Notes under the pieces: generated by a model
What the model saw: only the letters and a program-made list of their open reading frames with translations
The model's database searches: none
Told to the model about the DNA's origin: nothing
Assembly: GCA_029780695.1 (NCBI GenBank)
Contig: JAKOYD010000012.1
Span: 1-64,000 of the forward strand
Direction of reading: 5' to 3'
Length of the DNA stretch: 64,000 bases
Source of the DNA: Pseudomonadota bacterium
Lineage (GTDB): Bacteria > Pseudomonadota > Gammaproteobacteria > Burkholderiales > Burkholderiaceae_C
In this document: piece by piece, positions 1 to 64,000 of the stretch
How positions within the stretch are numbered: position 1 is the stretch's first letter
How the letters are laid out: every line of letters begins with the position of its first letter
Made by a program: the position numbers and the translations under genes

Positions 1-174
1 GTTGAGCGTTGAGCGTTGAGCGTTGAGCGGTGAGCGTTGAGCGTTGAGCGTTGAGCGTTGAGCGTTGAGCGTTGAGCGTTGAGCGTTGAGCGTTGAGCGT
101 TGAGCGTTGAGCGTTGAGCGTTGAGCGTTGAGCGTTGAGCGTTGAGCGTTGAGCGTTGAGCGTTGAGCGTTGAC
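1..174. repeat. Heptamer tandem repeat array (GTTGAGC)n
   Basis: Twenty-four head-to-tail copies of GTTGAGC fill positions 1-168, followed by the first five bases of a 25th. Only unit 5 (29-35, GGTGAGC) deviates. The array starts at the first base of the window, so its true left end is unknown. It lies downstream of the ubiU stop codon and encodes nothing recognisable. The unit is not a multiple of three and there are no unique spacers, so this is a minisatellite/VNTR and not a CRISPR. Confidence 0.97.
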
Positions 175-209
175 AGAGGGGCGCGACGGCGAAAGTTCCC
201 GGTATTCAC

Positions 210-269
210 GCTGAACGCTCAACGCAGAACGCTGAACCTCTTCTTCACGCTGAACGCCGAACGCCCAAC
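210..269. repeat. Degenerate inverted heptamers facing the array
   Basis: Two short runs of heptamers, 210-237 and 249-269, have units such as GCTGAAC, GCTCAAC, GCAGAAC and GCCGAAC. GCTCAAC at 217-223 is the exact reverse complement of the GTTGAGC array unit. The segment ends nine bases before the ubiU stop codon, so a ubiU transcript reading through it could fold these copies back on the array. Confidence 0.8.
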
Positions 270-277
270 CTCGGTGA

Positions 278-1327
278 TCACTTCCAGGGCCGGTGGTAGG
301 CCCCCAGCGTGTGCTGCTGGCCTTCGGCCACCTGGTCCAGGCTGGCCATCCAGGCCGTCTTGGGCGCGTACAGGTGGCCCTGCGCCATGCAGTGGTCAAT
401 CGCCTCGCGCCAGACCTTGGTGACCTGCGCCACGTAGGCGGGGCTCCTCTGGCGGCCCTCGATCTTGAAGGCGCGCACGCCCATCTTCACCAGTTGCGGC
501 AGCAACTCCAGGGTGTTGAGGCTGGTGGGTTCTTCCAGTGCGTAATAGTTGCTCTCCTCGCCGACGTCAAAGCGCCCCTTGCACAGCGTGGGGTAGCCGG
601 CGTTCTCGCCGGGGCCGTATTGGTCGATGAGCACGCCGTTCAGGCGCGATTCGACGCCGGCAGGCGTTTCCTTCCAGCGCACGAACTTGGCTGGCGAGCA
701 CACGCCGTGCGTGTTGGGCGACTCGCCCGTGGCGTAGGACGACAGCGCGCAGCGCCCCTCGACCATCACGCACAGGCTGCCGAAGCCGAACACCTCGATC
801 TCCACCGGCGTGCGCTGCACCACTTGCTTGACCTGTTCCAGCGACAGCACGCGCGGCAGCACGGCGCGCTGGATGTTGAACTGCTGGTGGTACAGGTTGA
901 TGGCGTCGTGGTTGGTGGCCGAGCCCTGCACCGACAGGTGCAGGCGCAGCCCAGGGTGGCGCTCGCAGGCGTAGCGCATCAGCCCCGGGTCGGCCAGGAT
1001 GATGGCGTCCACGCCCCAGGCGGCGGCGCGGTCCAGGGCCGAGCGCCAGGGCGCCGGGTTGCTGGCCTGTGGATAGGTGTTGAGCGCCAGCAGCACCTTG
1101 CGTCCGCGCTGGTGCGCGTAGGCAATGCCGGTCTGGATGGCGGCCTCGTCGAAGTTCAGGCCAGCGAAGTTGCGCGCGTTGGTGGCGTCGCGCAGGCCCA
1201 GGTAGACGCAGTCGGCGCCGCCGTCGATGGCGGCCTTGAGCGCCGGCAGGCTGCCGGCCGGGCACACCAGCTCCGGGGCGGTGCGGGTGCTCTCGTTGGA
1301 GGATGGAGGGATCGCGGTGGCGGTCAC
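278..1327 (-). CDS. ubiU: O2-independent ubiquinone biosynthesis protein UbiU (U32 peptidase family)
   Basis: UbiU works with UbiV in the oxygen-independent ring hydroxylations of ubiquinone synthesis and carries a 4Fe-4S cluster. The N-terminal CPAGSLPALKAAIDGGAD segment is the family signature. With the start chosen here (349 aa), four cysteines lie at about 186, 193, 210 and 249. Their spacing (7, 17, 39) matches the four cluster ligands known in E. coli UbiU. I chose the GTG at 1325-1327 because AAGGAAG sits five bases upstream of it; longer in-frame starts reach 1423 but lack a comparable ribosome binding site. The usual partner ubiV is not in view and may lie left of the window. An FNR/Anr-like site at 1450-1463 fits anaerobic induction. 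Confidence 0.93.
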   Translation of the reverse strand: MTATAIPPSSNESTRTAPELVCPAGSLPALKAAIDGGADCVYLGLRDATNARNFAGLNFDEAAIQTGIAYAHQRGRKVLLALNTYPQASNPAPWRSALDRAAAWGVDAIILADPGLMRYACERHPGLRLHLSVQGSATNHDAINLYHQQFNIQRAVLPRVLSLEQVKQVVQRTPVEIEVFGFGSLCVMVEGRCALSSYATGESPNTHGVCSPAKFVRWKETPAGVESRLNGVLIDQYGPGENAGYPTLCKGRFDVGEESNYYALEEPTSLNTLELLPQLVKMGVRAFKIEGRQRSPAYVAQVTKVWREAIDHCMAQGHLYAPKTAWMASLDQVAEGQQHTLGAYHRPWK

Positions 1328-1449
1328 GGGCACTTCCTTCGGCGAACGAACGCCATGCGCTGGGCCAGCGTGCGCCGTCATGACCGGACGAGTCAGGCCA
1401 CGCAGCGCGCCCAGACCGGGCACTGTAGGCCGATCGCCGCCGCCGCGTT

Positions 1450-1463
1450 ATGACCTCGGTCAA
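1450..1463 (-). promoter_or_regulatory. Putative FNR/Anr box upstream of ubiU
   Basis: On the minus strand this reads TTGACCGAGGTCAT, close to the TTGAT-N4-ATCAA type palindrome and its TTGAC/GTCAA variants. Its centre is about 130 bases before the proposed ubiU GTG, leaving room for a promoter and a leader. UbiU acts without oxygen and FNR control of ubiUV is established in E. coli, so the context supports the site. The match is imperfect. Confidence 0.45.
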
Positions 1464-1555
1464 CCGAAACCGGAAATTCCCGAAGAAATCACTCGGGATT
1501 GCGCCACGGGCCGGGCCGGCCCCGGTCCGCGCGCGTTCTGCCGTTCAGCCTGAAC

Positions 1556-2464
1556 TCAGGGCAGCCGGGTCAGCAGCTGCACGACGCCGGAGAAGTCCTG
1601 CCCGCCGCGGCCGGCCTGCTTGTTCAGCGCGTACAGGTTGCGCGCCAGCTCGCCCAGCGGAATGGTGGCACCCACGCCCATGGCGGCCTCGACCGCCAGG
1701 CCCAGGTCCTTGAGCATCAGGTCGTTGCCGAAACCGCCGCTGTAGCCGCGCGAGGCCGGCGCGTTGGGGTGCACGCCGGGCCAGGGGTTGCAGACCTCGG
1801 TGGCCCAGCTGCGGCTGGTGCTGACGGCCATCATGTCGGACAGGGTCTTGGCGTCCAGCCCGTGCGCCACGCCCAGGGCGATGGCTTCGCCGGTGACGGC
1901 CATGATCACGCCCAGCGCCATGTTGTTGCACAGCTTGGCCACCTGGCCGGCGCCGGCCGCGCCCATGTGGAAGATGTTCTTGCCCATGGCCTGCAGCACC
2001 GGGCGGGCGCGCTCCAGCGCCGCCGCCTCGCCGCCGACGATGAAGGTCAGCGTGCCGGCCGTGGCGCCGGCCACGCCGCCGGAGACCGGCGCGTCGATCA
2101 TGGCCAGCCCGCGCGCGCCGGCGGCCTGGGCCACCTTCTGCGCCGAGGCCGGGGCGATGGTGCTGGAGTCGATCACCAGCGCGCCCGGCTCGATGGCGGC
2201 CAGCAGGCCCTCGGCGTCGCCCGTGCCCAGGTACAGGCCCTCGACGTGGCGGCTGGCCGGCAGCATGGAGACCACCACCCGCGCGCCGGCCACGGCGGCG
2301 CGCGCCGAGTCGACGGTGGTCACGCCCTGTGCGCGCACCGCCGCCAGCGCGTCGGCGCTCAGGTCGAAGGCGCTGACGGCAAAACCGGCCTTGTGCAGGT
2401 TGATGGCCATCGGGCCGCCCATGTGGCCCAGGCCGATGAAGGCGATGCGGGTGGGGGTGCTCAT
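1556..2464 (-). CDS. mmsB: 3-hydroxyisobutyrate dehydrogenase
   Basis: This enzyme oxidises 3-hydroxyisobutyrate to methylmalonate semialdehyde with NAD in valine breakdown. The 302-aa protein opens with the Rossmann motif GLGHMGGPMA (about residues 11-20), has the substrate-binding segment DAPVSGGVAGA near 124, and the catalytic lysine region GAGQVAKLCNN near 170, all in family order. AAGGAGA precedes the ATG. It is the last gene of the operon mmsA, acyl-CoA dehydrogenase, 3-hydroxyisobutyryl-CoA hydrolase, mmsB, whose products follow one another in the pathway. The gap to the preceding gene is about 52 bases. Confidence 0.95.
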   Translation of the reverse strand: MSTPTRIAFIGLGHMGGPMAINLHKAGFAVSAFDLSADALAAVRAQGVTTVDSARAAVAGARVVVSMLPASRHVEGLYLGTGDAEGLLAAIEPGALVIDSSTIAPASAQKVAQAAGARGLAMIDAPVSGGVAGATAGTLTFIVGGEAAALERARPVLQAMGKNIFHMGAAGAGQVAKLCNNMALGVIMAVTGEAIALGVAHGLDAKTLSDMMAVSTSRSWATEVCNPWPGVHPNAPASRGYSGGFGNDLMLKDLGLAVEAAMGVGATIPLGELARNLYALNKQAGRGGQDFSGVVQLLTRLP

Positions 2465-2516
2465 GTGCTGTCTCCTTGAAGCAATGGATGGGTGTGGTCA
2501 GGTGCGGTGGGTTGGT

Positions 2517-3653
2517 TCAAGCCAGGTCGGCCAGCGGGTGCGCGCCGGCAAAGCGTGGCCGCAGGTGGTCTTCGATCCACTGCGGCGTGACCTGCTCCAG
2601 CGTGGCCGGCTGCCAGCGCGGCGCCTTGTCCTTGTCGATCAGCAGGGCGCGCACGCCTTCGGCGAAGTCCTCGTGCGCACAGCAGCCCACCGAGGCCTGC
2701 CATTCGAGCCGGAAGGTGTCGGCCAGCGACAGGTGGCGGCAGCGCCGCTGCAGCTCCAGCCCCAGCGCGGCCGAGGTGGGCGAGCCCTTGACGAAGCTGG
2801 CGCCGGCCTGGGCCAGCCAGGGATCGGCGTCCTGCGCCAGCGCGGCCAGGCGCGGGGCGATGTCGGCCAGCCGGTCGTGGCCGATGACGGCGTTGATGCG
2901 TTCCAGGTGCGTGCGCAGGGGTGATGCGGGCAGCGCCGTGCCTTCACCCAGCCGCTGCAGCAGGTGGCTGAGCTGCGCGCCGTCGGCCGCCTGATCGCCC
3001 TGCCAGCGCGCCTGGCCGATGGCCTGCAGCAGCGCGCCATGCGCCTCGTGCGGCAGCGCGAAGTCGGCCATGCCGGCAAACAGCGCGTCGGCGGCGTTGA
3101 TGGAGGCGCCGGTCAGCGCCAGGAAAGGCCCCGCCTTGCCCGGCAGCCGCCCCAGCAGCCAGGAGCCGCCGACGTCGGGGTACAGGCCGATGCCGATCTC
3201 GGGCATGGCCAGGCGTGTTTTGGGCGTGGCCACGCGGTGCGAGGCGCCGGCCATCAGCCCGATGCCGCCGCCCATCACGATGCCGTGCCCCCACACCAGC
3301 AGCGGCTTGGGGTAGGTGTGGATGCGGTGGTCGAGCCGGTATTCGCGCTCGAAGAAGTCGGCCGCCGCCCGCGGCACGGCGCCCGGCTGCCGCGGGTGCA
3401 GCGCGCGGATCTCGCGCGCCAGCGCCACCACGTCGCCGCCGGCGCAGAAGGCCTTGTCGCCAGCGGCGTCGAGCACCACGCCGGCGATTCGCGGGTCGGC
3501 CGCCCAGGCCGCCAGCTGCGGGTCGAGCAGATCGACCATGGCCAGCGACAGCGCATTCAGGCTGGCCGGGGTGTTGAGAGTGGCACGGCCGAAGCGGTGG
3601 CCGCTGGCGGTGGCCAGGGTGTCGAACAGGACGGGGGCGTCGGGTGAACTCAT
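2517..3653 (-). CDS. 3-hydroxyisobutyryl-CoA hydrolase (enoyl-CoA hydratase/isomerase family)
   Basis: At 378 aa this is longer than ordinary crotonases (about 260 aa) and matches the 3-hydroxyisobutyryl-CoA hydrolase branch. It shows FCAGGDV near residue 67 and the oxyanion/active-site region HGIVMGGGIGLMAGASHRV with MPEIGIGLYPDVGGSWLLGRLPG nearby (shown in separate parts: the first near 120, the second near 150). The PEIGIGLYPDVGG stretch carries the conserved acidic residues. It releases free 3-hydroxyisobutyrate from its CoA ester. Its start is 14 bases after the acyl-CoA dehydrogenase stop, and the next gene encodes the dehydrogenase that uses its product. A generic enoyl-CoA hydratase is the alternative name. 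Confidence 0.88.
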   Translation of the reverse strand: MSSPDAPVLFDTLATASGHRFGRATLNTPASLNALSLAMVDLLDPQLAAWAADPRIAGVVLDAAGDKAFCAGGDVVALAREIRALHPRQPGAVPRAAADFFEREYRLDHRIHTYPKPLLVWGHGIVMGGGIGLMAGASHRVATPKTRLAMPEIGIGLYPDVGGSWLLGRLPGKAGPFLALTGASINAADALFAGMADFALPHEAHGALLQAIGQARWQGDQAADGAQLSHLLQRLGEGTALPASPLRTHLERINAVIGHDRLADIAPRLAALAQDADPWLAQAGASFVKGSPTSAALGLELQRRCRHLSLADTFRLEWQASVGCCAHEDFAEGVRALLIDKDKAPRWQPATLEQVTPQWIEDHLRPRFAGAHPLADLA

Positions 3654-3667
3654 GTCGGTTGGGGTTC

Positions 3668-4831
3668 TCAGTCGGTCAGGCCGTCCAGCGGGGCGTCCTG
3701 CAGCAGGCGGCGGGCGATGATCACGCGCATGATCTCGTTCGTGCCTTCCAGGATCTGGTGCACGCGGGCGTCGCGCAGCAGGCGCTCCAGCGGGTATTCG
3801 CGGATGTAGCCGTAGCCGCCGTGCAGCTGCAGCGCGTCGTTGATGACGGCAAAACCGGCGTCGGTGGCAAAGCGCTTGGCCATGGCGCAGTAGGTGCTGG
3901 CGTCGGGCGCGCCGGCGTCCAGCTTGGCTGCGGCCAGGCGCACCATCTGGCGCGCGGCCACCAGCTCGGTGGCCATGTCGGCGAGCTTGAATTGCAGCGC
4001 CTGGAAGCTGGCCAGGGGCTGGCCGAACTGCTTGCGCTCGTGCAGGTAGCGCTGGGCGTGCCGCAGCGCGCCCTGGGCAGCGCCGACCGAGCAGGTGGCG
4101 ATGTTGATGCGCCCGCCGTCCAGCCCCTTCATGGCGATGCGAAAGCCCTCGCCCTCCTGACCCAGCAGGTGGTCGGCCGGCACGCGCACGCCGTCAAAGC
4201 TGATCTGGCGCGTGGGCTGGCTGTTCCAGCCCATTTTTTCTTCCTTCTTGCCGTAATGGATGCCGGGCGCGTCGGCCGGCACCACGAAGGCGCTGATGCC
4301 GCCGGCGCCACCCGCGCCGGTGCGCGCCATCAGCACCAGCACGTCGGTGGCGCCCGCGCCGCTGATGAAGGCCTTGCCGCCGTGAATGACGTAGTGGTCG
4401 CCGTCGCGCTCGGCGCGCGTCTTGAGCGCGGCGGCGTCGGAGCCGGCGCCCGGCTCGGTCAGGCAGTAGCTGGCCAGCTTGCGGCCGCTGGTCAGCAGTG
4501 GCCCCCAGTGCTCGCGCACCGCGGGCGTGGCCCAGGTGCCCAGCATCCAGGTGGCCATGTTGTGAATGGTGATGAAGGCGGTGGTGGATGGATCGACCGC
4601 CGCCATCTGCTCGAACACCAGGGTGGCGTCCAGCCGCGGCAGGGCCAGGCCGCCGGCGGACTCGGGCGCGTACAGGCCGCAAAAGCCCAGCTCGCCGGCC
4701 TTGGCGATGGCATCGCGCGGGAAGATCGCCTGGGCGTCCCATTCGGCGGCGTGCGGGGCCAGCTCGGCCAGGGCAAACTGGCGCGCGGTTTCGGCAAAGG
4801 CGCGCTGGTCTTCGCTGAGTTCAAAGTCCAT
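3668..4831 (-). CDS. Acyl-CoA dehydrogenase, probably isobutyryl-CoA dehydrogenase
   Basis: This 387-aa FAD-dependent dehydrogenase starts MDFELSEDQRAF, typical of the family. It contains CLTEPGAGSDAAAL (FAD/substrate region, near 128) and the C-terminal QLHGGYGYIREYPLERLLRD (near 340), which precedes the catalytic-glutamate segment ILEGTNEIMR. Family resemblance alone does not fix the substrate. The neighbours mmsA, mmsB and 3-hydroxyisobutyryl-CoA hydrolase point to isobutyryl-CoA, giving methacrylyl-CoA. The ATG is preceded by AAGGAGG. The reading frame stays open far upstream through mmsA sequence in another frame, which is not part of this gene. No dedicated methacrylyl-CoA hydratase is seen in this operon. 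Confidence 0.92.
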   Translation of the reverse strand: MDFELSEDQRAFAETARQFALAELAPHAAEWDAQAIFPRDAIAKAGELGFCGLYAPESAGGLALPRLDATLVFEQMAAVDPSTTAFITIHNMATWMLGTWATPAVREHWGPLLTSGRKLASYCLTEPGAGSDAAALKTRAERDGDHYVIHGGKAFISGAGATDVLVLMARTGAGGAGGISAFVVPADAPGIHYGKKEEKMGWNSQPTRQISFDGVRVPADHLLGQEGEGFRIAMKGLDGGRINIATCSVGAAQGALRHAQRYLHERKQFGQPLASFQALQFKLADMATELVAARQMVRLAAAKLDAGAPDASTYCAMAKRFATDAGFAVINDALQLHGGYGYIREYPLERLLRDARVHQILEGTNEIMRVIIARRLLQDAPLDGLTD

Positions 4832-4857
4832 GGGCAGGTGCCTCCTTCGATGCTTCT

Positions 4858-4905
4858 TGTTTTGTAGCTGGTTGCGCTGTAGGGGCGGGCGAAAACAGCA
4901 GAAAT
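4858..4905. repeat. Degenerate copy of the AGCTAT-family dispersed repeat
   Basis: The stretch GTAGCTGGTTGCGCTGTAG followed by GGGCGGGCG and A-rich sequence resembles the dispersed repeat seen elsewhere in the window. It lies between the acyl-CoA dehydrogenase start and the end of mmsA. It is one of the weakest copies. Confidence 0.4.
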
Positions 4906-4993
4906 CATGCAAATCAAATGCGGCAATCTCCGCAACTGGCGCGACCCCGGCCAGCAGACGCCGTGCAAGGGCCGCCCTGCGGCACTGGCGTCG

Positions 4994-5056
4994 TCCCCCT
5001 TCCCGCGAAGCGCAGCGCAGCGAGAGAAGGGGGAAGGCGCGCAGCGCCTCAGGGGG
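4994..5056 (-). repeat. Stop-proximal stem-loop element, copy A
   Basis: It shares TTCCCGCGAAGCGCAGCGCA and the following CGAGAGAAGGGGGAA with copies at 53599 and 53700. The CCCCCTTC and GAAGGGGG arms pair with each other. The element sits directly after the mmsA stop codon (5065) in the direction of transcription, as the other copies sit after exbD and near paaH-type ends. A REP-like or terminator/mRNA-end role is inferred. Confidence 0.8.
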
Positions 5057-5064
5057 GGTGTGCC

Positions 5065-6582
<1,518 letters not shown>

Positions 6583-6625
6583 GGGTGTCTCCTGGGATGT
6601 GAAGGGAATGGCGGCATGGTAGTTG

Positions 6626-6650
6626 TGCGAAATTGCCATGGCAATACGCA
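6626..6650. promoter_or_regulatory. Dyad operator between mmsA and the LysR gene
   Basis: The core ATTGCCATGGCAAT (6632-6645) is a perfect 14-bp palindrome. It is flanked by TGCG (6626-6629) and CGCA (6647-6650), giving a 25-bp dyad centred at 6638. It lies 44 bases before the mmsA ATG and 48 before the LysR ATG, the usual place for a LysR-type operator. A second inverted pair, GTTGTGC at 6622 and GCACAAC at 6677, brackets the region. Binding is inferred. Confidence 0.6.
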
Positions 6651-6697
6651 GACGCGCACTTTGAATCTGCAAAAATGCACAACACGGCGAGGCCGAC

Positions 6698-7588
6698 ATG
6701 GATTGGGACAACCTGCGTTTCTTCCTGGAACTGGCGCGCGCCGGCACGCTGACGGCCGCCGCGCGCCGCCTGGGGGTGGACCACACCACCGTGGCGCGGC
6801 GCCTGCAGGCGCTGGAAAAGCAGGCCGGCGCCACCTTGTTCACGCGCGAGGCCGACGGCCACCGCCTGACCGAGGCCGGCCAGCGCCTGTTGCCCGGCGC
6901 GCAGGCCATGGAGCGCGCCGCTCAGCAACTGGCGCTGGGCGCGCCGGCCACCGGCGACGGCCCGGCCGGCGTGGTGCGCCTGGGTGCCACCGAAGGCTTC
7001 GGCACCACGCTGCTGGCGCCGCGCCTGGCCTGGCTGACGCGCCAGCACCCGGGGCTGACGCTGGATTTGCTGGCGCTGCCGCGGCTGCTGCACCTGTCGC
7101 GGCGCGAGGCCGACATCGTCATTTCGCTGGAGCGCCCGCGCCACGAGACGGTGGTGGTCACCCGCCTGAGCGACTACGCCCTGCACCTGTACGGCCAGCG
7201 CGAATACCTGGCGCGCCGGCCGCTGATCCAGCGCCGCGAGGACCTGCGCCACCACGCCTTCGTCAGCTACGTGGACGACCTGCTGTTCACCAAGGAGCTG
7301 CAGTTCCTGGGCGAGCTGCACCAGCCGGCGCGCTTTGCCCTGCGCAGCACCAGCATCAGCGCCCAGCTGGAGGCCGTGCGCGCCGGCGCCGGCCTGGCCG
7401 TGCTGCCCGCCTTCCTGGCCGACCAGGACCCGACGCTGGCGCGCGTGCTGCCGGCCGAGGGGCGCTTCATCCGCACCTTCTGGATGAGCATGCCGGGCGA
7501 GATCCGCCACCAGCCCGCGATCCAGGCGGTGTGGGGCTTTCTGCGCCAGGCCGTGGCCGAGATGCAGCCGCGCCTGCTGCCGCCATGA
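6698..7588 (+). CDS. LysR-family transcriptional regulator
   Basis: The 296-aa protein has an N-terminal winged helix-turn-helix (about residues 1-60; [19 protein letters not shown] then [19 protein letters not shown]) and a C-terminal periplasmic-binding-like effector domain. It is divergent from mmsA with a shared palindromic operator, so it probably controls the valine/isobutyryl-CoA operon and itself. The effector is unknown; a pathway intermediate such as 3-hydroxyisobutyrate would fit by analogy but is not shown by the sequence. Confidence 0.9.
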
Positions 7589-7594
7589 GGACCA

Positions 7595-7653
7595 TTTCGC
7601 TATAAATATAAGAGCTTTTGGCGCAGTCTGGACGGGCGCTGGAGGCCAAAAAT
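7595..7653. repeat. AGCTAT-family dispersed repeat
   Basis: CGCTATAAATATAAGAGC, then TTTTGGCGCAGTCTGGACGG and GCGCTGGAGGCCAAAAA, fills the gap between the convergent LysR and ada-like genes. The A/T-rich AGCTAT-like part followed by a GCGC...GCGCT stem is the pattern shared by the other copies. Confidence 0.65.
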
Positions 7654-7656
7654 GTC

Positions 7657-8478
7657 TCAAGCTGCCGAACGCTCGCTGGCCAGCAGCGCCTGCTTGCGCG
7701 CCACGCCCCAGCGGTAGCCGGCCAGCGCGCCGTCGCCGCGCACCACGCGGTGGCAGGGGATGGCCACCGCCAGCACGTTGCTGGCGCAGGCGCGCGCCAC
7801 GGCGCGGGCGCCCCGCGGCTGGCCGATGCGGCGCGCCAGCTCGGCGTAACTGACAGTCTGGCCCGCCGGCACCGCGCGCAGCGCCTGCCACACGCGCTGC
7901 TGGAAGGCGCTGCCGCGCACGTCCAGCGGCAGATCGAGCCCGAGGGCGGGCTGTTCGACGAAGCCCACCACCCGCGCCACGCGGCGCTCGAAGGCGGCAT
8001 CGCCCCCCACCAGCCGGGCGCGCGGAAACTGCTGCTGCAACTGCGCCAGCAGCGGCTCCGGCGCGTCGTCCAGGGCGATGGCGCACAGGCCGCGGTCGGT
8101 CTCGGCCACCAGGATGGCGCCCAGCGCGCACTGGCCGAGGGCGAAGCGGATCGTCTCGCCGATGCCGCCGGCGCGCCAGGCGCTGGGGGTCATGCCCAGC
8201 AGGTCGCGGGCGCTTTCATAGAAGCGGCTGGGGGCGTTGAAGCCGGCGTCGTAGATCGCCTCGGTGACGCTGGCGGCGCCGCCCAGCCGCGCGCGCAGCC
8301 GCCCGGCGCGCTGGCCCTGGGCATAGGCGCGCGGCGACACGCCGGTGTGGGCCTTGAACAGGCGCTGGAAGTGCTGCGGCGACAGCCCCGCCGCGCGTGC
8401 CAGCGTGGCCAGCGGCGGCGGCGTGTCGGCCGCCTCGATCTGGCGGCAGGCGCGGGTGATCAGCTCGGCGTGGGTCAT
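7657..8478 (-). CDS. Ada-like methylated-DNA--cysteine methyltransferase with AraC-type HTH
   Basis: This protein joins an AraC-type HTH (about residues 5-90; LARAAGLSPQHFQRLFKAHTG) to a C-terminal O6-alkylguanine-DNA alkyltransferase domain with the acceptor cysteine in PCHRVVRGDGALAGYRWG. The ATG at 8476-8478 gives 273 aa. It lacks the N-terminal zinc domain that repairs methylphosphotriesters and switches E. coli Ada into an activator. It follows alkB on the same strand after 58 bases, which suggests a small alkylation-damage operon. Without the N-terminal domain its regulatory trigger is unclear. A longer start at 8514 is possible. Confidence 0.9.
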   Translation of the reverse strand: MTHAELITRACRQIEAADTPPPLATLARAAGLSPQHFQRLFKAHTGVSPRAYAQGQRAGRLRARLGGAASVTEAIYDAGFNAPSRFYESARDLLGMTPSAWRAGGIGETIRFALGQCALGAILVAETDRGLCAIALDDAPEPLLAQLQQQFPRARLVGGDAAFERRVARVVGFVEQPALGLDLPLDVRGSAFQQRVWQALRAVPAGQTVSYAELARRIGQPRGARAVARACASNVLAVAIPCHRVVRGDGALAGYRWGVARKQALLASERSAA

Positions 8479-8536
8479 GGCGGCACTGTAGGGCGCGCCG
8501 ACGGGCCGCGCCATCCGTTTCTTGCGCCGCCGCGCG

Positions 8537-9190
8537 TCAGCCCGCGCGGCGCAGCGTGAAGTTCAGGCGCGCCTGGCCGGTCAGCGGGTGCGTGGCGGCG
8601 CGGATCGGCGCCACGCCGTGAAAGCGCAGGCGGTCCACGCCGCCCCACACGGCCACGTCGCCGTGGAACAGCGGCACGCGCCGCACCGGGTCGGCGCGGC
8701 GCGCGCCGCCCCACAGAAACAGCGCCGGCACGCCCAGCGAGACCGACACGATGGGATGGCCGAAGTCGCGCTCGTTCCTGTCCTGGTGCAGCGTCAGGCG
8801 GGTGCCGGTCGCATAGTGGTTGATCAGGCAGGCGTCGGGCGCGAAGCCGGCAAAGCCGGCGGCCGCGGCGGCGCGCTCGGCCAGTCGGGCGAAGGCCTCG
8901 GGCAGGGCGGGCCACGGCCGGCCGCTGTCGGGGTCGTCGGCGCGGTAGCGGTAGCCGGCGCGACTGCTGGTCCAGCCCAGCGCGCCGCAGTTGGTCAGCG
9001 GCACCGACATGGTCTGGCCGCCAGGCGTGAGCATGTGGCGAAACGGCGCCTGCGCCACCACCGCCTGCAGCGCCGCCCACAACGCATCCACCGTATCCAG
9101 CGCCAGGCCGCGCAGCACCACGGCCTGCGCGCCCAGGGGCGTGCGCGCGCCGGCCAGCGGGGCGTCGTCGGCGAACAGGTCGGGCGTCAT
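8537..9190 (-). CDS. alkB: Alkylated DNA repair dioxygenase AlkB
   Basis: AlkB is an Fe(II)/2-oxoglutarate dioxygenase that removes methyl groups from 1-methyladenine and 3-methylcytosine in DNA. The 217-aa protein shows LINHYATGTRLTLHQDRNE, with the iron-binding HxD in HQD. It also has the VSVSLGVPALFLWGG strand and the distal histidine in RLRFHGVAPI, followed by arginines for 2-oxoglutarate. The length matches E. coli AlkB (216 aa). It is transcribed toward the Ada-like gene, as in the classical adaptive response. Confidence 0.95.
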   Translation of the reverse strand: MTPDLFADDAPLAGARTPLGAQAVVLRGLALDTVDALWAALQAVVAQAPFRHMLTPGGQTMSVPLTNCGALGWTSSRAGYRYRADDPDSGRPWPALPEAFARLAERAAAAAGFAGFAPDACLINHYATGTRLTLHQDRNERDFGHPIVSVSLGVPALFLWGGARRADPVRRVPLFHGDVAVWGGVDRLRFHGVAPIRAATHPLTGQARLNFTLRRAG

Positions 9191-9204
9191 GGTGGCCGGT
9201 GGCT

Positions 9205-9267
9205 CAAGCCAAACAGGGCTGTGGCGCCCGTGTGTGGCGCGCTGGCAGCTATCAATTTGATATCAAG
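9205..9267. repeat. AGCTAT-family dispersed repeat
   Basis: GGCGCGCTGGCAGCTATCAA followed by TTTGATATCAAG lies between alkB and the downstream end of the YqaA-type gene. Its right end touches the stop codon of that gene at 9263. Confidence 0.6.
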
Positions 9268-9739
9268 TGGAAGGTGGCCAGACATACAGCAACCCCAGCG
9301 TCATCACCACGTAACGCGCCAGCTTGCCCAGCGCCATCCAGCCGGCGCAGGGCGCGAGCGGCAGGCGCAGCCAGCCGGCCACGGCGCACAGCGGGTCGCC
9401 AATGAGGGGCAGGAAGGACAGCACGCAGGCGCGCGGCCCGATGCGCCGCAGCCAGTCCAGCGCGCGCAGGTGCACGGCCGAATGGTGGTATTTGTCAACC
9501 ACCCGGTGCGCGCCCAGGTCCATCCACCAGGTGACGATGCCTCCCAGGGTGTTGCCCACGGTGGCCACGCCGATCGCCGGCCACAGCAAGTGGGGGTTGA
9601 GCTTGACCAGGCCGAACACCGCCGGCTCCGAACCCATGGGCAGCAGCGTGGCGGAGACAAAGGCCACCAGGAACACCGTCGACAGGCCGTATTCGGGCAG
9701 GGCGAGGGCGGCCAGCAGTGCGGGGATCCAGGCGTCCAT
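9263..9739 (-). CDS. YqaA-family (SNARE-associated/DedA-like) inner-membrane protein
   Basis: The 158-aa protein starts MDAWIPALLAALALPEYGL. It has hydrophobic segments at about 12-36, 50-70 and 105-155 and the family hallmarks FVSATLLPMGSEP and GNTLGGIVTWWMDLG. These fit the YqaA branch of the VTT/DedA superfamily, whose members are thought to help lipid or ion homeostasis at the inner membrane; the exact role is not known. It ends inside a dispersed repeat, and its start lies 17 bases from the MITE-like element at 9756. Confidence 0.85.
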   Translation of the reverse strand: MDAWIPALLAALALPEYGLSTVFLVAFVSATLLPMGSEPAVFGLVKLNPHLLWPAIGVATVGNTLGGIVTWWMDLGAHRVVDKYHHSAVHLRALDWLRRIGPRACVLSFLPLIGDPLCAVAGWLRLPLAPCAGWMALGKLARYVVMTLGLLYVWPPST

Positions 9740-9755
9740 GAGGCCCACAGTGTAG

Positions 9756-9917
9756 GGAACCTCTGCATAAGCTCCTGCGCCGCGGGCATCCGCGGTCTCG
9801 GGCGGTCTGCGGCGTTGCAAATCCTCGCGATGGCCGCGGCCATCGCTGCGGTTTGCGCCTTGCATCCCATCCCGATCCGCGGCGCCTGCTTGCCGCGAGA
9901 GCTTATGCAGAGGTTCC
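9756..9917. mobile_element. MITE-like element with 19-bp terminal inverted repeats
   Basis: Perfect 19-bp inverted repeats bound this 162-bp non-coding segment: GGAACCTCTGCATAAGCTC at 9756-9774 and its reverse complement at 9899-9917. The interior holds a perfect 20-bp palindrome, GCGATGGCCGCGGCCATCGC, at about 9829-9848. There is no transposase and no clear target-site duplication. A small non-autonomous element mobilised by an IS elsewhere in the genome is the likeliest reading. Confidence 0.7.
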
Positions 9918-10031
9918 ATGGGGCAACCGGTGAATCGGCATTTTGATTGCTGAAATATTGGGCAGCTACAATCGCCACCCTCGCCGCGCACCCCCGGTTT
10001 CGCCACGCCGCCGCCGCTGCGCTCCACGCCC

Positions 10032-11063
10032 ATGCAGATCGGCCCCCACACCCTCGCCAACACGCTGTTCGTCGCCCCCATGGCGGGGGTGACCGACCGG
10101 CCGTTTCGCCAGCTGTGCCGCGCCTTTGGCGCCGGCTACGCGGTCAGCGAGATGGTCACCTCGCGCCCCGATCTGTGGCACACGCTGAAGACCTCGCGCC
10201 GCGCCGACCACGCCGGCGAGCCGGGCCCGATCGCGGTGCAGATCGCCGGCACCGACGCGTCTATGATGGCCGAGGCCGCGCGCTACAACATCGAGCGCGG
10301 CGCGCGGATCATCGACATCAACATGGGTTGCCCGGCCAAGAAGGTGTGCAACCAATGGGCCGGCAGCGCGCTGATGCAGGACGAGGCGCTGGCGTTGGCC
10401 ATCGTCGAGGCCGTGGTGGCCGCCTGCGCGCCGCACGGCGTGCCGGTGACGCTGAAGATGCGCACCGGCTGGTGCGCCGCCCAGAAGAACGCGCTGCGCA
10501 TCGCCCGCGCCGCCGAAGGCGCCGGTGTGCAGATGCTCACCGTGCACGGCCGCACGCGCGAGCAGGGTTATCGCGGCGAGGCCGAATACGACACCATCGC
10601 CGCCGTCAAGGCCGCGCTGGCCATTCCCGTGGTGGCCAACGGCGACATCGATTCGCCCGCCAAGGCGCTGGCCGTGCTGCGCGCCACCGGCGCCGACGCG
10701 CTGATGATCGGCCGCGCCGCGCAGGGGCGGCCCTGGATCTTTCGCGAGATCGCCCACTTTCTGGCCACCGGGCGCGAGCTGGCGCCGCCGCTGGTGCTGG
10801 AGGTGCGCCGCGCGCTGCTGGCGCACCTGCAGGATCACTACGGCCTGTATGGCGAATTCACCGGCGTGCGCTCGGCGCGCAAGCACATCGGCTGGTATGT
10901 GCGCGGCCTGCCCGGGGGCGAGGCGTTTCGCCAGCGCATGAACCGGATCGACAGCGCCGCCGTGCAGTGGCAGGTGGTGGCGGACTACTTTGAAGAACTG
11001 GCCGACACGCACGAGCGCCTGCCCGCGCAGTCGCAACCCGCGCCCGGGGTGGAGGCCCACTGA
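10032..11063 (+). CDS. dusB: tRNA-dihydrouridine synthase B
   Basis: DusB is a flavoenzyme that reduces uridine to dihydrouridine in the tRNA D-loop. The 343-aa protein has the FMN-binding VAPMAGVTDRPFRQLC (near 14), the catalytic cysteine in DINMGCPAKKVCN (Cys about 100), and MLTVHGRTREQGY and ANGDIDSPAKA further on. The gene is followed four bases later by fis, the dusB-fis arrangement conserved in proteobacteria, so the two are almost certainly cotranscribed. Confidence 0.96.
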   Translation: MQIGPHTLANTLFVAPMAGVTDRPFRQLCRAFGAGYAVSEMVTSRPDLWHTLKTSRRADHAGEPGPIAVQIAGTDASMMAEAARYNIERGARIIDINMGCPAKKVCNQWAGSALMQDEALALAIVEAVVAACAPHGVPVTLKMRTGWCAAQKNALRIARAAEGAGVQMLTVHGRTREQGYRGEAEYDTIAAVKAALAIPVVANGDIDSPAKALAVLRATGADALMIGRAAQGRPWIFREIAHFLATGRELAPPLVLEVRRALLAHLQDHYGLYGEFTGVRSARKHIGWYVRGLPGGEAFRQRMNRIDSAAVQWQVVADYFEELADTHERLPAQSQPAPGVEAH

Positions 11064-11067
11064 ACCC

Positions 11068-11316
11068 ATGAGCAAGAAACACATCGACGAATGCCTGCGC
11101 GAGAACCTGGAGGCCTACTTCCGCGACCTGCGCGGCACCGAGCCGGGCGGGCTGTACGACATGATGCTGCGCGCCATGGAAAAGCCGCTGCTCGACGTCG
11201 TCATGCAGCACGCCGGCCACAACCAGAGCCGCGCCGCCGAATGGCTGGGCATGAACCGCAACACCCTGCGCAAGAAGCTGCTCGAACACGGCCTGGTGGC
11301 CAGCGACAAATCCTGA
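11068..11316 (+). CDS. fis: Fis family DNA-binding protein
   Basis: This 82-aa protein matches the Fis C-terminal helix-turn-helix core ([20 protein letters not shown], then [11 protein letters not shown]). Fis bends DNA and organises the nucleoid, and it modulates rRNA and other promoters. Betaproteobacterial Fis is shorter than the 98-aa E. coli protein, as here. It begins four bases after dusB, whose ATG-proximal spacing shows translational linkage. Confidence 0.94.
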
Positions 11317-11370
11317 ATTAATAGCTGCTCGCGCAGGCCAGACAAGCGCCACAACCGTTTTTGACTTGAT
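11317..11370. repeat. AGCTAT-family dispersed repeat
   Basis: TTAATAGCTGCTCGCGCAGG, then CCAGACAAGCGCCACAACCG and a T run, lies between the fis stop and purH. This copy shows the consensus well: AGCTGCTCGCGC, a short loop, then CAAGCGC. Confidence 0.75.
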
Positions 11371-11383
11371 AAAAGCCTTGACC

Positions 11384-13012
11384 ATGACCACCGCCCTGAT
11401 CTCCGTGTCCGACAAGACCGGCATCGTCGACTTCGCCCAGGCCCTGCACGCGCTGGGCGTCAGGCTGCTGTCCACCGGCGGCACGGCCCGGCTGCTGCTG
11501 GACGCTGGCCTGCCGGTGACCGAGGTGGCCGAGTACACCGGCTTTCCCGAGATGCTCGATGGCCGCGTGAAGACCTTGCACCCGCGCATCCATGGCGGCC
11601 TGCTGGCGCGCCGCGACGTGCCCGCGCACATGGCGGCGCTGGCCGAGCACGGCATCCCCACCATCGACCTGCTGGTGGTCAACCTGTACCCGTTCGAGGC
11701 CACGGTGGCCAGGCCCGGCTGCACCCTGCCCGAGGCGATCGAGAACATCGACATCGGTGGCCCGGCCATGGTGCGCAGCGCCGCCAAGAACTGGCGCGAC
11801 GTGGCGGTGCTGACCGACGCCAGCCAGTACGCCGGCGTGCTGGCCGAGCTCAAGGCCGGCGGCATCGGCCTGAAGACCCGCTTTGCCCTGGCGGTGGCTG
11901 CCTTCAACCGCATCAGCGACTATGACGGTGCCATCAGCGACTACCTGTCTGCTATCGATTTCGATGCTGCCGACGCTGAAGGGGTACCGGCCAGAAGCCT
12001 TTTTCCGGCACAAAGCAATGGCCGATTCGTCAAGCTGCAAGACTTGCGCTACGGCGAGAACGCGCACCAGCAGGCGGCGCTGTACCGCGACCTGCACCCC
12101 GCGCCCGGCGCCATCGTCACGGCCCGGCAGCTGCAGGGCAAGGAGCTGTCCTACAACAACATCGCCGACGCCGACGCCGCCTGGGAATGCGTCAAGCAGT
12201 GGAGCGCGGGCGCGTCAGCGCCCCCCGCACAGGCCGCGGCATGCGTGATCGTCAAGCACGCCAATCCCTGCGGCGTGGCCGTGGGCAAGGATGCGCTGCA
12301 GGCCTACGGCAAGGCCTTCCAGACCGACCCGACCAGCGCCTTCGGCGGCATCATCGCCTTCAACGTGCCGGTCGACGGCGCCGCCGCCGAGGCGGTGAGC
12401 CAGCAGTTCGTCGAGGTGCTGATGGCGCCCGACTTCACTGCCGAGGCACTGGCCGTGTTCCAGGCCAAGCCCAACGTGCGGGTGCTCAAGATTGCGCTGG
12501 ACGGCGTGCAACGCGATGGCGCCACGCCCTGGGCGCGCGGCCAGAATGCGATGGACGTCAAGCGCGTCGGCTCGGGCCTGTTGATGCAGACCGCCGACCA
12601 CCACGAACTGCAACGCGCCGACCTGAAGATGGTGACGAAGAAGCAGCCCACCCCCGAGCAGATCGAGGACCTGCTGTTCGCCTGGAAGGTGGCGCAATAC
12701 GTCAAGAGCAACGCCATCGTCTTCTGCGCCGACGGCATGACGCTGGGCGTGGGTGCCGGGCAGATGAGCCGGCTCGACTCGGCCCGCATCGCCAGCATCA
12801 AGGCCGAGGCGGCGGGGCTTTCCCTGAAGGGCTCGGCGGTGGCCAGCGACGCCTTCTTCCCGTTCCGCGACGGGCTGGACGTGGTGATCGACCACGGCGC
12901 CGCCTGTGTCATCCAGCCCGGCGGTTCGATGCGCGATCAGGAGGTGATCGACGCCGCCGACGAGCGCGGCATCGCCATGGTGTTCACCGGGGTGCGGCAT
13001 TTCCGGCATTGA
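11384..13012 (+). CDS. purH: Bifunctional AICAR transformylase/IMP cyclohydrolase
   Basis: PurH catalyses the last two steps of de novo IMP synthesis. The 542-aa protein has the MGS-like cyclohydrolase domain first ([39 protein letters not shown]). The AICARFT domain follows, with [11 protein letters not shown] and the C-terminal [20 protein letters not shown]. The start [13 protein letters not shown] was chosen over an in-frame ATG 18 bases upstream because it matches the family N terminus. The order dusB-fis-purH is conserved, but the ruvC that often follows is absent here. Confidence 0.96.
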
Positions 13013-13147
13013 GGCGGTGCCGCCGCATGGCGTCACGCGCCGCGCCCTGCGGCCACTGGCCCCAGCGGGTGGCGCGCCGACAGCGATCGACAGGGTGGTT
13101 TTCGACCGGCCGGCCGGCAGCGCGCCCGAATCCCGGACAATCGGCTC
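13013..13147. other. Synteny junction between purH and hisI
   Basis: This 135-bp intergenic stretch joins two conserved blocks that are usually separate: dusB-fis-purH (normally followed by ruvC) and hisI-hisE-DUF4870-HIT-tatABC (normally preceded by hisF). It shows no ORF, no IS and no clear terminator. A past rearrangement at this point is inferred. Confidence 0.4.
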
Positions 13148-13537
13148 ATGAACTGGCTGGATCAGGTGAAGTGGGACGCGCAGGGCTTGGTGCCCGTGAT
13201 CGCGCAGGAGCAGGGCACGGGCGACGTGCTGATGTTCGCCTGGATGAACCGCGAGGCGCTGGCGCAGACCGCCGAGCAGGGCCGCGCCGTGTACTACAGC
13301 CGCTCGCGAGGCAAGCTGTGGTTCAAGGGCGAGGAATCCGGTCACGTGCAGCAGGTGCACCAGATCCGCATCGACTGCGACCACGACGTGGTGCTGCTCA
13401 CCGTCACCCAACTGGGCCACCAGCCGGGCATCGCCTGCCACACCGGCCGGCACAGCTGCTTCTACAGCGTGCTGCAAGACGGCGCCTGGCAGGCGGTGGA
13501 GCCGGTCTTGAAGGATCCCGAATCCATCTATAAATAA
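13148..13537 (+). CDS. hisI: Phosphoribosyl-AMP cyclohydrolase
   Basis: HisI opens the purine ring of PR-AMP, the third step of histidine synthesis. The 129-aa protein has [31 protein letters not shown], and the metal-binding DCDHDVVLL with [10 protein letters not shown], all conserved in the family. It is five bases from hisE. The rest of the histidine operon (hisG to hisF) is not present in the window. Confidence 0.96.
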
Positions 13538-13542
13538 GGGCC

Positions 13543-13932
13543 ATGAATTCGCAAGACGTGCTGGCCCGCCTGACGGCCGTGATCGACAGCCGGCGCCCCG
13601 CCGCCGGTGGTGACCCCGAGCGCAGCTATGTCGCGCGCCTGCTGCACAAGGGGCCCGACGCCTTTCTCAAGAAGATCGGCGAGGAGGCCACCGAAGTGGT
13701 GATGGCCGCCAAGGACGCCGAGCACGGCGGCCCGCGCGACAAGGTGCTCGCCGAGATGGCCGACCTGTGGTTCCACGGCATGGTGGCGCTGGCGCACTAC
13801 GGTTTCTCGGCCGCCGACGTGGTGGCCGAGCTGGCGCGCCGCGAAGGACTCTCAGGCCTGGAAGAAAAGGCGCTGCGCAAGGTGCGCGAGCGCGAAGCCG
13901 ATGACCCTTCATCCCGAGGAGCCCGATCATGA
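13543..13932 (+). CDS. hisE: Phosphoribosyl-ATP pyrophosphatase
   Basis: HisE removes pyrophosphate from PR-ATP, the second step of histidine synthesis. The 129-aa protein belongs to the all-alpha MazG-like fold. It shows [20 protein letters not shown] followed by [11 protein letters not shown], with the acidic Mg-binding residues (EE..E..D), and [13 protein letters not shown] later. Its stop overlaps the next gene's ATG by four bases (ATGA). Confidence 0.95.
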
Positions 13933-14324
13933 GCCGCAACGACATCATCGACGTGGAGCCGGTGGGCAGCCGGCGCGAGGACTCGCTCAAGACCTGGGGC
14001 TGGGTCAGCTACCTGCTGCACCTGATCGTGGCGGTGGCGGCGGTGGTGCCGGGGGCGCAGGTCAGCATCGGGCTGCTGGTCATCGCCCTGGTGCTGGACC
14101 TGGTGAAGAAGGACGACGCCGTCGGCAGCTGGCAGGCCAGCCATTTCAGCTGGCGCATTCGCTCCGTGCTGTGGGCCGGCGTGCTCTACGTGGTGACGTT
14201 CCCGCTGTTCCTGCTGTTCTACCTGCCGGGGGCGATCGCCTGGGCCATCATCTCGATCTGGTTTCTCTACCGCATCGTTCTGGGCATGGTGCGCATGAAC
14301 GCCGGGCGTCCCGTCGAGCGCTGA
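13929..14324 (+). CDS. DUF4870-like small inner-membrane protein
   Basis: This 131-aa protein has a hydrophilic N terminus (about 1-22) and hydrophobic segments at about 24-58, 78-98 and 98-118. It resembles DUF4870-type membrane proteins, whose function is unknown. It overlaps hisE by four bases, and a similar small membrane protein commonly sits between hisE and the HIT gene in Comamonadaceae. I cannot assign a role. Confidence 0.75.
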
Positions 14325-14344
14325 GCGGGCGCGGACACCGGCCC

Positions 14345-15436
14345 ATGCCCAGCCCCCCCAGGAGCGGAGCGAAGCCGCCGCGCGGCGCGCGGGCGCAGCG
14401 CCCCTTGAACCTGGCCCTGCAGGGCGGCGGCGCGCACGGCGCCTTCACCTGGGGCGTGCTCGACGCCTTGCTGGAAGACGGCCGCTTCCGGTTCGACGGC
14501 CTGTGCGGCACCAGCTCCGGTGCCATGAACGCGGTGGCGCTGGCGCACGGCCTGGTGTCGGCCCTGGCGGACGGCGCCGACGACCGGCAGGCCCGCGAGG
14601 CGGCGCGGCGGGCCTTGCGCCGCTTCTGGGACGAGATCGGCGCCATGGGCAGCTTCGTGGCTGGCGTGCCGCTGGCCGGGGCCAACCTGTGGCTCAACAT
14701 GATCAGCCCGTGGATGTCGCCCTACCAGGTCAATCCGTTCGGCGTCAACCCGCTGCAGCGTCTGCTCGAGCGACAGATCGACTTCGATCTGCTGCGCCGT
14801 CAGCGTCAGCTGCGCCTGTTCGTCAACGCCACCCACGTGCGCACGGGGCGCGGCGAGGTGTTCACCGCCGAGCGCCTGTCGGCCGACGCGGTGATGGCCT
14901 CGGCCTGTCTGCCGTCCAGCTTCAAGGCGGTGGAGATCGAGGGCGAGCACTACTGGGACGGCGGCTACTCGGGCAACCCGCCAATCCACCCGCTGATCTA
15001 CCACACCGACACGCGCGACGTGCTGATCGTGCGGATCACGCCCGGCGTCGTGCCGGCGCTGCCGCAGGACGCCTTCGGCATCACCGACCGGGTGGCCGAG
15101 ATCACCTTCAACGCCAGCCTGCTGGCCGAGCTGCGGGTCATCAAGTTCGTGCGCCAGCTGCTGGCCGACGGGCGGTTTCCCGCCGGCCGGCACAAGAACG
15201 TGCTGCTGCACCACATCGACGGTGGCGATGCGATGGCCGACTTTGGCTCGGCCACCAAGGTGCGCTTCGAGTCGGCCTTCATCGGCCGGCTGTTCGAGCT
15301 GGGGCGCGCCGCGGCGCAGCGCTGGCTGGCGCAGGATGCCGGCCATGTCGGGGTGCGTTCCAGCATCGACCTGGCGCTCGACGCCGACCAGCGCCCGAGC
15401 GCCCGGCGCAGCACGCGTGAACGCCGTCGTGCCTGA
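14345..15436 (+). CDS. Patatin-like phospholipase
   Basis: The 363-aa protein carries the three patatin landmarks: the glycine-rich oxyanion motif LQGGGAHGAFTWG (near 24), the nucleophile elbow GTSSGAMNAV (Ser near 56) and the catalytic Asp in WDGGYSGNPP (near 205). It probably hydrolyses lipid acyl esters. The N-terminal 20 residues are basic and proline-rich and show no clean signal peptide. The 3' end of the coding region overlaps nothing, and the gap to the HIT gene is 35 bases. It sits between the DUF4870-like and HIT genes, which are adjacent in related genomes as far as I recall, so it may be an insertion. Confidence 0.9.
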   Translation: MPSPPRSGAKPPRGARAQRPLNLALQGGGAHGAFTWGVLDALLEDGRFRFDGLCGTSSGAMNAVALAHGLVSALADGADDRQAREAARRALRRFWDEIGAMGSFVAGVPLAGANLWLNMISPWMSPYQVNPFGVNPLQRLLERQIDFDLLRRQRQLRLFVNATHVRTGRGEVFTAERLSADAVMASACLPSSFKAVEIEGEHYWDGGYSGNPPIHPLIYHTDTRDVLIVRITPGVVPALPQDAFGITDRVAEITFNASLLAELRVIKFVRQLLADGRFPAGRHKNVLLHHIDGGDAMADFGSATKVRFESAFIGRLFELGRAAAQRWLAQDAGHVGVRSSIDLALDADQRPSARRSTRERRRA

Positions 15437-15471
15437 CCCCGTCCCGCCGTTTTCCTTCAAGGCCTTCCCTG

Positions 15472-15846
15472 ATGACTTCCATGAGCGCCCATTCCGATTC
15501 GAACTGCATCTTCTGCAAGATCGTTGCCGGCCAGATTCCGTCGCGCAAGGTGTACGAGGACGACGAGCTGTTCGTCTTCCACGACATCAACCCCTGGGCG
15601 CCGGTGCACTTCCTGATCGTGCCCAAGACTCACCTGGTCTCCATGGCGCATGTCGGCCCGGAGCACGAGGCGCTGCTCGGCCGCATCATGGCGCTGGCGC
15701 CCAGGCTGGCGCTGGAGCAGGGCTGTCAGCCGTATCCGGACGGCGGCTTTCGCATCGTGGTCAACACCGGGGCCCAGGGCGGCCAGGAAGTGCACCACCT
15801 GCACGTGCACGTGCTGGGTGGGCCACGCCCCTGGGCGCGCGGCTGA
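15472..15846 (+). CDS. HIT family nucleotide-binding protein (HinT-like)
   Basis: This 124-aa protein begins near CIFCKIVAGQIPSRKVYEDD and ends with the histidine triad HHLHVHVLGG, the catalytic motif of purine nucleoside phosphoramidases. It probably hydrolyses AMP-lysine or similar phosphoramidates in the cytoplasm. The start may instead be the ATG nine bases downstream. It precedes tatA, a conserved arrangement. Confidence 0.93.
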   Translation: MTSMSAHSDSNCIFCKIVAGQIPSRKVYEDDELFVFHDINPWAPVHFLIVPKTHLVSMAHVGPEHEALLGRIMALAPRLALEQGCQPYPDGGFRIVVNTGAQGGQEVHHLHVHVLGGPRPWARG

Positions 15847-16010
15847 AGCGGCTGGCCGCCCGGGCTGCGGCGGGCACACCGGCGCGCCGTTCGCGGGTGG
15901 CCGATCGGCCGCGGGCCGCCGGCATCACCGGGCCGGAACCCGGTGCGCCCCTGGCCGTCTAAAATCCTTGGTGGTCGCGCCATTCCATCATCGGCGCAAG
16001 GAGTTGCAAC

Positions 16011-16241
16011 ATGGGTACTTTTTCGATCTGGCACTGGCTGGTCGTGCTGCTGATCGTGGTCATGATCTTCGGCACCAAGAAGCTCAAGAACATCGGCTCC
16101 GACCTGGGCGGCGCCGTCAAGGGCTTCAAGGACGGCATGAAGGATGGCGCCGCCGAGGCCGACGCGCCGCCGGCCGGTCAGGTGACCAACGCCGCCGCGG
16201 CCAAGGACACCATCGACGTCCAGGCCAAGGAAAAGAGCTGA
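16011..16241 (+). CDS. tatA: Sec-independent translocase protein TatA
   Basis: TatA polymerises to form the twin-arginine translocation channel. The 76-aa protein has a short periplasmic N terminus, one transmembrane helix (about 5-21), a hinge at FGTKKLKN and an amphipathic helix ([18 protein letters not shown]), then a disordered tail. AAGGAG precedes the ATG. A TAAAAT hexamer at 15960-15965 may be the -10 of its promoter. Confidence 0.95.
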
Positions 16242-16322
16242 TTGCGTCGCGTGTCACCCGTTTCGCGCTCGGCGTGCCCTGTCCGCCAGGCGCTTGGCGC
16301 TCCCCGTTGAAGCTTCCCAGCG

Positions 16323-16799
16323 ATGCTTGATCTCGGCATTTCCAAGATGGCGCTGATCGGCGCCGTGGCGCTGATCGTCATCGGCCCCGAGAAGCTGCCG
16401 CGCGTGGCGCGCACGGTGGGCACGCTGCTGGGCAAGGCCCAGCGCTACGTGGCCGACGTCAAGTCCGAGGTCAACCGCGCCATGGACCTGGACGAGCTCA
16501 AGAAGATGAAGGAGTCGGTCGAAGCGGCCGGCCGCGAAGTCGAGCAGGGCATCCACTCCACCAAGGCGGCGTTCGAAAGCGACTGGAGCGAGGCCACGGC
16601 GGGGCTGGGCGGCGACGGCGAGGGCGCGTCGGGCGCCTCCTCCTGGGAGCCGCCGCCGCCGCAGTACCGGCGCCCCGACAAGAACTGGCGCCTCAAGCGC
16701 GGCGCCACGCCACAGTGGTACAAGCAGCGCCACGGCGTGCGCCGGCAGGTGCAGTCGGGCGCGGCGCGCGTGGCGCGCTACCGACCAAAGAGACCATGA
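16323..16799 (+). CDS. tatB: Sec-independent translocase protein TatB
   Basis: TatB works with TatC as the twin-arginine signal receptor. The 158-aa protein starts [20 protein letters not shown] with the helix-ending [13 protein letters not shown] motif of TatB and then a long charged amphipathic helix (about 25-70). The C-terminal tail is glycine/proline-rich. It is 81 bases after tatA. Confidence 0.94.
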
Positions 16800-16906
16800 C
16801 AGATGAGGCCTGAGCTCGCCGCTGGCGCTGCATGGATGACGAATGGGCTTCATTTGTCACCCACGCGGTCAAGCGGCGAAGTCCTGGCTCATCGCACCGC
16901 GTGAAG

Positions 16907-17701
16907 ATGTCCGACTCCAAACCCGAATCCGAGGACGAACTGGCCGGCACCGAGCAGCCCTTCGTCGCCCACCTGATGGAGCTGCGCGACCGGCTGATCA
17001 AGTCGATGGTGGCCATCGGGGTGGTGGCGGGCGCGCTGGCGCTGTTCCCGGGGCCGGGCGCGCTGTACGACCTGCTGGCGGCGCCGCTGGTGGCGCACCT
17101 GCCGCAGGGGGCGACCATGATCGCCACCTCGGTCATCTCGCCCTTCATGGTGCCGCTGAAGATCCTGCTGATGGCGGCCTTTCTGGGGGCGCTGCCGGTG
17201 GTGCTCTACCAGGTCTGGGCCTTCGTGGCGCCGGGGCTGTATTCGCACGAGAAGCGGCTGGTGCTGCCGCTGGTGGTCTCCAGCACGCTGCTGTTCTTCG
17301 CCGGGGTGGCGTTCTGTTACTTCCTGGTGTTCGGCAAGGTGTTCACCTTCATCCAGAGCTTCGCGCCCAAGTCGATCACGGCGGCGCCCGACATCGAGGC
17401 CTACCTGAGCTTCGTGCTCACCATGTTCCTGGCCTTCGGCCTGGCCTTCGAGGTGCCGATCGCCGTGGTGGTGCTGGCGCGGCTGGGGGTGGTGAGCATC
17501 GAGCAGCTCAAAAGCTTCCGGGGTTATTTTGTCGTCCTGGCCTTCGTCATCGCCGCCATCGTCACGCCGCCGGACGTGGTGTCGCAGCTGGCGCTGGCCA
17601 TTCCGATGTGCCTGCTGTACGAGGTCGGCATCTGGGCCGCGCGCCTGTTCATCAAGCACACCGCCGCCCCCGAGGACCCGGCACCGGCGACCAAGCCCTG
17701 A
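16907..17701 (+). CDS. tatC: Sec-independent translocase protein TatC
   Basis: TatC is the six-helix membrane subunit that recognises the twin-arginine motif. The 264-aa protein has the N-terminal EQPFVAHLMELRDRLIKS signature and conserved periplasmic segments (FVAPGLYSHEKRLVLP), with six hydrophobic stretches. I chose ATG 16907 (MSDSKPESEDELAG) over an in-frame ATG 75 bases upstream, because the family N terminus starts close to the EQPF motif. The petABC operon in the window contains a Tat substrate, the Rieske protein. Confidence 0.95.
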   Translation: MSDSKPESEDELAGTEQPFVAHLMELRDRLIKSMVAIGVVAGALALFPGPGALYDLLAAPLVAHLPQGATMIATSVISPFMVPLKILLMAAFLGALPVVLYQVWAFVAPGLYSHEKRLVLPLVVSSTLLFFAGVAFCYFLVFGKVFTFIQSFAPKSITAAPDIEAYLSFVLTMFLAFGLAFEVPIAVVVLARLGVVSIEQLKSFRGYFVVLAFVIAAIVTPPDVVSQLALAIPMCLLYEVGIWAARLFIKHTAAPEDPAPATKP

Positions 17702-17767
17702 GCCGTCAGGTGCCCCTGGGCGGGCACTGCCGACTTCGGGGTCAGATCAGGCGATGGCGCACGTCCA

Positions 17768-17799
17768 TCAAGCGCCAACAGCTATGATATTTGTAGTAT
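17768..17799. repeat. AGCTAT-family dispersed repeat (short copy)
   Basis: TCAAGCGCCAACAGCTATGA followed by TATTTGTAG lies between the convergent tatC and DegS-like genes. It ends directly at the stop codon of the latter. Confidence 0.6.
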
Positions 17800-18951
<1,152 letters not shown>

Positions 18952-19200
18952 GAGGAAGTCCGATGCGAAGCGTGTAAAGGCACGCCCACAGGCGCGCGCA
19001 CAGGGCCGAAATTGTAGGGCGCCGCCTGCAATGGCAAGGTCTGGCGCGCCGGGTCGGCTGTGGGCAGCCCGTGGTCGTCGGCGACCGCGGCGGCGCTCTC
19101 TTGGTCCGGATCCATCGCGGCCAAGGCCGCTCCGACGTCCACCGGCGCACTGCGCGCGTCATCCAAGGGCGGCGGCGTCAGCCACCCACGAGGCGCGCCA
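18952..19200. other. Intergenic region without a supported gene
   Basis: The 249 bases between the DegS-like gene and the ferric-reductase-like gene hold one 72-codon minus-strand frame (18948-19166) whose TGA overlaps the DegS-like ATG. It has no domain I recognise and no convincing ribosome binding site, so I do not annotate it as a gene. Confidence 0.5.
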
Positions 19201-20532
19201 CTACCTCATTTCGAACAGCTCCTGGTGGAACGCATCCGCCGGCAGCCCGTGCGCCGTCAGGTCCTTTCGCAGCGCCTGGCCGAAGCTCGCCGGGCCGCAG
19301 AACCAGACGCTGGACTCGCGCCACCGCGGCACGGCGGCGCGCAGGCGCTCGCCCGACAGGCGGCCGTCGCGCGCGTCCACCAGGATGTGCAGGCGGATGC
19401 CGGCGGCCTTGGCGTCGGCCCGCATCCTGGCCAGCGCGGCTTCGTCCGCCACGGCCGTGGTGTGGAACAGGTCGATCTCGCGCCCGTCACCGCCTTCGCG
19501 CGCCAGTTCGTTCATGCGCGCGATGAAGGGCGTGATGCCGATGCCGGCGCCGATCCAGATCTGGCGCCGCTGAGCGCCGCCGAAGGTGAAGCAGCCATAG
19601 GGGCCCTCCACCGTCACGCGCTCGCCCACGCGCAGCGTGTCGGCCAGGGTGCGGGTGTAGTCGCCCAGTGCCTTGGTGACGAAGACGATGCGGCGCTCGC
19701 CCGCGTCCCAGGCCGAGGCGATGGTGTAGGGGTGCGCCCCTTCGGCGCGTGTGCGGGTGACGAAGGCGAACTGCCCCGGCTGGTGTCCGTGCCAGCGCTC
19801 GTCCATGCGCAGCGTGGATTGCAGCACCTGCAGGGCCGGGTAGGGGTGCAGCGCCTCGATCGTGCCCTGTGCCCGACGGCCCGCGCCGACCTGGCGCGTG
19901 AGCACCCGCAGCGCCGACGCCGTGCCCGCCGCCACCAGCAGCGCCATCACCCAGCCGATGGGCTGCGTCCAGTAGTCGAACCGGATGAGTACCACGGTGT
20001 GAAAGGCCAGCACCAGATAGGCCACCGCCAGCAGGGTATGCGTCTTGGCGAACAGGCGGTAGGGAAAGCGCTTGATCAGCGCCAGCACGATCAGCACCAT
20101 GGCGGCGTAGAAGGCCCATTCGCCCAGCCCCTCGGCCGCGCCGCGCCAGCTGCCCAGCACGGCTTCCAGGCCGGTGGTCTGGGGGCGCGGTCCGCGCTGC
20201 GGGCGCTCCAGCCAGCCCCAGCCGACGGCCCATTTGGGACCCTTGGCCCACAACCAGTGCGTCACCGACAGCATCAGCGCGCCGATACCCAGCCATTTGT
20301 GCAGGCGGTACATCTTGTCCAGCCCGCCCAGGAGCGGCTCCAGCACCGCCGGGCGTGCCGCCAGCAGCATGGCAACCGACATCATGCCCATGGCCAGCAC
20401 GCCGCTGTACTGCACCCACACCGTGCGCAGGGCAAACAAGCCGGCCTGCGCCGGCCACAGCGTGTCGGCCAGCAGCCACAGGGCGGTGAGACCGCCGATC
20501 AGCAACCAGAAAGTCGAGGTGATTTTTCTCAT
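19201..20532 (-). CDS. Ferric reductase-like transmembrane flavoprotein (ferredoxin reductase family)
   Basis: The 443-aa protein begins MRKITSTFWLLIGGLTALW. It has about six hydrophobic segments in the first 215 residues, with paired histidines (LHKWLG; VTHWLW; KTHTLLA; FHTVVL) that would bind heme. A cytoplasmic FAD/NADPH reductase module follows, with HPYTIAS (near 290), GPYGCF and GAGIGITPF, and an NAD-binding end (WFCGPASFGQALRKDL). This is the ferric reductase/NOX-like architecture; the electron acceptor is unknown. Upstream in-frame codons exist, but the ATG at 20530-20532 has an AAAGAAAACG leader and fits the family start. Confidence 0.85.
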   Translation of the reverse strand: MRKITSTFWLLIGGLTALWLLADTLWPAQAGLFALRTVWVQYSGVLAMGMMSVAMLLAARPAVLEPLLGGLDKMYRLHKWLGIGALMLSVTHWLWAKGPKWAVGWGWLERPQRGPRPQTTGLEAVLGSWRGAAEGLGEWAFYAAMVLIVLALIKRFPYRLFAKTHTLLAVAYLVLAFHTVVLIRFDYWTQPIGWVMALLVAAGTASALRVLTRQVGAGRRAQGTIEALHPYPALQVLQSTLRMDERWHGHQPGQFAFVTRTRAEGAHPYTIASAWDAGERRIVFVTKALGDYTRTLADTLRVGERVTVEGPYGCFTFGGAQRRQIWIGAGIGITPFIARMNELAREGGDGREIDLFHTTAVADEAALARMRADAKAAGIRLHILVDARDGRLSGERLRAAVPRWRESSVWFCGPASFGQALRKDLTAHGLPADAFHQELFEMR

Positions 20533-20688
20533 CGCGTTTTCTTTGCGGGTGGGGAGGTCCGCATTCTGTTTTTTCCCTCGGAACACCATTCTCGGCCCCG
20601 GCATTGAAGGCGCTGCGAACCTTGCGTGAACGCCGGGTAAAGTCGATTCGTCGCAGGCCATGGGCGGCCCATGGTCGACAATGCCGCC

Positions 20689-21465
20689 ATGTCAGCACTG
20701 CTTCCCAGTATCGACCGTGCCGCGCTGCTGGCGGCTTGCAACGCGGAGCTGCGCCCCGAGCAGTTCAAGGACTACGGCCCCAACGGCCTGCAGGTGGAGG
20801 GCAAGCCGCGCATCAGCAAGATCGTCAGCGGCGTCACCGCCAGCCGGGCCCTGATCGACGCCGCCATCGCCGCCGGTGCCGACGCCCTTTTCGTGCACCA
20901 CGGCCTGTTCTGGCGCGGCCAGGACGGCACCGTCACCGGCTGGATGAAGCAGCGCCTGCAGCGCCTGCTGGCGCACGACATCAACCTGCTGGCCTACCAC
21001 CTGCCGCTGGACGCCCACCCCACGCTGGGCAACAACGCCCAGCTGGGCCAGCGCCTGGGCCTGCTGGCCACCGGGCGCTTCGGCGAGCAGGAGCTGGGCT
21101 TCATCGGCCAGCCGGCCGCGGGCCCCGGCTTCGACGACGCGCAGGCGCTGGCGCATCATCTGGAGCATGTACTGAATCGACCTGTCACGCAGGTGGGACA
21201 AGCGCAAGAAGCTATTAAAAATATAGCTTGGTGCAGCGGCGGGGCGCAGGGCTACTTCGAAGCCGCCATCGCCGCCGGGGCGCAGGCCTTCATCACCGGC
21301 GAAATCTCGGAGCCGCAGGCGCATCTGGCGCGCGAGTGCGGCGTGGTGTTCTACGCCTGCGGCCACCACGCCACCGAGCGCTACGGCGCCCCGGCCATGG
21401 CGGCCCATGTGGCGGCGCGGCTGGGGCTGGCGCATGAGTTCATCGAGATCGACAACCCGGCATGA
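20689..21465 (+). CDS. NIF3-like dinuclear metal centre hexameric protein
   Basis: This conserved protein has the NIF3/YbgI fold with a histidine-rich di-metal site (FVHHGLFWRG; AYHLPLDAHP; GHHATERYGAP). Its biochemical role is unsettled in the family. The start at 20689 gives 258 aa; an in-frame ATG at 20671 is possible. Part of the coding sequence (21196-21230) matches the AGCTAT dispersed repeat, giving the QEAIKNIAW stretch before the conserved CSGGAQGYF motif. It lies between the DegS-like/ferric reductase genes and pdxA. Confidence 0.92.
   Translation: MSALLPSIDRAALLAACNAELRPEQFKDYGPNGLQVEGKPRISKIVSGVTASRALIDAAIAAGADALFVHHGLFWRGQDGTVTGWMKQRLQRLLAHDINLLAYHLPLDAHPTLGNNAQLGQRLGLLATGRFGEQELGFIGQPAAGPGFDDAQALAHHLEHVLNRPVTQVGQAQEAIKNIAWCSGGAQGYFEAAIAAGAQAFITGEISEPQAHLARECGVVFYACGHHATERYGAPAMAAHVAARLGLAHEFIEIDNPA
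21196..21230. repeat. AGCTAT-family repeat inside the NIF3 coding region
   Basis: GACAAGCGCAAGAAGCTATT followed by AAAAATATAGCTT is a clear copy of the dispersed repeat, read in frame as part of the NIF3-like protein. It falls in the linker before the conserved CSGGAQG strand, where length can vary. Confidence 0.7.
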
Positions 21466-21548
21466 GCGCGCTCTTGCAGCGATGCCGGACGCTTTTAAAA
21501 GCATAGCTGCTGGCGCAGTTCAGTAGCGGGTTGCAGCCGAATTTGACC
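21466..21548. repeat. AGCTAT-family dispersed repeat
   Basis: CGGACGCTTTTAAAAGCATA then GCTGCTGGCGCAGTTCAGTA lies between the NIF3-like gene and pdxA. It combines an internal TTTTAAAA palindrome with the AGCTGCTGGCGC signature. It fills nearly the whole 83-bp gap. Confidence 0.65.
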
Positions 21549-22574
21549 ATGAATAAACCACTGGCCATCACCATGGGCGACGGCGCCGGCATCGGGCCGG
21601 AAATCATCGCCAAGGCGTTCCGCGACGCGCCCGATCTGCTGCGCGGCTGCTTTGTCGCCGGTGACCTGGCCACGCTGCGGCGCGCCGCGGCCGTGGTGAG
21701 CGAAGGCGGCGTGAGCCTGCCCGTGGCCGAGCTGGAGCAGTCGGCCGAGGCGCTGGCGGCGCCGCCGCGCTGCGTGCCGGTGCTGCAGGTGATCGAGCCG
21801 CGGGTGCCGGCGCCGTTCGGGTGCATCAGCGCGCAGGCCGGCCGCGCCGCCGGCGACTGCGTGGTCTGGGCCGCGCGCGCGGCGCTGCGTGGCGAGCTGG
21901 CGGGCCTGGTCACCGCCCCGCTGCACAAGGAGGCGCTGGCCGCCGCCGGCGCGCCCTACGACCGCTACCCGGGCCACACCGAGCTGCTGCAGGCGGTGGC
22001 GGCCGAGCACCTGGGCGTGCCGGTGGCGCGGCTGCCGGTGCGCATGATGCTGGCCAACGACGAGCTGCGCACCGTGCTGGTCAGCATCCACGTCTCGCTG
22101 CGCGAAGCCATCGAGCAGGTAAGCAGTGGCAACATCGCGGAAACCCTGCGCATTGCGCACGAGGCCGTGGCGGCGGCGCTACAGCGGCCGCCGCGCATCG
22201 CGGTCGCCGGGCTGAACCCGCACGCCGGCGAGGGCGGGCTGTTCGGGCGCGAGGAAATCGAGGTCATCGCCCCGGCGATCGCCGCCGCGCGCGCGCGCGG
22301 CATCGACGCGCACGGCCCCTTCGCGCCCGACACCGTGTTCATGCGCGCGCGCGGCTTCGCCGAGTTCGACGTGGTGGTGGCCATGTACCACGACCAGGGC
22401 CTGATCCCGGTCAAGTACCTGGGGGTGGAGCAGGGCGTCAACGTCACGCTGGGCCTGCCCCTGGTGCGCACCAGCCCCGACCACGGCACGGCGTTCGACA
22501 TCGCCGGCAGCGGCCGGGCGGACGCCGCCAGCCTGATCGCGGCCGTGCGCATGGCGCGCCAGCTTGCACCATGA
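21549..22574 (+). CDS. pdxA: 4-hydroxythreonine-4-phosphate dehydrogenase
   Basis: PdxA oxidises 4-phosphohydroxy-L-threonine in pyridoxal phosphate synthesis. The 341-aa protein starts MNKPLAITMGDGAGIGPEI. It has the metal-binding and substrate motifs YPGHTELLQ (near 140), GLNPHAGEGGLFGREEIEV (near 222) and MYHDQGLIPVKYLG (near 278), ending with SPDHGTAFDIAGSG. In E. coli pdxA is linked to surA and ksgA; here it follows the NIF3-like gene. Its final codons overlap the mscL terminator. Confidence 0.96.
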   Translation: MNKPLAITMGDGAGIGPEIIAKAFRDAPDLLRGCFVAGDLATLRRAAAVVSEGGVSLPVAELEQSAEALAAPPRCVPVLQVIEPRVPAPFGCISAQAGRAAGDCVVWAARAALRGELAGLVTAPLHKEALAAAGAPYDRYPGHTELLQAVAAEHLGVPVARLPVRMMLANDELRTVLVSIHVSLREAIEQVSSGNIAETLRIAHEAVAAALQRPPRIAVAGLNPHAGEGGLFGREEIEVIAPAIAAARARGIDAHGPFAPDTVFMRARGFAEFDVVVAMYHDQGLIPVKYLGVEQGVNVTLGLPLVRTSPDHGTAFDIAGSGRADAASLIAAVRMARQLAP

Positions 22575-22604
22575 AAAACGCCCGCCGCGCAGTGTGGGCG
22601 GGCG
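22574..22604 (-). terminator. Rho-independent terminator of mscL
   Basis: On the minus strand the sequence CGCCCGCC, a loop, GGCGGGCG and then TTTTTC forms a strong stem followed by a T run. It begins about 40 bases after the mscL stop codon and overlaps the very end of pdxA. Confidence 0.75.
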
Positions 22605-22640
22605 CCAGAAGCTATAAATTAGATAGCTATCGAACGGTAC
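22604..22640. repeat. AGCTAT-family dispersed repeat (short copy)
   Basis: GCCAGAAGCTATAAATTAGA then TAGCTATCG lies between pdxA and mscL. Two AGCTAT motifs face each other around an A/T-rich centre. Confidence 0.65.
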
Positions 22641-22644
22641 GGAT

Positions 22645-23073
22645 TCAGCGCTTCAGACTGTCGCGGATCTCGCGCAGCAGTTGCACCTCTTCCGCCGGTT
22701 CGGCCGGCGCCGGCTCGGCGGCGGCCGGTTCTTCCTTCTTCAGCCGGTTGATCTGCTTGACCATCATGAAGATGATGAAGGCCAGCAGGATGAAGTTGAC
22801 CAGGATGGTGATGAAGTTGCCGTAGGCGAACACCGCACCGCCCTTCTTGGCCTCTTCCAGGCTCAGGCCCGCCGCCTGGCCGGCCAGCGCGACGTAGTAA
22901 TTGGAGAAATCCAGTCCGCCGAACAGCTTGCCGACCACCGGCATGATCAGATCGCCAACGATCGAGTCGACGATCTTGCCGAACGCGCCGCCGATGATCA
23001 CGCCCACCGCCAGATCGATGGCGTTGCCCTTGACGGCGAACTCTCTGAACTCCTGCATCATGCCCATGCCCAT
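22645..23073 (-). CDS. mscL: Large-conductance mechanosensitive channel MscL
   Basis: MscL opens under membrane tension to relieve osmotic shock. The 142-aa protein has the N-terminal [20 protein letters not shown] (amphipathic helix and pore helix) and a second transmembrane helix near 84-104, then a C-terminal helical bundle ([11 protein letters not shown]). Length matches the family. It is divergent from petA. Confidence 0.96.
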
Positions 23074-23170
23074 CCCCTTCGAGGTTGTTGAATAGGGCCA
23101 CAGTATTGCCAGCGGCTGATCCGTGTCAATCCTGCGCCGGATGGCGGGCGGTGCGCCGAAGACGCTCCGC

Positions 23171-23176
23171 TACAAT
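23171..23176 (+). promoter_or_regulatory. Putative -10 element of the petABC operon
   Basis: TACAAT lies 45 bases before the petA ATG in the mscL/petA divergent region. I see no convincing -35 hexamer at the right distance, so it is a weak prediction. Confidence 0.35.
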
Positions 23177-23221
23177 CGACCGTTGATTACGAGATAAAAA
23201 AACCTGCCAGAGGAACCCCCC

Positions 23222-23851
23222 ATGAGTGATGCCCCTGCAAGCACCTTCACCCCCGCACCCATGGACAGCAGCAAGCGCACGTGGCTGATCGCGTCCAGTT
23301 GCGCGGGTGCGGCTGGCGCCGCGGCCTTGGCCACCCCCTTCGTCACCAGCTTCGCACCGTCCGAGCGGGCCAAGGCGGCGGGCGCGGCGGTCGAGGTCGA
23401 TATCGCCAGCCTCAAGCCGGGCGAGAAGCTGACCGTGGAATGGCGCGGCAAGCCGGTCTGGATCATGCGCCGCACGCCGGAGCAGATGGCGACGCTGAAG
23501 GGCCTCGACGGCCAGCTGGCCGACCCGAACTCCGAGCGCACCGCCTTCCCCACGCCGGAATACGCCCGCAACGAGGCGCGCGCCCGCCAGGAGCACCCCG
23601 AACTGTTGGTGGTGGTCGGCATCTGCACCCACCTGGGCTGCTCGCCGGTCGACAAGTTCCAGACCGGCGCCCAGCCCTCGCTGCCCGACGACTGGAAGGG
23701 CGGCTTCTTCTGCCCCTGCCATGGCTCCACCTTCGACCTGGCCGGTCGCGTGTTCAAGAACAAGCCCGCGCCCGACAACCTCGAGGTGCCGCCCTACGCC
23801 TATCTCTCCGACGCCAGGCTGCTGATCGGCGAAGACAAGAAACAAGGATAA
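23222..23851 (+). CDS. petA: Ubiquinol-cytochrome c reductase Rieske iron-sulfur subunit
   Basis: PetA carries the 2Fe-2S cluster that takes electrons from ubiquinol in the bc1 complex. The 209-aa protein starts MSDAPASTFTPAPMDSSKRT; a single membrane helix follows (near 20-45). The cluster ligands are in CTHLGCSP and CPCHGSTFD. Rieske proteins are often Tat substrates, which fits the nearby tatABC. AGAGGA precedes the ATG. Confidence 0.96.
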   Translation: MSDAPASTFTPAPMDSSKRTWLIASSCAGAAGAAALATPFVTSFAPSERAKAAGAAVEVDIASLKPGEKLTVEWRGKPVWIMRRTPEQMATLKGLDGQLADPNSERTAFPTPEYARNEARARQEHPELLVVVGICTHLGCSPVDKFQTGAQPSLPDDWKGGFFCPCHGSTFDLAGRVFKNKPAPDNLEVPPYAYLSDARLLIGEDKKQG

Positions 23852-23863
23852 ACAGAGGCGGTC

Positions 23864-25309
23864 ATGGCTGAATTCAAGGAAATCTCCCCCAACGCCCCGC
23901 TGGGTGCCAAGCTGCACAACTGGTTCGACAACCGGTTCCCGACGCTGTTTGCGGAATACCGCAAGCACATGTCGGAGTACTACGCGCCGAAGAACTTCAA
24001 CTTCTGGTACTTCTTCGGCTCGCTGGCCATGCTGGTGCTGGCGATCCAGATCGTCACCGGCATCTTCCTGGTGATGCACTACAAGCCCGACGCCGCCAAG
24101 GCCTTCGAGTCGGTCGAGTACATCATGCGCGACGTGCCGGGCGGCTGGTTCATCCGCTACATGCACTCCACCGGCGCCTCGGCGTTCTTCGTCGTGGTCT
24201 ACCTGCACATGTTCCGCGGCCTGATGTATGGCAGCTACCGCAAGCCGCGCGAACTGGTCTGGATCTTCGGCTGCGCCATCTTCCTGGCGCTGATGGCCGA
24301 AGCCTTCATGGGCTACCTGCTGCCCTGGGGCCAGATGTCCTACTGGGGCGCGCAGGTGATCGTCAACCTGTTCTCCGCCATCCCCTTCATCGGCCCCGAC
24401 CTGGCACTGCTGATCCGCGGCGACTACGTGGTGGGCGACGCCACGCTGAACCGCTTCTTCAGCTTCCACGTCATCGCCGTGCCGCTGGTGCTGATCGGCC
24501 TGGTGGTGGCGCACCTGCTGGCGCTGCACGACGTCGGCTCCAACAACCCCGACGGCATCGAGATCAAGAAGGGCCCCAAGGGCAACCGCTGGTCGCCCGA
24601 CGCGCCGGCCGACGGCATTCCCTTCCACCCCTACTACTCGGTGCACGACATCGTCGGTGTGAGCGTGTTCCTGATGGCTTTCTTCGCCGTCGTGTTCTTC
24701 GCGCCGGAAATGGGCGGCTACTTCCTTGAATACAACAACTTCATCCCGGCCGACCCGCTGGTGACGCCGGCGCACATCGCCCCGGTGTGGTACTTCACTC
24801 CGTTCTACTCGATGCTGCGCGCCACCACCGACCTGATGGTCAACGTGCTGTGCGTCATCATCGCGCTGGCCGTGGTGCTGGGCTTCGTCAAATGCCGCTG
24901 CGCCACGGTGTTCAAGATCGGCGCCGCCGTCGCCGGCCTGGTCGCCATCGCCCTGCTCAAGACCTTCGACGCCAAGTTCTGGGGTGTGGTGGTGATGGGC
25001 GGCGCCGTCATCATCCTGTTCTTCCTGCCCTGGCTGGACCGCAGCCCGGCGCGCTCGATCCGCTATCGCCCGGATTGGCACAAGTGGGTGTACGCGGTGT
25101 TCGTGATCTGGTTCCTGATCCTCATGGTGCTGGGCATCATGGTGCCGGGCCCGATCTTCGGCACGCCGTCGCTGGCCTGGCTCACCAACGAACTGGTGGC
25201 CATGGTGGGGACGCTGTTTTACTTCGGCTTCTTCCTGCTGATGCCGTGGTGGAGTCAGCTGGGCACGCCCAAACCCGTGCCGGACCGCGTGACCTTCAAG
25301 CCGCACTGA
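23864..25309 (+). CDS. petB: Ubiquinol-cytochrome c reductase cytochrome b subunit
   Basis: Cytochrome b of complex III binds two hemes and the quinone sites. The 481-aa protein has the conserved GWFIRYMHSTGASAF and YLHMFRGLMYGSYRK helices with paired heme histidines. The Qo-site PEWY-type region is present in variant form (IAPVWYFTPFYSMLR), with multiple transmembrane helices throughout. It lies 12 bases after petA and 21 before petC. Confidence 0.97.
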   Translation: MAEFKEISPNAPLGAKLHNWFDNRFPTLFAEYRKHMSEYYAPKNFNFWYFFGSLAMLVLAIQIVTGIFLVMHYKPDAAKAFESVEYIMRDVPGGWFIRYMHSTGASAFFVVVYLHMFRGLMYGSYRKPRELVWIFGCAIFLALMAEAFMGYLLPWGQMSYWGAQVIVNLFSAIPFIGPDLALLIRGDYVVGDATLNRFFSFHVIAVPLVLIGLVVAHLLALHDVGSNNPDGIEIKKGPKGNRWSPDAPADGIPFHPYYSVHDIVGVSVFLMAFFAVVFFAPEMGGYFLEYNNFIPADPLVTPAHIAPVWYFTPFYSMLRATTDLMVNVLCVIIALAVVLGFVKCRCATVFKIGAAVAGLVAIALLKTFDAKFWGVVVMGGAVIILFFLPWLDRSPARSIRYRPDWHKWVYAVFVIWFLILMVLGIMVPGPIFGTPSLAWLTNELVAMVGTLFYFGFFLLMPWWSQLGTPKPVPDRVTFKPH

Positions 25310-25330
25310 AGAGGCAGGAGAAAAAACATC

Positions 25331-26095
25331 ATGAACCTTTGGAAGAAACTGCTCTTCGGTATGGCGCTGGCGCTGCAACTGGCGGGCGCGCAGGCCTCCG
25401 GCGGCGGCATGGCCTGGGACAAGGCCCCCGGCAAGACCAACGACCTGGCCAGCCTGCAAAACGGCGCCAAGATCTTCGTCAACTACTGCCTGAACTGCCA
25501 TTCGGCGGCCTTCATGCGCTACAACCGCCTGAAGGACATCGGCCTGACCGAGGCGCAGATCAAGGACAACCTGCTGTTCACCGGCGAGAAGGTCGGCGAC
25601 ATGATGAAGGCCGCGATCGACCCGATCCAGGCCAAGGCCTGGTTCGGCGCCAACCCGCCGGACCTGACGGTGATCGCCCGCTCGCGCGCCGGTGCCGGCG
25701 GCACGGGCGGTGACTACATCTACACCCTGTTCCGCAGCTACTACCGCGATGGCGGCACGCCGACCGGCTGGAACAACCTGGTGTTCCCCAACATCGGCAT
25801 GCCGCACCCGCTGTGGGAGCTGCAGGGCGAGCGCCGCCCGGTGTTCGACACCCGCGAGGAGCACGGCCAGCAGGTCAAGGTGTTCACCGGCAAATGGGAG
25901 CAGGTGACGCCCGGTACCGTGTCCGAACAGGAGTACAACACCATGGTTGGTGACCTGGTCAACTACCTGACCTGGATGGGCGAGCCGGCGCAGAACCAGC
26001 GCGTGGCCATCGGCGTGTGGGTCATGCTGTTCCTGCTGCTGTTCACCTTCATCGCCTGGCGCCTGAACGCGGCGTACTGGAAAGACGTCACTTAA
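25331..26095 (+). CDS. petC: Cytochrome c1
   Basis: Cytochrome c1 passes electrons from the Rieske protein to soluble cytochrome c. The 254-aa protein has a signal peptide (about 1-22, ending in AQAS), the covalent heme motif CLNCHS (near 58), the downstream methionine region, and a C-terminal membrane anchor (about 222-243). It closes the petABC operon. Confidence 0.96.
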   Translation: MNLWKKLLFGMALALQLAGAQASGGGMAWDKAPGKTNDLASLQNGAKIFVNYCLNCHSAAFMRYNRLKDIGLTEAQIKDNLLFTGEKVGDMMKAAIDPIQAKAWFGANPPDLTVIARSRAGAGGTGGDYIYTLFRSYYRDGGTPTGWNNLVFPNIGMPHPLWELQGERRPVFDTREEHGQQVKVFTGKWEQVTPGTVSEQEYNTMVGDLVNYLTWMGEPAQNQRVAIGVWVMLFLLLFTFIAWRLNAAYWKDVT

Positions 26096-26132
26096 AGCGT
26101 CCTTGTTCAATCCCCGGTCTGACCGGGTCTGC

Positions 26133-26179
26133 GGAGTGGGGCGACGCTGCCAGCAGCGCCACCCCACTCCTTCGGTTTT
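26133..26179 (+). terminator. Hairpin terminator or attenuator between petC and sspA
   Basis: GGAGTGGGG and CCCCACTCC form the outer stem of a long hairpin, with CGCTG/CAGCG pairing inside, followed by TTCGGTTTT. It ends 16 bases before the sspA start codon. The tail is not a pure T run, so partial read-through into sspA is plausible. Confidence 0.55.
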
Positions 26180-26194
26180 AAGGAGCCCTGCCTC

Positions 26195-26806
26195 ATGATG
26201 GTGCTGTATTCCGGTACGACCTGTCCCTTTTCCCACCGTTGCCGCTTCGTGCTGTTCGAAAAGGGCATGGATTTCGAGATCCGCGACGTCGATCTGTACA
26301 ACAAGCCCGAGGACATCAGCGTGATGAACCCCTACGGGCAGGTGCCGATCCTGGTCGAGCGCGACCTGATCCTGTACGAGTCGAACATCATCAACGAATA
26401 CATCGACGAGCGCTTTCCCCACCCGCAGCTGATGCCGGGCGACCCGGTGGACCGCGCGCGCGTGCGCCTGTTCCTGCTCAACTTCGAGAAGGAGCTGTTC
26501 ACCCACGTCAGCACGCTGGAGAGCCGCGCCACCAAGAGCAACGAGCGCGCCCTGGAAAAGGCGCGCGCCAGCATTCGTGACCGCCTGACGCAGATGGCGC
26601 CGGTGTTCCTGAAGAACAAGTTCATCCTGGGCGAGAACTTCTCCATGCTGGACGTCGCCCTGGCGCCGCTGCTGTGGCGCCTGGACTACTACGGCATCGA
26701 TCTGTCCAAGAACGCCGCCCCGCTGCTGAAGTACGCCGAGCGCATCTTCTCGCGCCCCGCGTTCATCGAGGCGCTGACGCCGTCCGAAAAGGTGATGCGC
26801 AAGTAA
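26195..26806 (+). CDS. sspA: Stringent starvation protein A (GST-fold)
   Basis: SspA is a glutathione S-transferase-like protein that binds RNA polymerase and changes gene expression under starvation or acid stress. The 203-aa protein has an N-terminal thioredoxin-like domain (MVLYSGTTCPFSHRCRFVLF; PYGQVPILVERD) and an all-helical C-terminal domain. AAGGAG precedes the ATG ATG start. The order petABC-sspA-sspB is conserved in betaproteobacteria. Confidence 0.94.
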   Translation: MMVLYSGTTCPFSHRCRFVLFEKGMDFEIRDVDLYNKPEDISVMNPYGQVPILVERDLILYESNIINEYIDERFPHPQLMPGDPVDRARVRLFLLNFEKELFTHVSTLESRATKSNERALEKARASIRDRLTQMAPVFLKNKFILGENFSMLDVALAPLLWRLDYYGIDLSKNAAPLLKYAERIFSRPAFIEALTPSEKVMRK

Positions 26807-26822
26807 GGCCCGGGCCAGACGG

Positions 26823-27344
26823 ATGAACGCGCTCGACTCCGCCTCCACCCGCCCGTACCTGATTCGGGCGCTCTATGAGTGGTGCACTGACCATGCGCTC
26901 ACGCCGTTCATCGCCGTGCTCGTCGACGCCACCGTGCAGGTGCCGCGCGAATACGTGCAGAACGGCGAAATCGTGCTCAACGTCAGCTTTGACGCCACCA
27001 GTGGCCTCAAGCTCGGCAACGAATTCATCGAATTCAAGGCCCGCTTCGGCGGCGTGCCGCGCGACATCAGCGTGCCGGTGGACCGCGTGATCGCCATCTA
27101 CGCCCGTGAGAACGGCCAGGGCATGGCGTTTCCGGTGCCGGTGGCGCAGTCGGCGGAGGACGACGCCACCGACGAGCCCGAGGCCCCGGCCAGCGCAGTG
27201 GCCGCGCCTGCGCCCGGTATCGCGGCGCCACGCGGCGGCATCCAGCTGGTGCCTACGGCGGCCACTGCCGAAGACGATGGCGGTGTCCCGACCGACCCGC
27301 CCACGCCGCCACGCCAGCGCCCCGCGCTCAAGCGCGTCAAGTGA
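26823..27344 (+). CDS. sspB: ClpXP protease specificity-enhancing factor SspB
   Basis: SspB binds ssrA-tagged proteins and delivers them to ClpXP. The 173-aa protein has the SspB fold in its first 110 residues (RPYLIRALYEWCTDHALTPF; LNVSFDATSGLKLG) and a long disordered, proline/alanine-rich tail. The last residues PALKRVK are the ClpX-tethering end of the family. It is 16 bases after sspA. Confidence 0.95.
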   Translation: MNALDSASTRPYLIRALYEWCTDHALTPFIAVLVDATVQVPREYVQNGEIVLNVSFDATSGLKLGNEFIEFKARFGGVPRDISVPVDRVIAIYARENGQGMAFPVPVAQSAEDDATDEPEAPASAVAAPAPGIAAPRGGIQLVPTAATAEDDGGVPTDPPTPPRQRPALKRVK

Positions 27345-27384
27345 TGCGGGATGAGCCAGCGGCTAGAATCGCTGCGCCATCCAC

Positions 27385-27460
27385 GCCGGTTTAGCTCAGC
27401 TGGTAGAGCACCCGCCTTGTAAGCGGTAGGTCGTCAGTTCGAATCCGACAACCGGCACCA
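27385..27460 (+). tRNA. tRNA-Thr (anticodon TGT)
   Basis: The 76-nt sequence starts GCCGGTTTAGCTCAGCTGGT and ends in an encoded CCA. The acceptor arms GCCGGTT/AACCGGC pair, and the anticodon loop reads CTTGTAA with TGT as anticodon. It is followed by a strong terminator and then by the Type I restriction-modification island. Confidence 0.97.
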
Positions 27461-27464
27461 AAAC

Positions 27465-27500
27465 AAAGCCCCTCAAGCACAACCGCCTGAGGGGCTTTTT
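27465..27500 (+). terminator. Rho-independent terminator after tRNA-Thr
   Basis: AAAGCCCCTCA and TGAGGGGCTTTTT form a stem with an 11-12 base loop and a T run. It ends about 30 bases before hsdM, separating the tRNA from the island. Confidence 0.9.
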
Positions 27501-27531
27501 CATTGCAAATCTGGCGTAAGCTGCCCCCGCC

Positions 27532-28989
27532 ATGTTTGAACAAACCTTCAAGAACATCGACGACATCCTGCACAAGGATGCCGGCTGCTCCAGCGAGCTG
27601 GACTACACCGAACAATCCTCCTGGCTGCTGTTCCTCAAGTATCTTGACGCGCTGGAGGCCGACAAGGCCACCGAGGCAGCGCTGGAGGGCAAGGCCTACA
27701 CCCACATCCTCGACGCGCGCTACCGCTGGGCCAGCTGGGCCGCGCCCAAGACCGCCGACGGCAAGCTGGACTACCACGCCGCCATGACCGGCGACGACCT
27801 GATCGACTTCGTCAACCGCCAGCTCTTTCCCTACCTGGCCGGCTTCAAGCAGCGCGCCAGCAGCCCGCACAGCATCGAATACAAGATCGGCGAAGTCTTT
27901 GGCGAGATCAAGAACAAGCTGCAGAGCGGCTACAACCTGCGCGACGTGATCGACCTGGTGGACGTGCTGCGCTTTGGCTCGCAGAGCGAAAAGCACGAGC
28001 TCTCGCACCTGTACGAGGCCAAGATCAGGAACATGGGCAACGCCGGGCGCAACGGCGGCGAGTACTACACCCCGCGCCCGCTGATCCGCGCCATGATCCG
28101 GGTGACCCGGCCGCGCATTGGCGAGCGCATTTACGACGGTGCCTGCGGCTCGGCCGGCTTCTTGTGCGAGGCCTACAGCCACCTCAGCAGCCAGCCCAAT
28201 CTCTCCACCCGTGACCTGCACACGCTGCAGACCCGCACCTTCCACGGCAAGGAGAAAAAGCCGCTGGCCTACGTGATCGGCATCATGAACATGATCCTGC
28301 ACGGCATCGAGGCGCCCAACATCGTCCACACCAACACCCTGGGCGAGAACATCAACGACATCCAGGAAAAAGACCGCTACGACGTCATCCTGGCCAACCC
28401 ACCCTTCGGCGGCAAGGAACGCGCCGAGGTGCAGCAGAACTTCCCCATCAAGACGGGCGAGACGGCCTTCCTCTTTCTGCAGCACTTCATCAAGAGCCTG
28501 AAGGCCGGCGGGCGCGCGGCCATCGTCATCAAGAACACGTTTCTATCGAACACCGACAACGCCAGCACCAGCCTGCGCAAGCTCCTGCTGGAGAGCTGCA
28601 AGCTGCACACCGTGCTGGACTGCCCCGGCGGCACCTTCCAGGGTGCGGGCGTGAAAACCGTGGTGCTGTTCTTCGAGAAAGGCGCGCCCACGCGCAGCAT
28701 CTGGTACTACCAGCTCGACCCGGGGCGCAATCTGGGCAAGACCAACCCGCTCAACGACGACGACCTGGCCGAGTTTGTGGCGCTGCAAAAAACCTTTGCC
28801 GACTCGCCCAAGAGCTGGACGGTGGACGCCGCCAGCATTGATGCCGAAAGCTTTGACCTTTCGGTGAAGAACCCCAATGGCGGCAATGAAGTCGTGTTGC
28901 GCAGCCCGCAGGAAATTCTGGATGAGATTGCGGCGCTGGATGCGGAGAGTACGCAGGTGCTGGAGCGGATACGGGAGTTGGTGGCATGA
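27532..28989 (+). CDS. hsdM: Type I restriction-modification system methyltransferase subunit
   Basis: HsdM methylates adenine at the sites chosen by HsdS. The 485-aa protein has an N-terminal helical domain (about 1-150), the SAM-binding YDGACGSAGFL (near 201-211) and the catalytic NPPFGG (289-294), which is the N6-adenine form of the motif. Its stop overlaps the hsdS start by four bases (ATGA), so the two are translationally coupled. The gene has typical host-like base composition, unlike parts of hsdS. Confidence 0.96.
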   Translation: MFEQTFKNIDDILHKDAGCSSELDYTEQSSWLLFLKYLDALEADKATEAALEGKAYTHILDARYRWASWAAPKTADGKLDYHAAMTGDDLIDFVNRQLFPYLAGFKQRASSPHSIEYKIGEVFGEIKNKLQSGYNLRDVIDLVDVLRFGSQSEKHELSHLYEAKIRNMGNAGRNGGEYYTPRPLIRAMIRVTRPRIGERIYDGACGSAGFLCEAYSHLSSQPNLSTRDLHTLQTRTFHGKEKKPLAYVIGIMNMILHGIEAPNIVHTNTLGENINDIQEKDRYDVILANPPFGGKERAEVQQNFPIKTGETAFLFLQHFIKSLKAGGRAAIVIKNTFLSNTDNASTSLRKLLLESCKLHTVLDCPGGTFQGAGVKTVVLFFEKGAPTRSIWYYQLDPGRNLGKTNPLNDDDLAEFVALQKTFADSPKSWTVDAASIDAESFDLSVKNPNGGNEVVLRSPQEILDEIAALDAESTQVLERIRELVA

Positions 28990-30155
28990 TGGAGGGGTGG
29001 AAAAATACGAGGCTAGGTGAGCTTGTTCAACTGGTATACGGTAAACCGCTTGCACCAGAGGATCGCGACCCCAATGGACTATATCCCGCATACGGGGCTA
29101 ATGGCGAGAAGACACGAACAAATAAGTTCTATTGCGACAGTCACAGCATCATTATTGGAAGAAAGGGTTCTGCTGGCGAAATTACACTGACAGAAGAAAA
29201 ATTTTGGCCGCTTGATGTCACCTATTTTATAGAGTTTGACCGCACGCAGAATGATTTTCGATTTATTTACTACTTGCTTTCGACTCTGAACCTTCCCAGC
29301 TTGGCGAAGGGGGTGAAACCGGGTATTAACCGAGAAGAAGTCTACGCGTTGCCGGTAAGCGTTCCAGCGCTGAACGAACAACGCCGCATCGTCGCCATCC
29401 TTGATGAAGCCTTTGAAGCCATCGCCACGGCCAAGGCCAATACCGAGAAAAACCGGTTGAACGCTGAGGAGCTGGGGCTTGCAATGGAAGAAGCCTGCCT
29501 TGCCCGCTGCGCTGCACGTGAAGGCAAGCCCAAACAGCTTGCCGACCTCTGCGAGCTCATTGTCGATTGCGAACATAAGACGGCACCAACGCAGGAGACT
29601 GGTTATCCATCAATTCGCACACCCAATATCGGTAGAGGAGAACTCATCCTCAACGGAGTGAACCGGGTATCTGAAGAAACCTATAAAGCCTGGACTCGGC
29701 GTGCTATCCCTCAGGCGGGTGACCTGATATTGGCTCGTGAGGCGCCGGCGGGAAACGTCGCTGTGATACCGCCAGGCCTTCAGGTGTGCTTGGGCCAACG
29801 CACAGTGCTGATTCGGCCCAAAGCGAGCATCTTCAAATCACGGTATTTGGCGCATTTGCTTCTTCAGCGCGCAAGTCAAGAGCGGTTGCTCGCGCACTCA
29901 CGGGGGGCTACTGTTCAGCACGTGAACATGAAAGACATCCGAGCTTTCCAAATTTCCAGAATTCCCTCACTTACCGTGCAACGCCAAGTTCTCGAGGAAT
30001 TAGGAAGTCTGCACAGGCAGTCGAGCGCGCTGATGCAGGTACAGCTTGGAAAACTCACCGCCCTCGACGAACTCAAAAAATCCCTGTTGCACCAGGCCTT
30101 CACCGGCCAACTGACCGCCTGGGCCGCCGACCGGCAACTGGCAGCCGTGGGATAA
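28986..30155 (+). CDS. hsdS: Type I restriction-modification specificity subunit
   Basis: HsdS recognises the bipartite DNA target. The 389-aa protein has two variable target-recognition domains (about 5-120 and 185-335), separated and followed by conserved coiled coils (NEQRRIVAILDEAFEAIATA near 130 and the LTALDELKKSLLHQAFTGQL end). The two recognition domains are clearly more A/T-rich than the surrounding genes, which fits exchange of these segments by transfer or recombination. The target sequence cannot be read from the protein by eye. Confidence 0.93.
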   Translation: MMEGWKNTRLGELVQLVYGKPLAPEDRDPNGLYPAYGANGEKTRTNKFYCDSHSIIIGRKGSAGEITLTEEKFWPLDVTYFIEFDRTQNDFRFIYYLLSTLNLPSLAKGVKPGINREEVYALPVSVPALNEQRRIVAILDEAFEAIATAKANTEKNRLNAEELGLAMEEACLARCAAREGKPKQLADLCELIVDCEHKTAPTQETGYPSIRTPNIGRGELILNGVNRVSEETYKAWTRRAIPQAGDLILAREAPAGNVAVIPPGLQVCLGQRTVLIRPKASIFKSRYLAHLLLQRASQERLLAHSRGATVQHVNMKDIRAFQISRIPSLTVQRQVLEELGSLHRQSSALMQVQLGKLTALDELKKSLLHQAFTGQLTAWAADRQLAAVG

Positions 30156-30190
30156 GCGTGCAAGCAGCGTGGGTGAAGCGCTGCAAGACC

Positions 30191-30290
30191 GGACATGTCG
30201 CAAAAAATCAAGAAATGCGACAAGTTCTCTGGACGTGTCGCCGTGGGCGACCTATCATGCGGACGTGTCGCAAAAATTCAAAAAATGAAC
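30191..30290 (+). promoter_or_regulatory. Repeated TGTCGC motifs upstream of fic
   Basis: GGACRTGTCG occurs three times in direct orientation, at 30191, 30231 and 30261. The first and third copies are followed by CAAAAAATCA / CAAAAATTCA. Inverted partners TGCGACA (30216-30222) and GGCGAC (30245-30250) turn the first two into dyads. The arrays lie within 100 bases before the fic start codon and look like operator sites, perhaps for the Fic protein's own C-terminal DNA-binding region. Confidence 0.55.
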
Positions 30291-30291
30291 C

Positions 30292-31407
30292 ATGTCCGCC
30301 TGGCACCCTGAGCAGCCCTTCAACGACTTGCCCCCGCTGCCGCCCGCCGCAGAGGTGGAGACGCATGCGGTGCTCAAGCAATGCATAGCGGCACGCGCGG
30401 CGCTGGCCGAGCTCAAGCAGGCGGCGGCCCTGATTCCCAACCCGGCGGTGCTGATCAACACCCTGCCCTTGCTGGAAGCGCAGGCGAGTTCCGAGATTGA
30501 AAACATCGTCACCACCACGGACCGGCTGTTTCAGTACCAGCACGTGGGCGATGCCGCCGACCCGGCCACGCGCGAGGCGCTGCGCTACGGCGCGGCGCTG
30601 ATGGAGGGGTTTGCGAGCCTGAAGGACCTGCCCCTGAGCACCCGCACGGCCGAGCAGGTGTGCACGCGCATCAAGGGCATGGACATGCGCGTGCGCAAGG
30701 TGGGCGGCACGGCGCTGGCGAACCAGCAGACCGGTGAGGTGATTTACACCCCGCCCGTGGGCGAGGATGTGCTGCGCGGCAAGCTGGCGAACTGGGAGCG
30801 GTATTTGCACGATGCGCGGGACACCGATCCGCTGATCCGCATGGCGGTGGGGCATTACCAGTTCGAGGCCATCCACCCGTTTATCGACGGCAATGGCCGC
30901 ACGGGGCGGGTGCTCAACAGCCTGTTCCTGATTCAGGAGGATTTGCTCGGCCTGCCGATTCTGTATTTGAGCCGCTACATCATTGCCCACAAGGCGGACT
31001 ATTACCGCCTGCTGCTGGCCGTGACGCGCGAGCAGGCGTGGCAGCCGTGGCTGTTGTTCATGCTGCGCGGCATGGAAGAGACCGCACGATGGACGGTCGC
31101 CAAGATTGCCGCCATGCGCGAGCTTTCGATGCTGACGATCGAACACATCCGGCGCGCCGCGCCCAAAATCTACAGCCGCGAGCTGGTGGAGCTGATTTTC
31201 GAGCTGCCCTATTGCCGCATTCAAAACCTGGTGGACCAGGGGCTGGCCGCGCGCCAGGCGGCGGCCAGGCACCTGCGGCAGCTGGTGGAGATCGGTGTGT
31301 TGCAAGAGCAGTCGGTCGGGCGCGAAAAGCTCTTCATCCACCCCAGGCTGATGCGGCTATTGACCCGCGATGACAACACCATCACCCCCTACCTTGACGC
31401 CCCATGA
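30292..31407 (+). CDS. Fic domain protein (putative AMPylase) inside the R-M operon
   Basis: The 371-aa protein has the complete Fic motif [12 protein letters not shown] (195-206), which binds ATP and transfers AMP or a related group to target proteins. An N-terminal inhibitory helix motif SSEIEN (66-71) should obstruct the site, as in class II Fic proteins. The C-terminal 100 residues look like a winged-helix DNA-binding region. The gene sits between hsdS and hsdR and its end overlaps the hsdR start by four bases. The start has a poor ribosome binding site. Target and trigger are unknown. Confidence 0.92.
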
Positions 31408-33725
31408 ACGAAGCCGAAACCCGCGCCGAGCACATTGACCCGCAACTGAAAGCCGCCGGCTGGGGCGTGGTGGAGGGCAGCCGCGTGCTGCGCGAGCATG
31501 GCATCACGCTGGGGCGGTTGCAGGGCGGCGCCCGCCGCGCGCGCGCCGAGGTGGCGGACTACGTGCTGGTGTACCGCAACACCCCGCTGGCGGTGGTGGA
31601 GGCCAAGGCCTGGGACAAGCCCTGTACCGAGGGGGTGGCGCAGGCCAAGGGCTATGCGCAGCGCCTGGGGCTGCGCTTTGCTTACGCCACCAACGGGCAG
31701 GCCCTCTACGGCATCGACATGCAGACCGGCGCCGAGGGCGATGTGGCGGCCTTCCCCGGCCCCGACGATGTGTGGGCACAGACCTTTGCCGAGGCCAACG
31801 CTTGGCGCGACCGCTTTGCCACCGTGCCCTTCGAGGACAAGGGCGGCGCCTGGCAGGCGCGCTACTACCAGGACATGGCCATTCGCCACGTGCTGGAGGC
31901 GCTGATCGCCGGCCGCGAGCGCATCCTGCTGACGCTGGCCACCGGCACGGGCAAGACTTCGATTGCGTTTCAGATTGCGTGGAAGCTGTTTCACAGCCGC
32001 TGGAACCTGCAGGACTGGAGGAGCGGCGCAGCGCCCACGCGCCGCCCGCGCATTTTGTTTCTGGCCGACCGCAACATCCTGGCCAACCAGGCCTACAACG
32101 ATTTTTCTGCCTTTGCCGAAGATGCGCTGGTGCGCATCGCGCCCGACGAGATCCGCCGCAAGGGGCGCGTGCCCAAGAACGGCAGCGTGTTCTTCACCAT
32201 CTTCCAGACCTTCATGAGCGGGCCGGGAGACACGCCGTGGTTTGGCGACTATCCGCCGGACTTCTTCGACTTCGTCATCGTCGATGAATGCCACCGCGGC
32301 GGCGCCAATGACGAGAGCAGCTGGCGCGCCATCCTGGAGTACTTTGCCCCCGCCGTGCAGCTGGGGCTGACGGCCACGCCCAAGCGCAGCATCAACGGCG
32401 ACACCTATGCCTACTTTGGCGAGCCGGTGTATGTGTATTCGCTCAAGGAGGGCATCAACGACGGTTTCCTCACCCCCTTCAAGGTGGTGCAGATTGCCAC
32501 CACGCTGGACGACTACGTCTATACGCCCGATGACAGGGTGGTGGCCGGCGAAGTCGAGCAGGGCAGGCGCTACGAAGAAAAGGACTTCAACCGCGACATC
32601 GCGATCCAGGACCGCGAGCTGTACCGCGTCAAGCTCTTCATGGACCAGATCGACCAGCGCGAGAAAACGCTGGTGTTTTGCGCCACGCAGGAGCACGCGC
32701 TCACCGTGCGCGACCTGATCAACCAGACCAAGACCAGCACCGACCCCCATTACTGCGTGCGCGTGACGGCCAATGACGGAGCCATCGGCGAGCAGTTCCT
32801 GAGCGATTTCCAGGACAACGAGAAGACCATCCCCACCATCCTGACCACCTCGCAAAAGCTTTCCACCGGGGTGGACGCGCGCAACGTGCGCAACATCGTG
32901 CTGATGCGGCCGGTGAACTCGATGATCGAGTTCAAGCAGATCATTGGCCGCGGCACGCGGCTGTACGACGGCAAGGACTGTTTCACGATCTACGACTTCG
33001 TGAAGGCCTACCACCACTTCAGCGACCCCGAGTGGGATGGCGAACCCATCGCGCCCGAGCCGCGCCCGCCGCGGCCCGCGCCGCAACCCTACCCGCCGGG
33101 TGAGCCGGTGGCGCCGCCCATCGCCAGTGAGCCCGAGCCGCGCCAGCCCATGCTGGTGGTCAAGCTGGCCGACGGCAAGGCGCGGCGCATCCAGAGCATG
33201 ATGGCCACCTCCTTCTGGAGCGCCGACGGCAAGCCGATGTCCGCCGCGCAGTTTCTGGAAAGCCTGTTTGGCGCGCTGCCCGAGTTTTTCCAGGACGAAG
33301 ACCAGCTGCGTGCGCTGTGGAGCGACCCGGCCACGCGCAAGAAGCTGCTGCAGGGCTTGGCCGACAAGGGCTTTGGCGCCGAGCCGCTGTTTGAAATGCA
33401 AAAGCTCATCGAGGCGCAGAACAGCGACCTGTTCGACGTGCTGGCCTACGTGGCCTTTGCCAGCACGCCGCAAACCCGCGAGGAACGCGCGCGCAAGGCA
33501 ATGGCGCAGGCACGCCCGGGCCTGGGCGACCGCCAGCAGGAGTTTGTCAACTTCGTGCTGGGGCAGTACGTGCAGCAGGGCGTGGACGAGCTGGCAGAAG
33601 ACAAGCTGGCGCCGCTGCTGAAATTGCGCTACGGGGCGATCAACGATGCCGTTGCCTACTTGGGGGACGTGAACCAGATACGCCAGACGTTTGTCGGGGT
33701 GCAGCCGCACTTGTATGCGCCGTGA
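31404..33725 (+). CDS. hsdR: Type I restriction enzyme R subunit (EcoEI-like)
   Basis: HsdR translocates DNA and cuts it away from the recognition site. The 773-aa protein has the nuclease motif with Asp 52 and EAK (66-68), Walker A ATGTGKT (179-185), the DECH box (294-297) and later helicase motifs ([16 protein letters not shown]). The C-terminal third, rich in charged helices, is the EcoEI-type domain. Length is close to EcoEI HsdR. The overlap with fic by ATGA shows that Fic and HsdR are made together. Confidence 0.95.
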
Positions 33726-33809
33726 TGCGGCGCCACAGCGATGTGCCATGGGGTCGGCCATCGACGCTGCACCGCCGTCACAGGGAGCCGCCCACGGGGC
33801 ATAGGGGGC

Positions 33810-33886
33810 TGGCCTGCCCGGAGGGACTCGAACCCCCGACCTGCTGCTTAGAAGGCAGCTGCTCTATCCAGTTGAGCTACGGGCAG
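33810..33886 (-). tRNA. tRNA-Arg (anticodon TCT)
   Basis: On the minus strand the 77-nt sequence begins CTGCCCGTAGCTCAACTGGA. Its acceptor arms CTGCCCG/CGGGCAG pair, the anticodon is TCT in the loop CTTCTAA, and the CCA end is encoded. It lies just beyond hsdR and forms the right border of the island with tRNA-Pro. Confidence 0.96.
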
Positions 33887-33893
33887 TGAAACG

Positions 33894-33920
33894 AAAACAG
33901 GCCCGCCGAAGCGGGCCTGT
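33894..33920 (-). terminator. Terminator between tRNA-Pro and tRNA-Arg
   Basis: On the minus strand ACAGGCCCGCTTCGGCGGGC then CTGTTTT forms a stable stem with a short T run. It follows tRNA-Pro and precedes tRNA-Arg, so the two tRNAs may be processed from partly separate transcripts. Confidence 0.65.
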
Positions 33921-33928
33921 GTGTTCGA

Positions 33929-34005
33929 TGGTCGGAGCGGCGGGATTCGAACTCGCGACCCTCTGCTCCCAAAGCAGATGCGCTACCAGGCTGCGCTACG
34001 CTCCG
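33929..34005 (-). tRNA. tRNA-Pro (anticodon TGG)
   Basis: On the minus strand the 77-nt sequence begins CGGAGCGTAGCGCAGCCTGG. The acceptor arms CGGAGCG/CGCTCCG pair, the anticodon loop reads TTTGGGA with TGG as anticodon, and the CCA end is encoded. It lies upstream of tRNA-Arg on the same strand. Confidence 0.96.
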
Positions 34006-34039
34006 ACGAAACGTGAATTCTACCCTGTGGCGGGCTCAG

Positions 34040-34735
34040 TCAGCGGCGCTGGTACTGCGTGGCGCCAAAGAGTATTTCTTTTTCGGCCGCGGTGCGCACG
34101 GGCTGGCGCCGGTCGGCCAGCACGGCCACGCCGCGTTGCACGGCAGGGCGTTCGGCGATGCGGTCATACCAGTCCTTCAGCGCGGGGTAATCGGCCCAGT
34201 CGATGCCCTGGTTCTGCCACGAGCGCAGCCAAGGGAAGATGGCGATGTCGGCCACGCCGTACGCAGTGCCCGCGATGTAGGCGCCGGTGCGGGCGATCTG
34301 CCGGTCCATCACGCCGTACAAGCGCCGCGCTTCGTTGGTGTAGCGGTTGACGGCGTATTCGATCTGATCGGGTGCGTAGATGCGGAAGTGGTGCGCCTGT
34401 CCCAGCATGGGCCCCACGCCACCCATCTGGAACATCAGCCACTGCAGCGCGTCGTACTTGCCGCGAACGTCGGCGGGCAGAAAACAGCCGGTCTTGCCGG
34501 CCAGGTAAAGCAAGATGGCGCCGGATTCAAACATGGAGATGGGCGCGCCGTTCGGCCCATCGGGGTCGACGATGGCCGGAATTTTGTTGTTGGGACTGAT
34601 CGCCAGAAAGTCGGGCTGGAACTGGTCGCCTTGACCAATATCCACTGCATGCACGCGGTAGGGCAGGCCGCATTCCTCCAGCATGATGTGCACCTTGTGG
34701 CCGTTGGGCGTGGGCCAGGAATAGACGTCGATCAT
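34040..34735 (-). CDS. Glutathione S-transferase family protein (YfcG/YghU-like)
   Basis: The 231-aa protein has the N-terminal thioredoxin-fold signature of the nu class (MIDVYSWPTPNGHKVHIMLE), the cis-proline segment NNKIPAIVDPDGP, and the serine-rich SMFESGAILLYLA. A helical C-terminal domain follows. YfcG and YghU are glutathione-dependent disulfide reductases, the most likely activity here. It is the most downstream gene of the minus-strand acyl-CoA run. Confidence 0.9.
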   Translation of the reverse strand: MIDVYSWPTPNGHKVHIMLEECGLPYRVHAVDIGQGDQFQPDFLAISPNNKIPAIVDPDGPNGAPISMFESGAILLYLAGKTGCFLPADVRGKYDALQWLMFQMGGVGPMLGQAHHFRIYAPDQIEYAVNRYTNEARRLYGVMDRQIARTGAYIAGTAYGVADIAIFPWLRSWQNQGIDWADYPALKDWYDRIAERPAVQRGVAVLADRRQPVRTAAEKEILFGATQYQRR

Positions 34736-34786
34736 GGCGGCTCCTTCGGGGCGGTTCTGAAGCAGTGCGGATTCTGGCGCAGGCAG

Positions 34787-34822
34787 CAAAAAGGCGCATC
34801 ACCCGCCCCGGGGTGCTGCGCC
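34787..34822 (-). terminator. Terminator downstream of the acyl-CoA dehydrogenase
   Basis: On the minus strand GGCGCAGCACCCCGGGGCGG then GTGATGCGCCTTTTTG makes a strong stem with a T run. It lies about 80 bases after the acyl-CoA dehydrogenase stop and before the GST gene, so the two may be separate transcription units. Confidence 0.75.
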
Positions 34823-34825
34823 GTT

Positions 34826-34887
34826 TGCTATTAAAACAAGAGCTATCTATGCAGGCTGGACGAGCGCTGACGCCGGTTTTGGCCTGT
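34826..34887. repeat. AGCTAT-family dispersed repeat
   Basis: TGCTATTAAAACAAGAGCTA, then TCTATGCAGGCTGGACGAGC and GCTGACGCCGGTTTTGGCC, lies between the acyl-CoA dehydrogenase and GST genes. It closely resembles the copy at 7595, including the GAGCTA...GGACG(A/G)GCGCTG stretch. Confidence 0.75.
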
Positions 34888-34904
34888 CATGAAGACGGCA
34901 CGCG

Positions 34905-36164
<1,260 letters not shown>

Positions 36165-36223
36165 GTCTCTCCTTTCGAGTTGAGAAAAAACGGCCCCAGC
36201 GGGCTTGCTTTCAGCGCAGAGTG

Positions 36224-37309
36224 CTATGTTTTTTGAGCAAAACCCCAGGCCAGCTCGGCCATGGGGCGCGCGCCCGCGCCGCTGGCCCGGGCCTGCGCGC
36301 TGCTGGCGGTGCCGGCCTCGACCCGCTTGGCGATGCCTTGCAGGATGGCGGCGATGCGAAACATGTTGTAGGCGAGGTAGAAGTTCCAGTCCGGCGCCAG
36401 CTGCTCGGGCGTGGCGAAGCCGGTGCGTTCGCAATAGCGGCGGATGTAGTCGGATTCAGTCGGGATGCCGAGGCTGCGCACATCCACGCCGCCGATGCCG
36501 CGGAAGGTGCCTGGCGGTATGTGCCACGCCATGCAGTGGTAGCTGAAGTCGGCCAGCGGGTGGCCCAACGTGGACAGCTCCCAGTCCAGCACGGCCAGCA
36601 CGCGCGGCTCGGTGGGGTGAAAGATCATGTTGTCCAGCCGGTAGTCGCCGTGGACGATGGAAGTCAGGCTATCGTCCCTGGCCGCCGCGGGGATGTGCGC
36701 CGGCAGCCATTCGATCAGCCGGTCCATTTCGGGGATGGGCTGGGTGACGCTGGCCAGGTACTGCTTGCTCCAGCGGCCAATCTGGCGCTCGAAGTAGTTG
36801 CCCGGCTTGCCATAGCTTTCGAGGCCGCGGGCCTTGTAGTCCACCGTGTGCAGCGCGGCGATGACGCGGTTCATCTCGTCGTAGATGGCGCCGCGCTGTT
36901 CATTGGACATGCCGGGCAGGGTCTGGTCCCACAGCACGCGGCCCTGCACGAATTCCATCACGTAGAAGGCGCGGCCGATGACGGATTCGTCCTCGCACAG
37001 CGCGTGCATCTTCGCCACGGGCACGTCGGTGCCGTGCAGGCCGCGCATGACGGCGAATTCGCGCTCGATGGCGTGCGCCGACGGCAACAGCTTGGCGACC
37101 GGGCCGGGCTTGGCGCGCATCACGTAGCTTTGCGTCGGCGTGATGAGCTTGTAAGTGGGGTTGGACTGGCCGCCCTTGAATTGCTCGACGGACAGCGGTC
37201 CCTCGAAGCCGTCCAGATGGGCGGCCAGCCATTGGGACAGCGCCCGCACGTCGAAGGCGTGTGCCTCGGATACCGGCCGCGTGCCGACGAATTGATCGGT
37301 CTGGGTCAT
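36224..37309 (-). CDS. Phosphotransferase family protein (ACAD10/11-type kinase)
   Basis: The 361-aa protein has the aminoglycoside-phosphotransferase/choline-kinase fold. It shows the glycine-rich [13 protein letters not shown] (near 45), the catalytic loop [14 protein letters not shown] (near 218) and the metal-binding [19 protein letters not shown] (near 245). In ACAD10/11 proteins this domain phosphorylates 4-hydroxyacyl-CoAs before the dehydrogenase removes the phosphate, and the neighbouring dehydrogenase gene fits that. It begins one base after the regulator gene ends. Confidence 0.9.
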
Positions 37310-37310
37310 G

Positions 37311-38030
37311 TCAGTCCTCCGCGACGGCGATGCGCTGCAGCGCCGAGCGGTCGCGCACCACCAGGCCGCCGGCCTCGATGCGCAGTACGCCCTCGCGTTC
37401 CATGGTCTTGAGTTCCTGGTTGACGCGCTGGCGCGAGGCGCCCAGCAGCTGCGCCAGTTCTTCCTGTGCCAGCTGCAGGGTGATGCGCACCTCGTCCTCG
37501 CCCGTGGCCGCTGGTGTGCCATAGCTGCGCAGCAGATGGCCCAACTGCTTGGCCAGTCGCGCGCGCAGCGGCAGCGTGTTCAGGTCTTCCACCTGGCCGA
37601 ACAGCAGTCGGATGCGGCGCGCGTGCAGCTTCAGCAGGGCCTCGTACAGCTCGGGGTGCTGCGCCAGGATCTTCTGGAAGTCGATGCGCGACACCGCCAC
37701 GATGGTGGTGGCGCCATGCGCATAGGCATCGTGCGTGCGCCGGTCGCCGTCGAACAGCGCGACGTCGCCGAACCAGATGCCCGGCTCCACGTAGGTCAGC
37801 GTGATTTGCTTGCCCGTCAGGGTGGTGGAGCACACCCGCACCGAGCCGCGCGCACAGGCGGTCCACTGCTCGGCCGGGTCGCCCCGGCTGCAGATGAGGT
37901 CGCCGTCCTGATAGCGTTTGACGTGGGCGCATCGAAGGATGTCGTGCCGCAATGAGGGCGAAAGTGAAGAAAACCAGCGACCGCTGTTGATCGCCGCGCG
38001 TTCTTCCATCGTAAGGATGGGGTCGTCCAT
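37311..38030 (-). CDS. Crp/Fnr-family transcriptional regulator
   Basis: The 239-aa protein has an N-terminal cyclic-nucleotide-binding-type domain (CSRGDPAEQWTACARGSVRV; GIWFGDVALFDGDRRTHDAY) and a C-terminal helix-turn-helix (QLAQEELAQLLGASRQRVNQ). It lacks the cysteine set of FNR, so it is not an oxygen sensor of that type. Being fused tightly to the phosphotransferase/dehydrogenase genes, it probably controls this catabolic run. The ligand is unknown. Confidence 0.9.
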   Translation of the reverse strand: MDDPILTMEERAAINSGRWFSSLSPSLRHDILRCAHVKRYQDGDLICSRGDPAEQWTACARGSVRVCSTTLTGKQITLTYVEPGIWFGDVALFDGDRRTHDAYAHGATTIVAVSRIDFQKILAQHPELYEALLKLHARRIRLLFGQVEDLNTLPLRARLAKQLGHLLRSYGTPAATGEDEVRITLQLAQEELAQLLGASRQRVNQELKTMEREGVLRIEAGGLVVRDRSALQRIAVAED

Positions 38031-38139
38031 GGGGTGTCTTGTGAGTGACTTGGGCCGTCACCATTGTCGCTCGCGGGACGGCGGAGGAAGCCTGCCGCGG
38101 GGCCGTCGCGGCCCCGGCGGCGCGGGGAGCGGCGAGTGC

Positions 38140-38919
38140 CTACTCGTAGCGCGGCGTCTGCTTGGCCAGGAAGGCGTTGATGCCGATGCCGCCGTTGGGG
38201 TGGTGCAGGTTTTTCACGAAGTGGTCGCGCTCGGCCGCCAGGTGCTGGGGCAGGGTGTGCGCGGTGGCATCGCCCACCAGCTCCTTGATGCTGGTCAGCA
38301 CGTTGGGCGCGCGCGCGCCCAGCTTGTCGGCCCACTGCAGCGCCGTGCCCAGTGCCTGGCCGGCATCGCACAGGCGGTTGACCACGCCCAGCTCGTGCAG
38401 CCGCTGCGCGCCGATGCGTTCGCCGCCCATCAGCAGCTCGTTCACCAGCTGGCGCGGCAGCAGGTGCGACAGGCTCCAGCTGCCGCCGCCGTCGGGCGAC
38501 AGCGCGACGCTGCTGTAGGCCATGACGAACACCGCGTTGCGCGCCGCCACGATCAGGTCGCACGCCAGCGCCAGCGAAAAGCCCGCGCCGGCCGCCGGCC
38601 CTTCGACGGCCGCGATGATGGGCTTGGGAAAGGCGCGGATGGCCTCGACCCAGCTGTGCAGTTGCTCGATGCTCTGCGCCTGTACCTGCGGCGGCTTCTG
38701 GCGGTTGGCCAGCAGGCGCTGCAGGTTGCCGCCGGCGCAGAAGGTGTCGCCTTCGCCGGTCAGCACCACGCAGCGCACGTCGGGGTTGGTCTCGGCGACG
38801 TTCAGCGCCTCGACGCCAGCGGCGTACATCTCGGGGCCGAGCGCGTTGCGATGCTCGGGGTTGCTGATGGTCAGCACCATGGTGCTGCCTTCGAAGGTGC
38901 TGCGCAGTTCGGCGGCCAT
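38140..38919 (-). CDS. Enoyl-CoA hydratase/isomerase family protein
   Basis: The 259-aa crotonase-fold protein has GEGDTFCAGGNLQRLL (near 55), the oxyanion region AAVEGPAAGAGFSLALACDL (near 103) and SPDGGGSWSLSHLLPRQLVN (near 140). A general hydratase of beta-oxidation is likely, but crotonases have many activities. It is 13 bases downstream of the small gene at 38933 and belongs to the acyl-CoA catabolic cluster. Confidence 0.9.
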   Translation of the reverse strand: MAAELRSTFEGSTMVLTISNPEHRNALGPEMYAAGVEALNVAETNPDVRCVVLTGEGDTFCAGGNLQRLLANRQKPPQVQAQSIEQLHSWVEAIRAFPKPIIAAVEGPAAGAGFSLALACDLIVAARNAVFVMAYSSVALSPDGGGSWSLSHLLPRQLVNELLMGGERIGAQRLHELGVVNRLCDAGQALGTALQWADKLGARAPNVLTSIKELVGDATAHTLPQHLAAERDHFVKNLHHPNGGIGINAFLAKQTPRYE

Positions 38920-38932
38920 GGGCAGTGACGGC

Positions 38933-39199
38933 TTATTCGGGGGTGGAGGGATCGCCATCGGCGCCGGGGTCGGCCGCGGCCTGGCGGGCCAGTTCTTCGT
39001 CGCTGAGCGGCGGCAGCTGCTCCAGTGCCTGCAGCTCGCGCAGCTCGTCGGCGCTGCGCCCGGTTTGTTCGAGCACGACGCGATCAATCTCGGCCTGCAG
39101 CAGGGCATTGGGGTCGGCGATGATGCCCTGGGGCACTGCCGCGGGCGGCTGGCCGGAGCCTGCGAGGGGGTTGAAGTCACCGTCTTGGGGTGTGATCAT
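38933..39199 (-). CDS. Small acidic protein of unknown function
   Basis: This 88-aa protein (MITPQDGDFNPLAGSGQPPA at the start) is acidic and proline/alanine-rich, with a likely helix from about 34 to 62 (LLQAEIDRVVLEQTGRSADE). It has no signal peptide, membrane segment or domain I recognise. A good AGGAG site precedes its ATG, and it is spaced 13 bases from the enoyl-CoA hydratase gene, so it is probably real and cotranscribed. Confidence 0.65.
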   Translation of the reverse strand: MITPQDGDFNPLAGSGQPPAAVPQGIIADPNALLQAEIDRVVLEQTGRSADELRELQALEQLPPLSDEELARQAAADPGADGDPSTPE

Positions 39200-39207
39200 G
39201 CGGGCTC

Positions 39208-39250
39208 CTGGTTGCTACTGATTGAATAGCGCCCTGTGCTTGTCCATTAT
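39208..39250. repeat. Possible degenerate AGCTAT-family repeat
   Basis: TTGCTACTGATTGAATAGCG followed by CCCTGTGCTTGTCC has parts of the family pattern (AATAGCG, GCTTGTCC) in the 186-bp gap before paaH-type sequence. It is weak. Confidence 0.35.
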
Positions 39251-39345
39251 GCGCAAAACGCTGCTTTCTGGATCATTCGGCAGCCAGGGGCCACGGCGCA
39301 GGCCGAGCCAGGGCGCCGCGCAGCGGGCTTGGCCCGGCCGCTGGC

Positions 39346-39385
39346 GTCGTCCCTCTTGGGGGAAGGCGCGCAGCGACTCAGCGGG
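39346..39385 (-). repeat. Partial stop-proximal element, copy D
   Basis: GTCGTCCCTCTTGGGGGAAG and GCGCGCAGCGACTCAGCGGG share the ends of copies A-C but lack the central stem-loop. It lies directly after the 3-hydroxyacyl-CoA dehydrogenase stop codon, the same position as the full copies. Confidence 0.55.
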
Positions 39386-40909
39386 TCATTCTTCTTCATG
39401 CATCAGGCTCAGGCCGATGGCGCCGCGCCGGCGCAGCCACGGGCTGGGGCGATAGCGCGGGTCGCCATAGACGGTTTGCATGTTGAACAGCACTTCGAGA
39501 ATGTTGGCCGGGCCATAGCGGTCGCCCATGGCCAGCGGCCCCAGCGGGTAGCCCAGGCCCAGGGTGACGGCGGTTTCCAGGTCCTGCGGGCTGCACACGC
39601 GCTGCTGGCACATGTCGGCCGCGATGTTGACGATGGTGGCCACCACGCGCTGCGTGACGAAGCCGCCCGAATCGCGGATCACGCTGACGGCCTTGCCATC
39701 GCGCGCGAACAGCGCGTGCGCGGCATCGCGCATGTCGCTGCGCGTGGCCGGGTTGGTGGCCAGCACGCGGCGCTTGGTGGCGGCGTCGTCCACCAGCATG
39801 TCGATGCCGACGGTGCGCGCCGGGTCCAGCCGCTCGACGACGGCGACGGTGGTGACGTCGAAGCCCAGCGGCGCCACCAGCGTCAGCGCCTGCGGCGACG
39901 GCGACTGGCCGGTCTCGATCTTCGCGCCCAGATCCTTCAGCAACTGGTACAGCTCGGCGCGACGCGCGGCGCGGGTCGACACCCAAACGGGCGGCATTTC
40001 ATCCACCTGTGTCACCGGCGGTTCGGGCGCGATCTGCGCGGCGCCGCCTGCGTATTTGTAGAAGCCGTCGCCCACCTTCTTGCCCACCACGCCGCCGGCC
40101 AGGCGCTGCGCGGTGATCACGCTCGGGCGGTAGCGCGGCTCGTCGTAGTACTGGCGGTAGATGGATTCCATCACCGGGTGCGAGACGTCCAGCGCGGTCA
40201 GGTCCATCAGCTCGAACGGGCCCAGTTTAAAGCCCACCTGGTCCTTCAGAATGCGGTCGATGGTGGCGAAATCGGCCACGCCCTCGCTGACGATGCGCAG
40301 CGCCTCGGTGCCGTAGCCACGACCGGCGTGGTTGACGATGAAGCCCGGCGTGTCTTCGGCCTGCACCGGCGTGTGGCCCATCTGGCGTGCGTAGCCGGCC
40401 AGGCGTTGGCACACGGCGGCGTCGGTCTTCAGGCCGGCGATGACCTCGACCACCTTCATCAGTGGCACCGGGTTGAAGAAGTGGTAGCCCGCGAACTGCG
40501 CCGGGCGCTGCAGTGCCGCGGCAATCGCCGTCACCGACAGCGACGAGGTGTTGGTGGCCAGCACGGCGCCGGGTTGGACGATGCCCTCCAGCTCGGCAAA
40601 CAGGCTTTTCTTCACGTCCAGACGCTCGACGATGGCCTCGACCACCAGATCGCACCCGGCCAGATCGGCCAGCGCGGCGGCAGGTTGCAGGCGTTGCTTG
40701 TGCGCGGCAGCGGTGTCGGCGGTCAGGCGGCCTTTTTCGACCAGCTTGTCCCACTGGGCGCCCAGCGCATCGCGCGCCTTGGCGACCGCTTCGGCCTGGG
40801 TGTCGAACAGCAGCACGGTGCTGCCGGCCTGCGCGGCGATCTGGGCAATGCCCCGGCCCATGGCGCCGGTGCCGACGATGCCGACGGTGGAAAAAAGAGG
40901 TGCAGTCAT
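39386..40909 (-). CDS. 3-hydroxyacyl-CoA dehydrogenase (PaaH-type)
   Basis: The 507-aa protein oxidises 3-hydroxyacyl-CoA with NAD. It has the N-terminal Rossmann motif GIVGTGAMGRGIAQIAAQAG (near 9), the ATNTSSLSVTAIA active region and HFFNPVPLMKVVEVI (near 142). Two C-terminal 3HCDH domains follow, as in PaaH-type enzymes of phenylacetate and general acyl-CoA breakdown. No other phenylacetate genes are near, so a general beta-oxidation role is safer. It is divergent from the ACP operon. Confidence 0.93.
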   Translation of the reverse strand: MTAPLFSTVGIVGTGAMGRGIAQIAAQAGSTVLLFDTQAEAVAKARDALGAQWDKLVEKGRLTADTAAAHKQRLQPAAALADLAGCDLVVEAIVERLDVKKSLFAELEGIVQPGAVLATNTSSLSVTAIAAALQRPAQFAGYHFFNPVPLMKVVEVIAGLKTDAAVCQRLAGYARQMGHTPVQAEDTPGFIVNHAGRGYGTEALRIVSEGVADFATIDRILKDQVGFKLGPFELMDLTALDVSHPVMESIYRQYYDEPRYRPSVITAQRLAGGVVGKKVGDGFYKYAGGAAQIAPEPPVTQVDEMPPVWVSTRAARRAELYQLLKDLGAKIETGQSPSPQALTLVAPLGFDVTTVAVVERLDPARTVGIDMLVDDAATKRRVLATNPATRSDMRDAAHALFARDGKAVSVIRDSGGFVTQRVVATIVNIAADMCQQRVCSPQDLETAVTLGLGYPLGPLAMGDRYGPANILEVLFNMQTVYGDPRYRPSPWLRRRGAIGLSLMHEEE

Positions 40910-41052
40910 GGACGGAGATTATGCGTCTGCACGACGCCCGGCGGTGGCCCGCCAACGCAGTTTGCAGCGGGCGTGGGCGTGGCAGTCGGCGGCGCCCGCG
41001 CGCGCAACAGGCGCCGTGGCACCAAGAGCGCGCGCTGACACTCGGGCGGCAA

Positions 41053-41078
41053 GATGCATCCTTTATAAAGGATGTATC
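41053..41078. promoter_or_regulatory. 26-bp near-perfect operator upstream of the ACP operon
   Basis: The inverted repeat has half-sites GATGCATCCTTTA and TAAAGGATGTATC, twelve of thirteen positions matching. The central CATCCTTTATAAAGGATG (41057-41074) is perfect. It lies about 110 bases before the ACP start and 18 bases upstream of a TACAAT hexamer, so a bound protein would cover the -35 region. The symmetry resembles MarR/TetR-type sites, but no such regulator is encoded nearby. Confidence 0.65.
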
Positions 41079-41095
41079 AAGTTTTATTTGGATGG

Positions 41096-41101
41096 TACAA
41101 T
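41096..41101 (+). promoter_or_regulatory. Putative -10 element of the ACP-KS-radical SAM operon
   Basis: TACAAT stands in a locally A/T-rich stretch, 86 bases before the ACP start codon. The hexamer 17 bases upstream (TGTATC, 41073) is a poor -35 and is part of the operator. Confidence 0.45.
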
Positions 41102-41187
41102 AACTGCCGGTGGCGGCCAGCCCTTGCGTCACGTGGGGCCGCTTTGTCGCTGCGCCCCTCTTTTTATCCACATCCCGGGACAAGCCG

Positions 41188-41445
41188 ATGACTATCGCTG
41201 TAGCGGACGCGTTGCTCAAGCTGGCGCAGCGCTTTTTCAAGATCGACCCATCGGCCATTTACCCCGACACGCCGTTGAACGCGGTCGGCGATTCGTTGGA
41301 CATGGTGGACTTTCTCTCCGATGTCGAGGCCGAGTTCGGCATCCATATCAGCGACGCTGATCTGGTGGACGCGCGCACCGTGCACGATCTGGCGGCGGTG
41401 GTGGAGCGCCTGTCCGCTCAAAAGCACGCCAAGCCCGCGGCGTAG
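41188..41445 (+). CDS. Acyl carrier protein of a small biosynthetic operon
   Basis: The 85-aa protein is an ACP with the phosphopantetheine serine at position 36 in GDSLDMVDFL. The surrounding DxxF..I pattern is typical, with helix IV near LVDARTVHDLAAVVERL. It differs from the housekeeping AcpP and is the first gene of a four-gene run. It would carry the acyl chain for the ketosynthase that starts six bases after its stop. No phosphopantetheinyl transferase is encoded here, so the host enzyme must activate it. Confidence 0.9.
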   Translation: MTIAVADALLKLAQRFFKIDPSAIYPDTPLNAVGDSLDMVDFLSDVEAEFGIHISDADLVDARTVHDLAAVVERLSAQKHAKPAA

Positions 41446-41450
41446 GGGGC

Positions 41451-42695
41451 GTGGTGACGGCCGCCGCATCCGCGCCGCCGGTGCCAGCAAGGCACGCGGT
41501 CTGGCTGACCGGTTGGGGATTTTGTTCTCCGCTGGGCGGTGACGCGCAGTCGTTCATGGACCAGCTGTTTACCGCGCGCCATGTATTTCAGCGCCTGCAA
41601 AGGCCGCTGGTGCGGCCAGTGCCGGCCGCCATGGTCGACGACCCCGGCCTGACTTCGCGCGCCTGGCCGTCGCACCTGGATCGGATGGGGCAGATGGCGA
41701 TCCTGGCGGCGCAACGCGCCATCCAGAACGCGGGGCTGGCGGGGCAAAGCGAAATCATCGATACCTGTGGCGTCTATCTGGGCAACGGGTGCGGCACCAC
41801 CGAATCCAACCACGATGCGTATGAGCGCCTGTTCGCCACGCAACGCCTGTCGGGGCTGACGTTGCTGCGCTGCCTGCCGTCAGCGGCGGCCAGCGCCGTG
41901 GCCATGGACTTGGCGCTGCACGGCCCCGTGCAGACCTTTACCAACGCCTGTGCGTCTTCCTCGATGGCCTTGGGCGAAGCCATGCGCGCCATTCGGCATG
42001 GGTACGCCACGTGCGTGCTGGCGGGCGGAAGCGAGGCACCATTCGGCGCCGGCACGCTCAAGGCATGGGAAGCCTTGCGCGTGATGGCGCCCGACGACGA
42101 CCCCGACCAAGCGTGCCGTCCCTTTGACGTTTCGCGACAGGGCCTGGTGCTTGGCGAAGGCGCCGTGTTTTTTGTGCTGGAGCAGCAGGATGCCGCGCGG
42201 GCACGGGGCGCCACGCCGCTGGCGGTATTGCAGGGGTATGGCTGCAGCAACGACGCGCACCATTGGACCGAGCCCGACCTTGAAGGCCAGAAGCGCGCCA
42301 TGCGCGCGGCCCTGGACGACGCCGGTTGCCAGGCGCGCGACATCGTGGCCATCAACGCCCACGGCACCGGTACGCCGGTGGGCGACCGGGTGGAAATGAT
42401 GTCCGTGGCCAGCGTGTTCGACGGCTGCGCGGTGCCCATCAGTTCAACCAAGGCGTTGCATGGACATTTGCTGGGTGCGTCGGGCGCGATCGAGCTGGCG
42501 GCCTGCGTGGCAACGCTGCTGCGCGGCCAGGTGCCGCACACGCGAAACCTGCGCACGCCCGAGCCGGCGTCCGCCTCGCTGGACTTGGTGCGCGATGCGC
42601 CGCGCGCCTTGGCGCGCCCCGGGCCGGTGTTGTCCAACTCGTTTGCCTTTGGCGGCATCAATGCCAGCCTGATCGTGGCGCCCGCGCCGTCCTGA
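41451..42695 (+). CDS. Beta-ketoacyl-ACP synthase, stand-alone (FabF-like)
   Basis: The 414-aa condensing enzyme has an intact catalytic triad: Cys 167 in TNACASSSMA, His 304 in INAHGTGTPVGD and His 339 in STKALHGHLLGASG with Lys 334. It would lengthen an ACP-bound acyl chain by decarboxylative condensation. Start codon is GTG (41451, or the next GTG). Unlike fabF in the fatty-acid operon, it is next to an ACP, a radical SAM protein and a hydrolase. There is no ketoreductase, dehydratase or acyltransferase in the run. A dedicated chain-building role is inferred. Confidence 0.9.
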   Translation: MVTAAASAPPVPARHAVWLTGWGFCSPLGGDAQSFMDQLFTARHVFQRLQRPLVRPVPAAMVDDPGLTSRAWPSHLDRMGQMAILAAQRAIQNAGLAGQSEIIDTCGVYLGNGCGTTESNHDAYERLFATQRLSGLTLLRCLPSAAASAVAMDLALHGPVQTFTNACASSSMALGEAMRAIRHGYATCVLAGGSEAPFGAGTLKAWEALRVMAPDDDPDQACRPFDVSRQGLVLGEGAVFFVLEQQDAARARGATPLAVLQGYGCSNDAHHWTEPDLEGQKRAMRAALDDAGCQARDIVAINAHGTGTPVGDRVEMMSVASVFDGCAVPISSTKALHGHLLGASGAIELAACVATLLRGQVPHTRNLRTPEPASASLDLVRDAPRALARPGPVLSNSFAFGGINASLIVAPAPS

Positions 42696-42722
42696 GCGCG
42701 GTGGCGCAAGCATTTGAGCAGC

Positions 42723-44222
42723 ATGAACCCTTCTCGCACCCCCATGAGCCCCGCCGACGTGCTCTCGTTCTTGTCGCGTCACCAAGACCGGCATACGTCC
42801 AACAAGGTGCTGCATGGGCATCCATCGCCGGCGTTCTGGCGCACGGAGGGCGCCGCTGATGCACTTCAGGGCTTGTCAGGGGCGCTGTCGCGGCATCCCG
42901 CCAAGGTGAACCTGTACTTCAGCATTCCGTTTTGCTTGCCGACCGATCCGCCGCATTGCGGCTTTTGCCTTTTCCCGACCGAAGACTATCGTGGCAAGAG
43001 CGCCACGACGCACTATCTGGAACTGATGGCGCGCGAAATCCGTTTGCAGCGCGAGTTGCACCGTGGCAGCCAGCTGGAATCGTTCTACGTCGGTGGCGGT
43101 ACGCCCAACCTGCTGCATCCCAGCGACTATGCGCGCTTGATGGAGCTGGCTGATTCGCTGTTTCCGGGGCAAACGCAGGGCATCGAGAAGACGCTGGAGG
43201 GCATTCCGCAGCTGTTTTCAGAGGACAAGGTGGCCGCCATCAAGGCCGCGGGGTTCAATCGCGTCAGCATGGGGGTTCAGCAATTGAATGAGCGGCTGAT
43301 TCGCTACAGCGGCCGCAAGCAGACCAACCGGCACGTGTTCGACGCCATCGCGTCCTTTGCCAGGCATGAACTGGCCTGCAACGTCGATCTGATCTACGCC
43401 TGGCCCGAGCAGACGGTGCAAGACATGCTGGACGGTTTGCGGGCCGTGGTGGCTTGCGGCATTCGCCACATCACGCATTACGAATTGAATATCGCCGGGC
43501 GCTCGGACTTTGCGCTGCACCAAAGGCAGCACGTGCCGACGATGGCCGGAAAGCTAGAGATGTACCTGCAAGCCAAGGCTTACCTTGAGTCAGAAGGGTT
43601 TGTGCAGCGCACCGTGTACGACTGGGAGCGCGCCGATGCCACCGCGCTGCCCAGCGGCCTGATGGCGTCGGAATACCGCTATGAGCAGAATCTGCGTGAC
43701 GGGCTGGATGCAGACAGTTCGCAGGCGCCGCGCTACATGTGCGGCGTGGGGCACGCGGCCGTCAGCGTGCGCGCCCACCGGCCATCTTCCGGCGTGCCCT
43801 CGGTGTCCAGCATGAACTGGCGTTCGCTCAGCCGCTACGCCGAATCGGTCCAGGCCGATGGCCTGCCGGTGGAAAGATTCCATGTGCACACCGAAGAGGA
43901 CGTGCGTTTGCTGTGGCTTTTTCAGTCGCTGCAGGAGATGGCGGTGGATCTCGACAAATACAGCACGCATTTCGGCAGCGAGTTTGTCGACGACTGCGCC
44001 GGCGTGGTCGACGTTCTGGGCCAGCACGGCTGGGCCAGCGTGCAGGGCCGCTGCTGGCGGCTCAGTGCCGAAGGCGGCTTTTTCGTGCCCTTGATCCAGA
44101 GCTTGCTCGCGCATCCCCGGGTGCTGGCGTTGCAGGCGGCTTCGGCGCAACAGGCGAGCCACCCCACGCACATTCCGATCCGGTCGGCCATCGATACCGG
44201 CGCTTGCAGCCCGACGCGCTGA
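42723..44222 (+). CDS. HemN-like radical SAM protein with noncanonical cluster spacing
   Basis: The 499-aa protein is related to oxygen-independent coproporphyrinogen oxidase/HemW (YVGGGTPNLL near 119; FNRVSMGVQQLNERL; DLIYAWPEQT; YELNIAGRSD). The cluster motif is C71-x7-C79-x2-C82, four residues longer than the C-x3-C-x2-C of HemN. It sits between an ACP/ketosynthase pair and a hydrolase, not with heme genes. HemN-like enzymes outside heme synthesis include cyclopropanases and methyltransferases, so a radical change of an ACP-bound chain is plausible but unproven. A TTG nine bases upstream is an alternative start. Confidence 0.82.
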   Translation: MNPSRTPMSPADVLSFLSRHQDRHTSNKVLHGHPSPAFWRTEGAADALQGLSGALSRHPAKVNLYFSIPFCLPTDPPHCGFCLFPTEDYRGKSATTHYLELMAREIRLQRELHRGSQLESFYVGGGTPNLLHPSDYARLMELADSLFPGQTQGIEKTLEGIPQLFSEDKVAAIKAAGFNRVSMGVQQLNERLIRYSGRKQTNRHVFDAIASFARHELACNVDLIYAWPEQTVQDMLDGLRAVVACGIRHITHYELNIAGRSDFALHQRQHVPTMAGKLEMYLQAKAYLESEGFVQRTVYDWERADATALPSGLMASEYRYEQNLRDGLDADSSQAPRYMCGVGHAAVSVRAHRPSSGVPSVSSMNWRSLSRYAESVQADGLPVERFHVHTEEDVRLLWLFQSLQEMAVDLDKYSTHFGSEFVDDCAGVVDVLGQHGWASVQGRCWRLSAEGGFFVPLIQSLLAHPRVLALQAASAQQASHPTHIPIRSAIDTGACSPTR

Positions 44223-44237
44223 AGTCCGGGGATTGAG

Positions 44238-45098
44238 GTGATTGTTTGCGAGCCGCGGCCGCTGCGTGCGCCAGACGGTGTTGGCCTGGGTTGGTGGCGC
44301 GTGGCGGATGAGGCGCAGCGCGCCGCCGAGCCGCGGCATCTGCTGCTGACCCACGGCACGTTTTCCGACAGGCGCGTTTGCATGACCATGGCGCGCGCCT
44401 GGGCCGAGCAAGGCCATGTGGCGTGGATACTCGAGTGGCGTGGTCATGGCCGCAGCGACCGGGTCGCCGAGCCTTACGACATGGAGACGGTGGCCGAGCG
44501 TGATGTCCCGGCGGCGTTGCATGAGCTGCAGCGCCTCGCTCCGCTCGCGCCGCTGTGCGTTGCCACCCACAGCGGCGGCGGTTTGGCGTTGACGATGGCG
44601 TTGCTGCGCCAGCCCGGGCTGGCCAGCCGTTTGCACAAGGTGGCGTTGTTTGCCTGCCAGGCCTGTGACGCCGCGGGTACGCCGTGGCGCGTGGCGCGTT
44701 TGGCCGCGGCCGCGGCAATCACGCGCGTCTACGGACGCATCCCGGCGCGACCTCTGCGTCTGGGCGTCCAGGACGAATCGCACGCCATGATGGGCCCCTG
44801 GTTTCGCTGGAATCTCACGCGGTCTTTTCGGGGCCGAGATGGGTTCGACTACGGGGCGCGGCAGCGCGATATCGTCGTGCCGGTCATGGCCATTGCGGCG
44901 CAGGCCGACCACTTCATTGCCCCGGCGGGCGCCTGCCACCGGTTCTGGAGCCGGTTTGGCGCTCCGGCACAGGGCCAGTTTCTGGTGTGTGGCCCATCGA
45001 CCGGGTACGCGCAGGCCTACGGCCACGCCACCATCATGCATTCACCGCAAGCGGCGCAGGAGGTGCTGCCGGGGGTCATCGCCTGGCTGCTGCAATAG
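44238..45098 (+). CDS. Alpha/beta hydrolase, candidate release thioesterase/esterase
   Basis: The 286-aa alpha/beta hydrolase has the oxyanion-region HGTFSDRRVC (39-48), a nucleophile elbow with Ser 112 in ATHSGGGLAL (first glycine of GxSxG replaced by Thr) and a late acid/histidine pair in AAQADHFIAP and YGHATIM. Start codon GTG is 15 bases after the radical SAM gene. In this operon it could release or transfer the finished acyl chain from the ACP, but an ordinary lipase/esterase is possible. Confidence 0.85.
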   Translation: MIVCEPRPLRAPDGVGLGWWRVADEAQRAAEPRHLLLTHGTFSDRRVCMTMARAWAEQGHVAWILEWRGHGRSDRVAEPYDMETVAERDVPAALHELQRLAPLAPLCVATHSGGGLALTMALLRQPGLASRLHKVALFACQACDAAGTPWRVARLAAAAAITRVYGRIPARPLRLGVQDESHAMMGPWFRWNLTRSFRGRDGFDYGARQRDIVVPVMAIAAQADHFIAPAGACHRFWSRFGAPAQGQFLVCGPSTGYAQAYGHATIMHSPQAAQEVLPGVIAWLLQ

Positions 45099-45164
45099 CC
45101 CGGCACGCCGACGGCAGCCACACCAGGCGGGCGCCAGCATGGCAGGGGCCAGCCGCATCAGGGT

Positions 45165-46170
45165 TTAGCGTCGCACCTGCAGCGCGCCTGGATTGACGAT
45201 GTTGGTCGGCGTGCCGCGCAGGTAGTTGATGACGTTGTCGAACGCGGCGCCGAAATACAGCTCGTAGCTGTCCTGTTCGACGTAGCCGATGTGCGGCGTG
45301 CAGATGCAGTTTTCGAGCCGCAACAGCGCGTGACCCTGCAGGATGGGCTCGGTCTCGAACACGTCCACCGCGCCCATGCCGGGCCGGCCGCGGTTGAGCG
45401 CGCTGACCAGCGCGTCGGGCTCGATCAGTTCGGCGCGCGAGGTGTTGACCAGCAGCGCCGTCGGCTTCATGCGGCTGAGGTCTTCCAGACGCACGATGCC
45501 GCGCGTGCTGTCTGACAGGCGCAGGTGCAACGAAAGCACGTCGGCCATGGCAAAAAAATCGGCCTGGCTGTGCGCCGTGGCCAGGCCGTCGGCGCGCGCG
45601 CGCCAGCGATTCGGGCGAGCCCCACACCATCACCTGCATGCCGAACGCGCGGCCGTAGCCAGCCACCAGCCGGCCAATGCGGCCGTAGCCCCAAATGCCC
45701 AGCGTGCGCCCATGCAGGACCGTGCCCAGGCCGAAATTGGGCGGCATCGACGCCGACTTCAGCCCCGACTGCTGCCAGGCGCCGTGCTTCAGGTTGCCCA
45801 CGTACTGGGGCAGCCGGCGCGCCGCCGCCATGATGAGCGCCCACGTCAATTCGGCCGGCGCGACCGGCGAACCCACGCCCTCGGCCACGGCGATGCCGCG
45901 CTCGGTGCAGGCCGCGACATCAAGGTGCGCGCCGACGCGCCCGGTCTGCGCAATCATCTTCAGCCGTGGCAGCTTTTCGATCAGCGCGCGCGTGATCTGC
46001 GTGCGTTCGCGGATCAGCACGATCACTTCGGCATCGCGCAACCGTACCGACAGCTGGCCCAGACCCTTGACCGTGTTGGTGTAGACCTTGGCCGGATAGG
46101 GCTCGAGCTTGGACGCGCACGCCAGCTTGCGAACGGCGTCCTGATAGTCGTCGAGGATCACGATATTCAT
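45165..46170 (-). pseudogene. D-2-hydroxyacid dehydrogenase, frameshifted
   Basis: Two reading frames together make one complete dehydrogenase. The N-terminal part, from MNIVILDDYQDAVRKLA (ATG at 46168-46170), contains the NAD motif GIWGYGRIGRLVAG. The C-terminal part (from about 45590 to 45165) has VNTSRAELI, DVFETEP and the catalytic TPHIGYVE. The frame is lost at a (GC)6 run, 45592-45603; loss of two bases or gain of one would restore it. The spliced protein would be about 335 aa. It could be a real pseudogene, a slippage-prone switch, or a sequencing error. It is convergent with the hydrolase of the ACP operon. Confidence 0.85.
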
Positions 46171-46563
46171 GCACCGCATTGTGCCCGTGGGCAAGGCGGC
46201 TGAGCGGCGCCGGTGATCGGAGCGTGCAAGGGGTGAGGCGGCTGCCCGCCACGCGGCGCGCACGGTGCACGACCGGCAGGCCAACGCGCCTACCGGCTTA
46301 TTGGTATGAAATTGATAGCTAAGTACGCTTGTCTGGTGGGCGCTGGCGGCATGAAAAGCGATCAAATTTTTTTGGGATGGAGGCGTTGCCCGGCATGCGG
46401 GCGCGCGCGGGCGTTGCCCGGGCGGTGCCACACGGGTCGGGCGCGCCCATGCCATGCGCAGCGGGCAACGGGTGAACCTCGCGCCGCGCCCCGCCGCCAT
46501 CGGGCTGCTGGCGGTGGCGACGCCGTTGTTGCAACGCTCGCGCTGCGCACGCAGGCCGGTCGA
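46171..46563. other. Intergenic region with one dispersed repeat
   Basis: The 393 bases between the dehydrogenase start and the orphan gene contain a degenerate AGCTAT-family copy (about 46303-46374). The rest is GC-rich sequence with inverted GC-rich segments (near 46380-46470) and no supported gene. Confidence 0.5.
46303..46374. repeat. AGCTAT-family dispersed repeat
   Basis: GAAATTGATAGCTAAGTACG, then CTTGTCTGGTGGGCGCTGGC and GGCATGAAAAGCGATCAAAT, has the common order ATTGATAGCT, GCTTGTC, GGGCGCTGG, A/T-rich end. It lies alone in an intergenic gap. Confidence 0.7.
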
Positions 46564-46941
46564 TCAGGCGCAGCGGGACACGGCGGCCTGCGCCTCGGCC
46601 GCGGCCAGGCGTTCCAGCTCGGCGCAGACGTCGATCAGCCGCCCCGAGATGCGCAAGCGGCCGGATGCCTCGGGCGCGTGGCGCGCATCGACGGGGCGCG
46701 TCACGCGCACCGTGGCGGGCGCCTTGCCCGCTGGCACCGATGCGTTGGCAGCGCACGCCGCGGCGGCGGGCACCAGCAACAGGCTGCGCTGCGCGCTGGC
46801 CTGCTCCGTGGCATGCCGCTGAGCCACGCGGTGACGCGCCAGGTCGGCCCAGGTGCCCGCAGCGGTTTGCGGCGTGCTGCCGCGGGGGCGGCGATAGCTG
46901 GGCACGGCCCAATCGGCCAGTTGGATGACGTTGGTTCCCAT
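46564..46941 (-). CDS. Conserved-looking orphan protein near lexA
   Basis: This 125-aa protein begins MGTNVIQLADWAVPSYRRPR and ends in a likely helix (GRLIDVCAELERLAAAEAQA). There is no signal peptide or known domain. GAAAGG precedes the ATG at a good distance. It is 160 bases downstream of lexA on the same strand, so it could be part of the SOS unit, but it has no LexA box of its own that I can see. It may be specific to related genera. Confidence 0.55.
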   Translation of the reverse strand: MGTNVIQLADWAVPSYRRPRGSTPQTAAGTWADLARHRVAQRHATEQASAQRSLLLVPAAAACAANASVPAGKAPATVRVTRPVDARHAPEASGRLRISGRLIDVCAELERLAAAEAQAAVSRCA

Positions 46942-47101
46942 GTAAAACCTTTCAGGACAAGCACAGGTTGGACACAGGCGAGATTGACGCGGCCAGGGCC
47001 GGCGCGGCCCCGGCGGGGCGCTGCCGCAGGGTGTGGACGACGGCACCGCACTGCCCGTCGCCTAGCACGCCCGCCACCTGCGGCGGCGCCGGAAGGCGGT
47101 G

Positions 47102-47767
47102 CTACATCAGCATGCTGTTGCGGATCAGGCCGACGGCCAGGCCCTCGATCTCGAAAGGCTGGCCGGGGCGCACGACGATGGTGGGGTAGTCGGGGTTTTC
47201 GGCGTGCAGCTCGATCTGGTCCTTGTGGCGGTGAAAGCGCTTGACGGTGACGTCGTCACCCAGGCGCGCCACCACGATTTGCCCGTTGCGCGCGTCTCGC
47301 GTGGCCTGCACGGCCAGCAGGTCGCCGTCCATGATGCCGGCGTCGCGCATGGACATGCCGCGCACGCGCAGCAGGTAGTCGGGCCGCTGGGGGAACAGGC
47401 CGGGCTCGATGTGGTAAGTCTGGTCGACGTGTTCTTGCGCCAGGATGGGGGAGCCGGCGGCCACGCGGCCGATGAGCGGCAGCGCCAGCTGCGCCATGCC
47501 CGGCAGCGGCAGGCTGAAGGCATCGCTGCGCACGCCAGCGCGCCCCGCGCCCTTGAGCCGGATGCCGCGCGACGTGCCGCTGACCAGTTCGATCACGCCC
47601 TTGCGCGCCAGCGCCTGCAGGTGCTCTTCGGCCGCGTTGGCGGACTTGAACCCGAGTTCGGCCGCGATTTCGGCGCGCGTGGGCGGCGCGCCGGTGCGGG
47701 CGATGGCGTGTTGCACCAGTTGCAGGATTTCTTGCTGGCGGGGGGTGAGTTTGGGCGTATCGCTCAT
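47102..47767 (-). CDS. lexA: LexA repressor
   Basis: LexA represses the SOS regulon and cleaves itself when RecA is active. The 221-aa protein has the winged-helix N terminus ([38 protein letters not shown]), the cleavage dipeptide region RVAAGSPI (Ala-Gly) and the catalytic Ser in [13 protein letters not shown] with Lys in [14 protein letters not shown]. Two LexA boxes precede the gene, indicating autoregulation. Confidence 0.96.
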
Positions 47768-47785
47768 GGCTGTGCGGTTGTGAGC

Positions 47786-47820
47786 CTGTGTTGATATCCA
47801 GTAACTGTATTTTTAACCAG
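47786..47820 (-). promoter_or_regulatory. Two LexA boxes upstream of lexA
   Basis: On the minus strand CTGGATATCAACACAG (47786-47801) and CTGGTTAAAAATACAG (47805-47820) each match CTGT-N8-ACAG with one change (CTGG). They lie 18 and 37 bases before the lexA ATG, and their tandem arrangement is typical of lexA promoters. Confidence 0.85.
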
Positions 47821-48110
47821 TTTCACCATGGATGCAAGTATCTTGTTGAATGCGCCGAGGCCCGCACCGGCAAGCGCCATGCCGCTATTGAAATGAAAGC
47901 GTGGAGGGTTCGTTGGGCCCCGCGGCAGGCCGCAGCGGTGTGGCCCAGCGGGGGTCGGCGCGCGGTGGCCAGCTGGGGCGTGGGTGACGACGCGGCGCGC
48001 AGGCGGTCATTGGTCGGCCCATCCTGGCGGACGCGGGGCGCGCCCAAAAAGCACAACGCCCCGGCAGGCGGGGCGTTGAAATGCGCGGTGCGGCGTGACG
48101 CCGCGGCGCG
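47821..48110. other. Intergenic region between lexA and adk
   Basis: The gap holds the lexA operators (to 47820) on its left and the adk terminator (48045-48077) on its right. The sequence between them is GC-rich with no supported ORF. Confidence 0.5.
48045..48077 (-). terminator. Rho-independent terminator of adk
   Basis: On the minus strand AACGCCCCGCCTGCCGGGGC then GTTGTGCTTTTTGG forms a strong GC stem followed by a T-rich tail about 40 bases after the adk stop. Confidence 0.8.
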
Positions 48111-48839
<729 letters not shown>

Positions 48840-48912
48840 TCAAGAATAGCACGCAGCGGCCTGCGTCAGGCTGACAGCGTGGCTTCTGCCGCGCAGACGC
48901 CCGGCGCGCCCG

Positions 48913-49668
48913 TCAGTCGAACAGCGCGCGCACGCGCGCCAGGTCTTCGGGCGTGTCGACGCCGGGGCCGGGCGCGTGCGGCGTCACGTGCACGGCGATG
49001 CGGTGGCCGTGCCACAGCGCGCGCAACTGCTCCAGCGCCTCGCACTGCTCCAGCGGCGCCGGCGGCAGCGACGGAAACGCGCGCAGAAACGCCGCGCGAT
49101 AGCTGTAGATGCCGATGTGCCGCAGCGGTGCGGGCGACGTGGGCAGTTGCGTGACGCCCTGCGCAAAGCCGTCGCGCCACCACGGCAGCGGCGCGCGGCT
49201 GAACAGCAGGGCCAGCCCGCGCGCGTCGGTCACCACCTTGACGACGTTCGGGTTGGTGAAGTCTTCTACACTTTTGATAGCGTGCGCCGAAGTTCCCATC
49301 TGCGCCATCGGCTGTTTTTGCAATAGATCGGCAACGGCGTCGATGAGCGCCGGGTCGATCAGTGGCTCGTCGCCCTGCACGTTGACGATGAGGTCGTCGC
49401 CATCCAGACCCAGCAGCTGGCAGGCTTCGGCCAGTCGGTCGCTGCCGCTGGGGTGGTCGGCGCGCGTGGCCACGGCGCGCACGCCGTGCGCGGCACAGGC
49501 GTCGAGGATGGCGGGCGCATCGGCGGCGACCACCACCTGCGCCGCGCCCGACTGCTCGGCCTGTTCGGCCACCCGCACCACCATCGGCTTGCCGCCGATG
49601 TCGGCCAGCGGTTTGTCGGGCAGGCGGGTGGACGCCAGGCGCGCGGGGATGATGACGGTGAAGCTCAT
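48913..49668 (-). CDS. kdsB: 3-deoxy-manno-octulosonate cytidylyltransferase
   Basis: KdsB makes CMP-KDO for lipopolysaccharide. The 251-aa protein starts [20 protein letters not shown], a strict family motif, and has [14 protein letters not shown] (near 96) and [15 protein letters not shown] (near 185). The stretch [20 protein letters not shown] corresponds to DNA (49263-49322) that partly resembles the dispersed AGCTAT repeat, which may account for its variation. Confidence 0.96.
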
Positions 49669-49769
49669 GAGCAGGGCAGGGCGGCGGGGAAAGGGTTGAA
49701 GCCTAACCCACCGCCCGGGCGCCCCATCGGCCGGGGCTGCCAGCGGCGCGCACCGGCGCCGCGCGCCGT

Positions 49770-51542
49770 TTACTGCACCGAGATCTGCTTGGCCGTCGGC
49801 GTGGCGTCGAACAGCAGCACCTTGGGCCAGTTGGGCCAGGTCACGCCCAGCGTGGCGTTGTTGGGGTTGCCGTCGCGCGCAAACGCGGCCAGCGTGCTCA
49901 TCATCGCGTCCGACAGCGCCAGCCGGCCCGTCTGGTTGGCCGTGCCGCCGATCACGTTGGCGTACAGCGACGGGCCGAAGTTGCCGAACAGGAAGGGCAG
50001 GTCAAACGCGTGCGCCGCGCCGTACACGTCGTTCCAAGGTGCCGCCTCCTGCTTCCAGTCGAAGCGGTAGCTCCAGATCTGCGTGGGCATCTGCGCCATC
50101 AGCGCGTTCATGTAGTTGTCGCGCAGGGCGATGAAGAACTTGGCGTCCAGGTCGGCAATGGCGGCGTCGTAGGCCGCGCCATTGGCATAGGCGGGGTTGA
50201 TGATGTCGCCAAACGCGGCGTTCTTCGCCTTGGTGGCGTCGAACAGGATCGGGAACAGCTGCGCATCTGGCAGCTTGATGCCGACCGGGCGGCTCACCAG
50301 CGGCAGGAAGCTGGACAGCAGCTTGGATTCGCTGTGTGTCAGGCCCGACAGCACCGGCACCTTGACGTAGTTGCCGGCCACGATGGCGGCGATGGGGTCG
50401 GTGGCGACCACCGTGCCTTCGGGGATGGGCCCCGAGCCGGTGGTGTTGCCGATGCCGCCGACGGTTTTGACGCCCACCTGCAGGATCTTGCTGGCCGGCT
50501 TGCCACGCAGGTAGGCGGCGATGTCGGCGTTGGAATGCGACTGCACCCAGGCCGTGGCGCCGGCGACGTCGGCGGCACTGCCGTCGTCGATCAGCAGCTT
50601 CATCAGCAGCATGTTCGACAGCGCCTCGTAGGTGGCCACCGGGTTCAGCGCCGGGATGTAGCCGTTGTTACCCGCCAGGTTGTTGGGCGGCTGCGGGAAG
50701 CCCGGGCTGGTGGCCACCGAGATGCCGCCCGACAGCGGCGCGATCTTGTGGAACAGCCCGGCGGCGCGGTTGGCCGGCGCCGTCATGACGGCCAGGATGT
50801 TGATGGCGCCCGCCGACTGCCCAGTGAGCGTGACGTTGCCCTTGTCGCCGCCAAACTCGCCGATGTTGCCCTGCACGAACTTCAGCGCCTGGATGATGTC
50901 GAGCACGGCGTAGTTGCCCGACTGGTCTTCGGCCGTCAGCGTCGGGTCCACGGTCTTGTCGCGCAGCGCCGGGTGGCGGAAGAAGCCCAGCTGGCCGAGG
51001 CGGTAGTTGGCCGACACCACCACCGCGTTGGCCTTCTTGGCCAGCGCGGCGCCGTCGTACATCGGGTCGGCGGTATAGCCGGTGATGTTGCTGCCGCCGT
51101 GGATGAACACGATGACCGGCAGGTTCTTGTCGGCCGTGGCCGGGCGCCAGATGTTGAGCGACAGGCAGTCCTCGCTGCCCGGCGTGTTGCCCGACACCAG
51201 GTTGTCGCCGACGGTGGCGTCGAAGGTGTTGTTGTTGCCGGGGCTGTACAGCCGCGGGTTCTGGATGCACGAGACGCCGAAAGTCTTGGCCTGCAGCGTG
51301 TTGGTCCACGACGCCGGGGCGACCGGTGCCTTCCAGCGCAGCGCGCCGACCGGCGGCTTGGCGTAGGGCAGGCCCTTCCAGAAATACGTGCCCGAGGCCG
51401 CGCTGTCGTTCACGCCCTCGACGTCGCCGTATTGCGTGGTCCGGCTCTGCGGGTCGGAATGGCTGCTGCCGCAGCCGCTGAGGATCAGCGTGGTGGCCAT
51501 GGCGGCGGCGCCCAGCCAGGCGAATCGGGTGATGGGTCGCAT
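49770..51542 (-). CDS. Secreted carboxylesterase type B, lipoprotein
   Basis: The 590-aa protein has a lipoprotein signal peptide (lipobox LSGC near residue 24). A carboxylesterase/lipase domain follows: the oxyanion HGGSNITGY, the nucleophile Ser in [10 protein letters not shown] (near 240) and [12 protein letters not shown] earlier. It would hydrolyse esters at the cell envelope. It sits between kdsB and Trm112, genes that are usually neighbours in this order, so it appears to be an insertion into the lpxK-Trm112-kdsB-adk block. Confidence 0.92.
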
Positions 51543-51628
51543 GCGTGCGTGCTCCTCGTCAGTGGTGGTTTGTCTCCGAGGGCCATCGTAGCCGCGTAAC
51601 CCATAAGTCTCAAGGGGTCAGCGTGCGC

Positions 51629-51838
51629 CTAGCCCGCCAGCGGCGTGCGGGGCGGCATCTGCTCGACTTCGTCGGCCGACAGCGGGCGCGCCTCGCCTTC
51701 CAGCATGATCGGAATGCCGTCGCGCACCGGGTAGGCCAGGCGGGCCGAGCGCGAGATCAACTCGCCCTTGTCGCGGTCGAAATCGAGCGGGCCCTTGGTG
51801 ACGGGGCAGACCAGCAGTTCCAGCAGTTTGGGGTCCAT
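51629..51838 (-). CDS. Trm112 family protein
   Basis: This 69-aa protein starts [20 protein letters not shown] and ends in PRTPLAG, with the zinc-ribbon-like fold of Trm112/YcaR. Related proteins activate methyltransferases in eukaryotes; the bacterial role is uncertain. A CPVTKGPL segment keeps only one cysteine. It normally lies between lpxK and kdsB, as here apart from two inserted genes. Confidence 0.93.
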
Positions 51839-51918
51839 GTCAATGTCCTGACGATGTAACGGGAAGGTGGGGTTGCACCGCGCCGGCCGGGCGCGCGCGC
51901 TGGCAGCGGGCCGGCCGC

Positions 51919-52302
51919 TTATCGCGCCGCGGCGCCGGGGTAGACGCTGACTTCGATCAGGTTGCCGTCCGGGTCGTTGAAGTAGACCGACTCGATCGGC
52001 CCCTGCGCGCCGGACTTGGCCACCGGGCCTTCGAGCAGCGCCACGCCTTCGGCCGCCAGGTGGGCTATCACGTCGGCCAGCGTCCAGTCGGTGATCAGGC
52101 ACAGATCGCCCGAACCCACGCCGGCGTGGTTGCGCAGCTCTTGCCCCAGCGTCTGCAGGTTGATCTTCTGGCGGCCGAACGACAGCGCGCGCCGGCCGCC
52201 GGTAAACGTGACGGGCTGCATGCGCAGCACGCGCTGGTAAAAGGCCACCGAGCGCTCGATGTCTGCCACGGTGAGGACAACGTGGTCAATGTGCGAAATC
52301 AT
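51919..52302 (-). CDS. VOC family protein (glyoxalase/dioxygenase-like)
   Basis: The 127-aa protein is one VOC domain ([39 protein letters not shown]), with the metal-binding His and Glu at both ends. Glyoxalase I, dioxygenase or resistance roles are possible; the sequence does not decide. It overlaps lpxK by four bases (ATGA), so it is translated after it. Confidence 0.9.
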
Positions 52303-53312
52303 GGGGCCGGATGATAGCCCCGCGCTGCCAGGTGCTGGTCCAGTGCGTCGAGGAAGGCGGCCGGCACGTCCAGCCGCAGCGGCACCGCCAGCGCGCTGGG
52401 GTCGTGCCGCCACAGCTTCAGCGCGTCTTTTTCGGTGCAAATCAGCCCGTTGCGCTGGCCAGACAAGCGGTTGAAGCTATCAAAATCGTAGTGATCAGGC
52501 AGCGCCCGCGTGTCGGCCAACGTCAGCCCGGCGGCGCGCAGCATGGCGAAAAAGGCCTCGGGCCGGGCGATGCCGGCCAGCGCCGCCAGCGGCTGGCCGC
52601 GCAGATCAGCCAGCGGCACCTGCGTGCCGTCGGCGCGCAGCGCGTGGTCGGCCAGCCGTCGGTGGGCGGTGAACGTGGCCTGGCCCGGCGGCAGGGGCGT
52701 CGCCGCGGCATCCGCTTCGGTCCACAGCACCAGGTCGACGGGACGAGGCCATGGCTCGCGCAGCGGCCCCGCCGGCAGCAGCCAGCCGTTGCCCACGCCG
52801 CGCGCGTCGAACACGCACACCTCCACGTCGCGCGCCAGCGCGCGGTGCTGCAGCCCGTCGTCGCACAGCAGGATGTCGGTGCCTGGGTGGGCCGCCAGCA
52901 ATGCACGCGCGGCATCGGCGCGGCGCGGCGCCACGAACACCGGCACGCCGGCGCGCTGGCGCAGCAGCAGCGGCTCATCGCCCACCTCGCGCGGGTCGCT
53001 GTCCGGCAGCACCTCACGGCAGTCATCGCCCACCCGCCCATGCCCGCGCGAAACGATGCCCGGCCGCCAGCCGCGCGACCGCAGGTGCTGCGCCATCGCC
53101 AGCGTCGTCGGCGTCTTGCCCGCCCCGCCCGCCACCACGTTGCCCACCACCACCACCGGCACCGGCAAGCGCACCGCCACGGCGTCGTCGCGACCCCGCT
53201 GCCGCGCCGCCAGCGCCCCGTACAGCCGCGACAACGGCCACAGCAGCACAGCCACCAGCCCGCGCCGCTGCCAGGCGGCGCGCAGACGGTGTTCGACGAA
53301 GGCGCGGGGCAT
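52299..53312 (-). CDS. lpxK: Tetraacyldisaccharide 4'-kinase
   Basis: LpxK phosphorylates the lipid A precursor at the inner membrane. The 337-aa protein has an N-terminal membrane-association segment (about 12-34), the P-loop VGNVVAGGAGKTPTT (near 52), SRGHGRVGDDCR and the DDGLQHRAL motif (near 140). An AGCTAT-family repeat lies inside the gene (52452-52490). I chose the ATG at 53310-53312 because it matches the family N terminus. It is followed by VOC and Trm112. Confidence 0.95.
   Translation of the reverse strand: MPRAFVEHRLRAAWQRRGLVAVLLWPLSRLYGALAARQRGRDDAVAVRLPVPVVVVGNVVAGGAGKTPTTLAMAQHLRSRGWRPGIVSRGHGRVGDDCREVLPDSDPREVGDEPLLLRQRAGVPVFVAPRRADAARALLAAHPGTDILLCDDGLQHRALARDVEVCVFDARGVGNGWLLPAGPLREPWPRPVDLVLWTEADAAATPLPPGQATFTAHRRLADHALRADGTQVPLADLRGQPLAALAGIARPEAFFAMLRAAGLTLADTRALPDHYDFDSFNRLSGQRNGLICTEKDALKLWRHDPSALAVPLRLDVPAAFLDALDQHLAARGYHPAP
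52452..52490. repeat. AGCTAT-family repeat inside lpxK
   Basis: GCGCTGGCCAGACAAGCGGT then TGAAGCTATCAAAATCG is a clear copy of the dispersed repeat in the coding strand's antisense orientation. It encodes part of the DYDSFNRL-type segment near the C terminus of LpxK (LPDHYDFDSFNRLSGQRNGL). Confidence 0.65.
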
Positions 53313-53343
53313 GTTTCCGATCTCAGAACAAAGCATCCATCTT

Positions 53344-53417
53344 CGTCATTCCCGCGCAGGCGGGAATCCAGCGACGGACGATGGGACACCTGGATTCCCG
53401 CCTGCGCGGGAATGACG
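53344..53417. repeat. Inverted repeat with 27-bp arms (REP-like)
   Basis: CGTCATTCCCGCGCAGGCGG followed by GAATCCA at 53344-53370 is matched exactly by its reverse complement at 53391-53417, with a 20-base spacer. This is a common REP/hairpin form in Burkholderiales and Xanthomonadales intergenic DNA. Confidence 0.85.
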
Positions 53418-53598
53418 GAATTTCGGTGGCGTCGGCATGGACATGCAACGGGATGGACGCGTATGGAGCGGCGGTCGAACGAAATAGAACGGCACCTGCG
53501 CAGCATAGCCATTTCGCGCTGCGCCTCGTGACTCAGACGGCCGCGGAGCAGGCCAAGCGCGGGCACCCGCGGAAGGGCTTGGCCCGCCCGTTGGGTGC

Positions 53599-53663
53599 GT
53601 CCCCCTTCCCGCGAAGCGCAGCGCAGCGAGAGAAGGGGGAAGCGGCGCCAGCCGCTCAGGGGG
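53599..53663 (-). repeat. Stop-proximal stem-loop element, copy B
   Basis: CGTCCCCCTTCCCGCGAAGC, then GCAGCGCAGCGAGAGAAGGG, a GC-rich stem and CTCAGGGGG. It is preceded by TTGGCCCGCCCGTTGGGTG, which is nearly repeated before copy C. Confidence 0.85.
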
Positions 53664-53699
53664 TTGTGTTCCGTTTTTGGCTTGGCCCGCCCGCTGGGT

Positions 53700-53766
53700 G
53701 CGTCCCCCTTCCCGCGAAGCGCAGCGCAGCGAGAGAAGGGGAAAGCGCCGTCAGGCGCTCAGGGGG
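53700..53766 (-). repeat. Stop-proximal stem-loop element, copy C
   Basis: This second copy starts 101 bases after copy B with the same core and ends CTCAGGGGG. Its final bases contain the exbD stop codon (53759-53761). Copies B and C form a direct repeat with its flanking GGCCCGCCCGCTGGGTG part. Confidence 0.85.
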
Positions 53767-54172
53767 ATGTACCCGTCTTCGCCGCGAAGGTGATCTGCGT
53801 CAGCCCCTCGCGCCGCGCCGCATCCATCACGGTCACCACGGCCTGCACGGGCGCGCTGGCGTCGGCGCTGATGATCAGCACACTGTCCTTGGCGGCGACG
53901 GCGCGCAGGGCGCTGGCCACGGCTTCGACGCTGCGCGCGTCCAGCGGCTGCTTGTTGACGGCGTAGCGCCCGTCGGCGGCGACGGCCACCACGATCTCCT
54001 TGGGCCGTTCGCGCGAGGCGTCGGCGTTGGCCGTCGGCAGCGTCACCTGCAGTTCGGTGAACTTGCTGTAGGTGGTGGTGAGCATCAGGAAGATCAGGAT
54101 CACCAGCAGCACGTCGATGAACGGGATCAGGTTGATCTCGGGCTCCTCGGGCGGGTGCGGGCGAAATTTCAT
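53759..54172 (-). CDS. exbD: Biopolymer transport protein ExbD
   Basis: ExbD is part of the proton-driven ExbB/ExbD/TonB energy complex. The 137-aa protein starts MKFRPHPPEEPEINLIPFID, with one transmembrane helix near 18-38 containing the conserved Asp (PFIDVLLVILIFLML), then a periplasmic domain. The stop codon lies inside the copy C repeat. It overlaps exbB by four bases (ATGA). Confidence 0.94.
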   Translation of the reverse strand: MKFRPHPPEEPEINLIPFIDVLLVILIFLMLTTTYSKFTELQVTLPTANADASRERPKEIVVAVAADGRYAVNKQPLDARSVEAVASALRAVAAKDSVLIISADASAPVQAVVTVMDAARREGLTQITFAAKTGTSP

Positions 54173-54825
54173 CGGGCCGCTCCCGCGCTGTCGCCGCCGG
54201 GGCACAGCGGCTCCAGGTGGCGCGCAAAGCGCTCGGCGGCCAGCTCCAGCTCCAGGATGTAGCCGTCGACCCGGGCGCGGAAGTAGCGCCAGAAAATCAG
54301 CGTCGGGATGGCCACGATCAGCCCGAAGGCGGTGTTGTACAGCGCGGTCGAAATGCCGTGCGCCAGCTGCGCCGGGTTGCCGCCCGACAGCGCGCCGGCC
54401 GGCGCCTGCGAGCCGAAGATCTCGATCATGCCGATCACCGTGCCCAGCAGGCCCAGCAGCGGCGCCGCGCTGGCGATGGTGGCCAGCGCCGGCAGGTAGC
54501 GCTCCAGCCGATGCGCTGCCTGGCGGCCGGCCGCTTCCATGGCGGCGCGCATTTCGCCGGGAGTGCAGCGCGGGTTGAGGTTGATGGCGCGCCAGCCGGC
54601 GGCCAGCACGCTGCCCAGCGCCGAATGCTGCGCCAGCTGGTTCACCGTCTCGGGCGCCGGCACCGCCTGGCGCGACACGCCCACGGCTTCATTCACCAGA
54701 TCGCGGCCGAGCACGCGGCTGGCCTTCAGCTGCACGAAGCGCTCGACGATGAAGGCCATGGCCAGGATGGAACACAAAATCAGCGGCCAGATCGGCCAGC
54801 CAGCGGCTTGTATGATGGAAAGCAA
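54169..54825 (-). CDS. exbB: Biopolymer transport protein ExbB (MotA/TolQ/ExbB family)
   Basis: ExbB forms the proton channel with ExbD. With the TTG start at 54823-54825 the 218-aa protein starts MLSIIQAAGWPIWPLILCSI, matching the family, with AGAGAAG upstream. It has three helices and the conserved APLLGLLGTVIGMIEIF (near 130). An upstream ATG at 54864 would add 13 residues, but the TTG fits better. It is divergent from xseA. Confidence 0.9.
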   Translation of the reverse strand: MLSIIQAAGWPIWPLILCSILAMAFIVERFVQLKASRVLGRDLVNEAVGVSRQAVPAPETVNQLAQHSALGSVLAAGWRAINLNPRCTPGEMRAAMEAAGRQAAHRLERYLPALATIASAAPLLGLLGTVIGMIEIFGSQAPAGALSGGNPAQLAHGISTALYNTAFGLIVAIPTLIFWRYFRARVDGYILELELAAERFARHLEPLCPGGDSAGAAR

Positions 54826-55215
54826 GGTCTTCTCTCTGTCTGAGGGTATCGCGCCTGGTAACAATCGGTGTCACGCCGATGCGCGCGATTATGGTGCAGC
54901 CGCTGCACGGTGCCGACAATGCCGGCGGCGGCGTCCGGCGGGCCCGCCCGGATGGAGGGTGATTGCGCCGCCATCGACGATGCACAGTTTCTGTGGATAA
55001 CTTTGTGGAAATAGCGCGCGGCGAGGCCCGCAGGCCGCGCCAAATCACGGTTTCTGACAGTTTGATGAATGCGCAGGCAGCAAAAAATCATTGCATGACA
55101 GTCACTTGCACCTATCTTCGGGGCTTGGCGGGGGCCCTTGGGCTGGCACCGGACGCACGCCCGGCGTTGTGGAGTACTGGCGCGGCCCGCGGGCCCGAAT
55201 CGGCCGCGGGGGCGC
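54826..55215. other. Intergenic region between exbB and xseA
   Basis: This divergent 390-bp region must hold the promoters of exbB and xseA. It contains a perfect DnaA box (54992-55000) and a nearby CTTTGTGGAA. A plus-strand frame (54963-55232) runs across it into xseA but has no recognisable product. Otherwise I see nothing. Confidence 0.5.
54992..55000 (-). promoter_or_regulatory. Perfect DnaA box
   Basis: TGTGGATAA is the reverse complement of TTATCCACA, the consensus DnaA box, and is followed by CTTTGTGGAA, a weaker match. One good box is not enough for an origin; titration or regulation of xseA/exbB is possible. Confidence 0.45.
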
Positions 55216-56625
55216 ATGAACACTGGGTTTGACGGCCCGGCGCACGCATTGGCGCCCCGCATCTGGCCAGTTGGGGCGCTGACCCGCGCCGTGGCTGACA
55301 GTCTGGAGGCGCGCTTCAACCCCGTCGCCGTGCGCGGTGAGGTGTCGGGCTTCACCCGGGCGGCCAGCGGCCACTGCTATTTCACGCTGAAGGACGAGGT
55401 GGGGCAGCTGCGTGGCGCCATGTTCCGCCGTGCCGCCAGCCTGCTGGACTTCGCGCCGCGCGATGGCGACCAGGTTGAAGTGCGTGGCCGACTGACGGTG
55501 TACGAGCCGCGCGGCGACTTGCAACTGGTGGCGGAGTCGATGCAGCGCGCGGGGCAGGGCGCGCTGTTCGAGCAGTTTCTGCGCCTGAAAGCCCGGCTTC
55601 AGGCCGAAGGCTTGTTCGACGCTGGCCGCAAGCGCGCCTTGCCGCCGTTGCCGCGCGCCATTGGCCTGGTCACGTCGACCGGCGCGGCCGCGCTGCACGA
55701 CGTGTTGAGCGCGCTGGCGCGGCGCGTGCCGCACATTCGGGTGGTGCTGGCGCCGGCGGCGGTACAGGGCGCCAGCGCGCCGGGCGAGCTGTGCCAGGCG
55801 CTACAAAATCTGTATCTGCTGGCGCAGGCGCGCCAAGCGCAAGACGCCGATTTGATGGGTCAATCGGCCGCGCCGCCCATCGAGCTGATTTTGCTGGTGC
55901 GCGGGGGGGGCTCCATCGACGACCTGTGGGCCTTCAACGACGAGCAGCTGGCCCGCACCATCGTCGCCAGCCCGGTGCCGGTGGTCAGCGGCGTGGGGCA
56001 CGAAACCGATTTCACCATTGCCGACTTCGCGGCCGACCTGCGTGCGCCCACCCCCACGGCCGCCGCCGAACTGGTCAGCGCGCCGCGCGACCAATGGCTG
56101 GTCGCGCTCGACGCCCAGCAGGCGCAACTGGTGCGCGCGTTGCGCCGCCGCTTGGACGCCGAGGCGCAGCGGCTCGACTGGGCCGCCGCGCGCCTGGGCC
56201 GGCCGTCGCAGGCGGTGGCGGCGCAATACCGGCGACTGGATCGCCTGCACGCGCGCCTGCTGCACGTGCACGCGCTGCGGCTGGAGCGCGAACGCGCCCG
56301 CCTGACCCGGTTGGCCGAGCGCCTGCCGCGCTGCCTGCCCGCGCCGCTGGCGGCCGAGCGCGAACGACTGGGCCGCCTGGCCGAGCGCCTGCCCGCCGCG
56401 CTGGCCAGCCAGCAGGCCGCCGCCACCCAGCGGCTGGAGAGCGCCGCCTTGCGGCTGGGCGCGCTGGCCCCGCAACGGGTGCTGGAGCGCGGCTACGCCT
56501 GGCTGCAGGACGAGGCCGGCCACCCCGTGACCCGCGCTGCCCAAGCCACGCCCGGCCAGGCGCTGACGGCGACGCTGGCCGACGGAAGGGTTGATCTGAA
56601 CGTCGTCGCACGCCGTTCGGCCTGA
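55216..56625 (+). CDS. xseA: Exodeoxyribonuclease VII large subunit
   Basis: XseA with XseB degrades single-stranded DNA. The 469-aa protein has an N-terminal OB-fold (VRGEVSGFTRAASGHCYFTL), LVTSTGAAALHDVL (near 155), and the catalytic core LVRGGGSIDDLWAFNDE and VSGVGHETDFTIADFAADLR, APTPTAAAE, then long coiled coils. The segment [18 protein letters not shown] matches the AGCTAT dispersed repeat in DNA (55800-55845). The start MNTGFDGPAHALAPRIWPVG has GGGGGCGC upstream. Confidence 0.94.
   Translation: MNTGFDGPAHALAPRIWPVGALTRAVADSLEARFNPVAVRGEVSGFTRAASGHCYFTLKDEVGQLRGAMFRRAASLLDFAPRDGDQVEVRGRLTVYEPRGDLQLVAESMQRAGQGALFEQFLRLKARLQAEGLFDAGRKRALPPLPRAIGLVTSTGAAALHDVLSALARRVPHIRVVLAPAAVQGASAPGELCQALQNLYLLAQARQAQDADLMGQSAAPPIELILLVRGGGSIDDLWAFNDEQLARTIVASPVPVVSGVGHETDFTIADFAADLRAPTPTAAAELVSAPRDQWLVALDAQQAQLVRALRRRLDAEAQRLDWAAARLGRPSQAVAAQYRRLDRLHARLLHVHALRLERERARLTRLAERLPRCLPAPLAAERERLGRLAERLPAALASQQAAATQRLESAALRLGALAPQRVLERGYAWLQDEAGHPVTRAAQATPGQALTATLADGRVDLNVVARRSA
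55800..55845. repeat. AGCTAT-family-like repeat inside xseA
   Basis: GCTACAAAATCTGTATCTGC, then TGGCGCAGGCGCGCCAAGCG, has the order of the dispersed repeat (GCTAnnAAAnnTnTnnCTGCTGGCGC...CAAGCGC) but is degenerate. It is read in frame as part of the variable insert between two conserved XseA motifs. Confidence 0.5.
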
Positions 56626-56710
56626 GTTCCTACAATGCGCCGGCGCCGGGCGGCCTATCATGGTCGTCCACCTTTTTCATCTCCAACCCACCATAACGAG
56701 GACAACCGAC

Positions 56711-57292
56711 ATGGAACGTACCCTGCCTCCCCTGCCTTACGCCATCGACGCGCTGGCGCCGGCCTACAGCCAGGAAACGCTGGAATATCACCACGGCAAG
56801 CACCACAAGGCCTACGTCGACAAGCTGAACGAGCTGCAAAAGGGCACCGAGTTCGAGAACATGGAACTCGTAGAGGTCATCAAGAAGTCCAGCGGCGGCA
56901 TCTACAACCAGGCCGCGCAAATCTGGAACCACACGTTCTTCTGGAACTGCATGAAGCCCCAGGGCGGCGGCGAGCCAACCGGCGCGCTGGCCGACGCGAT
57001 CAACAAGAAGTGGGGCTCGTTTGCCGACTTCAAAAAGGCCTTCGTCACCAGCGCCGTGGGCAACTTCGGCAGCGGCTGGACCTGGCTGGTCAAGAAGGCC
57101 GACGGCAGCGTCGACATCGTCAACATGGGCGCCGCCGGCACCCCGCTGACCACCGGCGACACCGCCGTGCTGACCGTGGACGTGTGGGAACACGCGTACT
57201 ACATCGACTACCGCAACGCGCGCCAGAAGTTTGTCGAGACCTTCTTTGACAAGCTGGCCAACTGGGACTTCGCGGCCAAGAACTTCGGCTGA
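56711..57292 (+). CDS. sodB: Superoxide dismutase [Fe]
   Basis: SodB converts superoxide to peroxide and oxygen in the cytoplasm. The 193-aa protein starts MERTLPPLPYAIDALAPAYS. The metal ligands are His in YHHGKHHKAYVD, His in QIWNHTFFWNC, and the Asp/His pair of DVWEHAYYIDYRN. The iron-type Gln in AAQIWNHTFFW supports the Fe form. A terminator follows. Confidence 0.96.
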   Translation: MERTLPPLPYAIDALAPAYSQETLEYHHGKHHKAYVDKLNELQKGTEFENMELVEVIKKSSGGIYNQAAQIWNHTFFWNCMKPQGGGEPTGALADAINKKWGSFADFKKAFVTSAVGNFGSGWTWLVKKADGSVDIVNMGAAGTPLTTGDTAVLTVDVWEHAYYIDYRNARQKFVETFFDKLANWDFAAKNFG

Positions 57293-57314
57293 TCGGCCCC
57301 TGCCCAACCACCAG

Positions 57315-57340
57315 AAGCCACCGGATTCGGTGGCTTTTTT
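57315..57340 (+). terminator. Rho-independent terminator of sodB
   Basis: AAGCCACCG and CGGTGGCTT pair around a short loop, followed by TTTTTT. It lies 23 bases after the sodB stop. Confidence 0.9.
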
Positions 57341-57348
57341 ATGAGCCA

Positions 57349-57402
57349 AATCGGCCGCCAGCGCTTGCCTGTCAAGCGCAAGCAGCTATAAAAATAAAAG
57401 CG
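57349..57402. repeat. AGCTAT-family dispersed repeat
   Basis: CGCCAGCGCTTGCCTGTCAA, then GCGCAAGCAGCTATAAAAAT and AAAAGCG, is a good copy with the GCGCTTG/CAAGCGC hairpin and CAGCTATAAAAA. It lies between sodB and the cio remnant. Confidence 0.8.
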
Positions 57403-57473
57403 ACGCGCAGTAAACTGCCGTCAAAGGCCGCGAAGCAAGCCATCTGGCGGCGCCGCGCGCCGGGGCCTCCGGG

Positions 57474-57756
57474 TCAGTGATACCCCGCGTCCGCGCCCAC
57501 CTTGCCGCGAAACACGCGGTACGACCAGCCGGTGTCGCCCAGGATCAGCGGCAGCAGAAACACCAGGCCCCACATCACGAAGCCCTGCGATTCGGGCGGC
57601 GACGCGGCGCCCCAGATCGTCAGGTGCGGCGGCACCCGGTAGGCCAGATGCCAGAAACATCACCCAACTGGCCAGCCCGATGGTGAAGGCCAGAAACAGG
57701 ATGTGAAACGAGATGACGAACCCGAACTGGATGCGGGAGAGCCGCAGCGCGTCCAT
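57474..57756 (-). pseudogene. Deletion remnant of cytochrome bd oxidase genes (cioAB)
   Basis: Minus-strand reading from ATG 57756 gives MDALRLSRIQFGFVISFHIL and FLAFTIGLASW, the N terminus of a CioA-type subunit I. After a break near 57640-57665 a different frame gives VPPHLTIWGAASPPESQGF and GDTGWSYRVFRGKVG, the C terminus of subunit II, ending in TGA at 57474. The middle (most of cioA and cioB) is gone. The join is out of frame, so no functional oxidase can be made. An FNR/Anr box upstream (57823-57836) fits the original promoter. Confidence 0.85.
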
Positions 57757-57822
57757 CGGCCGATTCTGGGCGGCGACCGCGCGCCACCCTGTAGGCAGAC
57801 GCCGACAAACGGCCCGCTGCGC

Positions 57823-57836
57823 TTGACGCGGATCAA
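57823..57836. promoter_or_regulatory. FNR/Anr box between cio remnant and transporter
   Basis: TTGACGCGGATCAA matches the FNR/Anr pattern TTGAT-N4-ATCAA in nine of ten defined positions, with a further C/G pair outside it. It is 66-73 bases before both the cioA remnant ATG (57756) and the transporter ATG (57901). Confidence 0.7.
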
Positions 57837-57900
57837 GAAACCCGGGCCGGGTGCGTGGGACGATGAAGCGTTGCACCCACGAGAAGAAACGGAGCATTCC

Positions 57901-59358
57901 ATGGGCTTCAAGCCGCTTCCCGCCGCCATCGCGCTGGCGCTCGGCCTCATCATCTGGTTCGTCATCCCCGTGCCCGCGGGCGTCACGGCCAATGCCTGGC
58001 ACCTGCTGGCGCTGTTCGTGGCGACGATTGCCGCCATCATCGGCAAGGCCATGCCGATTGGCGCGCTGTCGATGGTGGCGGTGGCGCTGGTGGCCGTCAC
58101 CGGCGTCACCAACGAGAAGGCGGCCGGCGCCATCGCCGATGCGCTCAGCAGCTTCTCCAACCCGCTGATCTGGCTGATCGGCGTGTCGATCATGATCTCG
58201 CGCGGCATCATCAAGACGGGCCTCGGCGCGCGCATCGGCTACCTGTTCATCGCCGTGTGGGGCAAGAAGACCATCGGCATCGCCTATTCGCTGGCGCTGT
58301 CGGAGCTGATCCTGGCGCCCGTCACTCCCAGCAACACGGCGCGCGGCGGCGGCATCATCCACCCCATCATGCGGGCGATCGCCGGCAGCTACGACTCCGA
58401 CCCCGAGAAGGGCACGCAAGGGCGCATCGGGCGCTTTCTGGCGCTGTCGAACTACCACGCCAACCCCATTACCTCGGCCATGTTCATCACCGCGACGGCG
58501 CCCAACCCGCTGATCGTGAAGCTGATCGCCGACACCACCGGCGCCAAGATCAGCCTGACCTGGGGCACCTGGGCGCTGGCCATGCTGCTGCCCGGGTTGG
58601 TGGCGCTGGCGCTGATGCCGCTGGTGGTCTACTGGCTGAACCCGCCCGAGATCAAGAGCACGCCCAACGCCGCGCAGTTCGCGCGCGAGCGCCTGCGCGA
58701 GATGGGGCCGTTGACGCGCGGCGAAGTCATCATGCTGGGCGTGTTCGGCGTGCTGCTGGCGCTGTGGGCAGGTGTTCCGGCCTTTCTGTTCGGCGCCGGC
58801 GCGGCGGTCGACCCGACCACCACCGCCTTCATCGGCCTGTCGCTGTGCCTGATCAGCGGCGTGCTGAGCTGGGACGACGTGATCAAGGAAAAAAGCGCCT
58901 GGGACACCATCGTCTGGTTCGGCGCGCTGGTGATGATGGCCACCTTTTTGAACAAGCTGGGCCTGATCGCCTGGTTTGCCAAGAGCATCGAAACCGGCAT
59001 CGGCCACCTGGGTCTGGGCTGGATGGGCGCCAGCGCGCTGCTGATGCTGGCCTACCTGTACGCGCACTACGCCTTTGCCAGCACCACGGCGCACATCACG
59101 GCCATGTTTGCCGCCTTCTACGGCGCTGGCCTGGCGCTGGGCGCGCCGGCGCTGCCGTTCGCGCTGATGATGGCGGCGGCCTCCAACATCATGATGACGC
59201 TGACGCACTACGCCACGGGCACCTCGCCGGTCATCTTTGGCTCGGGCTATGCCACGCTGGGCGAATGGTGGAAGACCGGCTTTGTGATGAGCGTGATGCT
59301 GATCCTGATCTGGCTGCTGGTGGGCGGCGCGTGGTGGAAGGTGCTGGGCTACTGGTGA
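57901..59358 (+). CDS. DASS-family dicarboxylate/2-oxoglutarate transporter
   Basis: The 485-aa protein has about eleven hydrophobic helices and the family motifs ELILAPVTPSNTARGGGI (near 140) and NYHANPITSAMFITATAPNP (near 180), which are the repeated substrate/ion-binding hairpins of DASS carriers such as YbhI/CitT and plant 2-oxoglutarate/malate translocators. Substrate (malate, 2-oxoglutarate, citrate, tartrate) is not decided. The next genes are isocitrate dehydrogenases, which makes a 2-oxoglutarate link attractive. GGAG precedes the ATG. Confidence 0.88.
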   Translation: MGFKPLPAAIALALGLIIWFVIPVPAGVTANAWHLLALFVATIAAIIGKAMPIGALSMVAVALVAVTGVTNEKAAGAIADALSSFSNPLIWLIGVSIMISRGIIKTGLGARIGYLFIAVWGKKTIGIAYSLALSELILAPVTPSNTARGGGIIHPIMRAIAGSYDSDPEKGTQGRIGRFLALSNYHANPITSAMFITATAPNPLIVKLIADTTGAKISLTWGTWALAMLLPGLVALALMPLVVYWLNPPEIKSTPNAAQFARERLREMGPLTRGEVIMLGVFGVLLALWAGVPAFLFGAGAAVDPTTTAFIGLSLCLISGVLSWDDVIKEKSAWDTIVWFGALVMMATFLNKLGLIAWFAKSIETGIGHLGLGWMGASALLMLAYLYAHYAFASTTAHITAMFAAFYGAGLALGAPALPFALMMAAASNIMMTLTHYATGTSPVIFGSGYATLGEWWKTGFVMSVMLILIWLLVGGAWWKVLGYW

Positions 59359-59378
59359 AGCGCTTGCAAACGCTCCAG

Positions 59379-59434
59379 ATTTGATAGCTGCAGGCGCTTG
59401 TATGGCATGGGCAAGTGGCCGAAAAGGCTTGAAA
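59379..59434. repeat. AGCTAT-family dispersed repeat
   Basis: TTTGATAGCTGCAGGCGCTT, then GTATGGCATGGGCAAGTGGC and CGAAAAGGCTT, lies between the transporter and the monomeric icd. It is a good copy of the ATAGCTG-C-GCGCTTG form. Confidence 0.75.
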
Positions 59435-59612
59435 ACCCACCGGACGGCCCGCGGCGGCCGTCCGGGCGTGGCCGCCGCGATTTGTCAGAATACGCCTTGC
59501 CCCTGCGCTTGCTGCCGTGAGCGCGGTGTCAGGAAGACATGCCACCATGCCAAGCTGGCGCGGCGCGCTGTGCTGCGGCATGCCCATAAAGAAGACCACT
59601 GGAGAGACCACC

Positions 59613-61850
<2,238 letters not shown>

Positions 61851-61987
61851 CGGCGTTGGAGCGCCTTTGAAGGCCCTTGAACGCCAAGGGCGCAGAGGTG
61901 GCGCAAAGGTCGCGGAAGTTTTTCAATGACTTCTGCGCCTTTTGCGTGACGAGCGCTGCGCACAGGAGTGGTGCAAAAATGCTGCAA

Positions 61988-62037
61988 AAATAATAGCTGC
62001 TCGCGCTTGTCCATCAAGCGCTGCAGCTATTTTTTAT
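61988..62037. repeat. AGCTAT-family dispersed repeat, terminator-like copy
   Basis: AATAATAGCTGCTCGCGCTT, GTCCATCAAGCGCTGCAGCT and ATTTTTTAT form the clearest copy: ATAGCTGC and GCAGCTAT pair, GCGCTTG and CAAGCGC pair, and a T run follows. It lies between the convergent monomeric icd and DUF192 genes and could terminate both. Confidence 0.9.
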
Positions 62038-62044
62038 GGGAAAT

Positions 62045-62518
62045 CTAGCGCGCGCCCTCGAACGGTTTGCCACGCAGCTTGGCGCCGGCTTTGATGTGGC
62101 GCTGCTCGAACCAGCCCTGGTTCATCTCCAGCACGTAGCGCACCGGCTTGGCTGAGCAGTGGCTGCGCTCGTCCAGCGGCTGCATGTCGGCCAGGTTGAC
62201 GATGGCGCCGTCGTCGGCCACGAAGGCGGCCGTCAGCGCAAGCAGCGTGTTCTTCATCCAGAAGCACTGCACGCCCGGCTGCTCGAAGATAAACAGCATC
62301 CCTTCGTGGGCCGGCATGTCGCGGCGGTGCATCAGGCCGGTGTGGCGCTGCTCGGGCGTCGTGGCCACTTGGGCGTCGATGCGGTGCATGCCGGCGGTGA
62401 GGGTGGTGCGCGGCAATTGCAGCTGCGGTTGGCCTACCAGCGCGCGTTGCGCAAAAACGGGTGCGCAAGCCAGCGCGGCGAAGGCGGTCAGCAGGAGGCG
62501 GCGAATTTTCTGGTGCAT
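62045..62518 (-). CDS. DUF192 family exported protein
   Basis: The 157-aa protein has a signal peptide (about 1-23, ending VFAQ) and a DUF192 domain with the MHRRDMPAHEGMLFIFEQPG and CFWMKNTLLALTAAFV segments. The family is conserved but of unknown function in the periplasm. It is convergent with the monomeric isocitrate dehydrogenase gene and divergent from the dimeric one. Confidence 0.88.
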   Translation of the reverse strand: MHQKIRRLLLTAFAALACAPVFAQRALVGQPQLQLPRTTLTAGMHRIDAQVATTPEQRHTGLMHRRDMPAHEGMLFIFEQPGVQCFWMKNTLLALTAAFVADDGAIVNLADMQPLDERSHCSAKPVRYVLEMNQGWFEQRHIKAGAKLRGKPFEGAR

Positions 62519-62678
62519 GGCAAGGGCCCGGGTCAGGAGCAGTCTATGAGCGCGGCGACGCCCAAAAGGTTCTGCCGCGGCGGCGCGCAAGCGCATTGTC
62601 GCCGCGCGCTGGCCCTAGAATGAAACTTGGCTTTTGCCGCTTTGGCCGGCCACCCATCCCCATCGGAGACCCCGCCCC

Positions 62679-63932
<1,254 letters not shown>

Positions 63933-64000
63933 GCCGGGCGCAGCGCCCACAAAAACGCCTGTGGGCCACCCATGCCAGTCGTTTGCGCGCTGACTGACCA

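Follow-up and report, generated by a model that had tools for sequence, protein, structure and literature searches.

Chains bearing three or more cyclopropane rings, which are sought as dense fuels, have been described as unique to type I iterative polyketide synthase (iPKS) pathways, for which the purification of the subunits and an in vitro platform are presented as goals still ahead (PMC13389473). The polycyclopropanating radical SAM cyclopropanases (CPs) of these pathways are stated to carry an invariant Cx7CxxC motif (PMC13389473). Here we describe a locus in which a predicted CP of the same family, known from Streptomyces that produce antibiotics and fuel molecules, is encoded next to a separate acyl carrier protein (ACP), a FabF-like ketosynthase (KS) and an alpha/beta hydrolase. 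The locus lies within a stretch of 64,000 nucleotides of a Pseudomonadota bacterium of the Burkholderiaceae_C (contig JAKOYD010000012.1), hereafter the window.

The four-gene operon and its surroundings

The four genes are consecutive on one strand, with intergenic gaps of 5, 18 and 15 bases (Table 1). All four are intact in a relative from the same genus (G590), with 77-82% amino acid identity, and dN/dS between the window and G590, calculated with a Nei-Gojobori script, is 0.17-0.24 across the four genes; all are under purifying selection. The intactness in G590 together with the low dN/dS indicates that the four genes are real. The Pfam matches above the cut-off in the operon are PP-binding, the N- and C-terminal ketoacyl-synt domains, Radical_SAM, Hydrolase_4 and Abhydrolase_1, whereas AT, KR and DH domains were not found in the operon by Pfam. 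The array recognised in an earlier note on this DNA stands, with a corrected start: position 41053, given there as the start, is that of an upstream palindrome, and the ACP begins at an ATG at 41188, a start backed by alignment to G590.

Table 1. Features of the operon and adjoining genes in the window
Feature	Positions	Strand	Evidence or remark
Acyl carrier protein, 85 aa, ATG start	41188..41445	+	PF00550 1.5e-11; dN/dS 0.18 vs G590
FabF-like beta-ketoacyl-ACP synthase (KS), 414 aa	41451..42695	+	PF00109/PF02801; Cys167-His304-His339
Predicted radical SAM cyclopropanase (CP), P0003, Jaw5/Pfl2/Log2 family, 502 aa	42714..44222	+	Pfam, tree, fold, motif
Alpha/beta hydrolase, 286 aa	44238..45098	+	Hydrolase_4, Abhydrolase_1; alignment
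Palindrome, 11 pairs, 4-base loop	41053..41078		terminator scan; just upstream of TACAAT -10-like box
3-hydroxyacyl-CoA dehydrogenase	39386..40909	- (opposite to operon)	adjoins operon
Enoyl-CoA hydratase	38140..39180	- (opposite to operon)	adjacent to operon with 3-hydroxyacyl-CoA dehydrogenase

The palindrome is a possible operator, but this is a weak reading because it has no conserved counterpart in G590; its chance expectation was computed for a pattern picked after it had been sighted and does not amount to a test. The promoter scan upstream of the operon found no sigma-70 consensus promoter.

The translations bear out the active-site residues named in the earlier note, with the phosphopantetheine site of the ACP (Ser36) present and the three catalytic residues of the KS all intact. 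Against TIGR03150 (fabF), the KS scores 313.5 bits, short of the cut-off of 493.75 for primary FabF (KASII) membership. Elsewhere in the host genome, one AT-domain match, two FabA/Z matches, two other KS and three PPTase-family matches (one barely over the cut-off) were detected, which is compatible with the suggested dependence of the operon on host fatty-acid enzymes. The operon is not, however, separate from fatty-acid genes, as had been claimed: those for 3-hydroxyacyl-CoA dehydrogenase and enoyl-CoA hydratase adjoin it, and one for acyl-CoA dehydrogenase lies further away. These neighbours look like genes of degradation rather than synthesis. Two dehydrogenase genes flank the operon, and the same two are adjacent without it in 13 relatives. 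The four-gene block is thus missing at 13 corresponding sites and present at the same site in the window and G590, and appears to have been gained there as one block.

The radical SAM protein

P0003 is assigned to the Jaw5/Pfl2/Log2 family of polyketide cyclopropanases by its motif, sequence identities and phylogeny. Its cluster cysteines (74, 82 and 85) form the Cx7CxxC motif, which is present in 67 of the 69 distinct loci examined, including the window; the two exceptions are L066, where the contig begins inside the gene, and L072, a distant outlier. Two characterised pathways supplied CPs for comparison: the one encoded at the S. albireticuli NRRL B1670 locus, taken to be Pfl2, shares 36% identity with P0003 over 475 aa, and the one encoded at the S. 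longispororuber locus, taken to be Log2, shares 39% over 467 aa. In the phylogenetic tree, 64 CPs form one clade (support 96/97) apart from HemN, HemW and L072, with long outgroup branches and the root inside the family unplaced. Four cut or broken sequences (L066, L070, L071 and L012) and two duplicates (L007 of L016, L076 of L010) were left out of the tree. The P0003 gene starts with TTG, with an alternative ATG 9 bases in.

Because P0003 belongs to a described cyclopropanase family (PMC13389473), the idea of an undescribed radical step finds no support. The hint at cyclopropanation in the earlier note fared better: as a member of the Jaw5/Pfl2/Log2 family, P0003 would presumably cyclopropanate in this organism.

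A heme-related HemN/HemW enzyme with these neighbours by chance is a highly improbable alternative. HemN, HemW, HutW and STM4012 share the fold and radical SAM core with P0003; the AlphaFold model (pLDDT 85.2, residues 484-502 poorly modelled) has a HemN-like fold, with HemN 1olt as the best Foldseek match (TM 0.70/0.80). The total length is 502 versus 457 aa, with the extra length not assigned to one end. The same four families provide the nearest NCBIfam models, STM4012 (161.6 bits, cut-off 380), HutW (150.5, cut-off 400), HemW (110.5, cut-off 205.4) and HemN (109.5, cut-off 324.95), but these scores amount to 34-54% of the curated cut-offs, which the HemW- and HemN-type proteins of the same genome, serving as a positive control, pass. 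The Streptomyces CPs assigned as Pfl2 and Log2 fail the heme-family cut-offs just as P0003 does. The cluster motif of the HemN coproporphyrinogen dehydrogenase is Cx3CxxC, and the HemN- and HemW-type proteins that the host genome encodes have this spacing, in contrast to the Cx7CxxC of P0003. A heme enzyme identity is therefore refuted as far as sequence can do so.

The characterised CPs fall in a subclade that does not include the window CP, whose function may therefore have drifted. Together with the methylene-transfer step that is common to the class C HemN-like enzymes TbtI, NosN and ChuW (PMC6050322), this leaves some room, although not much, for P0003 being a HemN-like methylene or methyl transferase that performs other chemistry, such as C-methylation, on an ACP-bound chain. 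Against this, the characterised CPs and P0003 have in common both Cx7CxxC and an EGIPQLF block, the latter being shared in part owing to the patterns used for retrieval. The patterns of the search with alignment A1 (HCG[FY]CLFP and LEGIPQLF) condition the sample, so that finding the matching residues conserved gives no independent support, and family members lacking both octapeptides were missed; the seven-residue cysteine spacing was not conditioned in this way. A contig search with P0003 alone gave no relatives, which were recovered with A1 as the query. BLAST-type searches supplied the members from Deinococcus, G133, G590 and G680.

Phage and plasmid origins were considered and rejected. 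There were 36 matches to phage records, of which the 20 listed are 24-33% identical and, where annotated, HemN/HemW-like. Among plasmids, nothing matched at E values of 1e-30 or below apart from two PKS/NRPS loci of Deinococcus.

Distribution and the conserved unit

The family comprises a lineage B of 31 loci, where the CP occurs together with PKS/NRPS genes, and a lineage A of 37 loci, which includes the window. A single alpha/beta-hydrolase family is represented in 36 of the 37 lineage-A loci, accompanying 32 of the 33 CPs placed in the tree and all four CPs that are absent from it and were assigned by context (L012, L066, L070 and L071). The hydrolase is fused to the CP in all five loci titled Methylomirabilota or Methylomirabilis, and the CP-hydrolase unit is present in Pseudomonadota, Bacteroidota, Myxococcota and Methylomirabilota. 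In contrast, KS and ACP were detected near the CP in 5 of the 37 loci and were not found in the other 32 by profile search of 3.6-22 kb of DNA per locus. The conserved unit is the CP with the hydrolase, which rules out the four-gene set as a conserved core and does not support it as a natural unit. Searching other genomes for the same set, as the earlier note had proposed, recovered it in the same order in G590 and, apart from the window itself, in no other of the 69 distinct loci.

The KS and ACP beside the CP were probably acquired more than once, and the KS tree points to separate recruitment of KS genes. L038 encodes a discrete KS and ACP directly after the CP, which is preceded by an enoyl-CoA hydratase, and L037 (a Labilithrix MAG) encodes them about 4-5 kb from the CP, the hydrolase gene there being followed by one for a PPTase. 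The profiles for KS and ACP were built with rows from the window, L075, L037 and L038 (the ACP profile also with L005 and L006, the KS profile also with L041 and L013), so that these matches are by construction; the calls near the CP have independent support from Pfam or phmmer, the L037 ACP being a weak phmmer match to the ACP of the window (E 0.0025). The long ORFs of L044 and L051 contain no second Pfam domain and were treated as open-frame read-through rather than CP fusions, as was the 795-aa ORF of L010. In Granulosicoccaceae, the CP and hydrolase are encoded downstream of a GGDEF-EAL-family gene, and in Acinetobacter, downstream of a chemosensory (Pil-Chp-like) operon.

Given that no KS or ACP was found in the 3.6-22 kb covered at 32 of the 37 lineage-A loci, the CP and hydrolase may act on ordinary fatty-acid synthesis (FAS) intermediates or on something else. 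There is a lesser possibility that this pair, almost invariant in lineage A and fused in five loci, is the functional unit in the window as well, acting on primary FAS acyl-ACP or a lipid to give a mono-cyclopropane medium-chain fatty acid, with the infrequent and apparently separately recruited ACP and KS as accessories that raise or steer the supply. The four-gene array in the window and G590, on the same strand, at the same site and under purifying selection, argues against this alternative, which overlaps with the type II synthase proposed below. As a more speculative idea, to which we attach little probability, the CP and hydrolase would be a portable synthase that draws on primary FAS to make a cyclopropane fatty acid, which would diffuse and serve as a signal or modulator; this synthase would have been upgraded in the genus of the window with its own ACP and KS to a dissociated polycyclopropane synthase.

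Ser112, Asp224 and His263 of the hydrolase are invariant in the alignment and presumably form its catalytic triad. Its role is probably that of a chain-release thioesterase, favoured because the hydrolase is fused to the CP in some loci and the operon encodes no other release enzyme. It is less likely, though to be taken seriously, that the hydrolase instead works on the product after release, as an esterase, lactonase or acyltransferase: the solved structures that match it best in sequence and in fold (top 60 and top 50 matches) are monoacylglycerol lipases and esterases, with one polyketide-synthase domain (3qit) among the best 60 matches, and half of the eight hydrolase-bearing genomes of the family sample lack a CP (G580, G602, G661 and, more weakly, G532). 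The alpha/beta fold, however, includes thioesterases as well.

A putative dissociated synthase and its known counterparts

Building on the observed gene content, intact catalytic residues, placement of P0003 in the CP family by sequence, CP-hydrolase coupling, selection and presence or absence of the block at one site, we consider it likely, with appreciable doubt, that the operon encodes a cyclopropanating acyl synthase of dissociated (type II) organisation, a counterpart of the polycyclopropanating iPKS. The holo-ACP would carry a short chain made with host fatty-acid enzymes, to be lengthened by the dedicated KS. The CP would then add a SAM-derived methylene across the double bond of a 2-enoyl-ACP, before the host enoyl reductase acts, and further rounds may add rings, with the remaining steps supplied by host fatty-acid synthesis. 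Finally, the hydrolase would end the chain by thioester hydrolysis, yielding a (poly)cyclopropanated fatty acid. The substrate, the cyclopropanation itself, the number of rings and the function of the product are what we infer here, and the sequence proposed earlier, in which a radical step modifies an ACP-bound acyl chain before its release, agrees with this scheme. Counted against a type II synthase are the lack of KR, DH and AT in the operon, compared with the AT and DH of the iPKS and the KR of the characterised pathways, as well as the occurrence of the hydrolase without a CP and its lipase and esterase relatives.

The cyclopropanase family is already known, and what appears to be new here, judging from the encoded proteins, is the separate ACP, KS and alpha/beta hydrolase in place of an iPKS. 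Reconstitution should be simpler for such a small dissociated system, with which one could probe whether a radical cyclopropanase is able to operate alongside ordinary fatty-acid enzymes. The spread of the CP with the hydrolase across four phyla suggests that a class of cyclopropyl lipids exists.

Cyclopropane fatty acid synthase (CFAS), a non-radical methyltransferase, also yields cyclopropane fatty acids, and no CFAS domain was found by Pfam in the four operon proteins. The substrates of CFAS are unsaturated fatty acids (PMC6213206). C10P/C10Q of the CC-1065 pathway likewise form a cyclopropane by HemN-like methylene transfer, but work with a partner methyltransferase and act on a pyrrole ring (PMC6050322, PMC10491745). 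Further counterparts are the polycyclopropanating iPKS of fuelimycin, jawsamycin and S. longispororuber (Pfl, Jaw and Log; PMC13389473). These combine KS, AT, DH and ACP in one iPKS protein and have a separate KR, whereas the operon encodes a separate ACP and FabF-like KS and no stand-alone KR, the flanking dehydrogenases belonging to other families. The release enzyme is a hotdog-fold TE in Pfl, and the jaw cluster has no homologous TE gene (PMC13389473), in contrast to the alpha/beta hydrolase of the operon; in all these respects, the operon departs from a POP-iPKS. Common to both are a homologous Cx7CxxC radical SAM cyclopropanase and, by the proposed scheme, an ACP-bound chain for which KS, CP and release enzyme would compete.

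The operon and the identity of its radical SAM protein

The operon is a plus-strand array of genes encoding an acyl carrier protein (ACP), a FabF-like ketosynthase (KS), a radical SAM protein (P0003) and an alpha/beta hydrolase, separated by gaps of 5, 18 and 15 bases, and the expected Pfam domains are present in all four products. The assembly of the host genome (G000) consists of 180 contigs, with a completeness of 83.8% and a contamination of 6.5%. Because the same four genes occupy the same site in the single-contig genome of a relative from the same genus (G590, locus L075), the array of the window is not an assembly chimera. The dN/dS values between the window and G590 are 0.18 for ACP, 0.24 for KS, and 0.17 each for the radical SAM protein and the hydrolase.

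None of the NCBIfam models reached its cut-off with P0003, the nearest ones, STM4012, HutW, HemW and HemN, giving 34-54% of the required score. G000 encodes two further HemN-like proteins that exceed the HemW and HemN cut-offs, and the best structural match of the AlphaFold model of P0003 is HemN. The cluster motif of P0003 is C74-x7-C82-xx-C85, and Cx7CxxC is described as invariant in the radical SAM cyclopropanases (CPs) of polycyclopropanating iterative PKSs (PMC13389473). The pathways characterized in that study include those of S. albireticuli NRRL B-1670 (pfl) and S. longispororuber (log) (PMC13389473), represented here by loci L052 and L043 (strain JCM 4784), respectively. From the strain name (for log, the species name only), gene order and motif, it follows that the CP genes of these loci can be taken as pfl2 and log2. 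Their products resemble P0003 in NCBIfam scoring and are 36% (L052, over 475 aa) and 39% (L043, over 467 aa) identical to it. A 67-row tree places 64 CPs in a single clade, separate from the HemN-/HemW-type proteins of G000 and a Prevotella outlier.

Two gene neighbourhoods of the cyclopropanase

The 69 distinct CP loci comprise 37 of lineage A, in which CP accompanies the alpha/beta hydrolase, 31 of lineage B, in which it accompanies PKS/NRPS genes, and L072, a distant outlier lacking the motif. A single hydrolase family is represented in 36 of the 37 lineage A loci, the lone miss being L038, where the 4.7-kb contig stops shortly past the ACP gene; across the 31 lineage B loci, there was no hydrolase match above 43 bits, with three weak ones of 25-43 bits. 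In all five loci titled Methylomirabilota or Methylomirabilis (L032, L034, L035, L036 and L067), CP and the hydrolase are a single protein of 815-876 aa. Ser112, Asp224 and His263 of the hydrolase are invariant in an alignment of 23 members, and its structural model (pLDDT 95) is similar to monoacylglycerol lipases and esterases. The CP genes of L012, L070 and L071 are broken or partly deleted, through either decay or assembly errors, and the hydrolase is still recognizable.

Lineage B mostly includes Streptomyces and relatives, along with Lentzea, Nocardia, Chloroflexota, one planctomycete and Deinococcus. A profile search detected KS in 27 of the 31 loci; of the misses, L005 and L006 have neighbouring genes annotated as a type I PKS and a ketoacyl-ACP synthase III, and in L057 and L061 the PKS-family gene is truncated at the contig end. 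Domain content was read in representatives only (see the table). L005 and L006 lie on Deinococcus plasmids, with CP adjoining ketoacyl-ACP synthase III and ACP inside PKS/NRPS clusters. Outside Streptomyces, CP shares its strand with one gene of the PKS family and one of the NRPS family in L047, L050, L056, L057, L059, L061, L063 and L064 (Chloroflexota) and in L039 (planctomycete); among these, the C-A-PCP-reductase domains were read in L047.

ACP and KS genes are located close to CP in at least 5 of the 37 lineage A loci (the window, G590, L013, L037 and L038), a lower bound because several contigs are short. In a small KS tree, the KSs of the window and G590 are separate from those of L037 and L038, which cluster with two other KSs of G000 with moderate support (88/92). 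This topology suggests that KS was likely recruited separately in the two pairs.

Features and representative loci of the CP neighbourhoods
Feature or locus	Coordinates	Strand	Lineage	Description
D-2-hydroxyacid dehydrogenase, window	45165-46500	-		beside the operon; split over two frames
3-hydroxyacyl-CoA dehydrogenase, second copy	G000:C94:12866-14383			89% identical to the flanking copy; same assembly
L013			A	Aquimarina; multidomain PKS near CP
L037			A	Labilithrix MAG; ACP-KS pair, second KS, PPTase
L038			A	Rokubacteria; order enoyl-CoA hydratase-CP-KS-ACP
L041			B	KS-AT-DH-ACP, hotdog thioesterase, MMPL (domain reading)
L046			B	SDR/KR (domain reading)
L047			B	C-A-PCP-reductase (Pfam domain reading)

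Signalling genes lie upstream of some CP-hydrolase pairs. In all 16 loci from Granulosicoccaceae and one member of Chromatiales (L017-L031, L033), a same-strand gene of one family is found 5' of the pair, at 100-441 bases in 15 loci and about 1.3 kb in L022; in L028 it is a mere stub at the contig edge, and L066, whose contig begins within CP, is outside this count. Pfam identified GGDEF-EAL in all four upstream genes scanned (L018, L019, L021, L030), and a link of these pairs to c-di-GMP signalling is possible. In Acinetobacter (L008, L009, L011, L012), a chemosensory operon precedes the pair; according to Pfam, L008 and L009 each encode a CheA-like Hpt/CheW/receiver protein, with an MCP in addition in L008, and the remaining genes were assigned by similarity.

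Distribution and genomic site

Counting G000 itself, genomes with a CP homologue numbered 2 of the 29 searched in the genus, 4 of the 399 in the family, 2 of the 300 in the order and, at a stricter limit, 1 of the 369 in the class. The hydrolase is not strictly tied to CP: it is encoded in 8 of the 399 family genomes, four of which (G000, G590, G133, G680) also carry CP. The other four (G580, G602, G661 and G532, the last with a weaker hydrolase match) were covered by the CP search of the family but are not among the genomes that it listed, and the 14 kb read in each contained no CP, KS or ACP match. Within one genus, the lpxC-side site harbours CP and hydrolase in G133 (L007) and the hydrolase alone in G580 (L117).

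The flanking 3-hydroxyacyl-CoA dehydrogenase is present in 23 of the 29 genus genomes, with DNA obtained for 20 places (L077-L096). In 13 of these, it adjoins the D-2-hydroxyacid dehydrogenase without a KS or hydrolase match, the spacing being 19-310 bases in 12 and 929 in L085; the operon is present at two (G000 and G590), and the second flank was not seen in five (L084, L089, L093, L094, L096). Most simply, the operon was acquired as one block, the alternative being repeated loss.

Both halves of the split D-2-hydroxyacid dehydrogenase of the window match Pfam 2-Hacid_dh models; the protein is a single 381-aa frame in G590, and the halves share one frame in L078 and L080. The split reflects either an assembly error or recent damage. 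The second 3-hydroxyacyl-CoA dehydrogenase copy possibly comes from another strain in the bin.

Proposed mechanism and comparison with iterative PKSs

The host would provide malonyl loading, the ketoreduction and dehydration steps, and activation of ACP, and CP would have to outrun the host enoyl reductase. Matches in G000 include one AT-domain, two FabA/Z and three PPTase-family proteins. By analogy with cyclopropyl fatty acids of other origin, reported to be antimicrobial or to block quorum sensing (PMC6213206), the product could plausibly serve as a signal or weapon.

Among the titles and abstract openings retrieved in literature searches on radical SAM enzymes, polyketide cyclopropanation and cyclopropane fatty acids, there was neither a dissociated ACP/KS version nor a CP-hydrolase unit. 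In the model published for polycyclopropanating iterative PKSs, KS, CP and TE compete for a single ACP-bound intermediate (PMC13389473). The operon of the window encodes the corresponding parts as separate proteins.
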